Shown here in pieces: positions 1 through 64,000 of a stretch of DNA of 64,000 nucleotides. This stretch comes from Rugosibacter sp. Its GTDB lineage: Bacteria; Pseudomonadota; Gammaproteobacteria; Burkholderiales; Rhodocyclaceae. Position 1 is the first letter of the stretch, and each line of letters begins with the position of its first letter. Position numbers and translations under genes: made by a program. Under the pieces are notes generated by a model, which saw only the letters and a program-made list of their open reading frames with translations, made no database searches and had not been told where the DNA came from. The stretch lies in NCBI GenBank assembly GCA_004322535.1, contig SCUZ01000056.1, forward strand, positions 33,284-97,283, in the 5' to 3' direction.

Positions 1-213
1 GACGACGCCTTCATCCCAGCCAGCAATGACTCGACGTCCACCCAGTAAAAACTCGAATGGCTCATTGCGGTCTTTGCTTGAATCAAATTTACGTCCATCG
101 GTCAGCCAGCCCGTGTAATGTACGGTGACTACTTGTCCAGCACACGCTTGTTCGCCGGCTCCTTCAATAGTATCTTCAATTTCCAAGCCACTGGCAGTTG
201 TTATTTGATTCAT
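1..213 (-). CDS. FKBP-type peptidyl-prolyl cis-trans isomerase, partial (runs off window start)
   Basis: Reverse translation [70 protein letters not shown] matches the FKBP motif. Confidence 0.93.
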
Positions 214-241
214 GTTTCTTGGCTCCGATAAGTTAATTTGA

Positions 242-2476
242 TCAAAAGGAAATATGCTGCTGCATGCCTTGCGGAATAGCCGGACTGAAGATACTATCCG
301 CTGCTTCTGCTGGCAAGGAACGAGAAAAAAGATATCCTTGAAATTTGTGGCAGCCCAGCCTGATGAGTGCATTGAGCTGATCCAGTCGCTCAACCCCTTC
401 AGCAATAGTTTCCAGCCCCATGCTTTCCGCCAGGCCGACAACGGCTGTCACGATAGCAACATCATCCGAATCTGTTGTGACATCACACACAAAACTCTGA
501 TCAATCTTGAGTTTATGCACATGAAAACGCTTGAGATAACTCAAGCTTGAATAACCTGTACCAAAATCGTCAATGGCGATTCTTACGCCAAGCGCCGCCA
601 GTTCATCCAGTATCGAGATCGTTTCGTGAGCATCATGCATCAAGCTGGATTCTGTAATTTCCAATTCAAGAAAATTCGCTGGCTGGCCCGTTTCCAAAAG
701 AATTCGACGAACGGTATCCGCCAATCCCGGCTGACGGAACTGTCGCGGTGACAAATTGACGGAAATCGGCACCACCAGCCTGCCAGCTTCTTGCCACAAG
801 TGATTTTGACGCAACGCCTCGGCGAGTACCCATTCCCCTAAAGGCACGATCAGCCCGGTTTCTTCCGCAATTGAAATAAAGTCGCTCGGCATAATCAACC
901 CATGCACTGGATCGTTCCAGCGAACCAAAGCCTCCATACCACAAACAGTTCGACTACCCCAATCTATGAGCGGCTGATAATGCAGCACCATTTGTCCGGT
1001 TTTGATCGCTTGCTGCAAACGCTGTTCTATCGCGAAAAACCGTGATGCCTGTTCATCCATTTTCGACGAATATAAACGAAACGTATTGCGCCCCGCGTCT
1101 TTAGCGTGATACATCGCCGCATCGGCGTTTTTCATTAATACTAATGCATCGCTTGCATCATCCGGGTAAATACTGATCCCTATCGATGGCGTCACTTGCA
1201 ACGAATACTTCTCGATCATGATCGTGGGCTCTAGAACGGCCAAAATCTTTTCAGCCACCAGCAAGGCATCGCCGACAGAAGAAATTTCATGCAAAAGAAT
1301 GACGAACTCATCACCGCCGATGCGCGACACGGTATCGACAGCACGTACGACGCCGGTCAATCGCTGAGCCACCTGCTTGAGCAATTCGTCACCAATCGCA
1401 TGGCCGAGCGTATCATTAATTTTCTTGAAGTGATCCAGATCAAGAAACATCACAGCGGCTTGGTGATTATTGCGTTGCCCACTGGCTAACACTTGTTCCA
1501 GGCGGTCATGGAGTAGCATCCGATTAGGCAATCCAGTCAAACTGTCATGATGCGCAATCTCCCATACATTCCGCTCAGCGCGTATGCGTTCTGATATTTC
1601 CTGCTGCAGCTGAACTACCACTGATTCAAGTTCTTTGGTGCGCTCCTGAACACGGCTTTCAAGTATGTCACGGGCATCGCGCAAGGTTTCTTCTGCCAAC
1701 CGACGATCAGTAATGTCCTCGAGCATCCAAACCGCACCCGCCTTGGGATGCGCGGCATCAAAGGCCGTTCCCACCATACGCAGCCACGATGAGCGTCCGT
1801 CATCATGCAAATATTTTTGCTCGGTACTAAAAACCAGTCCCAATTGGAACTGCAACGAGGCGAATTGCTGGAGGCGATCATACATCCCACTGTCCGGGAA
1901 AAACAGATCCTCCGATTGATCACCCGATAACTCGGCAACCATGCGCCGAAGTGCTTCCCAGCGCTGATTACTTCGCACAATCCGGCTTTCCCTGATAATG
2001 GCAACCCCCATGGCCTGCGATTCAAAAATTGCCGTCAGTTCATGAGTTCGGTTCTCCAAAGCCTGCGTAATCAACCGCTCTTCCGTAATATCTTCAATGG
2101 TCCACAGGGTGCCATCAACAACATGCTGCGGATTAATTGCCCGTCCGCGTAAACGACACCATACACGGCAACCATCTTTGCGCTGCATTTCATAGTCAGT
2201 CTGAAATAACTCGCCCGCCATAAGCGGGCTACTGGCAATCACCCCCAGTGACTCATAATCCTTCTCACTCGGATAAAGCACCACCGCTTGCCGTCCGACG
2301 AGCTCTTCAACCGTATAACCAAAGATCGCCGCGCACTGTTCATTCGCCTGCACCAGTAAGCTCTGCCGGGTAAACAATATCCCGATAGGCGCGTTCTTCA
2401 TGATCGCATCCAGCCCTAGCTGAGCAGTCATGGGGCGGGGTGCTAACAGCGGCGTAGCTGTCTTCATGGCATCCAT
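242..2476 (-). CDS. PAS domain-containing diguanylate cyclase/phosphodiesterase (GGDEF + EAL)
   Basis: PAS repeats, GGDEF ([10 protein letters not shown]) and EAL (MEALVRW) motifs in the 744-aa ORF. Confidence 0.95.
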
Positions 2477-3384
2477 TAAATTTCTTTCTTAGCTGGGCTG
2501 TTATTTCCCGAGGCTGCTGAACCGATTTTTTCGAGGAACTGCAGCACAGCAACCGTATCCGACTCGCCCATCCCGCTACCCACCAGTGCATTAAATACCT
2601 GCGCTGCAGCAGCAGCTGCAGGCAGCATCAGGCCCAGGCGATGCGCCTCATTCATCACGATGCATAAATCCTTCTGCTGCATCCATGCCTTAAATCCCGG
2701 GGAAAATTGTCGATCCAGCATGCGCTGGCCATGATTTTCCAGAATCCTTGAATAGGCAGAACCACCCAACAATGCCTCCCGCACCCGTGCCGGATCGGCG
2801 CCACTCTGCTGTGCAAAATTCAACGCCTCTGCTACCGCCAGCACAGTAACTCCGCCAAGTATCTGGTTACAGGCTTTAGCTACTTGGCCTGTACCGCACT
2901 CACCAATCCAGGTCACCGTTTTACCCATGCACAAGAACACCGGCTTGATCTCTTCAAACACCTCGCGAGCACCGCCCGCCATAATGGTCAATGTGGCATT
3001 GATCGCGCCGATTTCCCCCCCTGAAACCGGCGCATCAAGAAACTTAATCCCTTGTTCAGCCAGACGTCGACCAATCCGGCGTGCTGCATCGGGGGCAATC
3101 GTACTCATGTCTATGACGCATAAACCTGCCTTCGCGCCAGCAATAAGGCCTTCCTCCCCCAAGCAAACGGTCTCGACATCCGGGCTGTCAGACACCATGG
3201 TAATAACCACATCGGCATGTTGCGCAACACCCGCAGGATGTTCATGGATCACAGCTGACGTCTTAGCAAACGGCACTAAAGAGGCTTCACGACGCGCCCA
3301 CAAATGCAGTGTATGGCCGGCCTGTGCCAAATGAAGCGCCATTGGCCGACCCATCAAACCCAAACCAATAAAACCAATGTTCAT
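2476..3384 (-). CDS. 3-hydroxyisobutyrate dehydrogenase / 2-hydroxy-3-oxopropionate reductase family protein
   Basis: MNIGFIGLGLMGRPMALHLAQAGH Rossmann start and DAPVSGG motif; start set at 3384. Confidence 0.9.
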   Translation of the reverse strand: MNIGFIGLGLMGRPMALHLAQAGHTLHLWARREASLVPFAKTSAVIHEHPAGVAQHADVVITMVSDSPDVETVCLGEEGLIAGAKAGLCVIDMSTIAPDAARRIGRRLAEQGIKFLDAPVSGGEIGAINATLTIMAGGAREVFEEIKPVFLCMGKTVTWIGECGTGQVAKACNQILGGVTVLAVAEALNFAQQSGADPARVREALLGGSAYSRILENHGQRMLDRQFSPGFKAWMQQKDLCIVMNEAHRLGLMLPAAAAAAQVFNALVGSGMGESDTVAVLQFLEKIGSAASGNNSPAKKEI

Positions 3385-3406
3385 TGTGTTATTTCCATTA
3401 ATCAAT

Positions 3407-4027
3407 TCAACTAATCGCCCGAGCAATCAGCGCCACATATTGTTCCGGTAAACACAGCGCGCCTGATACAGCGAACTGATGGGCGTTATCCGACATTTTC
3501 TGCCATGTTTTACGAATGATATCGATCCATTTTTCTTCATCGTAATCCGGTTTGCTGGCCACAAAACTGGCCATATAGTGCTCAATAAAAACCAAGCCAG
3601 CAACATCTTCCAGTAACTGGCTATCCGGATTATGCTTCAGACGCCGTTTCGCAATGGCCGCTTGCGTGCGTTCAAGTGTGCTTTCTGTGCGATCCGCCGC
3701 ATACCCTGCCTGCTGCATCAAAGTCCCGGCAAGTTCGGCATGCATGCGATACAGGCCTGTGCGCCACTGAAAATAGCCCTCTTTAGTCAGCGGATAATCA
3801 CTGCGAGGCACGCTCCAGCGACGAATATGTTGCGCACGCACTGCCAACTGTACCGCCTCGTCTGCATCGGGCGCATAGCGATGCAGCATCTCGCTCATGC
3901 GCTGGCTATAGAGCAGCTCTTTGGGCTGACCCTCATCCTGGTTCGGGTCTTCACGATTCACTGCATCAAACAGCGCCATCGCCCGGGCAAAACGCGCCGC
4001 ACTTTCGGTAAGCTCTTTCATGGACAA
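3407..4027 (-). CDS. DUF4202 domain-containing protein
   Basis: 206-aa ORF with HIRRWSVPRSDYP and EGYFQWRTGLYRMHAEL motifs typical of the family. Confidence 0.8.
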   Translation of the reverse strand: MSMKELTESAARFARAMALFDAVNREDPNQDEGQPKELLYSQRMSEMLHRYAPDADEAVQLAVRAQHIRRWSVPRSDYPLTKEGYFQWRTGLYRMHAELAGTLMQQAGYAADRTESTLERTQAAIAKRRLKHNPDSQLLEDVAGLVFIEHYMASFVASKPDYDEEKWIDIIRKTWQKMSDNAHQFAVSGALCLPEQYVALIARAIS

Positions 4028-4039
4028 ATCTTTTCCTTA

Positions 4040-5278
4040 TCAAGAGCGGTAATCAGCATTGATTTTGACATAGTCATACGACAGATCACAGGTCCACACG
4101 GTAGCATTAGCTGCGCCGCGTCCCAAATCAACGTGTACCGTGATTTCAGCAGCCTGCATAATGCGCGCGCCATCTTCTTCGCGATAACTCTCAGCGCGTC
4201 CACCCTGGGCAGAAACCAGTATCTGCTCCCCGCCGCTGCCCAGCCAAACACGCACCCCCGACACCTCCAGATCATCGATGCCCGCATAACCAATCGCAGC
4301 AAGAATACGACCTAGATTGGGGTCTGAGGCAAAAAATGCCGTTTTAACCAGCGGCGAATGCGCAATGGCATAGCCCACTTGACGACATTCCGCAGACGTT
4401 TTACCGCCGCTTACCGCTACCGTAATGAATTTTGTCGCCCCTTCACCGTCGCGCACAATGGCTTGCGCCAACTCTTGTGCGACGCCAATCACCGCCTCAC
4501 GCACTGCGGGCCAATGCGGCGAGTGTTCATTTTCGATCAATAAACCACTCGCACCCGTGGCAATCAAAATGAAAGAATCATTGGTTGATGTGTCGCCATC
4601 CACGGTGATGCAATTGAATGAAGTGTCGGCCGCTTCTTTTGCGAGCTGCTGCAACAGGACGGGTGCCACGCCTGCATCTGTCGCTACAAATCCCAGCATC
4701 GTCGCCATATTCGGCCGTATCATGCCGGCACCTTTGGACATGCCGGTCACCGTCACTGAAAAGTCGGCGCTGGTGATACGGCGCGAAGCCGCTTTGGCCA
4801 CCGTATCCGTCGTCATGATGGCATGCGCGGCAGCATGCCAATTATTTTCTGATAAATCAGCATGCGCTGCGGGTAATCGCGCGACGAGACGATCTGTCGG
4901 TAAATGCTCCAGAATCACTCCCGTAGAAAACGGTAACACATCACCCGGAGCACACCCTAATGCTTGCGCCACCGCAGCACAGGTGTCATTTGCTGCGGCC
5001 AAGCCCTGCTCGCCCGTGCCCGCATTGGCAATACCCGTATTGATGACCAACGCGCGCATACTCGCTGTGTGTGCCAAGTGTTCGCGACACACGATCACTG
5101 GCGCGGCACAAAAACGATTCTGTGTAAAAACACCCGCCACATGGCTGCCTGGCGTTAAAGCAATCAAGGTCAGATCACGCCGATTTTTCTTGCGAATTTC
5201 GGCTTGCGCTGTGCCCAGCCTAACACCCGCCACAGGCAACAAAGCCGCAGCATCGGGGGTTGTGTAATTAACTGGCAT
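4040..5278 (-). CDS. argJ: bifunctional glutamate N-acetyltransferase/amino-acid acetyltransferase ArgJ
   Basis: [24 protein letters not shown] and [11 protein letters not shown] motifs; start at [22 protein letters not shown]. Confidence 0.95.
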
Positions 5279-5309
5279 ACAGTTCCTATAATTTTTTCTA
5301 TGATGACTT

Positions 5310-8042
5310 TTAAGTTTCAAAGACATGATGCCACAAAGCACGAACAGCGTTTATTTGCGGCTCTATCGCATCTGGCGATACAGTCGCCTGTGCAAAATTC
5401 AATCGCAAACCATGTTGCAGATGACGAAAATCACGATACGCATCGCGCGCTGCATTCGCCAACTCAGCGGGAATCAATGACAAATCCGCTGCTATTTTTA
5501 ATAGCGCGATATTACCCAAATTACCGGTTAACACCGCGTATTTATGGGCATGTCCCAGCACCAGATATTGCACGATAAATTCCACGTCAATCAGCCCGCC
5601 TGGATCGTGCTTCAAGTTAAAAATCTGCGTGCGCTTATCACCCCGTGTCGCATGGGTGTCATGCATTTTTTTCCGCATGGCCAACACATCTTGCTTAAGT
5701 TTGGCCAGATCGCGCACCTGACATAACACGTCACGGCGAATCTCTTCGAACGCAGCGCCAACTGTTGCGTCACCTGCCGAATAGCGCGCCCGGGTGAGCG
5801 CCTGATGCTCCCACACCCAGGCAGATTCAAGCTGATAAGCACGAAAGGACGCAATCGAACTCACCACCAAACCTGCCTCGCCATTCGGCCGCAGGCGCAA
5901 ATCCGTCTCGAACAACTGTCCGGCGGAAGTCTGCGCTGACAACCAGGTATTCAAGCGCGTGCCCAGTCGGGAGTAAATTTCTCCTGCGTCCGGATCAGGA
6001 TCATCGTAAAGAAAAACCAGATCAAGATCAGAAGCAAAACCGAGTTCTTTACCACCCAATTTACCGTAGCTGACCACCGCAAAGCGGGGGGTTTCGCGAT
6101 GCCGTTTCGGCAGCTTTTTCCAGGCACACACAAGCGCCGCCTCAAGCAGGCTATCGGCCAGATCAGAAAGATGATCAGACAATTTTTCCACGGTGAGCAG
6201 ATTCGCCATATCCTGCATTAACACGCGAAAAACCTGCGCGTGATGTTGCTCCCGCAATACATCCATCTGGCGCTCGGTATCCGGCTCAAGCACCAATAGC
6301 GTCTGCTGCAACTGATGACGAAATGCAGACCAATCCGGCGCTACTTCAAGCAAACGTTGATCGAGCAGCTCGTCGAGCAAAATCGGGTGCTGCTCAAGAT
6401 AACTGGCAGCCCAGCGTGAACTATCGAGCAGAGTAACTACTTTTTGCAGCGCCTGCGGGTATTGCTGAAGCAAGGCAAGGTAAGCCCCGCGCCGCGAAAT
6501 GACATCAAGAAAACTCAATCCACGCAAGAGGGCTTCGTCCGGATTGTGCGCTTGCGCAGCTGCCTCAATCATGCGCGGAACAAGCACATCAAAGCGGCGG
6601 CGAATTTCATCCGGCAACTGTTGATAGCGTGACGCCGCATGCAGCGCAGCAACGTGCGCCGCCGCCGCCGTGGGATCGTGAAAACCCAGGCGTTCAAAAT
6701 CCTCGGATGACCGGCTCTTGGCTTCGAGCCACAACATCGCTAGCGGATGCTGATCATCATCGGGACTGACAAAAATCTGATCGAAATGACTGGAAACAAG
6801 CGCGCGATGGCTATTCAGCGCTTCAGTCAATGCGGAAAAATCGTCAAAATTCATCGCCTGCGCAACGCGGTGCCGGTCATCTGGCATTGTCGGCAGCCTG
6901 TGCGTTTGCGCATCATCCAGATATTGCAGGCGATGCTCAACGCGGCGCAGAAAATCATACGCGGAAGCTAAAGCCAAGGCGGTTTCAGGCGGCAGGGTAC
7001 GGTTGTCTGACAACAGTTGCAGTACGGTGAGCGTTGGCTGCACTTGCAAGGCTGTATCGCGGCCACCCCGAATCAGCTGGAAAACCTGCGCAATAAATTC
7101 GATTTCGCGGATGCCTCCGGGGCCGAGCTTGACATTATCCACCTGGTCTTTTTTCATCACCTCATGCCGAATCTGCGCGTGCAGATCGCGCATGGCATTG
7201 ATCGCGCCAAAATCCAGATACCTGCGAAAAACAAATGGCCGCCTGATCTGCTCTAACTCGTCAAAACGCTCACCCGTCAAGGGCCGTGCCTTGATCCAGG
7301 CATAGCGTTCCCACTCACGACCCTGGGTAATGAAGTAGTTTTCCAACATATTGAAAGAACACACCAAGGGGCCCGAATCACCATTCGGCCGCAAGCGCAT
7401 ATCCACACGAAATACTTGGCCGTCCGACGTTATGTCGGCGATAGCATTGATTAGCTCGCGCCCCAGCCGAGCGAAAAACTCGCTATTGGAAATGCTGCGC
7501 GCCCCATTACCTGTCGCGAGACTCGTCGCATCAGTGTCTCCGTCATCGGGGTAGACAAAAATCAAATCAATATCCGAAGAAACATTCAACTCGCGCCCAC
7601 CCAGCTTGCCCATGCCGATCACGATGAGTGATTGCGTTAGCCCATCCGCATTGCGCGGCACGCCATACCGCGCGACCAGCCCGTGCATCAACACGCCAAC
7701 CGCCTGATTGATTGCCAGTTCGGCGATGCATGTCATGGTTTCCATCACCTCGGCCAAAGGTGCGAGGTTTGCCAGATCGCGCGTCGCAATACGCGCATAA
7801 GCCCATTGCTTGAACTCTCGCAATAACGGCTTCAAATCTGCTTCACTCGTTAATGGGGTTGCTTGCCTACCACTCAGCCAGCCAGAAAGCTCAGCCCTTG
7901 TGACAGGTGTTTTGAGCGATGCGATCACTTCATCGGCAAGCGTTGGCTTGGCGGTCAGCAGCCTTTCCAGGTATCGAGAAGCGGAAACAGCCTTAGCAAT
8001 ATCAGCGATAGTGTCGGCAAGCATGGTGGCCATAGAAGGCAT
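5310..8042 (-). CDS. glnE: bifunctional [glutamate--ammonia ligase]-adenylyl-L-tyrosine phosphorylase/adenylyltransferase
   Basis: 910 aa with two nucleotidyltransferase cores ([22 protein letters not shown] and [22 protein letters not shown]). Confidence 0.96.
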
Positions 8043-8131
8043 CGGTTAGAATTTCAGTTCTGATGCCACTATTTTCGCCCTTTTCGGGAACTTCAGTGTG
8101 TCCAATAGCGTGATCTCCGTGCCCTTTTTAC

Positions 8132-11100
8132 ATGCCTCAAATTCCCACCTTGTCTTCATTCACTAACAATCGGCTCCTGCGAGGCCTGCCTCGTTCGAGT
8201 GGATTTGTGCGCATTTTTCACGTGTTGTCATGGGGTGCCACCCTGCTCTATTTTGCCGTGGCATTGCTCGTCATTGCCTTACGTTATGGCGTGTTGCCAC
8301 AGATCGAAAATTATCGTGGCGATATCGAGCAAGCCATCAGCACTGCAATCCAGCAACCCGTCCGCATTCGCGCCATTGAAGCTCACTGGATAGGATTAAG
8401 ACCCGTCCTCAACTTGCAAGGTGTCGAGATTCGAGATGCAGCGGGCGATTCACTACTCAACCTTGAACACGTCACCGCCGAACCCGCGTGGGATTCACTC
8501 TTATATGGTGAATTACGTCTGGCCCGCCTCGAATTGCTTGCGCCACGCATCGTATTAAGCCGCGACAAATCAGGCCGCTTCTTTGCCGCCGGATTGGAAA
8601 TCACCCCAAAAAAGACCGACCGGAATGCTTTTTCACTTTGGCTATTTGCACAGCATCAAATCGTCATTCGTGACGCCGCAATCACCTGGCAGGACTTCTT
8701 GCGCAATGCCCCGCCGCTCGAGCTTAATCATCTGAATTTTCAGCTCGACAACAATAAACCGTCACACCGTTTTGGCTTTACTGCGGAACCGCCCCGCGCT
8801 TTGGCGACACGACTGGATATTCGCGGCAACCTGAAAAGCCGCGACCTGAACCAACTGGCGACCTGGTCAGGCGAAACCTATGCTGAAATTGATTACGCTG
8901 ATCTCGCCGGGTGGCGCGCCTGGGTTGATTATCCTGTAGCCATTCCGCAAGGCAGCGGTGCCTTGCGCTTATGGCTCAACTTCGCCAACGCACAGCTCAC
9001 GGCAGCTACGGCTGATGTCCGCCTGGCAGACGTGCGCCTGCAACTACGCCCGGATCTTCCCGAACTGGATTTATTGAAACTGGATGGCAGGCTCGCCGCA
9101 GAACGTATTGATGGTGGGTTTTCCGGATCCAGCAATCACCTGGCGCTGACCACCCGCAATGGGCTGACACTGCCCCCGACAGATGTCACACTGCGTTGGC
9201 AAAGTAAAACTCCGCAACAAACAACGCTGGCCGGATTAAGTTTATTGGACCTGATCCCGCATGCTAAAAAAACTGGACCCGATGAAAACAATAAACCCAG
9301 CGGCAGCTTTACTGCCAATCAACTTGATCTGGACACCTTGTCAAAGCTGGCGACTTTTCTCCCCCTGAATGCGACCGCCCGCGAGCAACTGAACCGTTAT
9401 TCACTACAGGGCAAATTGGCTGAGCTTAGCCTTAACTGGCAAGGCCCCGTGGACGCGCTACAGCACTGGTCGATTAACAGTCACCTGACAAACCTTGGCG
9501 TGAGCAGCCTCGGCCCTATTACCCACATGGCCGGCATCAATGGTCATATCGCTGGCACAGACCAGGACGGCACCATCGAGCTGAACGGGAAGAACAGCAC
9601 AATTGCGTTACCCACCATTTTTGCTGAACCCAACCTTGCGCTGGATACTTTCACCACACAAGCCAAATGGGAGAAAATCGCCAATGGCTTGAGTATTCAG
9701 CTGATAAAAGCCACCTTTAGCAACCCTGATGCGGCAGGAGAGGCCAGTGGCAGTTGGCATGCCTTGCCGGCTGGCCCGGGCGAAATTGATCTCGTCGCCC
9801 GGCTGACGCGCGGCAACGGCAATGCTGTCTGGCGGTACATTCCACTGGTTGTCAGCCAAGCGACACGTGATTGGCTACGTACCGGCATTCTGGCCGGCAC
9901 TGCAAGTGAAGCAAACCTCGTGCTCAAAGGAGATCTACGCCACTTCCCCTTTCGCGGCGGGCCGAGCAAAAATCAGGGCGGCCTGTTTGAAGTACGCGGT
10001 AAATTCCACGCAGCAACACTTGACTATGCCACCGGCTGGCCGGACATCACGGGTATTGATGGCGAATTGCTGTTCGCCGGAGAGCGCATGCTGATCACTG
10101 GCAAAACCGGCCGTATCTTTGGTGTTGATCTACGTGACGTGCGTGCAGAAATTGCCGACCTGCAAACACCAGAAGAACTGCTCATCGTCACCGGCAAAGC
10201 TGCAGGCCCGACCCCCGACTTCCTGCGCTATATCGAAGCCAGCCCGGTCGGGGCCCGCATCGATCACTTCACCGAGAACATGAAGGCTGCTGGCACTGGT
10301 GAACTGGAGCTCAAGCTGGACCTGCCACTGCGCCGCATGGAGCACACAAGGATTGCAGGGAAATACCGCTTTGACAGTAATCGGCTCACCATAGATGCCG
10401 ACTTGCCGCCGCTGGCCGATGTACGCGGGCAGTTGCAATTCTCCGCCGACAATCTTGAAGCCCGAGATATTCGCGGCACATTGCTGGGAATGCCTCTCTC
10501 TGTAAACATCACCACCAGCAATAATGGCGTTCAAGTCAATGCAGCTGGGGAACTTACTGTCGCCGCGCTGCGCCGCCAGTTTGCCCATCCTGTGTTCGAT
10601 CATCTTTCCGGCGGCGCGAAATGGAATGGCGATATTCGCGTGAAAAACAAATCGGCCGATGTCAAAATCACGTCCAATCTTGTCGGTCTTTCATCCAGCC
10701 TGCCTGAACCTTTTAATAAATCAGCCAAAGAGCCATTAGCAGCAAGCTTTGAACGTCACGTCCTGACCAACATTCGCACCGACATCGGGAGCGCGCAAAA
10801 GGTCGGCGCTGGGGATACGGCGCAAAGCAAGACGACGACAAAACCATCTCGGCCCACCCCCCTGCTGACCAACATCCCGCGCGACATGCTGGATATTCGC
10901 CTGGGGCCTACCGCGCGGTTACAGCTGGGTCGTCGCCAGGATGTCTCGCCCGCTGTCATCACCCAGGGCCTGCTCACGCTCGGCGACGTCAGCGCTGCCT
11001 TGCCTGAACGGCAATTGTTGGTGGCAATGAATTTACCCAAGCTCGATGCCGATGCATGGCGCCGTCTTTTGCTGATAAACACAGGAGGGAATCAAAAAAC

Positions 11101-12280
11101 CGCAACATCCTTGCCTGCCGTGCAATTTGATCTCCGCGTGGCAGACCTCAAACTTTTCGATAAAAATTTACACGACGTTCGCGCCACAGGCGGCCGGGTG
11201 GATACGCTGGTAACCAAAGGCGAATTAAAAAGCCGTGAACTTTCCGGCAATCTGGAATGGCAAAGTGCAGGCAAGGGAAAACTTATCGCCCATCTGGACA
11301 AGTTCTTCATACCAGAAACCAGTGCCACACCCGCCAGTTTGCAAGCGCAGGCCAACGAAGTCATTAACGATTTGCCGGCACTGGACATCAGCATTGGCGA
11401 GCTGTCGCTGAAAAATCGCCCGCTGGGCAGTGTGCATCTCACCGCCGAAAACCGCGATGCTGCGTGGCACACCGTGATCAACGTCAAGAATGACAATGAC
11501 ACCCTGTCGATCAAAGGCCGCTGGCGTCCACCACCAACACAGTCTGAAACACAAATTGATTTCGATTTAACATCAAACAATATTGAAAAGACACTGTCCC
11601 GCTTGAGCTATCCGGAATCACTCCGCAGCGAACGGGTTAGCCTCACAGGTCGCTTTACCTGGCGTGGCGCTCCGCTCACAATTGATTACCCCAGCCTCAA
11701 TGGCAAACTGAAAATTGATACAGATAAAGGGCAAATCAAAAAACTGGAACCTGGCGTAGGTCGGCTGCTAGGCATATTCAGCTTGCAAACACTGATCCGT
11801 CGCGTCACACTGGATTTCCGCGATGTGTTTGGTGAAGGCTTTGCTTTCGATAGCATCCGAGGAGAGTTTGATTTTATTAACGGAGTCATGAATACCACTG
11901 ACTTGAAAATCAATGCCCCTTCGGCAAAAATCTTCCTCAAAGGAAGCATTAACCTGCTGAATGAAACACAAAATATCCAAGCCCGTGTTCAACCCGCTCT
12001 CGGTGAGAGTGTCGCGGTTGGCGCAATGATAGCCAATCCGATCGCCGGTGCTGCCGTCTGGGCCGCACAAAAAATATTAAAAGATCCTTTTGGCCAGATT
12101 TTTACATTTGAATATCAGATCACCGGCCCTTGGTCTGATCCTAAAGTCAATAAATTGGGGAATACCGTTGAGCCCGCCGTTGAACCTCTAATAAAGCCCA
12201 TAGTCGAACCCGCAGTACCCTCCCCCACAACCAAACCTGCCGAAAAATCTTCTTCTGCTGTACCACGGATTACCCCATGA
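8132..12280 (+). CDS. YhdP family (AsmA-like) large envelope protein
   Basis: 1382 aa, N-terminal TM, DUF3971/AsmA-like C-terminus (GVGRLLGIFSLQTLIRRVTLDFRDVFGEGFAFD). Confidence 0.9.
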   Translation: MPQIPTLSSFTNNRLLRGLPRSSGFVRIFHVLSWGATLLYFAVALLVIALRYGVLPQIENYRGDIEQAISTAIQQPVRIRAIEAHWIGLRPVLNLQGVEIRDAAGDSLLNLEHVTAEPAWDSLLYGELRLARLELLAPRIVLSRDKSGRFFAAGLEITPKKTDRNAFSLWLFAQHQIVIRDAAITWQDFLRNAPPLELNHLNFQLDNNKPSHRFGFTAEPPRALATRLDIRGNLKSRDLNQLATWSGETYAEIDYADLAGWRAWVDYPVAIPQGSGALRLWLNFANAQLTAATADVRLADVRLQLRPDLPELDLLKLDGRLAAERIDGGFSGSSNHLALTTRNGLTLPPTDVTLRWQSKTPQQTTLAGLSLLDLIPHAKKTGPDENNKPSGSFTANQLDLDTLSKLATFLPLNATAREQLNRYSLQGKLAELSLNWQGPVDALQHWSINSHLTNLGVSSLGPITHMAGINGHIAGTDQDGTIELNGKNSTIALPTIFAEPNLALDTFTTQAKWEKIANGLSIQLIKATFSNPDAAGEASGSWHALPAGPGEIDLVARLTRGNGNAVWRYIPLVVSQATRDWLRTGILAGTASEANLVLKGDLRHFPFRGGPSKNQGGLFEVRGKFHAATLDYATGWPDITGIDGELLFAGERMLITGKTGRIFGVDLRDVRAEIADLQTPEELLIVTGKAAGPTPDFLRYIEASPVGARIDHFTENMKAAGTGELELKLDLPLRRMEHTRIAGKYRFDSNRLTIDADLPPLADVRGQLQFSADNLEARDIRGTLLGMPLSVNITTSNNGVQVNAAGELTVAALRRQFAHPVFDHLSGGAKWNGDIRVKNKSADVKITSNLVGLSSSLPEPFNKSAKEPLAASFERHVLTNIRTDIGSAQKVGAGDTAQSKTTTKPSRPTPLLTNIPRDMLDIRLGPTARLQLGRRQDVSPAVITQGLLTLGDVSAALPERQLLVAMNLPKLDADAWRRLLLINTGGNQKTATSLPAVQFDLRVADLKLFDKNLHDVRATGGRVDTLVTKGELKSRELSGNLEWQSAGKGKLIAHLDKFFIPETSATPASLQAQANEVINDLPALDISIGELSLKNRPLGSVHLTAENRDAAWHTVINVKNDNDTLSIKGRWRPPPTQSETQIDFDLTSNNIEKTLSRLSYPESLRSERVSLTGRFTWRGAPLTIDYPSLNGKLKIDTDKGQIKKLEPGVGRLLGIFSLQTLIRRVTLDFRDVFGEGFAFDSIRGEFDFINGVMNTTDLKINAPSAKIFLKGSINLLNETQNIQARVQPALGESVAVGAMIANPIAGAAVWAAQKILKDPFGQIFTFEYQITGPWSDPKVNKLGNTVEPAVEPLIKPIVEPAVPSPTTKPAEKSSSAVPRITP

Positions 12281-13071
12281 AGCTTGCCGCCCTGCAGATG
12301 ATTTCAGGCCCGACCGTCACTCCAAATCTGGACACTGCGGCACGACTGATCAGCCAAGCCGCCGCTGCGGGGGGACAGTTGGCCGTCTTGCCCGAATATT
12401 TTCCACTCATCGGCGCAAGTGATGCAGAGCGTCTCGCGGCGCGCGAAGCAATGGACCACGGACCAATTCAAGAGTTTTTGTCCACGATGGCACGCCAGCA
12501 TGGTCTCTGGCTGGTCGGTGGGTCGTTGCCGCTAGTGTCCAACAACCCCGCCAAAATGCGCAACACCTGCCTAGTGTTCAATCCGCAAGGCGAACGTGTG
12601 GCTCGCTACGACAAGATGCACTTGTTCGGGTTTCACAAGGGCGATGAGCACTATGACGAAGCCGCCACCATTGAAGCGGGTGATGAAGTAGTTACGTGCG
12701 ACACGCCGCTTGGCCGGATGGGTTTATCCATTTGCTATGACCTCCGCTTTGCCGAGCTTTACCGCCACATGGGCGAAGTCAATCTGATCGTGATGCCCGC
12801 CGCTTTCACCGAAACCACCGGCCGCGCACATTGGGAAACTCTGCTGCGCACCCGCGCGATTGAAAATCAGTGCTATGTTGTTGCTGCGGCTCAAGGAGGT
12901 CGTCACCCGAATGGCCGCATGACCCATGGCAACAGCATGATCATCGACCCGTGGGGCGAAATATTGGCCCGCATGGACAAGGGCGAAGGCGTGATTCTGG
13001 CCGACTTCGACCCCCAGCAATTAGCCGACATCCGCACACGGCTGCCTGCGCTACAACACCGAGTTCTCTAA
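12277..13071 (+). CDS. carbon-nitrogen hydrolase (nitrilase superfamily, Nit-like)
   Basis: LPEYFP, YDKMHLF and [15 protein letters not shown] catalytic Glu-Lys-Cys motifs. Confidence 0.93.
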
Positions 13072-13079
13072 GGAAAATC

Positions 13080-14522
13080 ATGAACGCAAATCACCTCTCA
13101 GTCGCCGAAGAAACTCTTTTGGCTCCCTATGATCTCACTCCACACAAGCTGGAACGCGTCTTTGGCCAGCTCATGAGCCATCATGTGGATTTCGCTGATC
13201 TGTATTTTCAATATGCGCGATCCGAGGCTTGGAGTCTGGAAGAAGGCATTGTCAAATCGGGTAGTTTCAATATCGAGCAAGGCGTTGGCGTGCGCGCCAT
13301 CTCGGGTGAAAAAACCGCCTTCGCCTATTCGGACGATATCAGCCTTGGCGCGCTGCAAACCGCCGCTGGTACAACCCGAGCCATTGCGGCTGGAGGCGCG
13401 CATCGCTTAGCCCCCGCGTTACGCCATCGCCGAGTCTCCCCTGCACTGTATGCTGCAGGTGACCCGATCAGCTCACTGAAAGATGCTGAAAAAGTATCGC
13501 TGCTCGAGCGCCTCGAAGCCATGGCACACGCCACCGACCCGCGCGTCAAAGAAGTCATGGCCAGCATTTCCGGCACATGGGAAGTGATACTCGTCGCCCG
13601 ATCTGACGGCCATTTGGCAGCGGACGTTCGCCCGCTGGTGCGCATTTCACTCTCCGTCATCATGGAGGAAAATGGACGCCGCGAGCAGGGCTCTTCAGGT
13701 GGCGGCGGACGTTTTGATTACGCCTACTTTATCGATGACATGCTGCGTGAATATGCCCGCTGCGCGGTTCACCAAGCCAGCGTTAACCTGGCGGCAAAGC
13801 CCGCGCCTGCCGGTGAAATGACGGTTGTACTCGGCCCCGGCTGGCCGGGTATTCTGCTGCATGAAGCCGTGGGACACGGGCTGGAGGGCGACTTTAACCG
13901 CAAAGGCAGCTCGACCTTTTCCGGCAGACTCGGGCAGCGCGTTGCCGCCAAAGGCGTCACGGTAATTGATGACGGCACGCTGGTTGATCGCCGTGGCTCG
14001 CTCACGGTGGATGACGAAGGCAACCCAACGCAGCGTACTGTGCTGATCGAAGATGGCATCCTTGTCGGTTATCTGCAAGACAGCCTGAACGCACGCTTGA
14101 TGGGTATGGCGCTCACGGGAAATGCCCGCCGCGAATCCTTCGCCCATCTACCGATGCCACGCATGACCAATACCATGATGGTGAACGGCGAGCATGACCC
14201 GCAAGAAATCATCAAATCCGTCAAAAAAGGAATTTACGCAGCTAACTTTGGCGGCGGCCAGGTCGATATCACCAGCGGAAAATTTGTCTTTTCCACTGCC
14301 GAGGCTTACCTGATCGAAAACGGAAAAATCACCACGCCCGTGAAAGGCGCAACCCTGATCGGCAATGGGCCAGACGCCATGACTCGCGTCTCGATGATTG
14401 GCAACGACCTGGCGCTCGATCCGGGTGTTGGCACCTGCGGCAAAGATGGCCAAAGCGTGCCAGTAGGCGTAGGGCAGCCCACCTTGCGAATTGATGGGCT
14501 GACGGTTGGCGGCACGGCGTGA
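13080..14522 (+). CDS. tldD: metalloprotease TldD
   Basis: [30 protein letters not shown] zinc motif; start at ATG 13080 ([14 protein letters not shown]). Confidence 0.95.
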
Positions 14523-14903
14523 AGAAAATCACACCGTGTTTGCGCACGATGTGCGCGACCGGCATCAACACCTGTATTTCAATTTTCAAATAGCCAGGCA
14601 TTGTCGCTAAATAGCGACAACAAAAAATCCACCATCTCATCGAGATACGCAACGGGCGCTGCTTTTTGTCGCCATCAAGCGACAAGCAATCCAAGCAGGT
14701 TTTTAGCGGGTTCCGCAATCATTTGAAAACAATCACAAAAATATCTGGCCTGCTATTTGCTATACAGGTTTGAGTTGTATGCCCGATAAATTGGCCTGAT
14801 CGCACTCAGCACCATTGGTCGCGAACCTATCGGACACCTACGGGACTTCAATTGATGCATCATTCTCAAACCAGCAGCGTTCATTTTCAATACCTCAATA
14901 CTT

Positions 14904-15695
14904 ATGCATACTCGATCCACGCCAGTCTCTGATCAGCGCCCCATAGCGCACCCCCACTCTCGATTACATCTCCATCTTGCAAAGACAACAGAAGAAATTC
15001 ATGAAGCACAACGCCTGCGCTACAAGGTATTTGGCGAGGAATTAGGTGCTCATTTAAACAAAGAGATACCAGGTCACGATACGGATCTATTTGACATTCA
15101 CTGTGATCACCTTCTGGTACGCACGCATGACGCCGGAGAAGTCATTGGTACTTGCCGCCTCATTTCTCCAGAAGCGGCAAAATCTGCAGGAGGCTATTAT
15201 GCCGAGGGCGAATTCTCGCTCACACAATTACAGCACCTGCGCACCGGCATGATAGAAATTGGTCGGTTCTGCATTCATCCTGATTATCGCAGCGGCAGTG
15301 TCATGGCTTTGCTGTGGTCCGGATTAGGGCAATACATCGCTCATCGCCAATACCTCTATTTAATTGGCTGTGCCTCCATCAGCATGCACGATGGTGGTCA
15401 TAATGCAGCCAATCTCTATCAACAACTGAGTGCCAAACACACCATGCCGGAAGAATATCGAACGACTCCGCTGCACCCTTTGCCTTATCAAAAGCTGGCG
15501 AGTGGAAAGCCTGCAGTCATCCCCCCGCTAATCAAAGGCTACTTGCGTGCAGGTGGGCATATCTGTGGAGAACCTGCATGGGATACCGATTTCAATGTAG
15601 CCGACCTGCTTTTTCTGCTCCCCATGACACGATTGAATAAACGCTATGGGCGAACTTTTCTTGATCCCTATCGCACTACAGAAGGATTCCATTAA
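14904..15695 (+). CDS. GNAT-fold acyltransferase (OlsB/hemolysin-type N-acyltransferase family)
   Basis: EIHEAQRLRYKVFGEELG, DHLLVRTHDAGEVIGTCRL and MIEIGRFCIHPDYRSG. Confidence 0.85.
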   Translation: MHTRSTPVSDQRPIAHPHSRLHLHLAKTTEEIHEAQRLRYKVFGEELGAHLNKEIPGHDTDLFDIHCDHLLVRTHDAGEVIGTCRLISPEAAKSAGGYYAEGEFSLTQLQHLRTGMIEIGRFCIHPDYRSGSVMALLWSGLGQYIAHRQYLYLIGCASISMHDGGHNAANLYQQLSAKHTMPEEYRTTPLHPLPYQKLASGKPAVIPPLIKGYLRAGGHICGEPAWDTDFNVADLLFLLPMTRLNKRYGRTFLDPYRTTEGFH

Positions 15696-15752
15696 CAGGC
15701 TGTGCAACACGACTGCGGCGACACGTCCGGCAGCATCGCAGTGCCTGCCGAT

Positions 15753-16862
15753 TCAAAACAGGGATTGCTGTACAAGCCCAGTGGGTGTGCTCGTCGCTTG
15801 CCTGATATCCATATCCGGCGGTTGGAACAAAGTGGAATCCAACGCAGGCAAATGTTGATCGAGTCTTAAACGTCGGCAAGCAATCTTAAAGCGTTGCTGA
15901 ATGATATCGGCTAACGGCCCATCGCCACGATGACGATGGCCAAAGCGACTGTCATATTCCTTGCCGCCATGCATTTGGCGCAGCAGGCTGAATACATGTT
16001 CGGCGCGACCGGCTTCTTCACGTTCCAGCCAGTCACGAAATAGCGGCTTGACCTCATGCGGGAGGCGTAGCAACACATAACCTGCCGTGCGAGCGCCGGC
16101 ATCAGCTGCGGCTTGCAGAATGTCTTCCAGCTCGTGATCCGTCAGGGCCGGTATCAATGGCGCCACTAAAACCGCGGTCGGTATGCCTGCAGCAGACAGC
16201 GTCTCCAGCACAGAAAGTCGGCGCTGGCTAGACGCCGCGCGTGGCTCCATACGCCGCGCCAGATCAGTATTCAGCGTGGTAATTGATACAGCAACGCGCA
16301 CCAGATGCTGTTTTGCCATCTCGGAAAGAAGTTCCAGATCGCGCAGAATCAACGCGGATTTAGTCACAATACTTATCGGATGACGACAGACGGCCAGCGT
16401 TTCCAGTATCCCGCGCGTCAAGCGCAGACGCCGCTCTACCGGCTGCCAGCCATCGGTATTAATGCCCAGCGCCAAGGGTTTACACACATACCCTGGATGC
16501 GCGAGCTCCCGGCGCAACACCTCAACCGCATCGGGCTTATAGGCCAGCTTGGTCTCAAAATCCAGCCCCGGCGATAACCCCAGATACGCATGACTGGGCC
16601 GCGCAAAACAGTAGCTGCAACCATGCTCACAGCCGCGATACGGGTTGATTGAACGATCAAACGGAATATCTGGCGAATGGTTATAACTGATCACCGACTT
16701 GGCCGTATCGACGATCAGTTCAGTGGCCAGCTCAGTAGTCAAATACGGTGCAAACTCTTCAGTCTCGGTCCACCATCCATCGTCCGCTTCCTCGCGTTGC
16801 CAACGGGCGTAGCGATTGTCCGGATTACCAGCGGCGCCGCGTCCTTTTTGTGTGGCCTTCAT
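15753..16862 (-). CDS. PA0069-family radical SAM protein (SplB-like)
   Basis: SINPYRGCEHGCSYCFARPSHAYLGLSPGLDFE with CxxxCxxC cluster motif; start at MKATQKGRG. Confidence 0.92.
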   Translation of the reverse strand: MKATQKGRGAAGNPDNRYARWQREEADDGWWTETEEFAPYLTTELATELIVDTAKSVISYNHSPDIPFDRSINPYRGCEHGCSYCFARPSHAYLGLSPGLDFETKLAYKPDAVEVLRRELAHPGYVCKPLALGINTDGWQPVERRLRLTRGILETLAVCRHPISIVTKSALILRDLELLSEMAKQHLVRVAVSITTLNTDLARRMEPRAASSQRRLSVLETLSAAGIPTAVLVAPLIPALTDHELEDILQAAADAGARTAGYVLLRLPHEVKPLFRDWLEREEAGRAEHVFSLLRQMHGGKEYDSRFGHRHRGDGPLADIIQQRFKIACRRLRLDQHLPALDSTLFQPPDMDIRQATSTPTGLVQQSLF

Positions 16863-16894
16863 TGCATGATCTTTATCATCCCGCATGCAGCGTT

Positions 16895-17665
16895 CTATGT
16901 CGCGGCAGATCTCGGATCGGATGTGTACCCTAGTGCCATCACCCCGTGGCGCAGCATCTCCATCGCTGGCGGCACCTGTCCCGGTTCGCCGCGCACACCC
17001 AGCTCGACATGAAAAGGCATGGCTTGCGAGCCAAGGAAGGGCAAACTGAAAGTCTTCACGGCAGGGAACCGCTCTTCAACAGCGAGCATTAACGGAATCA
17101 GCAAACTTTCAACACCACCCCAAACGAGTATGGCATCATCCGTCACGGGTGTGGCATTGAACAGGTGACGATACCTGGTATCTAATACCCACTCCACCAT
17201 TGGCCAGGCCATTTGCGGAAAACCCGGCACAAAATAATGTCTCCCCAGTGAAAAACCGGCAATGCGGTTAAACGGGTTGGGAATAATTTGGCTACCTGCA
17301 GGAAAGCGCCCCATATCCAGCGATTCAATCGTCAGTTCGCGATTCATCTCGACAAAGCGAGCACGAATTTCATGCTCTGCCTCGGGATGCAAAAACAAGT
17401 CGACGTCTGCCGCCGCCGCCGCCGCCTGGCGTGTGTGATCATCAGGCGTATTGCCGATGCCGCCGAAACTAAAGACAATGTCACTACTCGCTAAAGTGCG
17501 GCGAAAAGTATCGATCAAGCGCTGCCGGTCATCCCCGATATACATTGCCCAGTCCAGATGCATGCCGCGCACAGCAAGGATTTCAAGTAGCTTGGAAAAA
17601 TGGCTATCCGCACGCTTGCCACGCGTGATCTCATCGCCAATAATAATTGCACCAATCGATTGCAT
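16895..17665 (-). CDS. CinA/MoaB-like molybdopterin-binding domain protein
   Basis: SIGAIIIGDEITRGKRADSHFSKL and FSFGGIGNTPDDHTRQA. Confidence 0.88.
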   Translation of the reverse strand: MQSIGAIIIGDEITRGKRADSHFSKLLEILAVRGMHLDWAMYIGDDRQRLIDTFRRTLASSDIVFSFGGIGNTPDDHTRQAAAAAADVDLFLHPEAEHEIRARFVEMNRELTIESLDMGRFPAGSQIIPNPFNRIAGFSLGRHYFVPGFPQMAWPMVEWVLDTRYRHLFNATPVTDDAILVWGGVESLLIPLMLAVEERFPAVKTFSLPFLGSQAMPFHVELGVRGEPGQVPPAMEMLRHGVMALGYTSDPRSAAT

Positions 17666-17732
17666 TGCGGTTTCCTCTATGTTGTCTTTCTTATCGTTTG
17701 CTCAGGTCAGCAGGCAAAGACCTCTCAATGAT

Positions 17733-20282
17733 TCAACGACCAAACTGCGGAGCATCCAGCGGTCCTGTAATGGACACGGCACGCCTCACGTTAATGAAAT
17801 TCGACTTAAGCTCAACAAAAAACCGACTGCTTATCATCTTGTCGGCGCTGATGTCTGCGTTGCCTGTCGTTGTCATGATACCGTCAATCATTTTCACATT
17901 GCGCAGTTGCGTCTTGCCGTGACTATAAGCAAATTTTCCGTCGAGTGTGGCATAGGGCGTTCTGCCACCACTGCCCAGCCCGCGTAAAGCCTGGCCAAGA
18001 TCTATGCCGTGTAGAACCCCCCGCTCGACTAGAAAGCTGCCTTCCGCGCGTGCAGATGCCGTGAGTAACGCCGGGTCGGCTGCTTGCATTGCAAAGGTGC
18101 CGCTCCCGCTAAGCAGCCCGCCTTCCGATAGCGCAGGGAACATGGCCGCCGTATCAAGCAGCTTTGCCCGGGCTTCACCATTGAGCGTCCATCCAGCGCT
18201 CCAATTCAACCTCGCCTTGCCACTGACATAACCACCATGGATTTCACCCGAAAATCCAGACACCGCAAATTCCTTGTTTACCAGAATGCCGACTGCTGAA
18301 AAATTGTTAAGCGTCAGCTGTTCAAGCCCACTCGGACTCACACTCTCCAGACTCAGAGGCACAGTGTAAGCTGCAGCACTTAGCGTCACGCGCGCGCCAT
18401 TGTCTATTGCATTAAGCTCGGCATTGAACTTCCGGCCCGGCGTCCGCAATTCAATCTTCTGCCAGTTGCCATGAGCATCGACCGCGGCATTGGCATCGAA
18501 ATTTGGCAATGCACCAAACGGCCCGCTCACCTGTACGCCTTTGACCTCGATACGTGGAAAGCCCAGAGCATTCGCTTGTGCCCTACCGGCCAGAATCCAC
18601 GAAACTCCCTCGGCATTCAAGGTCGCCGATTCAGCATCAATCAAAGTAATCGCGTTCTGGCCACTGAAAAGTGTGCCAATTGAAGTCTTGGCCTTGACTA
18701 GTGCAACACGAATCTGGCCCTGATCGCCAATAGTGACATCTTGCAGACGCCAATGCGGCGTAGGCAGCAGCCAGAAGTGTAGAGCCTTTGCTTTTACCGG
18801 TTGCCTGAATTGAGCAGTCGCTGTTTTTTCGAGCACGGACAACCGCTCATCAAATGAAATGACATGCAGAACGGCCACCCCCACAAACAGAGCAAATACT
18901 GCGCCTCGCACAAGCTTGCGTCGCACCTTTTGATTCTTCCTAAACTGGTCGGTCAAGGCATGATGCATCGATGCCAGCGTGCTTGCGATACCTGTTGCCC
19001 AGGCTGTGCCAGTCCGGCGTACACTCTGTCGATCCGGTAATGGAGTTGCTACTACGAAGCCTTTTTCCATCTCATCCATATAGGCTTTTTTTTCGGCAAG
19101 TTCCTGCGCTTCTCGCCTTGCCCTGGCCTTGGCCTCGGCTTTCTCTTTGGCCGCGGCCTCACGCCGCATCTTCGCTTGCGCTTTTTTCTGCGCTGCGGCT
19201 GCCTTCTTTGCACGCTTTTCTTCAGTCTTGCGCTGCGCCAAAGCGTCAGCCTCCTGTTGGGCTTTAGCTTCCATCTCGCGCCGGATCTGCGCTGCAGCTT
19301 CTTGCTTCGCCTGCTCTTCCCCAGCCTTGCGCTGTGCCAAAGCGTCAGCCTCCTGTTGCGCTTTAGCTGCCTCTTCTTGCCGTATCAATGCTTCAGCGTC
19401 CGTCTTCGCCTGCTCTTCTTCAGCCTTGCGTTGCGCCAGAATTTTGGCTTCCAGTCGCGACTTTGCCCATATTTCGCGTCGCCGCTGTTCAGCCGCATCT
19501 GCTGCAGCCCTCGCTTCTGCTTCGCGTTGCAGTCGCTCTTCTTCAGCCTTGCGTTGCGCTAGAGCATCCGCTTCCTGTCTCACTTTAGCTTCCACCTCTT
19601 GCCGTATCAGCGCTTCGATTTTTTTACGCGCCAACTCTTGCTCGGCCTGACGTTGCGCCACGGCTTCAGCGTCCTTTTCAGCCTTAGCCTCTGCCTCATG
19701 CTTCAGTCGTACTTCGATTTCCCGCTGTGCATCTAGTCGTGCCTTTTCTTTGACCTCTTTCGCGGCTTGCGCTTCTTCCGCCCGGCGGAGGGTCTCCGCT
19801 TCAGCTTCCTTCTGCACCCGATCTTCTTCGGCCTTGCGGCGCGCCAATACCTCAGCCTTTTGTTTTGCCTTGACTTCAGCTTCTTGCTGTATCTGCACTT
19901 CAGCTTTTTTACGTGCCTGAGCTTCTGCCGGATCTACGATAGGGGCAGCAGGCATCGAAGGCGGGGCGGCCATCGCGGTGAAATCAAATTCATTTTCGGC
20001 GTGGCTTACCAATGGCGGGGGCCTTACTATCGCGCCCGGCCGCACAGACGGCGCACGGTATTCCTCCGGGTCACGAATATAGCCATCCCTGATCAGTTCA
20101 GATATGACTTGCTGCAACGCTTTTTCAGAGTAACCGTCGAGCGCTTTGAGCAGTGCATGAAAATCGGATTTGCCATCCACGGACTCCAGCACTCTGCGCA
20201 GCTCACGCGGGAAACCTTTCGTTTTATTCACAACCTCGCGAAAACCCCGCGCAGTTTTTGAATAAATTGTTTTATCTTCCAT
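17733..20282 (-). CDS. Large protein with Lys/Glu/Ala/Gln-rich coiled-coil repeats, one TM segment and an AsmA-like C-terminus
   Basis: 849 aa; N-terminal globular domain, repeated QxEADALAQRKxEEE units, TM near VRGAVFALFVGVAVLHVI, AsmA-like beta-rich C-terminus. Confidence 0.8.
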   Translation of the reverse strand: MEDKTIYSKTARGFREVVNKTKGFPRELRRVLESVDGKSDFHALLKALDGYSEKALQQVISELIRDGYIRDPEEYRAPSVRPGAIVRPPPLVSHAENEFDFTAMAAPPSMPAAPIVDPAEAQARKKAEVQIQQEAEVKAKQKAEVLARRKAEEDRVQKEAEAETLRRAEEAQAAKEVKEKARLDAQREIEVRLKHEAEAKAEKDAEAVAQRQAEQELARKKIEALIRQEVEAKVRQEADALAQRKAEEERLQREAEARAAADAAEQRRREIWAKSRLEAKILAQRKAEEEQAKTDAEALIRQEEAAKAQQEADALAQRKAGEEQAKQEAAAQIRREMEAKAQQEADALAQRKTEEKRAKKAAAAQKKAQAKMRREAAAKEKAEAKARARREAQELAEKKAYMDEMEKGFVVATPLPDRQSVRRTGTAWATGIASTLASMHHALTDQFRKNQKVRRKLVRGAVFALFVGVAVLHVISFDERLSVLEKTATAQFRQPVKAKALHFWLLPTPHWRLQDVTIGDQGQIRVALVKAKTSIGTLFSGQNAITLIDAESATLNAEGVSWILAGRAQANALGFPRIEVKGVQVSGPFGALPNFDANAAVDAHGNWQKIELRTPGRKFNAELNAIDNGARVTLSAAAYTVPLSLESVSPSGLEQLTLNNFSAVGILVNKEFAVSGFSGEIHGGYVSGKARLNWSAGWTLNGEARAKLLDTAAMFPALSEGGLLSGSGTFAMQAADPALLTASARAEGSFLVERGVLHGIDLGQALRGLGSGGRTPYATLDGKFAYSHGKTQLRNVKMIDGIMTTTGNADISADKMISSRFFVELKSNFINVRRAVSITGPLDAPQFGR

Positions 20283-20372
20283 GTCGTTACTGCTCGGTTA
20301 TAGAGACAACAATGAACGATATATCATAGTTTCAACCGGCTTGTGAGGAACGGGGCAATTTTCACCACAGTT

Positions 20373-21086
20373 TCATAGCTGAATTCCTTGTAACTGCCTC
20401 TGTTCGCGCAAAGCCGCCAACCCCAGATGGACAAACACCAGCGCGGTAAATGCGGGGGCGACGAGCTGTAGCAACGGCACATGCGCGAGCAAGGCACAGC
20501 CTGTGCCTGCAAGATAAAACGAGGATTTTTTAGCCTTCACCAGCTGGGTTATCTCTGCCGCAGTGGCATGTTCAATCAAGGCATCCACGCGGAAGGTGCG
20601 CTGATTCAACCAGGCCGTCCAGAACAATGACAGCACCAGCACCACACCGGGGATGAGGAGCAAAGGCAAGGACAGCAGTCCGCCGAACAAGAAGACACAT
20701 CCCGCCGCGAGCGTATTGACCAGGCTACGCCAAAACGCATTTTCGCCATGCCGCACCAGATCGGGATAATCGCGGGATGATACATGGGTGATCAAGGACG
20801 GCAACACAACAACGGCGACCAAGAATAACGCCGTCAGATAAATCAGCGTGGCAAATGCCGCCAGCAATAGAAAAACAGCTGCCCAGTGAGCGACCCATTC
20901 CCAGCCTACCCACGGCAACTGCGGCACAATCTGCGCCATCAAGGCAAGGCCATGCGCCCAAATCAAAATGCCGACAGTGCCCCATAAAGCTGCTGCGACT
21001 ACTGGCGGCCACAGCACATGCCACAGAATATCGCCACGCGCCAGATCGCGAACTGCTTTACCCGATGCCGTGAATAGTTCATGCAT
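20373..21086 (-). CDS. EI24 domain-containing integral membrane protein
   Basis: 237 aa, multiple TM helices, EI24/CysZ-like pattern (DALIEHATAAEITQLV). Confidence 0.8.
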   Translation of the reverse strand: MHELFTASGKAVRDLARGDILWHVLWPPVVAAALWGTVGILIWAHGLALMAQIVPQLPWVGWEWVAHWAAVFLLLAAFATLIYLTALFLVAVVVLPSLITHVSSRDYPDLVRHGENAFWRSLVNTLAAGCVFLFGGLLSLPLLLIPGVVLVLSLFWTAWLNQRTFRVDALIEHATAAEITQLVKAKKSSFYLAGTGCALLAHVPLLQLVAPAFTALVFVHLGLAALREQRQLQGIQL

Positions 21087-21119
21087 GATTTCTCCCGAGT
21101 TTTCTGCTGACAGTATTCA

Positions 21120-24100
21120 TCAGCGCATTCTCGCATCCCACATCTTTTGCAGCCGCTTGACGGATACCGGCGTGGGGGTGCGTAATTCTTGCGCAAACAG
21201 GGCAACGCGCAATTCTTCAAGCAACCAGCGGAATTCTTCCATAAAGGGATCATCCAGCGTGTCTTTGATATAACTCGCCTGACCTGATTTTTGCAAGGCA
21301 TGGCGCTCACGCTCCCAAGGCTTGCCCAGCGTTTGCCATTCGGCCAATAAGCGCGCCTCGCGGAGAGAGTCGCTACGCGCTTTGTCCAGCCGCAAAGTAG
21401 CCGCCTTGAGATAGCGCGGATAATGCTGCAATCGCTCATAAGGCACCCCAACAATAAAGTTCTTGTGCAGCAACGCCGCCAATTGTGCGTTGATATCCGC
21501 GCAGGTGGCGGCTAAGGTTCTTTGCGCTGCTGCGATCTTTTTTTGCAACACCGCGTAGTCACCGATGACGGCCGCAATCAGCCGCGCAATCTCTTGGGCA
21601 ACGAGCAAAATGCGCCCACGCGCCGCATCGCACCGTATTACGAACGCCGACTTTTCCAGCGGCAAAGGCGCCATCAGGCAGGTGCGCTCAAGTGTCGCAG
21701 CCACCAGTTGCGCCTTGAGTTCTTTTTCCGATCCCAGAAGAATGAACTGCAATGCCACCTCGCGCAGGCCGGGTAATTTTTCGATGGCTTTAATTTGCGT
21801 TGCCAACTGGAGCGAAAACAGTCGCATCAAGCCACGACGATGCTCGGCCTGCGCCCGCTCTTGCGTGTCAAACACCGTCAAGCGCACGCCCTGAATTTCA
21901 TCCACCAGTGCAGGGAAGCCCATGACTTGCCGACCTTTGACGTTAACCTCGAGCAACTCCGGCAACGGCCCAAAGAGCCAATCGCCATACAGAACCTCAT
22001 CATCCGCAGGCTGCTTTACTGGCAAAGTAGCAGTGTCACAGCGGGTTGCTTCAGTGCTGGCGTCGTGCATATGAGTAACTTCACGCTTGACGGCCCCGGT
22101 CACGCCATCCTGCCAAATCTGGGCCACGCGCTCGCGATATTCCGTGCGCAACTCGGTCAAATGGCGCGAGATCGCCAAAGTGCCGCCATGCTCATTCAAT
22201 AGCCGAAAATTCATGAAGAGATGCGGCCGCAACTCGCCCAGACGGAAAGCATCGAGTGGCAGCTTCATGGCCAGTTTTTCTTCCACTGCCTGGATTAATG
22301 CACGTAACAACGCTTCATCGCCAGGCATTGCGGTAGCGCAAAAATCATCTGCAAAACCATCCAGCGGCTGCAGGCGATGGCGATATTTCTGCGGCAAGGT
22401 TTTTAACAGGGCGACCACTTTTTCCTTGAGCAGGCCGGGTACCAGCCACTCACACCGCTGGGCAGAGATCTGATTCAACGCCACTAGCGGAAAATCCAGC
22501 GTCACCCCATCGTCCGGCGCGCCGGGCTGGTGGTGATAATGCAGGGCAAGTTTCTGCCCGTATTGCTCCAGGTACGGGGGAAAAGCCGCTGTGGTAATGC
22601 CTGCGGCCTCATGCCGCATCAATTGTTCTTTTTCCAGAAACAACAGTTTCGGATTGGCGGCTTCAGCCTCGCGTCGCCAGCGATCAAATGCCGCCAGCGT
22701 GGTGATGCCATCGGCAACCACGGCATCGTAAAAGGCGTAAATCAGTTCGTCATCCACCAGTACATCTGGCCGTCGGGATTTGTGTTCGAGCGTTTCAATC
22801 TCCTGCATGAGCTTGGCGTTGTGCTGAAAAAATCGCCACTTTTTCACCCAGTCCTCGCCGACTCCGCCTTCCACAAGGGCCGAGCGAATCAATATCCCGC
22901 GCGAGAGTTTTGCGTCCAGTGGCCCGTAATGCACACGCCGCTTGGCATGCAGCAGCAGGCCATGCAGCGTCACGCGCTCCCACGCAACCACCTGCCCCGA
23001 CCCTTTTTCCCAGTGCGGGTCATAGATGTGGCTGCGCAGTAAATGGCTGCCTACTTGCTCCAGCCATTCCGGCTCAATGCGCGCCACGCACCGCGCGAAC
23101 AAACGCGAGGTTTCGACAATCTCGGCTGCCACAATCCAGCGCCCGGCTTTCTTGATCAGGCTGGAACCCGGATGAATAAAAAACTTGATGCCGCGCGCAC
23201 CTAAATAATGCGCATCTTCTTCGCTCTTCAAGCCGATATGGCCGAGCAGGCCGGTGAGTAGCGCCTTGTGGATGGCTTCGTAGCTGCCGGCAAGCTGACT
23301 CTCTTTCCAGCCATGTTCATGACACAGTGTCAGCAACTGGGTATGCACATCGCGCCACTCGCGCATGCGCAGCCACGAGAGAAAATTCTGCCGGCACCAT
23401 TGGCGCTGCTTGTTCGATGTTTCATGTTTCCAAACCACATCCGCTGCTTGCCAGAGTTTGAGATAGGAAAGAAACTCGGATTTTTCATCTTTCCACTTCG
23501 CATGTGCTTGATCGGCTGATCCGGCCTGCTCTTGCGGCCGCTCGCGCGGATCCTGCACCGACAACGCGGCGGCGATGATCAGCATTTCATTCAGGCAACC
23601 CTGCTCGCACGCGGCCAGAATCATGCGGCCAATTTTCGGATCGAGCGGAAGCTTTGCCAGTTCAACGCCTGCCTTGGTTAACGCCTTCGTTGTCTCGTCG
23701 ATGGCGCCCAGCTCGGCGAGCAACTGGTAACCGTCGGCAATCATGCGCGGCGCAGGGGCTTCGAGGAAAGGAAAATTTTCCACATCGCCCAGATGCAGCG
23801 ACTTCATGCGCAGAATCACCCCGGCCAGGCTGGAGCGCAGAATTTCCGGCTCGGTATAGGCAGCGCGTTTATTGAAATCATCCTCGGCATACAACCTAAA
23901 ACAGATACCTGCAGACACCCGGCCACAACGCCCGGCGCGCTGATTGGCCGCCGCGCGGGCGATAGGCTCGACCTGCAATTGCTCGATCTTGTTGCGATGC
24001 GAATAACGCTTGACGCGCGCCAGCCCCGTGTCAATCACATAGCGTATGCCTGGCACGGTGAGCGATGTTTCCGCCACATTGGTCGCCAGCACCACGCGGC

Positions 24101-25007
24101 GGCCCTGGTGGGAGGAAAATACACGCGCCTGTTCTGCTGCTGACTGGCGCGCAAACAAGGGCAGAATTTCAAGACCTGGCGCCATGGTGGAAAATGAGTG
24201 TTTGCGTAATGCTTCCGCCGACTCGCGAATCTCCCGCTCGCCCGGCAGAAACACCAGCACATCACCTGGCCCGGCACGGTGCGCCTCGCTAACGGCATCG
24301 ACAATGGCCTCATTGATGTCACGATCCGTCGTCCCCTTTCCAGCGGAAGATGCATTGGCAACAGGGATCTCAGACCATGGGCGATACCGTGTCTCGATCG
24401 GATACAGCCGCCCGGAAACCTCGATCACCGGTGCGGCTTTTTCGTTGGAAGAAAAATGCTGGCTGAAACGCTCCGCATCCAGCGTGGCCGAAGTGACGAT
24501 GACTTTTAGATCAGGCCGCTTGGGCAATAATTGCTTTAAGTAACCGAGCATGAAATCAATGTTCAGGCTGCGCTCGTGCGCCTCGTCGATAATCAGGGTG
24601 TCGTACTGGCGCAGCAACGGGTCGGTTTGTGTCTCGGCCAGCAAAATGCCATCTGTCATCAGCTTGATGTAAGTCTCCGTCGAGACCCGATCCGTAAAAC
24701 GTATCTTGAAGCCGACATAGCGGCCCAGCTCGGACTTCAGTTCCTGCGCAATGCGCGTCGCCGTGGCACGTGCGGCAATGCGGCGCGGCTGCGTGTGGCC
24801 AATGAGTCCATTCAGTCCGCGCCCGATCTCCAAACAGATTTTTGGCAGTTGCGTGGTCTTGCCCGAGCCGGTTTCGCCACAGACGATGACCACTTGATGT
24901 TGAAGAATGGCAGCAGCAATTTCTTCCCGTCGCAAGGTAACTGGCAGCGCTTCGTCATAGACGATTGTCGGCCGCGCAGCGCGGCGCGCCTCGGCGTCGA
25001 ACCTCAT
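21120..25007 (-). CDS. hrpA: ATP-dependent RNA helicase HrpA
   Basis: 1295 aa; GETGSGKTTQLPK, DEAH, QRAGRCGR motifs. Confidence 0.96.
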   Translation of the reverse strand: MRFDAEARRAARPTIVYDEALPVTLRREEIAAAILQHQVVIVCGETGSGKTTQLPKICLEIGRGLNGLIGHTQPRRIAARATATRIAQELKSELGRYVGFKIRFTDRVSTETYIKLMTDGILLAETQTDPLLRQYDTLIIDEAHERSLNIDFMLGYLKQLLPKRPDLKVIVTSATLDAERFSQHFSSNEKAAPVIEVSGRLYPIETRYRPWSEIPVANASSAGKGTTDRDINEAIVDAVSEAHRAGPGDVLVFLPGEREIRESAEALRKHSFSTMAPGLEILPLFARQSAAEQARVFSSHQGRRVVLATNVAETSLTVPGIRYVIDTGLARVKRYSHRNKIEQLQVEPIARAAANQRAGRCGRVSAGICFRLYAEDDFNKRAAYTEPEILRSSLAGVILRMKSLHLGDVENFPFLEAPAPRMIADGYQLLAELGAIDETTKALTKAGVELAKLPLDPKIGRMILAACEQGCLNEMLIIAAALSVQDPRERPQEQAGSADQAHAKWKDEKSEFLSYLKLWQAADVVWKHETSNKQRQWCRQNFLSWLRMREWRDVHTQLLTLCHEHGWKESQLAGSYEAIHKALLTGLLGHIGLKSEEDAHYLGARGIKFFIHPGSSLIKKAGRWIVAAEIVETSRLFARCVARIEPEWLEQVGSHLLRSHIYDPHWEKGSGQVVAWERVTLHGLLLHAKRRVHYGPLDAKLSRGILIRSALVEGGVGEDWVKKWRFFQHNAKLMQEIETLEHKSRRPDVLVDDELIYAFYDAVVADGITTLAAFDRWRREAEAANPKLLFLEKEQLMRHEAAGITTAAFPPYLEQYGQKLALHYHHQPGAPDDGVTLDFPLVALNQISAQRCEWLVPGLLKEKVVALLKTLPQKYRHRLQPLDGFADDFCATAMPGDEALLRALIQAVEEKLAMKLPLDAFRLGELRPHLFMNFRLLNEHGGTLAISRHLTELRTEYRERVAQIWQDGVTGAVKREVTHMHDASTEATRCDTATLPVKQPADDEVLYGDWLFGPLPELLEVNVKGRQVMGFPALVDEIQGVRLTVFDTQERAQAEHRRGLMRLFSLQLATQIKAIEKLPGLREVALQFILLGSEKELKAQLVAATLERTCLMAPLPLEKSAFVIRCDAARGRILLVAQEIARLIAAVIGDYAVLQKKIAAAQRTLAATCADINAQLAALLHKNFIVGVPYERLQHYPRYLKAATLRLDKARSDSLREARLLAEWQTLGKPWERERHALQKSGQASYIKDTLDDPFMEEFRWLLEELRVALFAQELRTPTPVSVKRLQKMWDARMR

Positions 25008-25017
25008 TGCACCTGCC

Positions 25018-25404
25018 TCATTGCGCTAATTTTTGTATGGTCAAAATGCCCAGGCCCGTCATCAACAAAGAGCCGAACAAATGGATTGAGGCCACACCCA
25101 CTGCCCAGCCATACTCGGCGCGTTGAATCAGCGCCACAACTTCTGCCGAAAACGTGGAAAACGTCGTCAGGGCACCCAGCACACCAGTGATGAAAAACAA
25201 GCGCAACTCAGGCGAAAGATCGAGATTCAAGTGAAACAACGTAACCGCCGCGCCCACCAGGTAACCGCCGAGCAGGTTCGCTGCCAGCGTGCCCAGCGGT
25301 GCCGTGGGAAACAGTGGATTCAGCCACAGACCGAGCCCCCAGCGCAGCCATGCACCCAGCATGGCACCGAGACCAATGGCAAAAAGACTTGTCCAATTCA
25401 TCAT
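25018..25404 (-). CDS. crcB: fluoride efflux transporter CrcB/FluC
   Basis: [25 protein letters not shown] and [31 protein letters not shown]; real start 25404 inside the longer ORF. Confidence 0.93.
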
Positions 25405-25476
25405 GGCTATTTTACGCCTGCATTTCATGCCTGCCAGTAGAATCACTTCTTTGCTTTCATTTGGCGCACTCCACTC

Positions 25477-27279
25477 ATGTCTGACACTGAAAAAACTTCT
25501 AATTTCATCCGGCATATCATCGAGGCCGATCTGGCCGCGGGAAAATATGCCGCGCGCGCCTGGAGCGGCAAGCCCGGCCCTGCCGCGCAACAAAAAGTTC
25601 CCGCAGGGACGCAGAGCGCTGGCGCTGGTGATGCGGCAGCAATTGACGTCGCAAAGATTCGTACCCGCTTTCCGCCGGAGCCCAATGGCTATCTGCATTT
25701 CGGCCACGCCAAATCCATCTGCCTGAATTTTGGTCTGGCACATGACTACGGCGGTGCCTGCCATCTGCGTTTTGATGACACCAATCCGGAGAAAGAAGAA
25801 CAAGAATATGCCGATTCGATTATCGATGCCGTGCGCTGGCTCGGCTTTGACTGGCACTTTGGCGCCGAGAACAACCTCTACCAAGCCTCGAACTATTTTC
25901 ATTGGATGCTGGAATTTGCTGAAAAATTGATCGATGCAGGCTATGCCTATGTCGATTCGCAAACCGCCGAAGAGATGCGCACCCATCGCGGCACGCTGAC
26001 TGAAGCGGGTAAAGAATCACCTTTTCGTAACCGCACAGCCGCCGAGAATCGCGAACTCTTCGCCCGCATGAAGGCGGGTGAATTCGCCGATGGCACGCAT
26101 ATTCTGCGCGCCAAGATCAACATGGCCTCGCCCAACATCAACCTGCGCGACCCCACCATTTATCGCATCCGCCACGCCACGCATCACAACACGGGGGACA
26201 CCTGGTGCATTTATCCGATGTACACCTTTGCCCATCCGATCGAGGATGCGCTGGAAAACATTACGCACTCGATCTGCACATTGGAATTCGAAGATCAGCG
26301 CCCGTTTTATGATTGGTTGCTCGCCCGATTGGCCGAGCTCGGCTGCGTGAATACACCACTACCGCAGCAAATTGAATTCTCTCGGCTGAATCTTTCTTAC
26401 GTTGTGCTCTCGAAGCGCAAACTGATCCAGCTCGTCGAAGAAAAACACGTCAGCGGCTGGGATGACCCACGCCTGCCCACGCTCGTCGGCGCACGCCGAC
26501 GCGGCTATACACCCGAAGCGTTTCGCCACTTCATGGAGATGATTGGCGTCAGCAAATCCGATTCCTGGATCGACTTTGGCGTGTTCGAAGAATGCCAGCG
26601 CCAGCACCTGAACGACATTGCCCCGCGCCGCATTGCCGTACTTGACCCGGTCAGGCTCATCATCGACAACTATCCGGAAGGGCACGAAGAACTCTGTGAA
26701 GCACCCAACCACCCGCAAAAACCCGAGTGGTGCAAGCGCCCGATTCCCTTCTCAAAAGAATTGTGGATAGAGCGCGAAGACTTCATGGAAACACCCACCA
26801 AAGGCTATTTCCGCCTCTTCCCCGGCAACACCGTGCGCCTGCGTTATGGCTTTGTCATCAAGTGCATCGGCTGCGATAAGGATGCCGGCGGCAAAATCAC
26901 CGCTGTGCATTGCGAATACATGCCCGATTCAAAATCAGGAACGCCAGGGTCAGACGCTTACAAGGTCAAGGGCAATATCCACTGGGTATCCGCAGCTCAC
27001 GCCTATGCCGCCGAAGTGCGCCTTTATGATCGCCTGTTTGCCGTTGCAGAACCGGGCGCCGACGGTGGAGATTTCATCCGCGATCTCAACTCGGCTTCGC
27101 GTGTTGTCATTCAGGCACAACTCGAACCGGCATTAAAAAATGCAGCCGCAGAAGAACGCTTTCAGTTCGAGCGCCACGGCTACTTCGTCGCTGATTGCAT
27201 CGATTCAAAATCCGGCACGCCAGTATTCAATCGCACGGTGACACTGAAAGAATCCTGGCATGCAACGACGAAAAAATAA
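25477..27279 (+). CDS. glnS: glutamine--tRNA ligase
   Basis: [33 protein letters not shown] (KMSKS-like) motif. Confidence 0.97.
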
Positions 27280-27351
27280 TTCTGCGGTACTTGCCCTCAT
27301 CAGGGTTCATACTGAACGGATAAGGTATGGGAGAAGAAAAAAATGAAAACC

Positions 27352-27366
27352 GTGGCGGAGAGGGTG
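27352..27366. repeat. attL core candidate (copy of tRNA-Ser 3' end)
   Basis: Identical 15-mer to 49345-49359. Confidence 0.8.
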
Positions 27367-27527
27367 TCCGCCTAACTCAGTTCCGGTCGAGTCCAAAATA
27401 GCCCCTATGAAAGCCTTGCCACAAGATGATTTAGAAGATACCCACTCTTGACAAATCCTTATTAGTCCGTCAAAATCTAACGCACATTTGATGGTTCATT
27501 TGATGGCTATGATTTGGGGGTTGAATT

Positions 27528-28775
27528 GTGGGTAGGGGAACGAACAAGCTGACGGACAGAACGGTACGCTCGCTCAAGGCTCCCGGACGCTATGGCGACG
27601 GCCTTGGGTTGTGGTTACAGATCAGCCCGGAAGGTAGCAAGTCCTGGCTATACCGCTACATGCTGAATAGCCAAGCGCGCATGATGGGACTCGGTCGTTA
27701 TCCTGACTTTTCCCTTGAGGAAGCTAGAGAAAAGGCGACGGAATTCCGCAAGCTGCTCAAGGAGGGTAAAGACCCGATCAACGAACGCGATTCCAGAATG
27801 GCTATCGAGCACCTAGCGCGCAAGAAGCTGCTGACATTCGATGAGTGTGCACATGCCTATATTGAGGCAAACCGTGCTGCATGGAAGAATGCCAAGCACG
27901 CCAGCCAGTGGGAAAACACCCTCGACACCTACGCCAGTCCGATCATCGGCAAGCTGCCCATTGCGACGATCGATACCGGCCTGGTGCTGAAGGTGCTCGA
28001 AAAGATATGGATCACGAAGCCAGAAACAGCAAGCCGCCTGCGTGGCCGCCTTGAGGCTGTGCTGGGCTGGGCAACGGTGCGCGGCTACCGCAAGGGCGAC
28101 AATCCCGCCGCCTGGCGCAATCATCTTGACAAGGTGTTGCCGGTTCGCTCTGCCATCAAGCGGGTGCAGAACCATCCCGCCCTGCCCTATGGCGAGATTG
28201 GCGCATTCATTGCCGCCTTGCGCGAGCAGGCCGGAATAGCTTCACGCGCCCTTGAATTCGCCATCCTGACAGCCGCACGAACCGGCGAAGTTATCGGTGC
28301 GACGTGGCAAGAATTCGACCTGAACGCAGGCATCTGGACTATCCCGGATGAGCGCATGAAGGCCAAACGCGAGCATCGCGTCCCGATTTCTGCTCGGGCG
28401 CTGGAAATTGTCAAAGAGCTATTGCCGCTCAAGACCGAGGACAACAGCCCGGTATTCCAAGGAAAGGGCGGCAAGGCGTTTTCCAATGCGGCGATGCTGG
28501 CTGTCCTGAAGCGAATGGGGCGATTCGATCTAACGACTCATGGCTTCCGCTCCACCTTCCGCGACTGGGCAGGCGAGACCACAGCCTACCCACGGGAAGT
28601 GATTGAACACGCCCTGGCGCACCAACTCAAGGACAAAGCCGAAGCCGCCTATGCGCGCGGTACGCTGTTCGACAAGCGCCGCAGACTGATGGTCGATTGG
28701 GCGACCTACTGCAATACGGAGAAGAAGGCAGGAAGGGAAACGGTAGTGCCGTTCCGAAAGGGTAAGACATCGTGA
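27528..28775 (+). CDS. tyrosine-type integrase (P4-like, N-terminal DUF4102/Arm DNA-binding)
   Basis: LTDRTVRSLKAPGRYGDGLGLWLQISPEGSKSWLYRY; catalytic LTAARTGEV, HGFRSTFRDWA, EHALAH. Confidence 0.96.
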   Translation: MGRGTNKLTDRTVRSLKAPGRYGDGLGLWLQISPEGSKSWLYRYMLNSQARMMGLGRYPDFSLEEAREKATEFRKLLKEGKDPINERDSRMAIEHLARKKLLTFDECAHAYIEANRAAWKNAKHASQWENTLDTYASPIIGKLPIATIDTGLVLKVLEKIWITKPETASRLRGRLEAVLGWATVRGYRKGDNPAAWRNHLDKVLPVRSAIKRVQNHPALPYGEIGAFIAALREQAGIASRALEFAILTAARTGEVIGATWQEFDLNAGIWTIPDERMKAKREHRVPISARALEIVKELLPLKTEDNSPVFQGKGGKAFSNAAMLAVLKRMGRFDLTTHGFRSTFRDWAGETTAYPREVIEHALAHQLKDKAEAAYARGTLFDKRRRLMVDWATYCNTEKKAGRETVVPFRKGKTS

Positions 28776-28818
28776 CTAATACTTCGTCAATAAATTGCAG
28801 GTAGTGTCCTAATTTGAA

Positions 28819-29050
28819 TTAGACAGCGCGCGCCTTACATTTCTTGCAAAGGAATGTCGGCTGAGGATCATTTGCTGGCCCTTCTGGATTTCCCAAAATA
28901 AAGCCCGATGGTATTTCAACTACCCGAGTGTTGAATTTTCCATCATGGTGAGGTGGAGTTTCATTTTCTTCTAACTCGACTACCCCAGTTCGTGGCCGTT
29001 CGGGCAAGTTAATTTCTTTGTGAATATTTCGCGCTTCGCCATAAAACCTC
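28819..29050 (-). pseudogene. Small zinc-ribbon-like protein, apparently frameshifted
   Basis: Frame 1 MAKREIFTKKLTCPNGHELG*, then a shift to GVVELEENETPPHHDGKFNTRVVEIPSGF..FLCKKCKARAV; two Cys pairs lie in different frames. Confidence 0.5.
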
Positions 29051-29061
29051 CACCTAAATTC

Positions 29062-30036
29062 TCAGGCCAAGTCATCGTCCTCATCTGAAAGCACTGACTT
29101 CTGCGCCTCAAGCAACTTAATCAGCTTGCCAATTTCCTTCGGCCCAATATCGCCAGCAATAATCAGGCGATAGTTGGTTTCTTTTGATAAGGGACCACGA
29201 AGCCACTCACGTTCTTGCTTGTCCAAGCCGATCGTTGGCATCTCGACCAACGGAAGAATGGGTGGAGCTTTACTATGGCTAGCAGGCACCCATTTTTCAA
29301 TAACGCTCACTTCATTCATCGGAATTCCAGTTTGGTTACCTTCTATGAATATCCAAGACTCTCCATCGTGCTCCTGAATTTGGCGAACACGAGTTGGAGT
29401 TGCTAGCTGGAGCACCCCGTTGGATTCCCATTGAATAAGGTCACCGATTTCGACTTTAGTCTTAGTATCGGCTGGAGTCTCCTGTTTGCGCTCATCAGTA
29501 GGAGACATACTATCAGATTCTTGTAATTTTGCAAACGAAACAGTGTTCCGTATTTCTCGAATAAAATCGCTCACTACGTTTTCATTGAACTTCCGATCAA
29601 GCACTAGGTAATGCCGCAAATTGGCATCGGAAGGAAGCGTCGGCCATTTCGTCAGAATTTCTTGGTGAATTTTTGGCAATAGCGCCGCGCGCTTTATGGC
29701 CTCATCGCGCTCTTTTGAATCTTGGCGTTCGTCTAGGATGATTCGCAGTGCCAGATCGGTTAGTTTCACCTTCCTCTGGTCACCAGACCCCTCATCTTCC
29801 ATAAGCCCGAAGGCAAGAAGGGCCGCAATAGCCTGCTTACCCCCACTACTAGCATAAGAGTAACCCCAATGTTCTGCCGCAACCTTAACGTTAGCGGCGG
29901 CTCGTTTCTCAGCACCATAAAACTGCCTGGCCCGTTCGATCGCCGACTTTAGGTCAATAGATGGATACGCGGGGCTCCGATGAACCGCCCCGCGTTTGCC
30001 TTTACCGTCGTTGCTTTGAGTATCTTGCTCAGCCAT
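29062..30036 (-). CDS. Uncharacterised 324-aa protein with putative N-terminal wHTH
   Basis: Long ORF with good start; KVAAEHWGYSYASSGGKQAIAALLAFGLMEDEGSGDQRKVKLTDLALRIILDE reads as a wHTH; function unknown. Confidence 0.8.
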   Translation of the reverse strand: MAEQDTQSNDGKGKRGAVHRSPAYPSIDLKSAIERARQFYGAEKRAAANVKVAAEHWGYSYASSGGKQAIAALLAFGLMEDEGSGDQRKVKLTDLALRIILDERQDSKERDEAIKRAALLPKIHQEILTKWPTLPSDANLRHYLVLDRKFNENVVSDFIREIRNTVSFAKLQESDSMSPTDERKQETPADTKTKVEIGDLIQWESNGVLQLATPTRVRQIQEHDGESWIFIEGNQTGIPMNEVSVIEKWVPASHSKAPPILPLVEMPTIGLDKQEREWLRGPLSKETNYRLIIAGDIGPKEIGKLIKLLEAQKSVLSDEDDDLA

Positions 30037-30154
30037 GACAACTCCTTAGATGGGGATGCTGTAGTCATACTAAGATATGTCTCAGATAAAGTCAAGCGCT
30101 AAAGAGACCCAATAGAGACATTGCCATCAAATTTAATCTCCAATATGCGCTAAC

Positions 30155-30187
30155 AAGTCTTGACAAAGACTTTGTCCCCATTATAAT
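30155..30187 (+). promoter_or_regulatory. Consensus sigma70 promoter overlapped by an inverted repeat (operator-like)
   Basis: TTGACA (30160-30165), 16-bp spacer, TATAAT (30182-30187); AAGTCTT/AAGACTT inverted repeat 30155-30172 covers the -35. Confidence 0.75.
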
Positions 30188-30210
30188 TGGCGGCAAGGAG
30201 GTGGTTATCG

Positions 30211-30588
30211 ATGAGAAGAGAGTTTGCCCCCATGAGCCATGCCTGCCGACGTGGGGGCGGAAAAGAAAAGGCCTGCATTGGCGTCCTTCCTAGGGGCATG
30301 ACCAATGCAGGCCGTGGTGGGCGCTGCTGTACCGCTTTTGCCCCCGTAGCTCAGTTGGAAGAGCGCAGGTTTCGTAGCCCGGAGGTCGCCAGTTCGAATC
30401 TGGCCGGGGGAGCTTTCTATTTCAGTAGGACTACCGAGTGCGTCAACACCCGGAAGCCCGCAACCGACACCCGTATGAGGGGTAACGATTGCACCGGTAA
30501 AGACAATCGAATCATAGCCTTCATACGGGCCTTTGTAAAGGAGCCCGCTGTGAATACGTTGAGTCAGATAAGCAAATTCAAGTGTTGA
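30211..30588 (+). other. ORF running through hairpins and tRNA-like; has a strong SD but coding status doubtful
   Basis: AAGGAGG at 30195-30201, 9 nt from ATG 30211; contains PVAQLEERRFRSPEVASSNLAGG, the typical conceptual translation of a tRNA. Confidence 0.35.
30340..30413 (+). tRNA. tRNA-like sequence (CGT at anticodon position, Thr-like), degenerate anticodon stem, no CCA
   Basis: Acceptor CCCCCG/CGGGGG, D-arm GCTC-AGTTGGAA-GAGC, T-arm GCCAG-TTCGAAT-CTGGC; anticodon arm CAGGT-TTCGTAG-CCCGG pairs at only 3 of 5 positions; G1:A72 mismatch. Confidence 0.6.
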
Positions 30589-31047
30589 ACTGCTTGGTGG
30601 AAGGCGTTTCCATTCGTTCGATTGAGCGCATGACAGGAATCCACCGCGACACCATTATTCGGCTGATGCTCCGGGCCGCTTCAATTTTCTGCCCGTGTAA
30701 TGGATGAGAAGTTCCAAAACCTTCACTGTGAGGAAGTCGAAGTTGACGAATTGTGGGGATTTGTTGCCAAAAAGCAAAAGCACGTCAGCAGTACCGATGA
30801 TGCCCGCGAGGTCGGCGATCAGTACATCTTCGTTGCCCTCGATGCCAATACAAAGCTAGTGCCGACCTTCCTAGTAGGTAAGCGTAGCGCTGAAAATGCC
30901 GTGGAGCTGATGCGTGACTTACAGTACCGCGTGGCGAATCGTCCTACGATTACGACTGACGGCTTTCGGCCATACATTGAAGCCGAAAAAGAAGTGCTAG
31001 AAATGTTCAAAGCTACTTTTCCGGTTGCGGTCAAGAAAAGTCCTTAA
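30569..31047 (+). pseudogene. IS1-family transposase, frameshifted and C-terminally truncated
   Basis: VLNCLVEGVSIRSIERMTGIHRDTIIRLMLRAA in one frame, then VDELWGFVAKKQKHV..FVALDANTKLVPTFLVGKRS..TITTDGFRPYIEAE; two catalytic Asp present, third acidic residue absent; stop TAA lies in the TIR. Confidence 0.85.
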
Positions 31048-31075
31048 TTCAAATTAGGACACTACCAAATTGCAC

Positions 31076-31103
31076 TTGACTTTGTATATTATATGATTAC
31101 AAT
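31076..31103 (+). promoter_or_regulatory. Candidate higBA promoter
   Basis: TTGACT (31076-31081), 16 bp, TACAAT (31098-31103), upstream of the toxin start. Confidence 0.5.
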
Positions 31104-31127
31104 GTATGTTCATTGATTGCTAATTTC

Positions 31128-31406
31128 ATGATTAAAAACTTCACTCACAAGGGGCTTGAACGGTTCTTCAAGAAGGGCGATCACCGAGGCATCATTGCCA
31201 GGAGTGAGGCTCGAATCGAACGTATTCTGGATCGGCTGAATGCAGTCGTGAAACCTGAAGACATGAACATTCCCGGCTACAAGTTCCATGGCCTGGGCGG
31301 TAACCGTAAAGGCACCTATGCTGTGACAGTAACCGGAAACTGGCGTATTACTTTTGAATTCGATGGCGAAGACGCCATCAATGTGGACATGGAGGATTAT
31401 CACTGA
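31128..31406 (+). CDS. higB: HigB/RelE-type toxin
   Basis: MIKNFTHKGLERFFKKGDHRGI..NIPGYKFHGLGGNRKGTYAVTVTGNWRITFEFD; followed directly by HigA. Confidence 0.9.
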   Translation: MIKNFTHKGLERFFKKGDHRGIIARSEARIERILDRLNAVVKPEDMNIPGYKFHGLGGNRKGTYAVTVTGNWRITFEFDGEDAINVDMEDYH

Positions 31407-31723
31407 TGAAGAGCCTGCGAGACCCGAATCGCCGCCCGACGCACCCTGGTGCAATTCTGCGCGAGGATGTGTTACCTGCCCTTGCAATGACACAAACAGA
31501 GCTTGCTGACCGGCTGAATATCTCCCGCCTGTCGGTGTCACAGCTTCTGCATGAAAAACGCAGCATGACGCCCGAGATGGCCGCGCGCGTCGGCAAGTTT
31601 CTCAACACGACGCCCGAGAGCTGGCTGCGGATGCAAGAGGCCGTCGATTTGTGGGAAGTACAACAGCACCCGGAAAAGCTGGCCGGGATCAAGCCAATCA
31701 AGGCGGAGCTTATCGCCGCATAG
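31406..31723 (+). CDS. higA: HigA-type HTH antitoxin
   Basis: RRPTHPGAILREDVLPALAMTQTELADRLNISRLSVSQLLHEKRSMTPEMAARVGKFL. Confidence 0.93.
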   Translation: MKSLRDPNRRPTHPGAILREDVLPALAMTQTELADRLNISRLSVSQLLHEKRSMTPEMAARVGKFLNTTPESWLRMQEAVDLWEVQQHPEKLAGIKPIKAELIAA

Positions 31724-31824
31724 TTTTTACCGCCGCCTGACGGTTTCAGGTAAAGCGGGCAAGCTAAGAGGTAAGCACTCGAAGCCTGCCCTAATCACGA
31801 AGCACCTATTAAGGAGATGCAAAC

Positions 31825-31989
31825 ATGACTGCTCACAATTCTATTCCCTTCAACGTGGCGAAATTAGCCACACCTGACAACACAATCACTGAAAGCATGA
31901 GCACGGCAATCCTCACTCCAGAACTATTTTGTGATGCAAAGAAACAGGCTGGTGAACTATTGGCGCGAGCTATTCAGCCCGGCGAATAA
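31825..31989 (+). CDS. Small hypothetical protein (54 aa)
   Basis: AAGGAGATG upstream of ATG; MTAHNSIPFNVAKLATPDNTITESMSTAILTPELFCDAKKQAGELLARAIQPGE. Confidence 0.45.
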   Translation: MTAHNSIPFNVAKLATPDNTITESMSTAILTPELFCDAKKQAGELLARAIQPGE

Positions 31990-32019
31990 CGGCAGGTTTT
32001 CATCCAGCGGGGTGATTCA

Positions 32020-32298
32020 ATGGCTCCTGAAATCCCGGGCGGTGACGTTGTGATTATTGATACCTCAATCACCTGGCACGTCAAGGATGGCATTTACCTC
32101 ATCAATTTCCCCGGCAAGCCTGGCACACAGTTTCCGCCAACCCAGTTGATTCGTTCGGTAATCAAGGGCCATCCGGGCCGTGAAGACGAATACTGGGTGA
32201 CCTGCCTCAACGAGAGCTATCAAGGGGATTGGATCAAAGGCGAGGACATGAACATTGCCGGTCTTGTCACTGGTTCCGTTCGCTGTTCAACACATTGA
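32020..32298 (+). CDS. Small hypothetical protein, weakly S24/LexA peptidase-tail-like
   Basis: GDVVIIDTSITWHVKDGIYLINFPG; short ORF in a co-directional small-gene cluster. Confidence 0.45.
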   Translation: MAPEIPGGDVVIIDTSITWHVKDGIYLINFPGKPGTQFPPTQLIRSVIKGHPGREDEYWVTCLNESYQGDWIKGEDMNIAGLVTGSVRCSTH

Positions 32299-32308
32299 GG
32301 AGATGGCC

Positions 32309-32506
32309 ATGAAAACCAGAAAACAGTTTCACATTTTCAACGTAGAGAGTCTGCCCAATGGCGGCAAGGCGATGCGGATGCTGTCATGGAAAAACTACTC
32401 CATGCTTCAAGCCAAGAAGGTTTTGAGACGGCTCTGTCTACGTTACCCGTCAGCCACTATCTACGCATGCAAAAGCTTTTCGTACAACGAAGGAGGTGCA
32501 GCATGA
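32309..32506 (+). CDS. Small hypothetical protein
   Basis: MKTRKQFHIFNVESLPNGGKAMRMLSWKNYSMLQ; in cluster. Confidence 0.4.
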   Translation: MKTRKQFHIFNVESLPNGGKAMRMLSWKNYSMLQAKKVLRRLCLRYPSATIYACKSFSYNEGGAA

Positions 32507-32859
32507 GCGCCGCGAATATGATGCAGGTGTTATGGGATGCAGCATGCCCACACTTGACAGACGAAGAGTTGGCTGATCTGAAGAGCACAGAGATGGCCGA
32601 ATACCAGCTTGAGCATGTGGCTGATGTAATGGAAGGCATCGGCTGTCTGGTTAATGATGATACGAGTGTAGGCAGCTTCCAAAGCGCCCATGATTTGCCT
32701 GCCCTGCTGTTCTCGCTATCAAGTACTGTTAGGGCTCTTGGGCAATCGGTCTTAATCTCAGGCGCGGCGGGCTCCATCTTGCAGGATCGAAAGGATCAGG
32801 CTGCGAAGGCTAGCGCGAGGATGTCAAGCAAAGGCAAGGAAGCAAAGGCAGCGTTATGA
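32503..32859 (+). CDS. Small hypothetical protein
   Basis: ATGA overlap with upstream ORF; AAGGAGG upstream; MSAANMMQVLWDAACPHLTDEELADLKSTEMAEYQ. Confidence 0.55.
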   Translation: MSAANMMQVLWDAACPHLTDEELADLKSTEMAEYQLEHVADVMEGIGCLVNDDTSVGSFQSAHDLPALLFSLSSTVRALGQSVLISGAAGSILQDRKDQAAKASARMSSKGKEAKAAL

Positions 32860-33038
32860 GCACCAGCATCACCCGCCGCCCAGGTACCGACGTTCGCACC
32901 CCAGCAGAGAAGCACGAGGATGCTCTGTTAGCGAGGTTCAAGCAGATCAGCCCGTGCGCCAGAATGAAGCTACTGCGCAAGCTGAAGGCGATTGTTGATG
33001 AGGACAAGCGCCGTCTGCTTAATGTGCTGAGAAAGTAA
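32856..33038 (+). CDS. Small hypothetical protein (60 aa)
   Basis: ATGA overlap with upstream ORF; followed by a terminator. Confidence 0.5.
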   Translation: MSTSITRRPGTDVRTPAEKHEDALLARFKQISPCARMKLLRKLKAIVDEDKRRLLNVLRK

Positions 33039-33045
33039 GACACCA

Positions 33046-33068
33046 CCCCGGATTCGTCCGGGGTTTTT
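33046..33068 (+). terminator. Rho-independent terminator of the small-gene cluster
   Basis: CCCCGGA-TTCG-TCCGGGG followed by TTTTT. Confidence 0.85.
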
Positions 33069-33216
33069 CTTTCTGCCTCAACCTTGGCATGTTTCAACAT
33101 CAAAAAACTTGGTATCTTTGGTAAAAAAACCAGGACATTTATGGACACTCTTAAACAACTTAACACAGCGCTAATTCATTACAATCCTGCACCGTGCGGT
33201 GTCGCCTTGGTTTAAG

Positions 33217-34026
33217 TTATGTCGTTTCTGCTTCTGGCATTTGCCACACCCAGCCGCCCGAGAATCCCGACTTGGTTTTGATCACGCCCAGCTTTTCTGC
33301 GGCTCGCTGCATTGTGCGCTCACCAATGCCGATACCTTCGGAAGCGGAACGGATCACGGCGGCATCGCGTGGGCCATCTTTCAACAGGCCAGCCAGCAAA
33401 GCCACGGCTCTGCCGGTGAGTGATTCTTCCTCGACATCTAGGCTGACAACGGCATCCAGCTCTGGCCATAGCTCCGCCCCGGTTCGCTCGTCGTAGCTGC
33501 CATGGGGTGGCTTGAATGCCAAACACCGGCGCGGCCACGAAACATCAGGGCGGTAATCGGTTGGCGCGTTTTCGATCTCACCAGCAAGTGCAGCCAGACA
33601 AGTTTGCTCAGCGGACATTCTTCCGCACTGTGCACATGGCCGGGGTGGTTCCAGCGTTACCACGTTGGCGTGACGCAAGGCGATGGTGTCGTGGGTACTA
33701 GGTGAAATAGCCTGCCTGATCGAGACGCGCGGCTTCTCTGCCTGGTCGTTGATCTCGACGGTGCCGCCAACAATGCAGCTGATACGCTCAGCCAGCGCCA
33801 AGGGGTTGCGGTACAGAACAGGCACTTCGCCAAAGCTGCTAATGCGCGCGTAGCAGAGCGCCGTTCTGGGGAATACACGAAGTAGCGCTTCTGGGTTGCG
33901 TTGATCTGCCATGAAGTCACGGTGCTCGTTGATCACCTCGGGGCAAAGCAGCACCGCGAGGTCGTGGTTGATGGGTGCCCAACCGGTGGTACCTAGCTGG
34001 CGGTGGATGAATTCTTTTGCGTTCAT
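33217..34026 (-). CDS. Hypothetical phage/plasmid protein with C-terminal wHTH (replication-protein-tail-like)
   Basis: MNAKEFIHRQLGTTGWAPIN..; C-terminal GPRDAAVIRSASEGIGIGERTMQRAAEKLGVIKTKSGFSGGWVWQMP. Confidence 0.65.
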   Translation of the reverse strand: MNAKEFIHRQLGTTGWAPINHDLAVLLCPEVINEHRDFMADQRNPEALLRVFPRTALCYARISSFGEVPVLYRNPLALAERISCIVGGTVEINDQAEKPRVSIRQAISPSTHDTIALRHANVVTLEPPRPCAQCGRMSAEQTCLAALAGEIENAPTDYRPDVSWPRRCLAFKPPHGSYDERTGAELWPELDAVVSLDVEEESLTGRAVALLAGLLKDGPRDAAVIRSASEGIGIGERTMQRAAEKLGVIKTKSGFSGGWVWQMPEAETT

Positions 34027-34113
34027 GGCCTTTTCTCCCTTCGGTTGCGTAAAATTTTCTTGACTGATTTCGATAGATTCCCGCTTAACCGAACAGTAGT
34101 TCAGGAAAGCAAA

Positions 34114-34230
34114 AAGCCACAATCTGCTCAAGCCTTCCCGATGTACGCGCATCGTTTCCGTGTGGAAGAAAGCTTGATGAGACTGTGGCTTCATCGCCGC
34201 TGCGCGTACATTGGCAAGCACACTTTGCCA
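34114..34230. promoter_or_regulatory. Dense hairpin region with alternative pairings (structured RNA or regulatory candidate)
   Basis: 20-nt arms 34114-34133 / 34172-34191 (17/20 complementary), 11-nt perfect alternative pairing 34141-34151 / 34201-34211, hairpin 34212-34230. Confidence 0.5.
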
Positions 34231-34553
34231 CACATGGCGCGAGCCTCGAACATGAAAAAAGCAAATTATTTTCAGTTTGCAATATCCGCGTTGCAAATCG
34301 CTTTGTTGAAACTTGAGCAAATAGTGTGGTTTTGTGCTGGTTGCTGCGCGACGCCCAGGCCGCCGGCTGGCAAATGCGGGGGCATGTGCGGTATCGGGTG
34401 AATGGGAAGGCGAGAAAAAAAGCGAAATAGCCTTTCTTGCGTAATCAGCTACTTGTAATTTTTGTCATCAAATACTTTATTTCCATCATCAGATAGTCTA
34501 TATTTGTGGTCGACTTCTTTATTTCTGTTCTCGATTTAAGAACTGAGGCCACC

Positions 34554-35681
34554 ATGGACCACCTGCCAGAAGTGCTCAAGATTCTTGAAGGCGCTCTTAA
34601 ATCCAACGCCCAGATGGCCGTCAACTATGCCAACTTACTCGCTGAAAAGCTGGATCGGGAAGGCAGCGGCCAACATGCCAAGCTGGTACGCGACAAGCTA
34701 TCCAGAGCCCCCAAACAGTTGTTTTCCACGGCCGGCGTATTGAACCCACTGCCTGTCGACTCAGAAAGCCGCTTTCCCCTTGCTGACGAAACACGTCCTG
34801 TAGTCGATGAGGGACGCATTCTCATGAATGCCCAGACAACCGCGCTAGTCAATGAATTTGTTGCCTGTGTTCACAAGGCTGACGATCTGATTGCCGCCGG
34901 TGTCGGGTTTTCCCCGAGCATTCTCCTTTACGGCCCCCCAGGCTGCGGCAAGACTGTATTGGCAAATCAGATTGCGGCAAAACTCGCCCTTCCCCTGCTG
35001 ACGGCACGCTGCGATACTTTGGTCTCTTCATTTCTAGGCGCGACATCGAAGAACATCCGCACCCTGTTTGAACATGCAGCGGGTCGGCCCTGCGTGCTGT
35101 TTCTGGATGAGTTTGACGCACTCGCCAAGGCGCGCGACGACAAGCAGGAACTGGGCGAACTCAAACGTGTGGTTGTCAGCCTGCTGCAAAACATTGACGC
35201 GCAATCGCATAACACGGTCGTCTTGGCCGCCACCAACCACCCGCAATTGCTCGACCCGGCTGTTTGGCGACGGTTTGCGTACCGAATTGAAATTGGGCTA
35301 CCCGACAATGAGCAAATCAGTGCGCTACTAAACTCGCGTCTTGGCAACTATGCTACCGCGAAGGAAAGCGAAACCGTGGTTCCGTTGTGTTCAGGTTTGT
35401 CGGGCGCATTGATCGAGCAGGCAGCGCATGACTCAGTTCGCGCCGCCGTACTGGCGAATCGCAAGGCCATTGATGTGGCCGATCTGGCTCGTCGCCTTGT
35501 CCGCGCCCAGGATGGCGGTCGTCCGCTGAATCTTGAGGACGAAATGAGGCTCTTGAGAAGCCGGGCGCCGAACCTCTTCGACTATCGGACCCTACACAGC
35601 TTGTTTGGGGTCTCCATGCGCCGTATCACGCAAGTATTCAAGGAGCAAAAGGAAGATGCCCACGAACGCGCAGCAGCATAA
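34554..35681 (+). CDS. ietA: AAA+ ATPase, IetA-like (ietAS system)
   Basis: LLYGPPGCGKTVLANQIA Walker A, CVLFLDEFDALAKARDD Walker B, followed by an overlapping subtilase. Confidence 0.82.
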   Translation: MDHLPEVLKILEGALKSNAQMAVNYANLLAEKLDREGSGQHAKLVRDKLSRAPKQLFSTAGVLNPLPVDSESRFPLADETRPVVDEGRILMNAQTTALVNEFVACVHKADDLIAAGVGFSPSILLYGPPGCGKTVLANQIAAKLALPLLTARCDTLVSSFLGATSKNIRTLFEHAAGRPCVLFLDEFDALAKARDDKQELGELKRVVVSLLQNIDAQSHNTVVLAATNHPQLLDPAVWRRFAYRIEIGLPDNEQISALLNSRLGNYATAKESETVVPLCSGLSGALIEQAAHDSVRAAVLANRKAIDVADLARRLVRAQDGGRPLNLEDEMRLLRSRAPNLFDYRTLHSLFGVSMRRITQVFKEQKEDAHERAAA

Positions 35682-37950
35682 TCCAATCCTGCGGGTTGCC
35701 CAGAGCGACCAAGATTATCGCCAGCCCGAAGGCGGCGGCGGTGGTGGCGCAAAGGAAATCGTCGAAGTCACCCAGGCACTGCGCGACAACCTGCACGGAA
35801 AATTGCTGACTGCACGCAGCACCCTAAGTGCTGGCTTGCAGCAGTGGCCGAACCTCCCCGGCGTTGCCAAACTGGTATTGCGTGAGCAGGCATTAGCCAA
35901 GTCGCACCGCCCGCTGCATTTACTGAGCCGCGCCGAAATCCCCATGATCGGCGCAGCGGGGTTGGGGCAGCTATTGTTGTCGGTAACCACGCGCACGTTG
36001 ACGCTACTTGACGAACAAATCACCACGGCCAACACCAAGGCTGCGCGCGCCAACATTTCCACCATCGACGACGTGCTGCCCTATGGCATTCACGACCGGC
36101 TTGGTGGCGAATCTGGCTGGGGTATTCGGGATCTGTCTGAATGGCTCCAGGCAGGCCGCACGCTCAAGGCCGAATTGTTCCGGCATGGCGCGGATGAAAT
36201 TGATTCCGCCCTTGAACAACAGTTTGCAGCGTGGGCCGCTGAGTTAGGCGCCAGCCTGACCCGGCTCGATTATCTGACGCCGCAGAAACTCTACTCAGTG
36301 ACCACCACCCACCACGATTTGCTTGAGAAATTGTTGCAATTCCCCGGCCTGCGTACCTTGGCTCCCATGCCGATCTATGTCGCGGAAGACATTGGCAGTC
36401 AGGCCGTGGAAATTGGTAATGCCGACCCGAATACTGCTCCTGCTCCCGACAGCCAAACCAACTACCCCCTGGTGGGCATCATAGATACCGGCATCGACCC
36501 GAAGCACCCCATGCTTTCGGCGTGGGTAGCGGCGCGGGAAAGTTACATCATGCCGCCCGAAACCGACTTTGTGCATGGCACCTTTGTCGGCGGACTACTG
36601 GCCGCAGCCCGCTCGCTCAATTTCGGCGATGCTGCATTTCCTGACCTTCGTGCCAAGATTCTTGATGTCTGTGCGCTAGAAATCACCGGCGCATTGGAAA
36701 CCGACCTGCACGCACGCATTCTCGAAGTCGTCCGCCGCCATCTCGACGTCAAAGTCTGGAACCTCTCACTCGGCGGGCGGGTGCCAGGGCCAACCGACCG
36801 CTTCAGCGATTTTGCGCAAATGCTCGATGCGCTATCCGACGAAACCGGCTGTCTCTTCGTGATTGCCGCCGGCAACTATGTCACCAAGCCTTTCCGCACC
36901 ATACCACCCCAACCTCACATCGGCGATGATGATCGCATCAGCATCCCAGCAGAATCGGTGCGTGGGCTGTCTGTAGGTTCGCTGGCGCATCTGGATGTCG
37001 CACACTCCGCCGTCAAGCGCGGGCAGCCATCGCCGTTTTCTCGGCGTGGCCCCGGCCCAGTATCCATCCCCAAGCCGGAAGTCGTCCACCTCGGCGGCAA
37101 TTGCTCCCTTATCGGCGACCCAACCTATACCGCCCTGCGCTCGCTGCTACCAAACGGAAAACTGGGCGAAGACATTGGCACCAGCTTTGCCGCACCCTTG
37201 GTGGCCTTGCTGGCGGCTCACACCTGGAATTCGGTGGAAAGCGCTGGTGGTATCGCCTATCCCGAACTGGTCAAGGCCCTGCTCATTCATAGCGCCGTTC
37301 TGCGCAGCCCGGAACGTGGCGGCGACGCGCTGCATTATTACGGCTTTGGCCAACCCGGCGACGAAGCTGAAGCGCTGTACTGCGACCCGCACACATTCAC
37401 CCTGATGTTCGAGGCCGATGTGCGCGACGGTATGGAATTCGAGAAATTCCCGTATCCTATTCCGGCCTGCCTGCGCACTGATGATGGGCGATTCCGGGGC
37501 GAAATACTGATCACGATGTGCTACTCGCCGCCCTTGAACGGTCAACACGGCGTCGAATACTGTCGCGCCAACGTTGATCTGTCTTTCGGCAGCTATGACC
37601 TCTGGCCAGATGGCAAGCGTCACCAGCGCGGTGTCGTACCTCTGGAGCCGGGCGACAAGAACCAGCTTTATGAGGCCAAGCAGATTGAGCACGGCTTCAA
37701 ATGGTCGCCGACCAAGGTCTACCGAGCGCGCTTTCCGAAAGGGATCGCCGCAAAGGACTGGCGTTTGAAGCTCGACGTGTTGCGCCGTGCCGGTGAAGGA
37801 GTGCCCGACCAACCACAACGGGTGGTTGCACTTGTCACCCTGCGCGGACTGGACAGTGACCAGCCGGTCTATGCCGACGGCGTGCGCGCCATCAATACCG
37901 TCGGCTGGTCAGTGCGGGCCATGTCGCAAGCGATTCAGGTCTCTACCTGA
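35656..37950 (+). CDS. ietS: S8 subtilisin-like serine protease, IetS-like (ietAS system)
   Basis: Catalytic Asp (GIIDTGIDPKHP), His (HGTFVGGLLAA), Ser (GTSFAAPLVALLAAH); overlaps ietA by 26 bp. Confidence 0.85.
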   Translation: MPTNAQQHNPILRVAQSDQDYRQPEGGGGGGAKEIVEVTQALRDNLHGKLLTARSTLSAGLQQWPNLPGVAKLVLREQALAKSHRPLHLLSRAEIPMIGAAGLGQLLLSVTTRTLTLLDEQITTANTKAARANISTIDDVLPYGIHDRLGGESGWGIRDLSEWLQAGRTLKAELFRHGADEIDSALEQQFAAWAAELGASLTRLDYLTPQKLYSVTTTHHDLLEKLLQFPGLRTLAPMPIYVAEDIGSQAVEIGNADPNTAPAPDSQTNYPLVGIIDTGIDPKHPMLSAWVAARESYIMPPETDFVHGTFVGGLLAAARSLNFGDAAFPDLRAKILDVCALEITGALETDLHARILEVVRRHLDVKVWNLSLGGRVPGPTDRFSDFAQMLDALSDETGCLFVIAAGNYVTKPFRTIPPQPHIGDDDRISIPAESVRGLSVGSLAHLDVAHSAVKRGQPSPFSRRGPGPVSIPKPEVVHLGGNCSLIGDPTYTALRSLLPNGKLGEDIGTSFAAPLVALLAAHTWNSVESAGGIAYPELVKALLIHSAVLRSPERGGDALHYYGFGQPGDEAEALYCDPHTFTLMFEADVRDGMEFEKFPYPIPACLRTDDGRFRGEILITMCYSPPLNGQHGVEYCRANVDLSFGSYDLWPDGKRHQRGVVPLEPGDKNQLYEAKQIEHGFKWSPTKVYRARFPKGIAAKDWRLKLDVLRRAGEGVPDQPQRVVALVTLRGLDSDQPVYADGVRAINTVGWSVRAMSQAIQVST

Positions 37951-37965
37951 CCCAATGCAACCGTA

Positions 37966-38180
37966 GTCATGCGGCCACCGATGGGGCAAAACAGCGCGCC
38001 AGCAGCGCGTCAAAAGCGGCCTGGGCTTTGGCGGTGGCGGCGGATTGTTGTGATTGGATGCTGATAACATCGCTGCAACGCAGTTCAAAGGTCTCTTGCA
38101 AGGCTAACGGTGGCAAGTGAATCGGCAGGTTTCGCAAGATTTCGAGGTTAATGTTTTTCTGCGCGGCCTGCGGTGCATTT
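37966..38180 (-). pseudogene. Type I restriction-modification specificity subunit (HsdS), C-terminal remnant
   Basis: Reverse translation AAQKNINLEILRNLPIHLPPLALQETFELRCSDVISIQSQQSAATAKAQAAFDALLARCFAPSVAA*; no upstream portion. Confidence 0.75.
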
Positions 38181-38210
38181 GCTTCGAGGGTGGGTGTGGT
38201 TTTGTGATGG

Positions 38211-38574
38211 TTTTGGCACTAGTGCCAAAAAAACATTGCAATTATTCAACCGCTTGGGAAAGGTGGTTTTCGCACTCAAATCAGGTATTTCATCGATTTC
38301 GCGGGGGTTTTGGCACCGAATCTTCCGCAAACACTGATGGATACTAACGGTGACAAATCGCGCGCGAAACGGTGACAAAACGCCCACCTACTCACAAATA
38401 GGTAACGTTACCGGTTTGCTCTCTTGTCCATCACATGGACATTGCCGGACATGTTGCTTTATGTTGCTGTTGACGAGCAGTTTTGCCCCCTGACTGCCTG
38501 ATTTGAGCAAAGGTGCAACGTTGCACCTTGATCTGATTTCCGACAACCTGCGCTTTTGTCCAATTCGGACAAAA
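38211..38574. repeat. Cluster of five palindromes and two iteron-like direct repeats
   Basis: TTTTGGCACTAGTGCCAAAA 38211-38230; AACGGTGACAAA at 38346 and 38368; GGTAACGTTACC 38401-38412; GTCCAT-cac-ATGGAC 38426-38440; AAGGTGCAACGTTGCACCTT 38510-38529; TTTTGTCC-aattc-GGACAAAA 38554-38574. Confidence 0.85.
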
Positions 38575-38748
38575 TGTGGGCATCTGTAGTCATTCGATGC
38601 CCTCGGTCGTGATCTTGAGGTTGTCGAATACTTCTGCTGTCCTTTGGCTAAGTATTAGCTTAACTCTAGCATCTTTTAGCATCCTCGCCCCGGTTACGCC
38701 CGCCGTCTTGGCGCTGAAACCCGCTGCTATACTGGCTTGGCGAAGACG

Positions 38749-41700
38749 CTAGGGCTGTAATTTCTGCGCCGCCTTCGATTCAGTCACGGCGGCCTTGAGC
38801 AGGGCATTACGTTCCATGGTCAATTGATCCAGCTTCTGGCGCTTCTCGGTCGGGTTCAGTGCGTCATTGCGCTTGACTGCCTGCATCTCGTTGTTGATCG
38901 AACCGAGGTTCTTCGCAGCCCTTTCCAGGGGCTTCGCTTCTCCGGCCAGCGGTGACTGTTCCTTGCTGTCTGCAAATTCACGCAAGCCAAGATCATCCAG
39001 CTCGCGGAGAGTTCCACGCAGACGCTTGGATTCTTGCAGCAGGCTGTAGAACTCGGTTTCGTACTTGGTATGCTTGGGTGGCTCATTGGCATAAAATCGG
39101 CGCACCACGGGCAATTCATCGGTGCGCTTTTCTGGCAGCTTATTGCCAAACAAGGCTTGGTCAGTCAGCATCAATCCATACATGGCATAGGTGTTGAAAT
39201 AGCCGCGTAGCAAGGCTTCGGCACGAGATGGATTGACTTGTAGCGCCTCGGGTAGGTCACGGGTAGCCATGCCCACCGCCTTCATGGTCTCGCTAGTGCC
39301 CGGCTTCGATCTGAGGAAGGGCTGTACGTTCTCCATGCCCGGTGTTTCAATCGGCGCCTTGGTGAAGCTGTTGCGGTTCATCGCCTGCTCGGCCAATGGG
39401 GCGAGTATCTGCGGCATGAGGTTCACATTGAACGTCGCGCCCAGGATGCGCGCGAAGTCCTTGCCCAGGCCAGTCGGATCGGCGGCCATGATCTTCTCGA
39501 CTGAACGCTCAGCACCAGAGGCCAGCGCGCCAATTTCCCATATCTTCGGGTAGCGGAAGTGATTCTCACCGACAAAGAAATGCCAATTCGCGTCACGATC
39601 CCAATCCGGCAGGTCGGCATAGCGCGGATCGTTTTGGTTGAGCAGGTACAGCCCGGCGCTCAGCAGGGCGATGGTGCCCGCCTTGGCCGCAATCGCCCCT
39701 TTGTTCGGATCGTGGGCGAGGCCGCGATACAAGCGATCCCATGACACCAGCGCAGGCTTGAGGAACATAACAGTGTCATACATAAAGCCCAGCGCCTTGG
39801 AGTCTCCCCGCATGGCAAAGTCCGTGCTCACCTCGCGCCCCTGATAGGCCGCATGCCGGGGGTTTTCGCCACGCTCGATGGCTTTCTTGTACTCACCCAG
39901 TCGGGTGCTCATCTCGAAGGCGTCACCCAGCGTTTCGACAAAGTGCAGCATCTTGGACGGCGCATCCAGCACGGTGCGGTAATCGATACCCTGGCGACCG
40001 TAGAATTTTTCCAATTTGGTGCGCAGGGCTGCTTCGTCCAGATAAATTGAACTCAGGCCACCACCGTTGGCGATGTAGTCCTTGTAAATCGGATCGTTCG
40101 TCATCCGTAGTCGCATGCCTTGCAGACTGTCGATAATCGGCTTGAAGCCTGAACGCGACATGACGGAACCCATGAGGGTATCTCTGGCGATATTAGCCAT
40201 CCAGAAGTCCGGCGTCATGGTTATCGTCGCCTGACCGATGCGCTTGGGCAGTCCGAGCCAGCGCACGACCTCGGATTGCACCGGCCGATCAATAGCAGAA
40301 AGTGCGCGATAAAGAATTGGATCGCCCACTTCAAACCAGACTGGCTTGCCCTGCTGTAATACCGCCACCACGTTCTTGCCCGCCGGTGGCTGACCTTTGA
40401 TGAGGAAGTCGAAGAACGCGGGCGCATCACCGTCAAGGGCAATGCCGTAGCGCTTGAGCATGGCATCCAGTACCTGATCACCGCTGATTTTCACCGGGCG
40501 CGAATCGGTATCAATCTTGACCATGAACTTGCCGCCGCCTTCGCGCTGCGACAGCTTGGCAATCTTCAGCCGCGCCTCGTTCTTGACTGACTTGTCGAGC
40601 AGCATTGCCGCATTGCCGACCATGTTGCCGAGCACGTCCTTGATGTTGGTCGTTCCACCCGTCAGCGCCTGGATTCCCTGCCATTCACCGGGCTTGCCCT
40701 TGAGGCCGCCGGGCTGCTCCACACGATGGAAGGGCAGATATTGCGTGCGCTGCCACAAGCGCCGTGATTCCGGGTTGATAACATTCTGCGCTTCGGCAAA
40801 ATCGAGGATGCCCCGGTTCCATGTCTGGTAATCCTGGAATGCCTTTTCCCGCTCAGGGGTTCTCAGCCGGAGCATGGCGTCAATTTCGCCGCTGGTGAAC
40901 AGATGCTCTCTGCCTTGGCCATGCAGCTCACGGGAAGAGCGGCCAACGAAGTACAGCAACGCATCGTCAAGGCTTTTCGCCACCGGCTTGAGGATCTCTT
41001 CCAGCCCCTGGCCTTTCCATGAAAACGAGCCGTCGCGGTTCTTGACTGGGTAGCCGAAACGCACCGCGCCATCCGCAATCGAAGCCGAGGCACGTGAGAG
41101 CCGGGCAGACTCATAGGGGCCGTTCGGGTTGATCTTACCGGTAAGCGAACGCTCCATCTGCATGATGCCATGCAGGTCATCCACGGTACTTTGGCGGAAC
41201 TTGTCCCAGAAGCGGTCGAAGTATTCCGCGAGTGGCTTGTCAGTGCCGATCTTCGAGCGCGCCCTATTTAATGAGTCCTGGCCAAACCATCCGGTCATTT
41301 GTTTCTGCGCCTTGCGCAGTGCCGGACCGTATTGGTGTTTATCTGCAAAATCATTCAGCCATGAATAAACCCTTGGCGCACGTGCTTCGAGCGTTTCCGG
41401 TTGCGTAAGGAAGAGCCTGACGCCTTCGGCAAATCCTTCCGGTACGGACTGCTGATCGTAGCTCACCGACTTCAATTCTTCACGCAGGGCTTTATCACTT
41501 CGCCAAGCGCTGGAGATTTCCTTTACCCGATGATCAATCAGGTGCGCAATCTCATGCGCGGCCACTTCGATGTCTGAGGCATTCTTAATGCGCACTTCAT
41601 TCACCCCTGGGCGAAAGAAACCGAGCCGCTTCTTGCCTTTGACTCGACCTTCGTAAATGGTCGTGTCCATCGCTTTGGCTAGATCGCTGACAATCTGCTC

Positions 41701-43680
41701 GCGGCGGATCGGTTTGGGCAGGTCGGCAACCGTCGCGGCTTTGGCTACCGGCTCACGCATCTGATCAACCATCGGCGCATAGTTCGCGCCTGGAGCCCAT
41801 GAATTCTGCACGGGGGCTGCCATGTCTTGCGCTGCGGCGCGCGGCTCATCCGGTATGCGTACTAGCACCGGCTTTTTCATTTGGTTAATGGTTGCTGGAT
41901 CAAGGCCGAGGCTGTTCGCAGCCTCGCGCAAGTGGGCGCGGTAATCGGCTGCCTTCTGACCATCGGCTTGATACACCCGCTTGATCGCTTCCGCGCGTTT
42001 GTGCCCAGCCTCGACAGTGCCATCACGTCGGACGATGGGCGCGCCCTCGGCATCGTCAAGCGCCACAGCGAGCTTGCCCGGAGTGAACTCGCGGTTGATG
42101 TCCTGCACGATCATTTCCTGCTGATGTCGATCCGGCGCATCACTGTAGCTGCGCGGTTTTACGTTGTCGGCTTCGATAAGTCCCCACTTCGCTTGCCGTG
42201 GCGGCGGAAAAACTTCGGCGTTAATGCCATCTCTACCGGCCAGCCGCTCTTGATCCTGTACCAAAGGACGGGTGCCGGAATACCGATCCGCCTCGCCCAC
42301 TCTGGAAGTGGTAGCGTCTGCCCGTTGTGCGTCAGCCATTTCGACGCCCGATACAGTTTCGCGGCGGGTGGGTTCTCCAGCGGCAATCCGTTCTTCGCCC
42401 GGCGCAGCACGGAATTCGCTACTGGTTGCCCTGGCAATCTCGCGGCTTGCGATATGGTCATTGCTTGGCCATCGATTACTACTATCCGGCAACATGTCCG
42501 CCGCCGCACTTGGGGAGGTTGCGTTGTCCACAGGCAGTTCCCCGGCGCGTAATTGCCGTTCACGTCCCAACGCCCCAGCCAATGCCGCTGCGTCGAGGCT
42601 GGCCCCATGTCCTTGAGGAACTGCTGAAAGCTCTGCATCCACGCCGGGCACACGGTTATCCCCTTCCCGCCGTAGTATTTCCAGTCCCGCCGACCCGCTT
42701 CTGTGCAGCGCCGGATCATCGCCCGCCAGGCGTTGCGCTCGCGTTGAAATGGCTGCATCGCTTACCCCTTCGAGCGGGATGAACCCACTGGGCGCATTGC
42801 CTTCACTACCGCCTTGATGGCTCGCTGAAGCTTCGGGTTGGCGGGCGGCTTCTGCTGCGGCAGGGGCTTCATGGGGGGCTTTTGTGGTTTGCTCATTTGG
42901 CGTATTCCTGGTTGAAAACTTTTCGTGGGCGGCCTTCGCACCATTGGCGCCGGGGGCAATCAACATGGGCAAGGCGTTGATGGTGGTGTCGACCGCAGTA
43001 GCCAGTGTCGGGCTATTGGTGGCCTCAAGCGTCTTGTCGCCAGCCGCTGCGCCTGCTTTGGCGAGCATCTCGAACGGGTACAGCGTGGCGTTGGTCAGGT
43101 GCTGGCCAAGCTCGGTCTTGGGTTGGTAGGTCAGCGCATTGCCCACGGCATGCACTACATCCGCCGGGTCGGCATCGGTGATTCCAAGGGCTTTGGATGC
43201 AGCCGCACCAAGGCCAGCAATACCCGCTATTGGGAGTGCTGCACCCATGGTGGCCAAATTGGCTGCCGTCTCTGCCACCGGATAGCCGGATGCTACGGCC
43301 TGCACGGTTTTTGCTGCCGATACAACATAAGGTTCAGTGGCCATTGCGATGCGCTGCATGGTGGATGGCGCATCTGTTTCGCTTGATTCGAGCGGAATAA
43401 AGCCGGTTTGACTGGAACTATCCCCCGTTCCATTGGGTGTGCTGGCCTCTTCATCCAGCGGCACAAAGCCGCGCCTTGCGGCAGGCGGCTCCTTGTTAAA
43501 GCGTTGCCGGTATTCGGTGTTTAGCGCTGCCTGAACCTCGGGGGGTTCAAGCGCTGAATCCGTAATTTCATTGGACACAATCTGTTCAGCCTCGGCGTCC
43601 CGGGCTGCCTGCTCGGCAGTGCTGATGCGCGGGAAGTCGTCAGGGCGGCGATTATTTGTAGAGAGCGGAATGATTGGCAT
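38749..43680 (-). CDS. Large polyvalent phage-type protein (ParB-like region, Zn-peptidase-like HExxH, large C-terminal region)
   Basis: 1643 aa; NREFTPGKLAVALDDAEGAPIVRRDGTVEAGHKRAEAIKRVY; EVAAHEIAHLIDH; GFxPL(D/E) motifs in N-terminus. Confidence 0.8.
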   Translation of the reverse strand: MPIIPLSTNNRRPDDFPRISTAEQAARDAEAEQIVSNEITDSALEPPEVQAALNTEYRQRFNKEPPAARRGFVPLDEEASTPNGTGDSSSQTGFIPLESSETDAPSTMQRIAMATEPYVVSAAKTVQAVASGYPVAETAANLATMGAALPIAGIAGLGAAASKALGITDADPADVVHAVGNALTYQPKTELGQHLTNATLYPFEMLAKAGAAAGDKTLEATNSPTLATAVDTTINALPMLIAPGANGAKAAHEKFSTRNTPNEQTTKAPHEAPAAAEAARQPEASASHQGGSEGNAPSGFIPLEGVSDAAISTRAQRLAGDDPALHRSGSAGLEILRREGDNRVPGVDAELSAVPQGHGASLDAAALAGALGRERQLRAGELPVDNATSPSAAADMLPDSSNRWPSNDHIASREIARATSSEFRAAPGEERIAAGEPTRRETVSGVEMADAQRADATTSRVGEADRYSGTRPLVQDQERLAGRDGINAEVFPPPRQAKWGLIEADNVKPRSYSDAPDRHQQEMIVQDINREFTPGKLAVALDDAEGAPIVRRDGTVEAGHKRAEAIKRVYQADGQKAADYRAHLREAANSLGLDPATINQMKKPVLVRIPDEPRAAAQDMAAPVQNSWAPGANYAPMVDQMREPVAKAATVADLPKPIRREQIVSDLAKAMDTTIYEGRVKGKKRLGFFRPGVNEVRIKNASDIEVAAHEIAHLIDHRVKEISSAWRSDKALREELKSVSYDQQSVPEGFAEGVRLFLTQPETLEARAPRVYSWLNDFADKHQYGPALRKAQKQMTGWFGQDSLNRARSKIGTDKPLAEYFDRFWDKFRQSTVDDLHGIMQMERSLTGKINPNGPYESARLSRASASIADGAVRFGYPVKNRDGSFSWKGQGLEEILKPVAKSLDDALLYFVGRSSRELHGQGREHLFTSGEIDAMLRLRTPEREKAFQDYQTWNRGILDFAEAQNVINPESRRLWQRTQYLPFHRVEQPGGLKGKPGEWQGIQALTGGTTNIKDVLGNMVGNAAMLLDKSVKNEARLKIAKLSQREGGGKFMVKIDTDSRPVKISGDQVLDAMLKRYGIALDGDAPAFFDFLIKGQPPAGKNVVAVLQQGKPVWFEVGDPILYRALSAIDRPVQSEVVRWLGLPKRIGQATITMTPDFWMANIARDTLMGSVMSRSGFKPIIDSLQGMRLRMTNDPIYKDYIANGGGLSSIYLDEAALRTKLEKFYGRQGIDYRTVLDAPSKMLHFVETLGDAFEMSTRLGEYKKAIERGENPRHAAYQGREVSTDFAMRGDSKALGFMYDTVMFLKPALVSWDRLYRGLAHDPNKGAIAAKAGTIALLSAGLYLLNQNDPRYADLPDWDRDANWHFFVGENHFRYPKIWEIGALASGAERSVEKIMAADPTGLGKDFARILGATFNVNLMPQILAPLAEQAMNRNSFTKAPIETPGMENVQPFLRSKPGTSETMKAVGMATRDLPEALQVNPSRAEALLRGYFNTYAMYGLMLTDQALFGNKLPEKRTDELPVVRRFYANEPPKHTKYETEFYSLLQESKRLRGTLRELDDLGLREFADSKEQSPLAGEAKPLERAAKNLGSINNEMQAVKRNDALNPTEKRQKLDQLTMERNALLKAAVTESKAAQKLQP
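42159..42758 (-). CDS. HNH-like phage protein in an alternate frame inside the polyvalent ORF
   Basis: AWRAMIRRCTEAGRRDWKYYGGKGITVCPAWMQSFQQFLKDMGPASTQRHWLGRWDVNGNYAPGNCLWTT matches the YYGGRGI..W..F..F..DMG..DR.DN.GNY.PGNCRW pattern; SD-like AAGGGG upstream of ATG 42758. Confidence 0.75.
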   Translation of the reverse strand: MQPFQRERNAWRAMIRRCTEAGRRDWKYYGGKGITVCPAWMQSFQQFLKDMGPASTQRHWLGRWDVNGNYAPGNCLWTTQPPQVRRRTCCRIVVIDGQAMTISQAARLPGQPVANSVLRRAKNGLPLENPPAAKLYRASKWLTHNGQTLPLPEWARRIGIPAPVLWYRIKSGWPVEMALTPKFFRRHGKRSGDLSKPTT

Positions 43681-43682
43681 GA

Positions 43683-45143
43683 TTATCTGTAGTGCCCAGT
43701 TACGCGGCCGTTTTTGTCAAGAACCTCAACACCCTTTGGGGTGTCTTTGCCCAGCTTGAAATTCAGCATGGATTTATCTGATCGGAAACGGTTGGCCACG
43801 TCAGCACGGTCTAATCCTGCGGCAGGTTCCGTGGGCTTATCCCCACGACGATCAAAAACTTCATCATCCCCGACCTTTCGCCGACCTGCCAGTGCGACTT
43901 GGCGCGCGAGACCTGGGTCATAATCCGGGTTTTCTCTGCCAGTGTTGGTCGCTTTTGCTGTCCTGCGCATGATGTCCTGTTGCGTCATGCCACTAACTGC
44001 ATCGCGGGCGGCGTCAATCTCAAAATTGCTTCTTTGCTGGGTAGCGGTTAATCCACCACGGGCGTCGAGTTGGCGGGTCAGGCGCGCATCACGTCGGTCT
44101 TCGCGCGTTTGGTCTCGTTCGGACCTGAGGCCTTCGAGTTGAATTGATCGATCCAGCGTTGCCGCCTCCGAGTCACGTTTGGCTTTTTGCTCTGCGATGA
44201 ATTTCACGGCCTGCACCGGATTGAGCGCAAGTGCCGACTGCTCGGCCAAATCTGACACCTTTCCGGTTTTTGAACCAACGACCTTGCCTGAGGCGTCGAC
44301 TTGATCAATCTGGAGCTGGTCGCCACCGAGGTATTTCAGGTTAACCTTGTAACCATCAGGGAATCCGTCGCGGTTGTAAAGATTTTCAAAGTTTTTTAGC
44401 GCGCCTTGATGGTCGCCTACAGAAAAGCGGCGCACGCCCGCCATATATTCTTTGGCGTAGCTCACGCCTTCGTTTGAATCGAGGAAGTCGGTGAGCTGTT
44501 TTGCTTCCGCCACCTTGCCCTGCCTGAGCAATGCCTGCACCTCCTTGGGTGCAATATCCTTGAGGTAAAAATCCAGCGGATCGCGGAGCTGATTTGCACC
44601 ACCGGCTGCGACCGATGCGGGCGTAGGTGCGTTGGTGATAGCCCTGATTTCGTCTTGATCGGCAAGATCGCGGCGCTTGGACGCATTGCTCAGGGTTCTG
44701 AGCGCGTCATCGGGGCGTCCGGCGCGCTCATAAATTTGAGCCACCTCACTTGCTTTTGCAGAGTCAACCTCTTGCTTTGAAAATGGCTGATTTTCTCTTT
44801 GCTGAAAAGAGGAGCCCACGCCCATTGAATTCACGACACTTGCGGGTGATTGCCGACGGGCAGTTAAAGCCTCTATCGTGGGCTTGAAGTCAGCCTGTAT
44901 TTGGGTGCGCTGCACATCGTCCGTAGCACCTGCCAGCCGTTGATCCATTGCCTGCTGTGCTGCTTTGAGTGCATCCTCACCAGAGGCGGCTTGCGTTTCG
45001 GTGGGCGCTACCTGGCTAGATACGTTGGCTAGATCACCTTTGATCCGGGCGTCTTCAATATCAGCGGAAATTTTTCTGCTGGTGGTGTAAGTACCATTGA
45101 ACCCATCCAGAAAATCTTGAATACCATTTCGCTTGCGTCCCAT
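43683..45143 (-). CDS. Phage-type hypothetical protein, Gln/Ala-rich, likely structural
   Basis: MGRKRNGIQDFLDGFNGTYTTSRKISADIEDARIKGD; adjacent to the polyvalent gene. Confidence 0.6.
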   Translation of the reverse strand: MGRKRNGIQDFLDGFNGTYTTSRKISADIEDARIKGDLANVSSQVAPTETQAASGEDALKAAQQAMDQRLAGATDDVQRTQIQADFKPTIEALTARRQSPASVVNSMGVGSSFQQRENQPFSKQEVDSAKASEVAQIYERAGRPDDALRTLSNASKRRDLADQDEIRAITNAPTPASVAAGGANQLRDPLDFYLKDIAPKEVQALLRQGKVAEAKQLTDFLDSNEGVSYAKEYMAGVRRFSVGDHQGALKNFENLYNRDGFPDGYKVNLKYLGGDQLQIDQVDASGKVVGSKTGKVSDLAEQSALALNPVQAVKFIAEQKAKRDSEAATLDRSIQLEGLRSERDQTREDRRDARLTRQLDARGGLTATQQRSNFEIDAARDAVSGMTQQDIMRRTAKATNTGRENPDYDPGLARQVALAGRRKVGDDEVFDRRGDKPTEPAAGLDRADVANRFRSDKSMLNFKLGKDTPKGVEVLDKNGRVTGHYR

Positions 45144-45200
45144 GTTTTTCTCCCGGTAATATTGAGAGCGTGCCACGCATGGCGCGAGGCATCAGCAACA

Positions 45201-45542
45201 TCAAGGCGAAATGTTGCTGATACGGTAGTACTGTTGCGAAAACGACCGTTGCTTGATTTCTCGCGTCCCGAATTTGCCAACGTCAGGGCGGTAGCTAATA
45301 ATCCCACTGGAATAATCGAGCACCACATCATGCGCGCCGGTGGCTGCAATGGCCTGCATGTGCCGCCACGCGTCAGCAGCGGTGGCTTTGGGATGTCTGG
45401 ATTTGTACGCTTGCGCAAGCTGGTAAAACGCATTCTTCTGCCTTGTAATCCGCTTGGTTGAGCGGTTTCGTTTTGTAATGCCTTTTTTAAGGCTGCTGAC
45501 GGGTTTTTTATTGGTGGGAGTGGGTAGATATTCGGTGGTCAT
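45201..45542 (-). CDS. Hypothetical protein
   Basis: 113-aa ORF in minus-strand gene array. Confidence 0.5.
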   Translation of the reverse strand: MTTEYLPTPTNKKPVSSLKKGITKRNRSTKRITRQKNAFYQLAQAYKSRHPKATAADAWRHMQAIAATGAHDVVLDYSSGIISYRPDVGKFGTREIKQRSFSQQYYRISNISP

Positions 45543-45560
45543 TGTTTTCGTCTCCGGCGT

Positions 45561-45899
45561 TTAATTAAGTAGCTTGCCTGTTCTGTTTCTATCCGCCTGT
45601 CCTTCGACTTCAACAACAGTAACAAGCTCTGCTTTGACTGTCGCGAGCATTTGATGCAGCTTGTCTGCACATTTACAGACCTCTTGCGCCAGCGCATACG
45701 CACGCTCAGCGGTCTCGCTCGACGGGTTGGCGTTGAAATCGGTTTCAAGCGTTTTCTGAAAAAGAACATGCGCAAATAATTGGTTGGCCGTGTGAGCTAA
45801 GGCGTCGGCGTTGCTTGCGGCATAACCGAGGTAGTCTGTTGCAACCTCAGCCAGCATGACAGCGGTGGTTGCGTGAACTTCTGCGAGGGTGTTACTCAT
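45561..45899 (-). CDS. Hypothetical protein
   Basis: 112-aa ORF overlapping the upstream ORF. Confidence 0.5.
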   Translation of the reverse strand: MSNTLAEVHATTAVMLAEVATDYLGYAASNADALAHTANQLFAHVLFQKTLETDFNANPSSETAERAYALAQEVCKCADKLHQMLATVKAELVTVVEVEGQADRNRTGKLLN

Positions 45900-46242
45900 G
45901 GTTTTCTCCTGGAACTGATTTATAACGAAGGTAAGACGGATGTCTTGCAGATCGGATTGAACGCACCATGCCGCGCTCTTGCAAATAGCGCATGCCCCAG
46001 GACACTGCGCCGCGTGACCTGCCAGTAATCTGCATTAGCTCCCAATGCTCTAGCCAGCGCGGGTGTGCTGCTTTGAGTGCTTGCAGAACTTTTTCTGTAG
46101 CTGATCCCGTGCGGATGCCTTTCGGGAATGGATTGGGTGGCCACGGTGGGCGTTCGACATCGGCTTTGGCCGTAGCAGCTGAAGCAGAAATACTCATCAT
46201 TTGTTCGAGTATGCTGGGCAGCTTTGGTGGTGATGCGTTCAT
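45892..46242 (-). CDS. Putative wHTH DNA-binding protein
   Basis: EKVLQALKAAHPRWLEHWELMQITGRSRGAVSWGMRYLQERGMVRSI; ATGA overlap with dnaB. Confidence 0.65.
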   Translation of the reverse strand: MNASPPKLPSILEQMMSISASAATAKADVERPPWPPNPFPKGIRTGSATEKVLQALKAAHPRWLEHWELMQITGRSRGAVSWGMRYLQERGMVRSIRSARHPSYLRYKSVPGENHE

Positions 46243-47594
46243 CCCGGAAACCCAGTCGCCTTTGGCTTGAATGAATTGCGCGGGCTAGGCCCTTGCCATG
46301 ACGAAAATGTCATCAATCTGCCGTCATAGCGCAGGTTGATTTCACCTACTGGGCCGTTTCGGTTTTTTCGTAGGAGCAGCTCGGTAAACTTTTTCCAGTC
46401 TTGGGATTCTGAATAAAGTTCCTCCCGGTGGAGCATGGCGACAATATCCGCGTCCTGCTCGATTTCGCCGGAATCCCGCAGGTCGCTCATCATCGGGCGC
46501 TTGTCGTTACGGCCCTCTACACCACGGTTAAGCTGCGCCAGTACGATAATCGGTACGTTCAATTCTTTCGCCAGCGCCTTAAGGTCACGCGACAGGCTCC
46601 CGATCTGTTGCGTTCGGTTGTCCCCGTACCCAGTCATGAGGCCGAGATAGTCAATCACGATCAGATCAAGTCCTGACTTGCGCTTCGTCCTTTTGGCGCA
46701 CGCACGGACATAGCTGACGGTGATCGCTGGCTTATCATCCACCCATAGCTTGTTGCTGGCGATATTCGGCACAGCATCGGACATGTGTTCCCATTCCGCC
46801 ACGTCCTTCGTGCCTGAGCGCATCGCGTGCATGGAAACAGAAGAACGCGCAGACAATACCCGCATTCCAATTTCACGCTTGGTCATTTCCAGCGTGAAGA
46901 ACAGCACTGACTTGCCCCGGCTGGCGACGTTATCCGCCACGTTGCAGGCAAAAAGCGTCTTACCAACCGAAGGCCGTGCGGCAACAATAACCAACTGCCC
47001 ACCCTCTAATCCGCCAGTCAGGTGATCGAATTCCGCAAAGCCAGTCCGCAAGCCGGATGTTTCATCGCGGGCATCGATGTAGGACAGCACGTCATTCACT
47101 ACGTCACCAATGAGGGCTGGCTCATCGCCCTGCTGGTCAATTTCCGCCGCAAGCTTTAGCTCAATCTCGGCCACGATGTCCGTTGATGTTTTTAATCCAG
47201 GCTTGAAGCATTGGGTTTGCAGGTCATTGCCCACACCAACCAAGCGGCGCAAAGTGGCCTTTTCGCGGATAATTTCGGCATGGCGCCTGATGTTAGCGAT
47301 ACTGACTGTGCTGTTGGCCACCTCGGCCAGATATGTCAACCCACCCGTCTGATCGACTTCGTTGGACCGTTCAATCGACTCGAACACAGTTACCACATCG
47401 GGCAGCTTTCCGGCGTTGGACAGCAGGGTGATATGCCGGAAAATCCGTCGGTGGTCGTCGCGGTAAAAATCGGTTTCGCGCACTACGTCCGCAACCCTGT
47501 CCCACGCGCGGCCATCCAGCAGCAGGCCGCCGATCAGGGATTGTTCCGCCTCGACGGAATGCGGCGGGAGTTTGATTTCGGCGCTGGCGTTCAT
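46239..47594 (-). CDS. Replicative DNA helicase DnaB-type
   Basis: HSVEAEQSLIGGLLLD; LVIVAARPSVGKTLFACNVA; DLIVIDYLGLMTG. Confidence 0.95.
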   Translation of the reverse strand: MNASAEIKLPPHSVEAEQSLIGGLLLDGRAWDRVADVVRETDFYRDDHRRIFRHITLLSNAGKLPDVVTVFESIERSNEVDQTGGLTYLAEVANSTVSIANIRRHAEIIREKATLRRLVGVGNDLQTQCFKPGLKTSTDIVAEIELKLAAEIDQQGDEPALIGDVVNDVLSYIDARDETSGLRTGFAEFDHLTGGLEGGQLVIVAARPSVGKTLFACNVADNVASRGKSVLFFTLEMTKREIGMRVLSARSSVSMHAMRSGTKDVAEWEHMSDAVPNIASNKLWVDDKPAITVSYVRACAKRTKRKSGLDLIVIDYLGLMTGYGDNRTQQIGSLSRDLKALAKELNVPIIVLAQLNRGVEGRNDKRPMMSDLRDSGEIEQDADIVAMLHREELYSESQDWKKFTELLLRKNRNGPVGEINLRYDGRLMTFSSWQGPSPRNSFKPKATGFPG

Positions 47595-48382
47595 GCGGCC
47601 TCCCGGTGGTACTTGTTTTCGAGGCACTTTGCAAAACCCGCTGGTGACATCAAGAAGTCAATGTCGGCAAGAAATGGCGGCTTACCAGGTTGTGGATTTG
47701 CTCTTCCCGTTAGGAAGGAGGATTCTGCACAGGTGGCGAAAAATGCTTTCCATGATTTGAGACCATCATCAACGGTTTGGTAGCCAAAGGGTTTGCATGT
47801 CAACTTCGCTGCCTCGTTCCAGCGGGCTTTGATAGCACCCCGCCGTGCTGTGTTAAGAATTTTGCACACTGGGTTGTCTGGCATCAACCCATGGTAAGCG
47901 TCAATGATTTTATTTACTGGACACAGCAGCAGGTCGGCGCTAGCCGACGTAGCAGTTGAAAGGTTAAGGGAATCAGGAATCAGGTTAAGGGAATCAGCCC
48001 GAGCGCTTCCGATTTTCTCGGAACGTGTACCGATTATTTCGGTAGTGCTTCCGATTTGCTCGGGGGCGGGTATCTCTGATTCGGTTTCGTTCTTGTGCGG
48101 GTTCTGATGTTTTCTGAAATTCAGCACTTGAATGTAACGCTTGTCGGCGACCGCATAACGCTGAATGAATTCTTCCGCCTGAAGCCAATCAAGCAAAGGA
48201 TCCATGTCGACGTCGCGGTAGGGGAACGTTTCAGCCTTGATCCGCAGGGGACGGTCTTCAAGTCGGCCTTCTCTGTCCGCCAGCACCCACAAACCTTGGA
48301 AGGCCAGCGTGTATAACGGATCGGCAACACCGAGAAGTTCATTTTTGAACAAGCCAGGCTTTATGTTACGTGAGCGCGCCAT
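47591..48382 (-). CDS. Phage replication initiator-like protein
   Basis: MARSRNIKPGLFKNELLGVADPLYTLAFQGLWVLADREGRLEDRPLRIKAETFPY; ATGA-coupled to dnaB. Confidence 0.7.
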   Translation of the reverse strand: MARSRNIKPGLFKNELLGVADPLYTLAFQGLWVLADREGRLEDRPLRIKAETFPYRDVDMDPLLDWLQAEEFIQRYAVADKRYIQVLNFRKHQNPHKNETESEIPAPEQIGSTTEIIGTRSEKIGSARADSLNLIPDSLNLSTATSASADLLLCPVNKIIDAYHGLMPDNPVCKILNTARRGAIKARWNEAAKLTCKPFGYQTVDDGLKSWKAFFATCAESSFLTGRANPQPGKPPFLADIDFLMSPAGFAKCLENKYHREAA

Positions 48383-48384
48383 GG

Positions 48385-48651
48385 CTACGGCCTATCAATC
48401 AGTTTAGGCATCGCCGCGCGACCAGCAATTCTTGCAAGCAAGTTAAGCCATTCATTGCACGTTGCGCAAGTATTGCAGGCGACAAGCGGCACGCCGCAAT
48501 AGCAACAAGGTGCCGTCCTGCGCTTATGTGAAAATTTGATGACATTGCTCCGGCCATGCGGGGTAACCTGCGCACTGTTCAGATCCCCTTGAACTGCCGC
48601 TTCACCCTGCGCCCGGCTGCCACCGGGCGTTTTCACGTTAAGAGGCTGCAT
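48385..48651 (-). CDS. Hypothetical Cys-containing small protein
   Basis: 88-aa ORF with CCYCGVPLVACNTCATC (zinc-ribbon-like). Confidence 0.5.
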   Translation of the reverse strand: MQPLNVKTPGGSRAQGEAAVQGDLNSAQVTPHGRSNVIKFSHKRRTAPCCYCGVPLVACNTCATCNEWLNLLARIAGRAAMPKLIDRP

Positions 48652-48961
48652 GATCTGCCTCCTTCCGCAAACTGGCTTTTCTTATTACAGCCATATTCGC
48701 TTTGCGCTTAAGCGGTGCGGAAAGCTCAGCCTCGCGCTGACTGGCTTTCTCAGCCTGTTCGTTCAACCAAGCAGCAATATCAGTTGATTTCCACCGCCGG
48801 GACTGTGCCCCGATGAGGTCACCAGGTGGAAAGTCGCCAGCTTTAATTAATACATAGATGCGGCTGGTTGAAAGGCCGACAGCGCCACATACGGCGCGGA
48901 TCGGCATATAGGTAAACGGTAATGAGTGCACTTGGTTTCTCCTTGCGGAAACCCTGTGCAA
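48638..48961 (-). CDS. AlpA-family transcriptional regulator/excisionase-like
   Basis: MPIRAVCGAVGLSTSRIYVLIKAGDFPPGDLIGAQSRRWKSTDIAAWL. Confidence 0.85.
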   Translation of the reverse strand: MHRVSARRNQVHSLPFTYMPIRAVCGAVGLSTSRIYVLIKAGDFPPGDLIGAQSRRWKSTDIAAWLNEQAEKASQREAELSAPLKRKANMAVIRKASLRKEADHAAS

Positions 48962-49344
48962 TTCTGGCCCTGGGCGAATGCGGGCCTTCTTAGCGCCTTG
49001 CTGGCATTACGCCAGGCCAATCATGTTGTCCTGCGCCACTGACTGTTAGCTGGCACCACCATGATCCCGCTACTGCCTCAACAGCATTTCTGCCTATGGG
49101 CGGTGTAGCGGTGATGCGCGATTACATTGCAGGAGTTACTTTATTCAGCTTGGCGCGGACTTGTCAATACCCTAGCAAAAAATAATTTACAACATACCCA
49201 AAGCCCGGCAACGAATGGTGGGCTCGTGTAAAGTTGAGGCCATATGGGCGCAATGTACGGAGTCCTGTTCAGCGGTGCACGTTTGATGGTTAATTTGTGG
49301 GTTGATTCGATGATCTTCCTGAAAGCCTCATGAACACATGTTTA

Positions 49345-49435
<91 letters not shown>

Positions 49436-49485
49436 GCGACGCGGGATTATAGCCGTGAAGCGACAAGCCTGAAAGAAAAAAGGGA

Positions 49486-52243
<2,758 letters not shown>

Positions 52244-52253
52244 CTACGATTCT

Positions 52254-53630
52254 CTATGATTTTTTTGCGGGCTCTACTACGGTGATCTTTGGTGCTTTTG
52301 CAGACTGTTTTACCTTTGCAGACTCTGCATCCAAGGCGCGAAAATGCGCGAGCTTGTCGGCAATTTTTTGTTCCAACCCTCGCGCCACTGGCTGATACCA
52401 GCTTACCTGCGGCATGCCGTCGGGAAAATAATTTTCCCCTGCGGCGTAACCCTCGGCTTCGTCATGCGCATAACGGTAATCGGCTCCGTAGCCTAGCTCT
52501 TTCATCAGCTTGGTTGGCGCGTTGCGCAAGTGTTCCGGCACGCCACGGCTTTTGTCTTTGGCCACAAACGCGCGCGCCGCATTATAGGCGAGGTAAGCCG
52601 CGTTCGACTTCGGCGCCACCGCCAGATACAGCACCGCATTGGCCAGCGCCAGCTCGCCTTCCGGGCTGCCCAGCCGCTCATACGTGATGCAGGCATTCAA
52701 CGCCACTTCATGCGCGCGCGGGTCGGCCAGGCCGACATCTTCAATCGCCATGCGCACGATGCGCCGCCCCATGTACAACGGGTCAGCCCCGCCATCGAGC
52801 ATGCGCACCAGCCAGTACAACGCCGCATCCGGGTTCGACCCGCGTACGGATTTATGCAGCGCCGAAATCTGATCATAAAACGCATCGCCCCCCTTATCGA
52901 AGCGACGCAGATCCGCCGCCAGAATCGAATCCAGAAAGTCGGCGCTGACGATACGGTGCGGGTCTGCCTGTTGGTCTGCCTGCGTCGCTGTTTTTACCTG
53001 TTCCAGCACATTCAACAGCCGCCGCGCATCGCCATCGGCATAACCCAGCAGCCGCTCACGCGCGTCGGATTCAAAATCCAGCTCGGGAAAAGCCTGCACC
53101 CGCGCCCGATCGAACAGCGCGCCCAGCTCATCCTCCGTCAAACTGTGCAGCACATACACTGCCGCGCGCGAGAGCAGTGCGGAATTCACCTCGAATGACG
53201 GATTCTCCGTCGTTGCGCCGATAAACGTCACCGTGCCATTTTCAACATACGGCAAAAACGCATCCTGCTGCGCCTTGTTGAAGCGATGCACTTCATCCAC
53301 AAACAAAATCGTGCGCCGCCCGAGCGCACGCTGGCTCTCCGCCTGCTGCATCGCCTCGCGGATATCCTTGACCCCGGAAAACACGGCGGATAAGGCCACG
53401 AATTCGGCATCGAACGCATCCGCCATCAACCGCGCCAAGGTTGTCTTGCCCACCCCCGGCGGCCCCCACAGAATCATCGAATGCGGCACGCCGGAAGAAA
53501 AGGCCAGATGCAAAGGCTTGCCCGGCCCCACCAGATGCGACTGCCCGATCACCTCGTCCAGCGTCTGCGGCCGCAAGCGTTCCGCCAGCGGCGCAGCAGG
53601 CGGCATACCCGCGAAAAGATCAGCACTCAC
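52254..53630 (-). CDS. rarA: replication-associated recombination protein A (RarA/MgsA)
   Basis: PPAAPLAERLRPQTLDEVIGQSHLVGPGKPL; WGPPGVGKTTLARL; GTG start 53630. Confidence 0.93.
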   Translation of the reverse strand: MSADLFAGMPPAAPLAERLRPQTLDEVIGQSHLVGPGKPLHLAFSSGVPHSMILWGPPGVGKTTLARLMADAFDAEFVALSAVFSGVKDIREAMQQAESQRALGRRTILFVDEVHRFNKAQQDAFLPYVENGTVTFIGATTENPSFEVNSALLSRAAVYVLHSLTEDELGALFDRARVQAFPELDFESDARERLLGYADGDARRLLNVLEQVKTATQADQQADPHRIVSADFLDSILAADLRRFDKGGDAFYDQISALHKSVRGSNPDAALYWLVRMLDGGADPLYMGRRIVRMAIEDVGLADPRAHEVALNACITYERLGSPEGELALANAVLYLAVAPKSNAAYLAYNAARAFVAKDKSRGVPEHLRNAPTKLMKELGYGADYRYAHDEAEGYAAGENYFPDGMPQVSWYQPVARGLEQKIADKLAHFRALDAESAKVKQSAKAPKITVVEPAKKS

Positions 53631-53639
53631 GCAAAACGA

Positions 53640-53805
53640 TCCCAGCCGACTGCCGCTTGCCAAAATGACAGATAAATCGTTTAATCCAATCGGTATAAGA
53701 CGGCTCGGTACGTAGGCTGTCGTGCTTGAGGCATCTCTTGCCACGCACCTGATCCAGCAATTTCGGTGCGGTGCCAGTTGGTTCAATTGATGGTAACCGC
53801 TCCAT
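53640..53805 (-). pseudogene. Integron integrase (IntI-type) N-terminal remnant
   Basis: APKLLDQVRGKRCLKHDSLRTEPSYTDWIKRFICHFGKRQ resembles the IntI N-terminal SAM-like domain (..[37 protein letters not shown]); rest absent. Confidence 0.72.
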
Positions 53806-53922
53806 GCTCAGGCTCCACTACAAACAAATTCAGCTTTGATTTTAAATGAAATATGACTTCAACTAAATTTTTATCCGGCACATTGATGGAAAGTTTTCCA
53901 TCTTTTAGGCAGCTGACTTTAC

Positions 53923-53929
53923 GTTAGGC
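53923..53929 (+). promoter_or_regulatory. Integron-type core site GTTAGGC (attI/attC boundary candidate)
   Basis: GTTRRRY core 18 bp upstream of a cassette-like ORF, in divergent orientation to the intI remnant. Confidence 0.5.
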
Positions 53930-53947
53930 CGCACCGGAGCCCCTGCC

Positions 53948-54796
53948 ATGCCCATCCGCTTTGACTGGAAGTTCATCCTTACGCTGTTGTTCACAATGGC
54001 AAGCACCGTCGTTCCAGTTTGGCTGTGGCAGGCCGACCTCTCGTCAAAGGCGCTAACACTCACGATCAAGTCAGCTGTCGACTTGCAGCCACAAGGTCTA
54101 GACCAGCTTGAAGGTATACAGGTGTCTATCGACGGAAACCCGCTACGTACACCGTTCGTATCCGTTCTTGAGCTAACGAACACCGGGTCTAGACCTATCC
54201 TCGCTGCAGACTTCGAAGGTCCGCTCAAGATAGCTGTCGCGAAACCCTCGGTAGTAGTTAAGGTACTACTCGGATCAGCGACACCAACGTCGCTAGAACC
54301 AAGAGCGGATCTCATCGAAAGCCTGGTTGCTGTGAAGCCGCTGCTGCTCAACCCAGGCGACGTGATCCGGCTTACTGTCGTAACCGCAGATGCACGGCCG
54401 GAGTACTCAATACGCGGCCGGATTGCTGGTGTCCAGAAAGTCACAGTCAACGACGCTCAGTCGGCCAGCATAACAAAGGTCCTTTGGCTGATGCAGGTCG
54501 TAGGTACTCTATTGCTCGTGATCTACTTCGTAAGCATGACGGAGTTCATGTACGCAGGAATCCGCAGACGCACCTTCCTGCCATTCCCGCTAGCAACTGG
54601 TCTGGTCACAGGCTCTGGAGCGGGATTACTCTTGATAATTCAGAGCGCTATCGAACAAACAAAAGAGTGGGCGTTCTGGCCCTATATAGCGATGGCAGTA
54701 TTGGTGTCAGCGCCAATACTTGTCTTCCGAAACCGTCAGCGAAGTGCGGCCTACCCTGTTGGTGCAGCCGACGCGCATGAAGCCACGCGCGGCTGA
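53948..54796 (+). CDS. Uncharacterised membrane protein, candidate integron cassette
   Basis: 282 aa with several predicted TM segments; located as the first cassette would be relative to intI. Confidence 0.7.
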   Translation: MPIRFDWKFILTLLFTMASTVVPVWLWQADLSSKALTLTIKSAVDLQPQGLDQLEGIQVSIDGNPLRTPFVSVLELTNTGSRPILAADFEGPLKIAVAKPSVVVKVLLGSATPTSLEPRADLIESLVAVKPLLLNPGDVIRLTVVTADARPEYSIRGRIAGVQKVTVNDAQSASITKVLWLMQVVGTLLLVIYFVSMTEFMYAGIRRRTFLPFPLATGLVTGSGAGLLLIIQSAIEQTKEWAFWPYIAMAVLVSAPILVFRNRQRSAAYPVGAADAHEATRG

Positions 54797-55077
54797 CCAA
54801 GAACGTTAACGCGATAGATTCAATTAACCGCCAGCTTTGTAATCAAAATAAGTAATCAAAAAAAGAGGGCTAGGCTCAGTTTTCTAAAAGTCGGCACCCC
54901 AAGGGTACTTCCTACGGGACGCGCTGATGACACGGTAAGATAACGAAAAATTCAGGCAATGACGCGATATTGATTGCCTTATGAAACTTACATGGGCAAT
55001 CAGCAAGGCTGACAGCTTCCACCAGAACGGCCAGCCGATGGCCTTCTTTTTCTGATTTTTTAACGAGAGAAACTGAC

Positions 55078-55426
55078 ATGGCCTATACAGAAAAATTTCA
55101 GAAACTTGCTGATGCCGCACGTTCACGTGTCGAGGAAGTATTGCCTGAACAGGTGGACGCTTTGCTGGCTGCAGGGGCGATTGCGCTGGATATCCGCGAT
55201 AAGGAAGAGCACGATGCTGACCATATCGCCGGTTCACTGCATGTCAGTCGCGGCAAGCTGGAGATGAATATCGAGGGCGTGATACCCGATCTTGACGCCA
55301 CGATTCTCTGCTATTGCAATGCCATTAATCGGGGAGCGCTATCGGCGGATACCCATGCGCAGCATGGGCTATAAAAATGCCAAATTCATTGCTGGCGGCC
55401 TGAAAGCTTACCGCGCTCTGACGTAA
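55078..55426 (+). pseudogene. Rhodanese-domain protein with frameshift near 55351
   Basis: ..ILCYCNAINRGALSADT in one frame, then MRSMGYKNAKFIAGGLKAYRALT* in another; joining them restores a complete rhodanese C-terminus. Confidence 0.75.
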
Positions 55427-55773
55427 ATCAACTGATGATACTGGGCGACAGACCACGGTTTCTCTGTTTTGTCTGTCATGCCTGATTGGCGATTTCAAGC
55501 AGAATGTGGAAATACCAGCTCGCTTGATAGTTGGCCTGGTGCGCGATGCTCGCTTAACCTGAAGATTGACGCTAGCGCTTTCCGTTCGCCTTGGCGCGGC
55601 GAGAAGAGCGCACTTTGCTCGACCGTCCTGCTGCGCGGGGATTTATCAGCCCCGGTTTTTTGATCAGGTTTTTTGACGCCTTGCGCTCAGCGTGCTATTT
55701 TCTTTCACCATCACCATGATTTTCTCAGCCTGCCTTTATCTTCAGGGTGGGCTTTACACTTGAAACCAACAAC

Positions 55774-56649
55774 ATGACCCCTATCGTCACCCTGCCAAAC
55801 ACACTTTGGGATCAACCATGCTCAGCGATGGAGCAAGAAAACGCACTTCATGCGCTGGAGCAAGGCAGCGTCTTGTTCTTTCCGCAGCTGAGCTTTTCGT
55901 TAGACAAGGATGAGAGCCGGTTTCTGTCGCCAACCATCGCGGCGAAGAGCAAGAATGTCAGCCTGGATTGTTCCCGTGGAATACTCAAGGGAAGCAGCAC
56001 TGACGAGGCGGAACAGCAGCTATTGCAAAGCATGATGCAGCGCTTTGCCACATCAACTGTCGCCCTGCTGCACAATTTATTGCCGCACTACACGGCGGGC
56101 TTAGTGCAAGGGCGCACGAGTTTTCGGCCGGTAGAAATTGCCCAGCGAGCGGCCTCGTGGCGGAAAGACGATACGCGGTTGCACGTTGATAGCTTTCCGT
56201 CGTCGCCCGTACAGGGCAAGCGAATTCTGCGTGTTTTCAGCAATGTGAATCTGCAGGGGAAAAGCCGTTCGTGGCGGCTGGGCGAGCCGTTCGAAAACAT
56301 CGCTCGCCGCTACCTGCCTGTCTTGCCCCGCCCAGTGTGGGGTTCAAGCCAACTGCTCAAGTTAACCGGAATTACCAAGAGCCGGCGCAGCGCCTATGAT
56401 CATTTCATGTTGCAACTGCATGATCGGATGAAGGCGGACATGGACTATCAGTCGCAAGTAGATCAAGTGGCTTTCGACTTTCCCGCCGGTAGCTCGTGGA
56501 TGACATTCACCGACCAGGCATCGCACGCCGCCATGGCGGGGCAACACGCGTTTGAGCAAACCTTTTACTTGCCCGTTGCCTGCATGCAAAATCAATCTCT
56601 TTCACCGTTGCGCGTGTTGGAACGCTTGGCAAACCGGACGCTGGTTTAG
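55774..56649 (+). CDS. Kdo hydroxylase-like (KdoO family) protein
   Basis: SVLFFPQLSFSLDKDESRFLSP; RLHVDSFPSSPVQGKRILRVFSNVN; DQASHAAMAGQHAFEQTFYLP. Confidence 0.85.
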   Translation: MTPIVTLPNTLWDQPCSAMEQENALHALEQGSVLFFPQLSFSLDKDESRFLSPTIAAKSKNVSLDCSRGILKGSSTDEAEQQLLQSMMQRFATSTVALLHNLLPHYTAGLVQGRTSFRPVEIAQRAASWRKDDTRLHVDSFPSSPVQGKRILRVFSNVNLQGKSRSWRLGEPFENIARRYLPVLPRPVWGSSQLLKLTGITKSRRSAYDHFMLQLHDRMKADMDYQSQVDQVAFDFPAGSSWMTFTDQASHAAMAGQHAFEQTFYLPVACMQNQSLSPLRVLERLANRTLV

Positions 56650-56745
56650 CGTTCTTTCCACCTAGTTCTTTAGATTCAGTGGCTTCATCAGCGCCAGCGC
56701 GTTGCTTGCTCTGCGCTACCTGCAGGCCGCCTTCAGGAACTTTTC

Positions 56746-57480
56746 TTAAAAGCTTTCGTTCTCGCGCAAGTATCGCCACTGCCCTAGCGGCAAATCGCCC
56801 AGGCGCACGCGGCCAATGCGCACGCGCTTCAAGCCCGTGACACGCAAGCCGACTAACTCGCACATGCGGCGAATCTGTCGCTTGCGGCCTTCTTTGAGAA
56901 CAAAACACAGTTGATCTTCATTGGCCCAGCGCACCTGTGCCGGACGCAGTTGTTTGCCGTCCAGTTCCAGTCCGTGGTTGAGCAGTGCCAGGTCATGGCT
57001 ATCCAGCGGGCCTTCCACACGCACCAGATATTCTTTTTCCACGGTGGAATCATCGCCAATGAGTTGGCGCGCCACACGGCCATCCTGCGTGAGCACCAGC
57101 AACCCGGTGGAGTCAATATCCAGCCGACCGGCCGGAGCGAGGCCTTTCATGTGCGCTAGCTGAAAGCGCTGCGTGCCACCCGCCGCCTGCGTCTTGGCTG
57201 AAATCAGCGAGGAAGCCGGCTGATGGCCATCTTCGGCCTGCCCTGAAACATAGCTCATCGGCTTGTGCAGCAAAATCGTGACCTGTCGCGCTTGCGTGGC
57301 GCGCGCTTCCGGCGCCATCGAAATCACGGCGTCCGGCATGGCGCGCGTGCCGAGTTGCGTTATCCGCTCGCCATTCACAAACACCAGCCCGCGCTCAATG
57401 TAAGCGTCGGCCTCGCGACGCGAACACAAGCCGCGCTCGGCCATGAGTTTGGAAATGCGGCTACCTTGCGTATCATTCAT
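56746..57480 (-). CDS. rRNA pseudouridine synthase (RsuA/RluF family)
   Basis: S4 domain [48 protein letters not shown]. Confidence 0.93.
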
Positions 57481-57504
57481 GGTTGTTCATTCTATCCTGC
57501 CGCC

Positions 57505-58374
57505 ATGCTCAGTTATCGCCACGCCTATCACGCCGGCAATCACGCCGATGTTTTAAAACATCTGGTACTCATGCTGTGCATGCAGCACATGAACAGTAAA
57601 GACAAGCCCTACACGGTGATCGACACGCATGCGGGTGCAGGGCTTTACGTGCTGGATAGCGAACAGGCCAAGCGCACGGGTGAATTCATCAACGGCATAG
57701 GTCGGTTATGGCCGCGCACCGATTTACCCGCGCCGCTGGCGCAATTCATGACAAGCATCAAAGCACTCAATCAAAGGGGCCAGCTGCGCCGTTACCCTGG
57801 CTCGCCCTGGCTGATTGATCACCTGGCACGGCCCGTTGATCGGCTGCGCTTTTGTGAATTGCACCCGACTGATTTTGCCTTGCTGCGCCGCCAATACAAA
57901 GAAGCAGGCCGCCGGGTGACCGTTGCGCAAGCCGATGGATTTGATGTGCTCAAGGCCAGCCTGCCCCCGCCTTCGCGGCGCGCTCTGGTGCTGATCGATC
58001 CCTCCTATGAAATCAAGAGTGACTACCTGAAAGTCGTCGCCGCCATCAAAGATGGATTAAAACGTTTTGCCACCGGCACCCTGCTGGTCTGGCACCCGTT
58101 GATCCCATCGATTGAAGCGAATCAACTACCCGATAAACTCAAAAAATCCGGCGCCACGCACTGGGTGCACGCCACATTGAGCGTATGCGCCACATCCACG
58201 CAGGGGCGGGGCATGCACGGCAGCGGCATGTTCATCATCAACCCGCCCTGGACACTCGCGGCAGAACTCAAGGCCACCCTGCCTTACCTTGCGCAAATCC
58301 TGGGCTTGGACAATCACGCATCCTGGAAAGTGGATGAACTTGAGCAAAAGGCCTTAAAGCCTGGCGGCGCATGA
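57505..58374 (+). CDS. rlmJ: 23S rRNA (adenine(2030)-N6)-methyltransferase RlmJ
   Basis: MLSYRHAYHAGNHADVLKHLVLM; VLIDPSYEIKSDY. Confidence 0.95.
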   Translation: MLSYRHAYHAGNHADVLKHLVLMLCMQHMNSKDKPYTVIDTHAGAGLYVLDSEQAKRTGEFINGIGRLWPRTDLPAPLAQFMTSIKALNQRGQLRRYPGSPWLIDHLARPVDRLRFCELHPTDFALLRRQYKEAGRRVTVAQADGFDVLKASLPPPSRRALVLIDPSYEIKSDYLKVVAAIKDGLKRFATGTLLVWHPLIPSIEANQLPDKLKKSGATHWVHATLSVCATSTQGRGMHGSGMFIINPPWTLAAELKATLPYLAQILGLDNHASWKVDELEQKALKPGGA

Positions 58375-58428
58375 ATGGCTTGATGTCGTAAAACGCAACA
58401 ATGGGTACGGAGTGTTTGCCAAGTGCCC

Positions 58429-58941
58429 TCACACGTTGAAAATATCCATTTGCCGTGGAATCACGTCGTTGCACACGACGATATATTTTTCCCGAATACT
58501 CAACGCCTCACCCTTGCGCGCCAAGCGGTAACGATAATGGCCAAAAAACAGGTCCGTGCGTTTTTCCTCATGCTTGTAGGTGTTGACCTGAAAATTCGCG
58601 GTGACAATCACCTCGGCCGTGGCAACAGAGCGCACGCGCACATTCGTCACCAAATGGCGCGTGCGGGGCAACCGCAACAAAGACGACGATAATCTGGACT
58701 CGATACGCCATACACGGTCTTCCATGCGGGCGCGATTGCCGCAATAAATCAGCGAAATTTCACTCTGCGGATCATCAATCAATACATGATCATCGTCCCA
58801 TGAAGGCGCCCAATAGACGGCATCTTCCTCATACAACGCCAGCCAGTCGCGCCAGCGCCGTTCATCCAGACAATCGGCTTCTTCCAGCAATAACTCGTTG
58901 ATCGCTTCACTCAAACTGCGTTCCATCCGTTCAACCTGCAT
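58429..58941 (-). CDS. aromatic-ring-hydroxylating dioxygenase subunit beta (benzoate/anthranilate type)
   Basis: EAINELLLEEADCLDERRWRDWLALYEEDAVYWAP. Confidence 0.92.
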   Translation of the reverse strand: MQVERMERSLSEAINELLLEEADCLDERRWRDWLALYEEDAVYWAPSWDDDHVLIDDPQSEISLIYCGNRARMEDRVWRIESRLSSSLLRLPRTRHLVTNVRVRSVATAEVIVTANFQVNTYKHEEKRTDLFFGHYRYRLARKGEALSIREKYIVVCNDVIPRQMDIFNV

Positions 58942-60376
58942 TTTTATCGCCCTCCTCGCGGCGCATTCCTTCAGTGAGCAACTTTAACCACTGGCGATAT
59001 TCGCCGTGATACAGCGTCTCATCCGCCACATTCGGGGCGCTGACGTCGGGTGCAAACCCGAGCTCTTGCGCCAGTGCATCAGCACCTGCAACGCGCCGTT
59101 TCATGCCTCGATCAAAATCCTGCCATGGCGCACTGCGCGCTGCTGCATAGCCGTTTTGGCAGGCATCGAATTCAGTCAAATCATCCGGTGTCGCGATACC
59201 GCTGGCACCATAAAAATCTTCATATTGCCGCACGCGACGCTCACGCGCCTTAGCCGACTCACCCTTTGGTGCAACACAATAGGCATGCACTTCTGTTTGG
59301 TCGGTAGCAATCGGCCGCCAGGAACGCAGCTGGGTCGAAATACCATCGAACAAAATTACGTTGGGATAGATCAGCACCTGGCGCAAGCGCTTGGCCATCC
59401 AGGTCGCCTGCAGTGACCCGACACGCGCTTCCAATGCATCGTAATCCATGCCCAGTGCACGATCGCGAAAGTTGGGTATATCAATCCAGATCATGACATG
59501 GCCATTACCCAGGTCGTAATTGCCATTCCCGATGTCACCCAGGCTCACCTGAATCGCCTTGACCTTATCTTCACTACTGGTTCCCTTGGCAGCAGCGGCC
59601 TCAGCTGCCTGCTGAGCGCGTAACTTTGCCAGACGAAAATAGGACGCATGGACAATATCCACGTGATAGCCATCCACCCCGTTTTCTGCCTGCATTTTCC
59701 AGTTGCCGCGGTGGGTGTACACCGAATGCCCACGGAGCACCTCAAGGCCTTCCGCTGACTGATTCGCAAAAAGTTCCAGAAACGGCGCAGCACCGGCCAA
59801 GTGGGTTTTGATATCCGGCACATCCGGGTTAAGACTCGCAAAAATGAAACCGTGATAACTGGCCACATGCGGCACAGGCGTCAAGCTGTGATCCTGCTTT
59901 TGCCAGTGGTCAGGATAAGCCCCTGCAGCTTCATCCTTCACGTCCAGCAACTCGCCCTGGTTGTTGTAAACCCAGCCATGATAAGAACAAACCCACCGTT
60001 TGGCGTTGCCCTTGTCTTTGCGGCACACCATGGCACCACGATGCGAGCACGCGTTGATAAAGCCTCGCAATTGGCCATCTGCGCCACGGCTGATAATGAC
60101 CGGCTGGCGCCCAATCACCGTTGTCACAAAATCATTCGGGTTGGGTATCTGGCTCTCATGGCCGATATAGATCCACGTTGCCTCCCACACATGTTCGAGT
60201 TCCAGTTCAAACAGTTCCGGATCGGTATAGACCGAGCGATGCACCTTGAAGGTCTCGCCCGGCACATCAACAATGCGCGCGGCAATATCCTGCATCGACA
60301 GGCCTGCGGATGATTTTGCTTGTGGCGGCGCGCCTGAAGTGCGGAATGCCGTATTCCTGTCGTGACGATCATTCAT
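58931..60376 (-). CDS. Rieske ring-hydroxylating dioxygenase subunit alpha (benzoate 1,2-dioxygenase-like)
   Basis: Rieske CSHRG..CSYHGW; mononuclear iron NGVDGYHVDIVH; overlaps beta subunit. Confidence 0.93.
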   Translation of the reverse strand: MNDRHDRNTAFRTSGAPPQAKSSAGLSMQDIAARIVDVPGETFKVHRSVYTDPELFELELEHVWEATWIYIGHESQIPNPNDFVTTVIGRQPVIISRGADGQLRGFINACSHRGAMVCRKDKGNAKRWVCSYHGWVYNNQGELLDVKDEAAGAYPDHWQKQDHSLTPVPHVASYHGFIFASLNPDVPDIKTHLAGAAPFLELFANQSAEGLEVLRGHSVYTHRGNWKMQAENGVDGYHVDIVHASYFRLAKLRAQQAAEAAAAKGTSSEDKVKAIQVSLGDIGNGNYDLGNGHVMIWIDIPNFRDRALGMDYDALEARVGSLQATWMAKRLRQVLIYPNVILFDGISTQLRSWRPIATDQTEVHAYCVAPKGESAKARERRVRQYEDFYGASGIATPDDLTEFDACQNGYAAARSAPWQDFDRGMKRRVAGADALAQELGFAPDVSAPNVADETLYHGEYRQWLKLLTEGMRREEGDKNAG

Positions 60377-60591
60377 GCCTCTCTCCTCATTTTTTACAAA
60401 TAATGTTTTTTTGACTTTAGCAGAGTCAAAGCCTCCATTGACTGCACTTTACTCAAAAAACGGGCGGGCCATATGAAAGCCCTGACCAACCCGCTAAAAT
60501 AGGCTGCTTTCCCCGCATGAGAAAGTGCGGACGGGACTTGAAACATCATTATTCAGCCCCACGTAGCCAAAGTTTAGTCAGGAGACCCTCC

Positions 60592-61203
60592 ATGCAAGAC
60601 ACGCCAAACTCACCAACAAACAACTCAAGCGAGCCTATCGAGAAAATTGATGCAAGCACCGTATCACCAGCACCAGCGCGCTGCGTCCCTTCGGGAACTT
60701 CTCACGATGAAGCGAACAACACCGAAACATCCTCAATGGACACTATGCCCAGCCTGGAAGAGCTTTTGCGCCAGGCCGAGCTTGCCTCCGCCGAGCACCA
60801 TGACGCCTGGCTTCGCGCCAAGGCCGAAACTGAAAATGTACGCCGTCGCTCACTGGAAGACATTGCCCGCGCCGGCAAGTTTGCCGTAGAAAAATTCGCC
60901 ACCGAGCTGCTCGCCGTCAAAGACAGCCTGGAAGCGGCGCTGGCCAATGAAAACCAAAATGCGGAAAACCTCAAGGCCGGGGTTGAGCTCACATTAAAAC
61001 AACTCTCTGCTGCGTTTGAAAAATCCCGTCTGGTTGAAATTTCGCCACTCGGCGAAAAGTTCGATCCCCATAAACACCAGGCCATCAGCCAAACCGAGGC
61101 CGACGGCGAGCCCAATCACGTGCTCTCCGTCTTGCAAAAAGGTTATGCCTTGCATGATCGCGTGATTCGTCCGGCATTGGTCATTGTTTCCAAAACAAAG
61201 TAA
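60592..61203 (+). CDS. grpE: nucleotide exchange factor GrpE
   Basis: [39 protein letters not shown]; upstream of dnaK. Confidence 0.95.
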
Positions 61204-61315
61204 CTCAACGAAATACCCAAAAAAATCATGCAGCGGCTTGAATTCAAGCTGGATATCCCCATAACAAAACAAGAGCAAGTTTTTAAGATTTCACATTTTT
61301 AATAAAGGAAAAATC

Positions 61316-63256
61316 ATGGGCAAAATTATCGGTATCGACCTTGGCACTACCAACTCTTGCGTTGCAATCATGGAAGGCGGCAAGCCTAAAGTGATCGAAA
61401 ACGCCGAGGGCGCACGCACCACCCCATCCATCGTGGCTTACGCCGAAGATGGCGAGATTCTCTGCGGCGCCGCGGCCAAACGCCAGGCGGTAACCAATGC
61501 CAAGAACACGTTGTATGCGGTCAAGCGGCTGATCGGCCGTCGCTTCGACGAGAAGGAAGTGCAAAAGGACATCGACCTGATGCCCTTCAAAATCGTCAAG
61601 GCCGACAATGGCGACGCCTGGGTAGAAGTGCGCGGCAACAAGATGGCGGCACAACAGGTTTCCGCCGAAGTGCTGCGCAAGATGAAAAAAACCGCCGAAG
61701 ATTACCTGGGTGAAGAAGTCACCGAGGCCGTCATCACCGTACCCGCTTATTTCAACGACAGCCAGCGCCAGGCCACCAAGGATGCCGGCCGCATTGCCGG
61801 TCTGGATGTCAAGCGCATCATCAACGAGCCTACCGCTGCGGCGCTGGCCTTCGGCATGGACAAGCAGGAAGGCGACCGCAAGATTGCCGTGTATGACCTG
61901 GGTGGCGGCACGTTCGATATTTCCATCATCGAGATTGCCGCGCTCGATGGCGAACATCAGTTTGAAGTGCTCTCCACCAATGGCGACACCTTCCTCGGCG
62001 GCGAAGACTTTGACCAGGTGCTGATCGACTATGTGGTCACCGAGTTCAAGAAAGAACAGGGCGTCGACCTGAAGAACGACGTGCTCGCCCTGCAACGACT
62101 GAAAGATGCCGCAGAAAAAGCCAAGATCGAACTCTCATCCAGCCAGCAGACCGAAATCAATCTGCCCTATATCACGGCGGATGCTTCCGGCCCGAAACAC
62201 CTGGCGCTGAAAATCACCCGCGCCAAGTTTGAATCGCTGGTGGAAACCCTGATCGAGCGTACCATCGCCCCCTGCCGCCTGGCCGTCAAGGACGCCGGCG
62301 TCAGTCTCACTGACATCACCGACGTCATTCTTGTCGGCGGCATGACGCGCATGCCCAAGGTGCAGGATAAAGTGAAAGAATTCTTCGGCAAAGAGCCACG
62401 CCGCGATGTGAACCCTGACGAAGCCGTAGCCGTTGGCGCTGCCATTCAAGGCGGTGTACTGCAAGGCGAAGTCAAGGACGTGCTGCTGCTCGACGTAACG
62501 CCACTGTCGCTGGGTATCGAAACCATGGGCAGCGTGATGACCAAGCTGATCCAGAAAAACACCACCATCCCGACCAAGGCTGCCCAGGTATTTTCAACCG
62601 CCGATGACAACCAGAATGCCGTGACCATCCACGTGCTGCAAGGCGAGCGCGAAATGTCCGCCGGCAACAAGAGCCTGGGCCAGTTCAATTTGTCCGACAT
62701 TCCGCCCGCACCACGCGGCATGCCACAGATCGAAGTCACTTTTGACATTGACGCCAACGGCATTTTGCATGTATCAGCCAAGGATAAAGGCACCGGCAAG
62801 GAAAACAAGATCACCATCAAGGCGAACTCGGGCTTGTCTGAAGAAGAAATTCAGCGCATGGTGAAAGACGCCGAAGCCCACGCCGAAGAAGATCACAAAG
62901 CCCGCGAAATGGTCGACGCCCGTAACCAGTGCGATGCCATGGTGCATTCCATCAAAAAGTCGCTTGCCGAGCATGGTGAAAAACTCAGTGCGGAAGAAAA
63001 ATCCGCCATTGAAGCCGCCATTAGCGATGCCGAAGCTGCCCTGCAAGGTACCGACAAAGAAGCCATCGAAGCCAGGACGAAAGCCCTGACCGATGCATCA
63101 ATGAAACTCGGCGAAAAAATTTACGCTGAATCCCAGGCGGCAGCCGGTGCGGGGGGACCTGGTGGTGCGCCAGACGCAGGTGGTGCTGGCCAGACCAAGG
63201 CCGACGAAGGCGACGTGGTCGATGCTGAATTCACCGAAGTAAAGGATAAGAAGTAA
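61316..63256 (+). CDS. dnaK: molecular chaperone DnaK
   Basis: [42 protein letters not shown]. Confidence 0.99.
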
Positions 63257-63347
63257 ACATCAGCAGAAAATTGATATAACCCTCCTCGGGCCGCTTGCCA
63301 TTTTGGCTGCGGCCCGTTCTGCTTGGCTCTGACAACTCTGAACAATC

Positions 63348-64000
63348 ATGGCAAAACGCGACTTCTACGAAATTCTTGGCGTCAATCGCGACGCTTCCAA
63401 TGAAGATATCAAAAAGGCCTACCGCAAGCTGGCCATGAAACACCATCCGGATCGCAATCCGGACAACCCCAAATCCGAAGGCCTCTTCAAGGAAGCCAAG
63501 GAAGCCTACGAGATTCTCTCGGATGAACAAAAACGCGCGGCTTACGACCAATACGGCCACGCGGGCGTCGATCCGCAAGCCCGTGGTGGTGGTAGTGGAT
63601 TTGGCGATTCCTTTTCAGACATTTTTGGCGACATTTTCGGTGGCGGCGGCGGCAGCCGCTCGAATGTCTATCGCGGGGCCGATCTGCGCTATAACCTGGA
63701 AATCTCGCTGGAAGACGCCGCCCATGGAAGCGAGACCCGCATCCGCATTCCCACCATGGCCGAATGCGAAGCGTGCGAAGGCAGTGGCGCTAAAAAAGGC
63801 ACGCAACCAAAAACCTGCCCCACCTGCGCGGGACACGGCCAGGTGCGCATGCAACAAGGATTTTTCTCGGTGCAGCAAACCTGCCCCAAGTGCCACGGCA
63901 CCGGCCGCTATATCCCCGAACCGTGCACCACGTGCCATGGCGCTGGCCGCATCAAGCAGCACAAAACGCTCTCCGTCAAAATTCCCGCCGGTGTTGATGA
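63348..64000 (+). CDS. dnaJ: molecular chaperone DnaJ, partial (runs off window end)
   Basis: [40 protein letters not shown]; CxxCxGxG zinc-finger repeats. Confidence 0.98.

Follow-up and report, generated by a model that had tools for sequence, protein, structure and literature searches.

We conclude that positions 30160–30413 of the window (the whole 64,000-nucleotide stretch of Rugosibacter DNA that was analysed) probably specify one example of a structured RNA that recurs independently on transposons and recruits the tRNA processing machinery, a reading to which we assign a probability of roughly 0.6. The first-pass annotation had proposed an undescribed structured passenger RNA, possibly controlled by a divergently encoded 324-aa protein. 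The first half of that proposal is supported, since the composite recurs with compensatory changes in independent transposons, which is also why we favor a structured passenger RNA over a tRNA captured once; control by the 324-aa protein is not supported. It is comparison among elements that establishes where the RNA lies in its element, that the order of its parts recurs and that its stems pair. The open literature that we searched nowhere describes a tRNA-like RNA as part of an IS1-family transposon.

The window transposon and its RNA locus

The locus had been called transposon-borne, and the element can now be delimited. A complete IS1-family transposon spans 28800–31066, with 22-bp inverted repeats at 28800–28821 (forward strand, GGTAGTGTCCTAATTTGAATTA, the same ends being found in other elements) and 31045–31066 (reverse strand), and with a perfect 8-bp target-site duplication, AAATTGCA, on its left (28792–28799) and right (31067–31074); the left end came to light when the IS end beyond the transposase was used as a query. 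The terminal repeats and the duplicated target site are those of the IS1 family, as is the transposase by way of a relative: the window copy (30551–31047, forward strand) is a frameshifted, truncated pseudogene in two pieces, which gives a weak match to NF033558 below the cut-off and is 53% identical to the intact transposase of the related locus L079, which passes the Pfam IS1 cut-off. Also decayed is a small ORF on the reverse strand (28819–29042), zinc-ribbon-like by eye, whose ATG (29042) and CxxC tail a single frameshift has put in different frames, as two overlapping ORFs. The window copy of the RNA may be losing its function along with its decaying element. Directly to the right of the transposon there is a HigB-like toxin and HTH antitoxin pair (31128–31723), and at 38749–48382 a probable prophage segment (1643-aa protein and DnaB-like helicase, by eye), which a tRNA-Ser(CGA) at 49346–49435 adjoins.

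The 324-aa protein, encoded on the reverse strand at 29062–30036, is not supported as a controller of the RNA: it has no family match in Pfam, NCBIfam or PHROGs, no ARAGORN tRNA lies near its few relatives, and the relatives of the RNA adjoin other cargo. It may be a recurrent transposon passenger; its best relative (38% identity), in L053, lies next to a transposase ORF that is IS1595-like by eye. At L053 1357–3411 this homologue overlaps the IS1595-like ORF on the opposite strand.

The promoter, the inverted repeat at its −35, the Shine-Dalgarno sequence with its ATG, the stems and the tRNA-like domain that had been noted were all confirmed in place. The promoter-like TTGACA-16-TATAAT occupies 30160–30187 of the forward strand (TTGACA at 30160–30165, TATAAT at 30182–30187, 16-bp spacer), and its −35 is overlapped by an AAGTCTT/AAGACTT inverted repeat (30155–30172, with arms at 30155–30161 and 30166–30172) that is predicted to be operator-like. 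The Shine-Dalgarno AAGGAGG (30195–30201) precedes an ATG at 30211–30213, where a 125-codon ORF (30211–30588) opens with ATG AGA AGA; it reads through the hairpins and the tRNA-like domain and gave neither a protein family in Pfam, NCBIfam or PHROGs nor a tblastn homolog. There follow, all on the forward strand, hairpin P1 (GCCCCCA/TGGGGGC, 30226–30258), hairpin P2 with a perfect 12-bp stem, GGCCTGCATTGG/CCAATGCAGGCC (30270–30313), the tRNA-like domain (30340–30413) and a further stem, CCCGTATGAGGGGTA/TAGCCTTCATACGGG, enclosing CGATTG/CAATCG (30470–30529). The strong evidence that this locus exceeds chance is comparative and does not come from folding energy: the whole 222-nt fold is no more stable than dinucleotide shuffles (z −0.94), and the leader minus the tRNA-like part reaches z −3.35 against mononucleotide shuffles only.

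Judged as a tRNA, the domain scores 46.1 bits (E 1.2e-6) against the Rfam tRNA model (RF00005), above the gathering threshold of 29, and ARAGORN identifies it as tRNA-Thr(CGT). The arms, the poor anticodon stem and the missing CCA had been described before; to these we add that acceptor pair 1-72 is a G-A mismatch, that two anticodon-stem pairs are unpaired and that GCT stands where CCA would be expected. A tRNA would have both its anticodon stem and its 1-72 pair intact, and the window copy has neither.

Recurrence of the RNA in related transposons

Related elements were found by their transposase or their transposon ends, and not by the RNA: a transposase-alignment scan gave 29 loci, and in IMG/VR the end sequence was matched at 43, several of which are full elements with 8-bp duplications. 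In at least nine related elements a tRNA-like domain precedes the transposase on its own strand, at distances of 57–644 nt; it lies directly upstream in L079, L133, L125, L141, L150, L151, L154, L160, L164 and L175, the last being the bacterial-chromosome case. The L079 element, for instance, is 3972 bp long with an 8-bp duplication, shares a contig with L115, carries an N6/N4 DNA methylase and a second gene without a Pfam match as cargo, and has its domain, with an encoded CCA, 307 nt before the transposase. At least half of the related transposons (e.g., L103, L104, L112, L134, L147) lack the domain.

Of 26 distinct viral loci found only via the transposase, five have a same-strand domain no more than 700 nt upstream of it, against about 0.19 expected by chance; there were six hits in 17.7 kb of upstream sequence versus five in 472 kb elsewhere in these loci, and the domain scan of shuffled sequence, at a higher threshold, gave zero. 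L160 and L164 add two more domains, with variant T loops. The domains at L160 4640–4706 and L085 2192–2264 both have ATCAT(T/G)C as their T loop, an unusual sequence in place of TTCRANN.

The first-pass annotation would have been contradicted by homologous copies that lacked the stems or compensatory changes. No such result was obtained among the RNA-carrying relatives, whose compensatory changes lie in the acceptor and T stems, though many related transposons lack the RNA altogether. Joined acceptor and T stems are 98.8% paired across 14 domains, with two-sided changes in 10 of the 12 pairs, and their covariation is 0.927 (0.217 when shuffled, at most 0.26 when slid), although part of this 14-domain figure reflects selection, because most domains were picked by a scan that requires pairing. 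The domains of L160, L164, L175 and L085 were instead recognized by eye or with ARAGORN. The full cloverleaf covariation of five type-2 domains, the window included, is 0.443 (0.204 shuffled, at most 0.17 slid), and in these same five the acceptor and T arms are 94–100% paired and the anticodon stem 80%, values that the same scan would inflate.

Six minimal domains (L079, L141, L151, L154, L160, L093) have no canonical anticodon arm (by eye), and G3-U70 together with A73 is present in all six, the neighboring pairs differing. G3-U70 and A73 are the alanine identity used by tmRNA. In the window copy both G3-U70 and a GGGG start are missing.

The leader is shared more narrowly. Its motif, AT(G/T)AG(A/G)AG(A/G)G..TTT, was found in exactly four of the examined loci (the window at 30211, L141, L164 and L175), each time 76–133 nt before a domain and upstream of the transposase. 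Two hairpins follow it in the window, L141 and L164, and one long hairpin in L175. The window P1 (GCCCCC/GGGGGC) is identical to that of L164, whereas L141 has GCCTC/GAGGC in its place, and P2 has equivalents that differ in their letters in all three. The motif is not a common one, because a motif-only IMG/VR scan returned a single true relative among 20 viral hits, the already known L164 contig; leader DNA, motif or protein used as queries gave chance or tRNA hits. The leader ORFs are rich in Arg, and rare codons for it stand just after the start or before the stop (window 30211–30225; L141 4745; L164 4637; L175 ~1201–1233; L151 ~4530), examples being ATG AGA AGA, ATG ATT AGG AGG GTT TGA and GTG AGG ATA CGC TGA, and it is possible that these codons are a ribosome-stalling signal.

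Several observations concern transposons with the same ends more broadly. Short non-autonomous elements of 650–790 bp with these ends and perfect 8-bp duplications (L097 4664–5452; L101 2397–3169; L117 1467–2120; L127 5176–5965) carry gene fragments, and one is nested in another (L117); a scan inside L097, L101, L117, L127 and L119 found no tRNA-like domain. On a viral contig, an indole-glycerol-phosphate-synthase-like gene (by eye; L104 ~1330–2150) is the apparent cargo of a same-ended element. Small proteins that by eye are coiled-coil and winged-helix-like adjoin domains at L133 5364–5795, L200 3026–3526 and L159 ~4500–4990, and two of these searched against Pfam had no match.

Alternative readings of the tRNA-like domain

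Could the domain simply be a host or phage tRNA gene that the transposon captured and that is now decaying, with hairpins and ORF incidental? The ARAGORN call, the broken anticodon stem, the missing CCA, the degenerate transposase and zinc-ribbon ORF and the varied cargo of same-ended transposons would all suit such an origin. However, no near-identical source tRNA turned up in the organism's own and 100 related genomes (the best match is 80% over ~65 nt), the anticodon arm varies but the acceptor and T arms are retained, and leader motif, hairpins (in L175 a single one) and domain recur together in L141, L164 and L175. A lone decayed tRNA is disfavored because it leaves the shared leader unexplained, and we consider this reading unlikely. 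Given how much the domains differ, some of them could nevertheless be separate tRNA captures.

We consider it similarly unlikely that the RNA is a cis-acting leader limiting the transposase, in which ribosome stalling on the Arg-rich start codons and tRNA-like processing would control read-through. In its favor, the domain lies on the transposase strand, 57–644 nt before the gene, short Arg-rich ORFs with a strong Shine-Dalgarno sequence occur in several elements, and the window ORF extends into the transposase start. A simple transposase leader is made less likely by three arrangements: an opposite-strand RHH-like small ORF intervenes between domain and transposase in L079, L125, L126 and L133 (by eye); L126, whose cloverleaf-like fold (z −7.0) has no T loop, has a T-run terminator directly after it; and L093 has a methylase-like ORF (by eye) and two tRNA-like domains and no transposase.

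That the transposon carries a working tRNA which supplements host or phage decoding is very improbable, because close relatives have different anticodons (CGT in the window, GCT in L175, aca in L164), and although the cloverleaf of L175 is good and its CCA is encoded, and phage contigs of the same set carry ordinary tRNAs, the "tRNA-Ser" of L175 is without the long variable arm that serine tRNAs have, a canonical anticodon arm is missing (by eye) from the six minimal domains, the window copy has its 1-72 mismatch and the host genome (L002) has another tRNA-Thr(CGT).

Likeness to known RNAs and a possible role

tRNA-like domains are known from the ends of some plant viral RNAs, from tmRNA and from MALAT1. 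The closest likeness of the minimal relatives is to tmRNA (RF00023): L079, L141, L151, L154, L160 and L093 start with GGGG and have G3-U70, A73 and a T arm, a canonical anticodon arm being absent, and a ribosome-binding site, ORF and hairpins are associated with the transposon domains. Against the Rfam tmRNA model L079 has an E of 1e-5 and 20.4 of the 47 bits of the threshold, and is thus below it, and the window gives no hit. Unlike in tmRNA, the transposon domain forms one uninterrupted stretch 3′ of the ORF, and no tag peptide or pseudoknots were identified. With tRNA itself (RF00005) the window copy shares a score above the family threshold, D and T arms and consensus loop bases; it differs in the defects of anticodon stem, 1-72 pair and CCA, in the unrelated anticodons of its relatives and in being joined, as in its close relatives, to a hairpin leader.

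C4, the P4 CI antisense immunity RNA (RF01695), likewise belongs to mobile elements and has a leader ORF that runs through it, and C4 RNA is matured by RNase P. An immunity RNA of the Ash/Icd/C4-P4 type was tried and rejected: the C4 model, which scores 74.9 bits on P4 itself, has no match in the window at E≤10, the leader ORF matches nothing, and the Ash domain has no match over the cut-off in 101 genomes. In MALAT1/mascRNA a tRNA-like element also lies 3′ of a structured RNA, with RNase P cleavage proposed, whereas the window RNA is bacterial and transposon-borne and its cleavage is predicted. IS1-family insertion sequences with passenger genes share with our elements related DDE transposases, inverted ends and 8-bp duplications; a recurrent tRNA-like RNA component sets ours apart, and none was found described for a DDE transposon in the literature searched.

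How might such an RNA work? As we picture the structured passenger RNA, the unit consists of its own promoter, a short reading frame behind a strong ribosome-binding site, between one and three hairpins and the tRNA-like domain, and would be transcribed on its own. The tRNA machinery would then recognize the tRNA-like domain, most simply through RNase P, whose cut on the 5′ side of the domain would leave the hairpin leader and the tRNA-like part as two stable RNAs; relatives whose domain has G3-U70 and A73 may also have it charged with alanine. The RNA would act in trans or protect the element's own expression. We would go further only tentatively, to a class of mobile non-coding RNA on IS1-family transposons of bacteria and phages, built of leader, hairpins and tRNA-like domain, with one alanine-identity branch that might be a tmRNA analogue and benefit the element by engaging AlaRS, EF-Tu or ribosomes. 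The relatives with alanine identity make a direct test of charging and RNase P cleavage possible. If our reading is true, this transposon family carries an RNA that addresses the tRNA or translation machinery.
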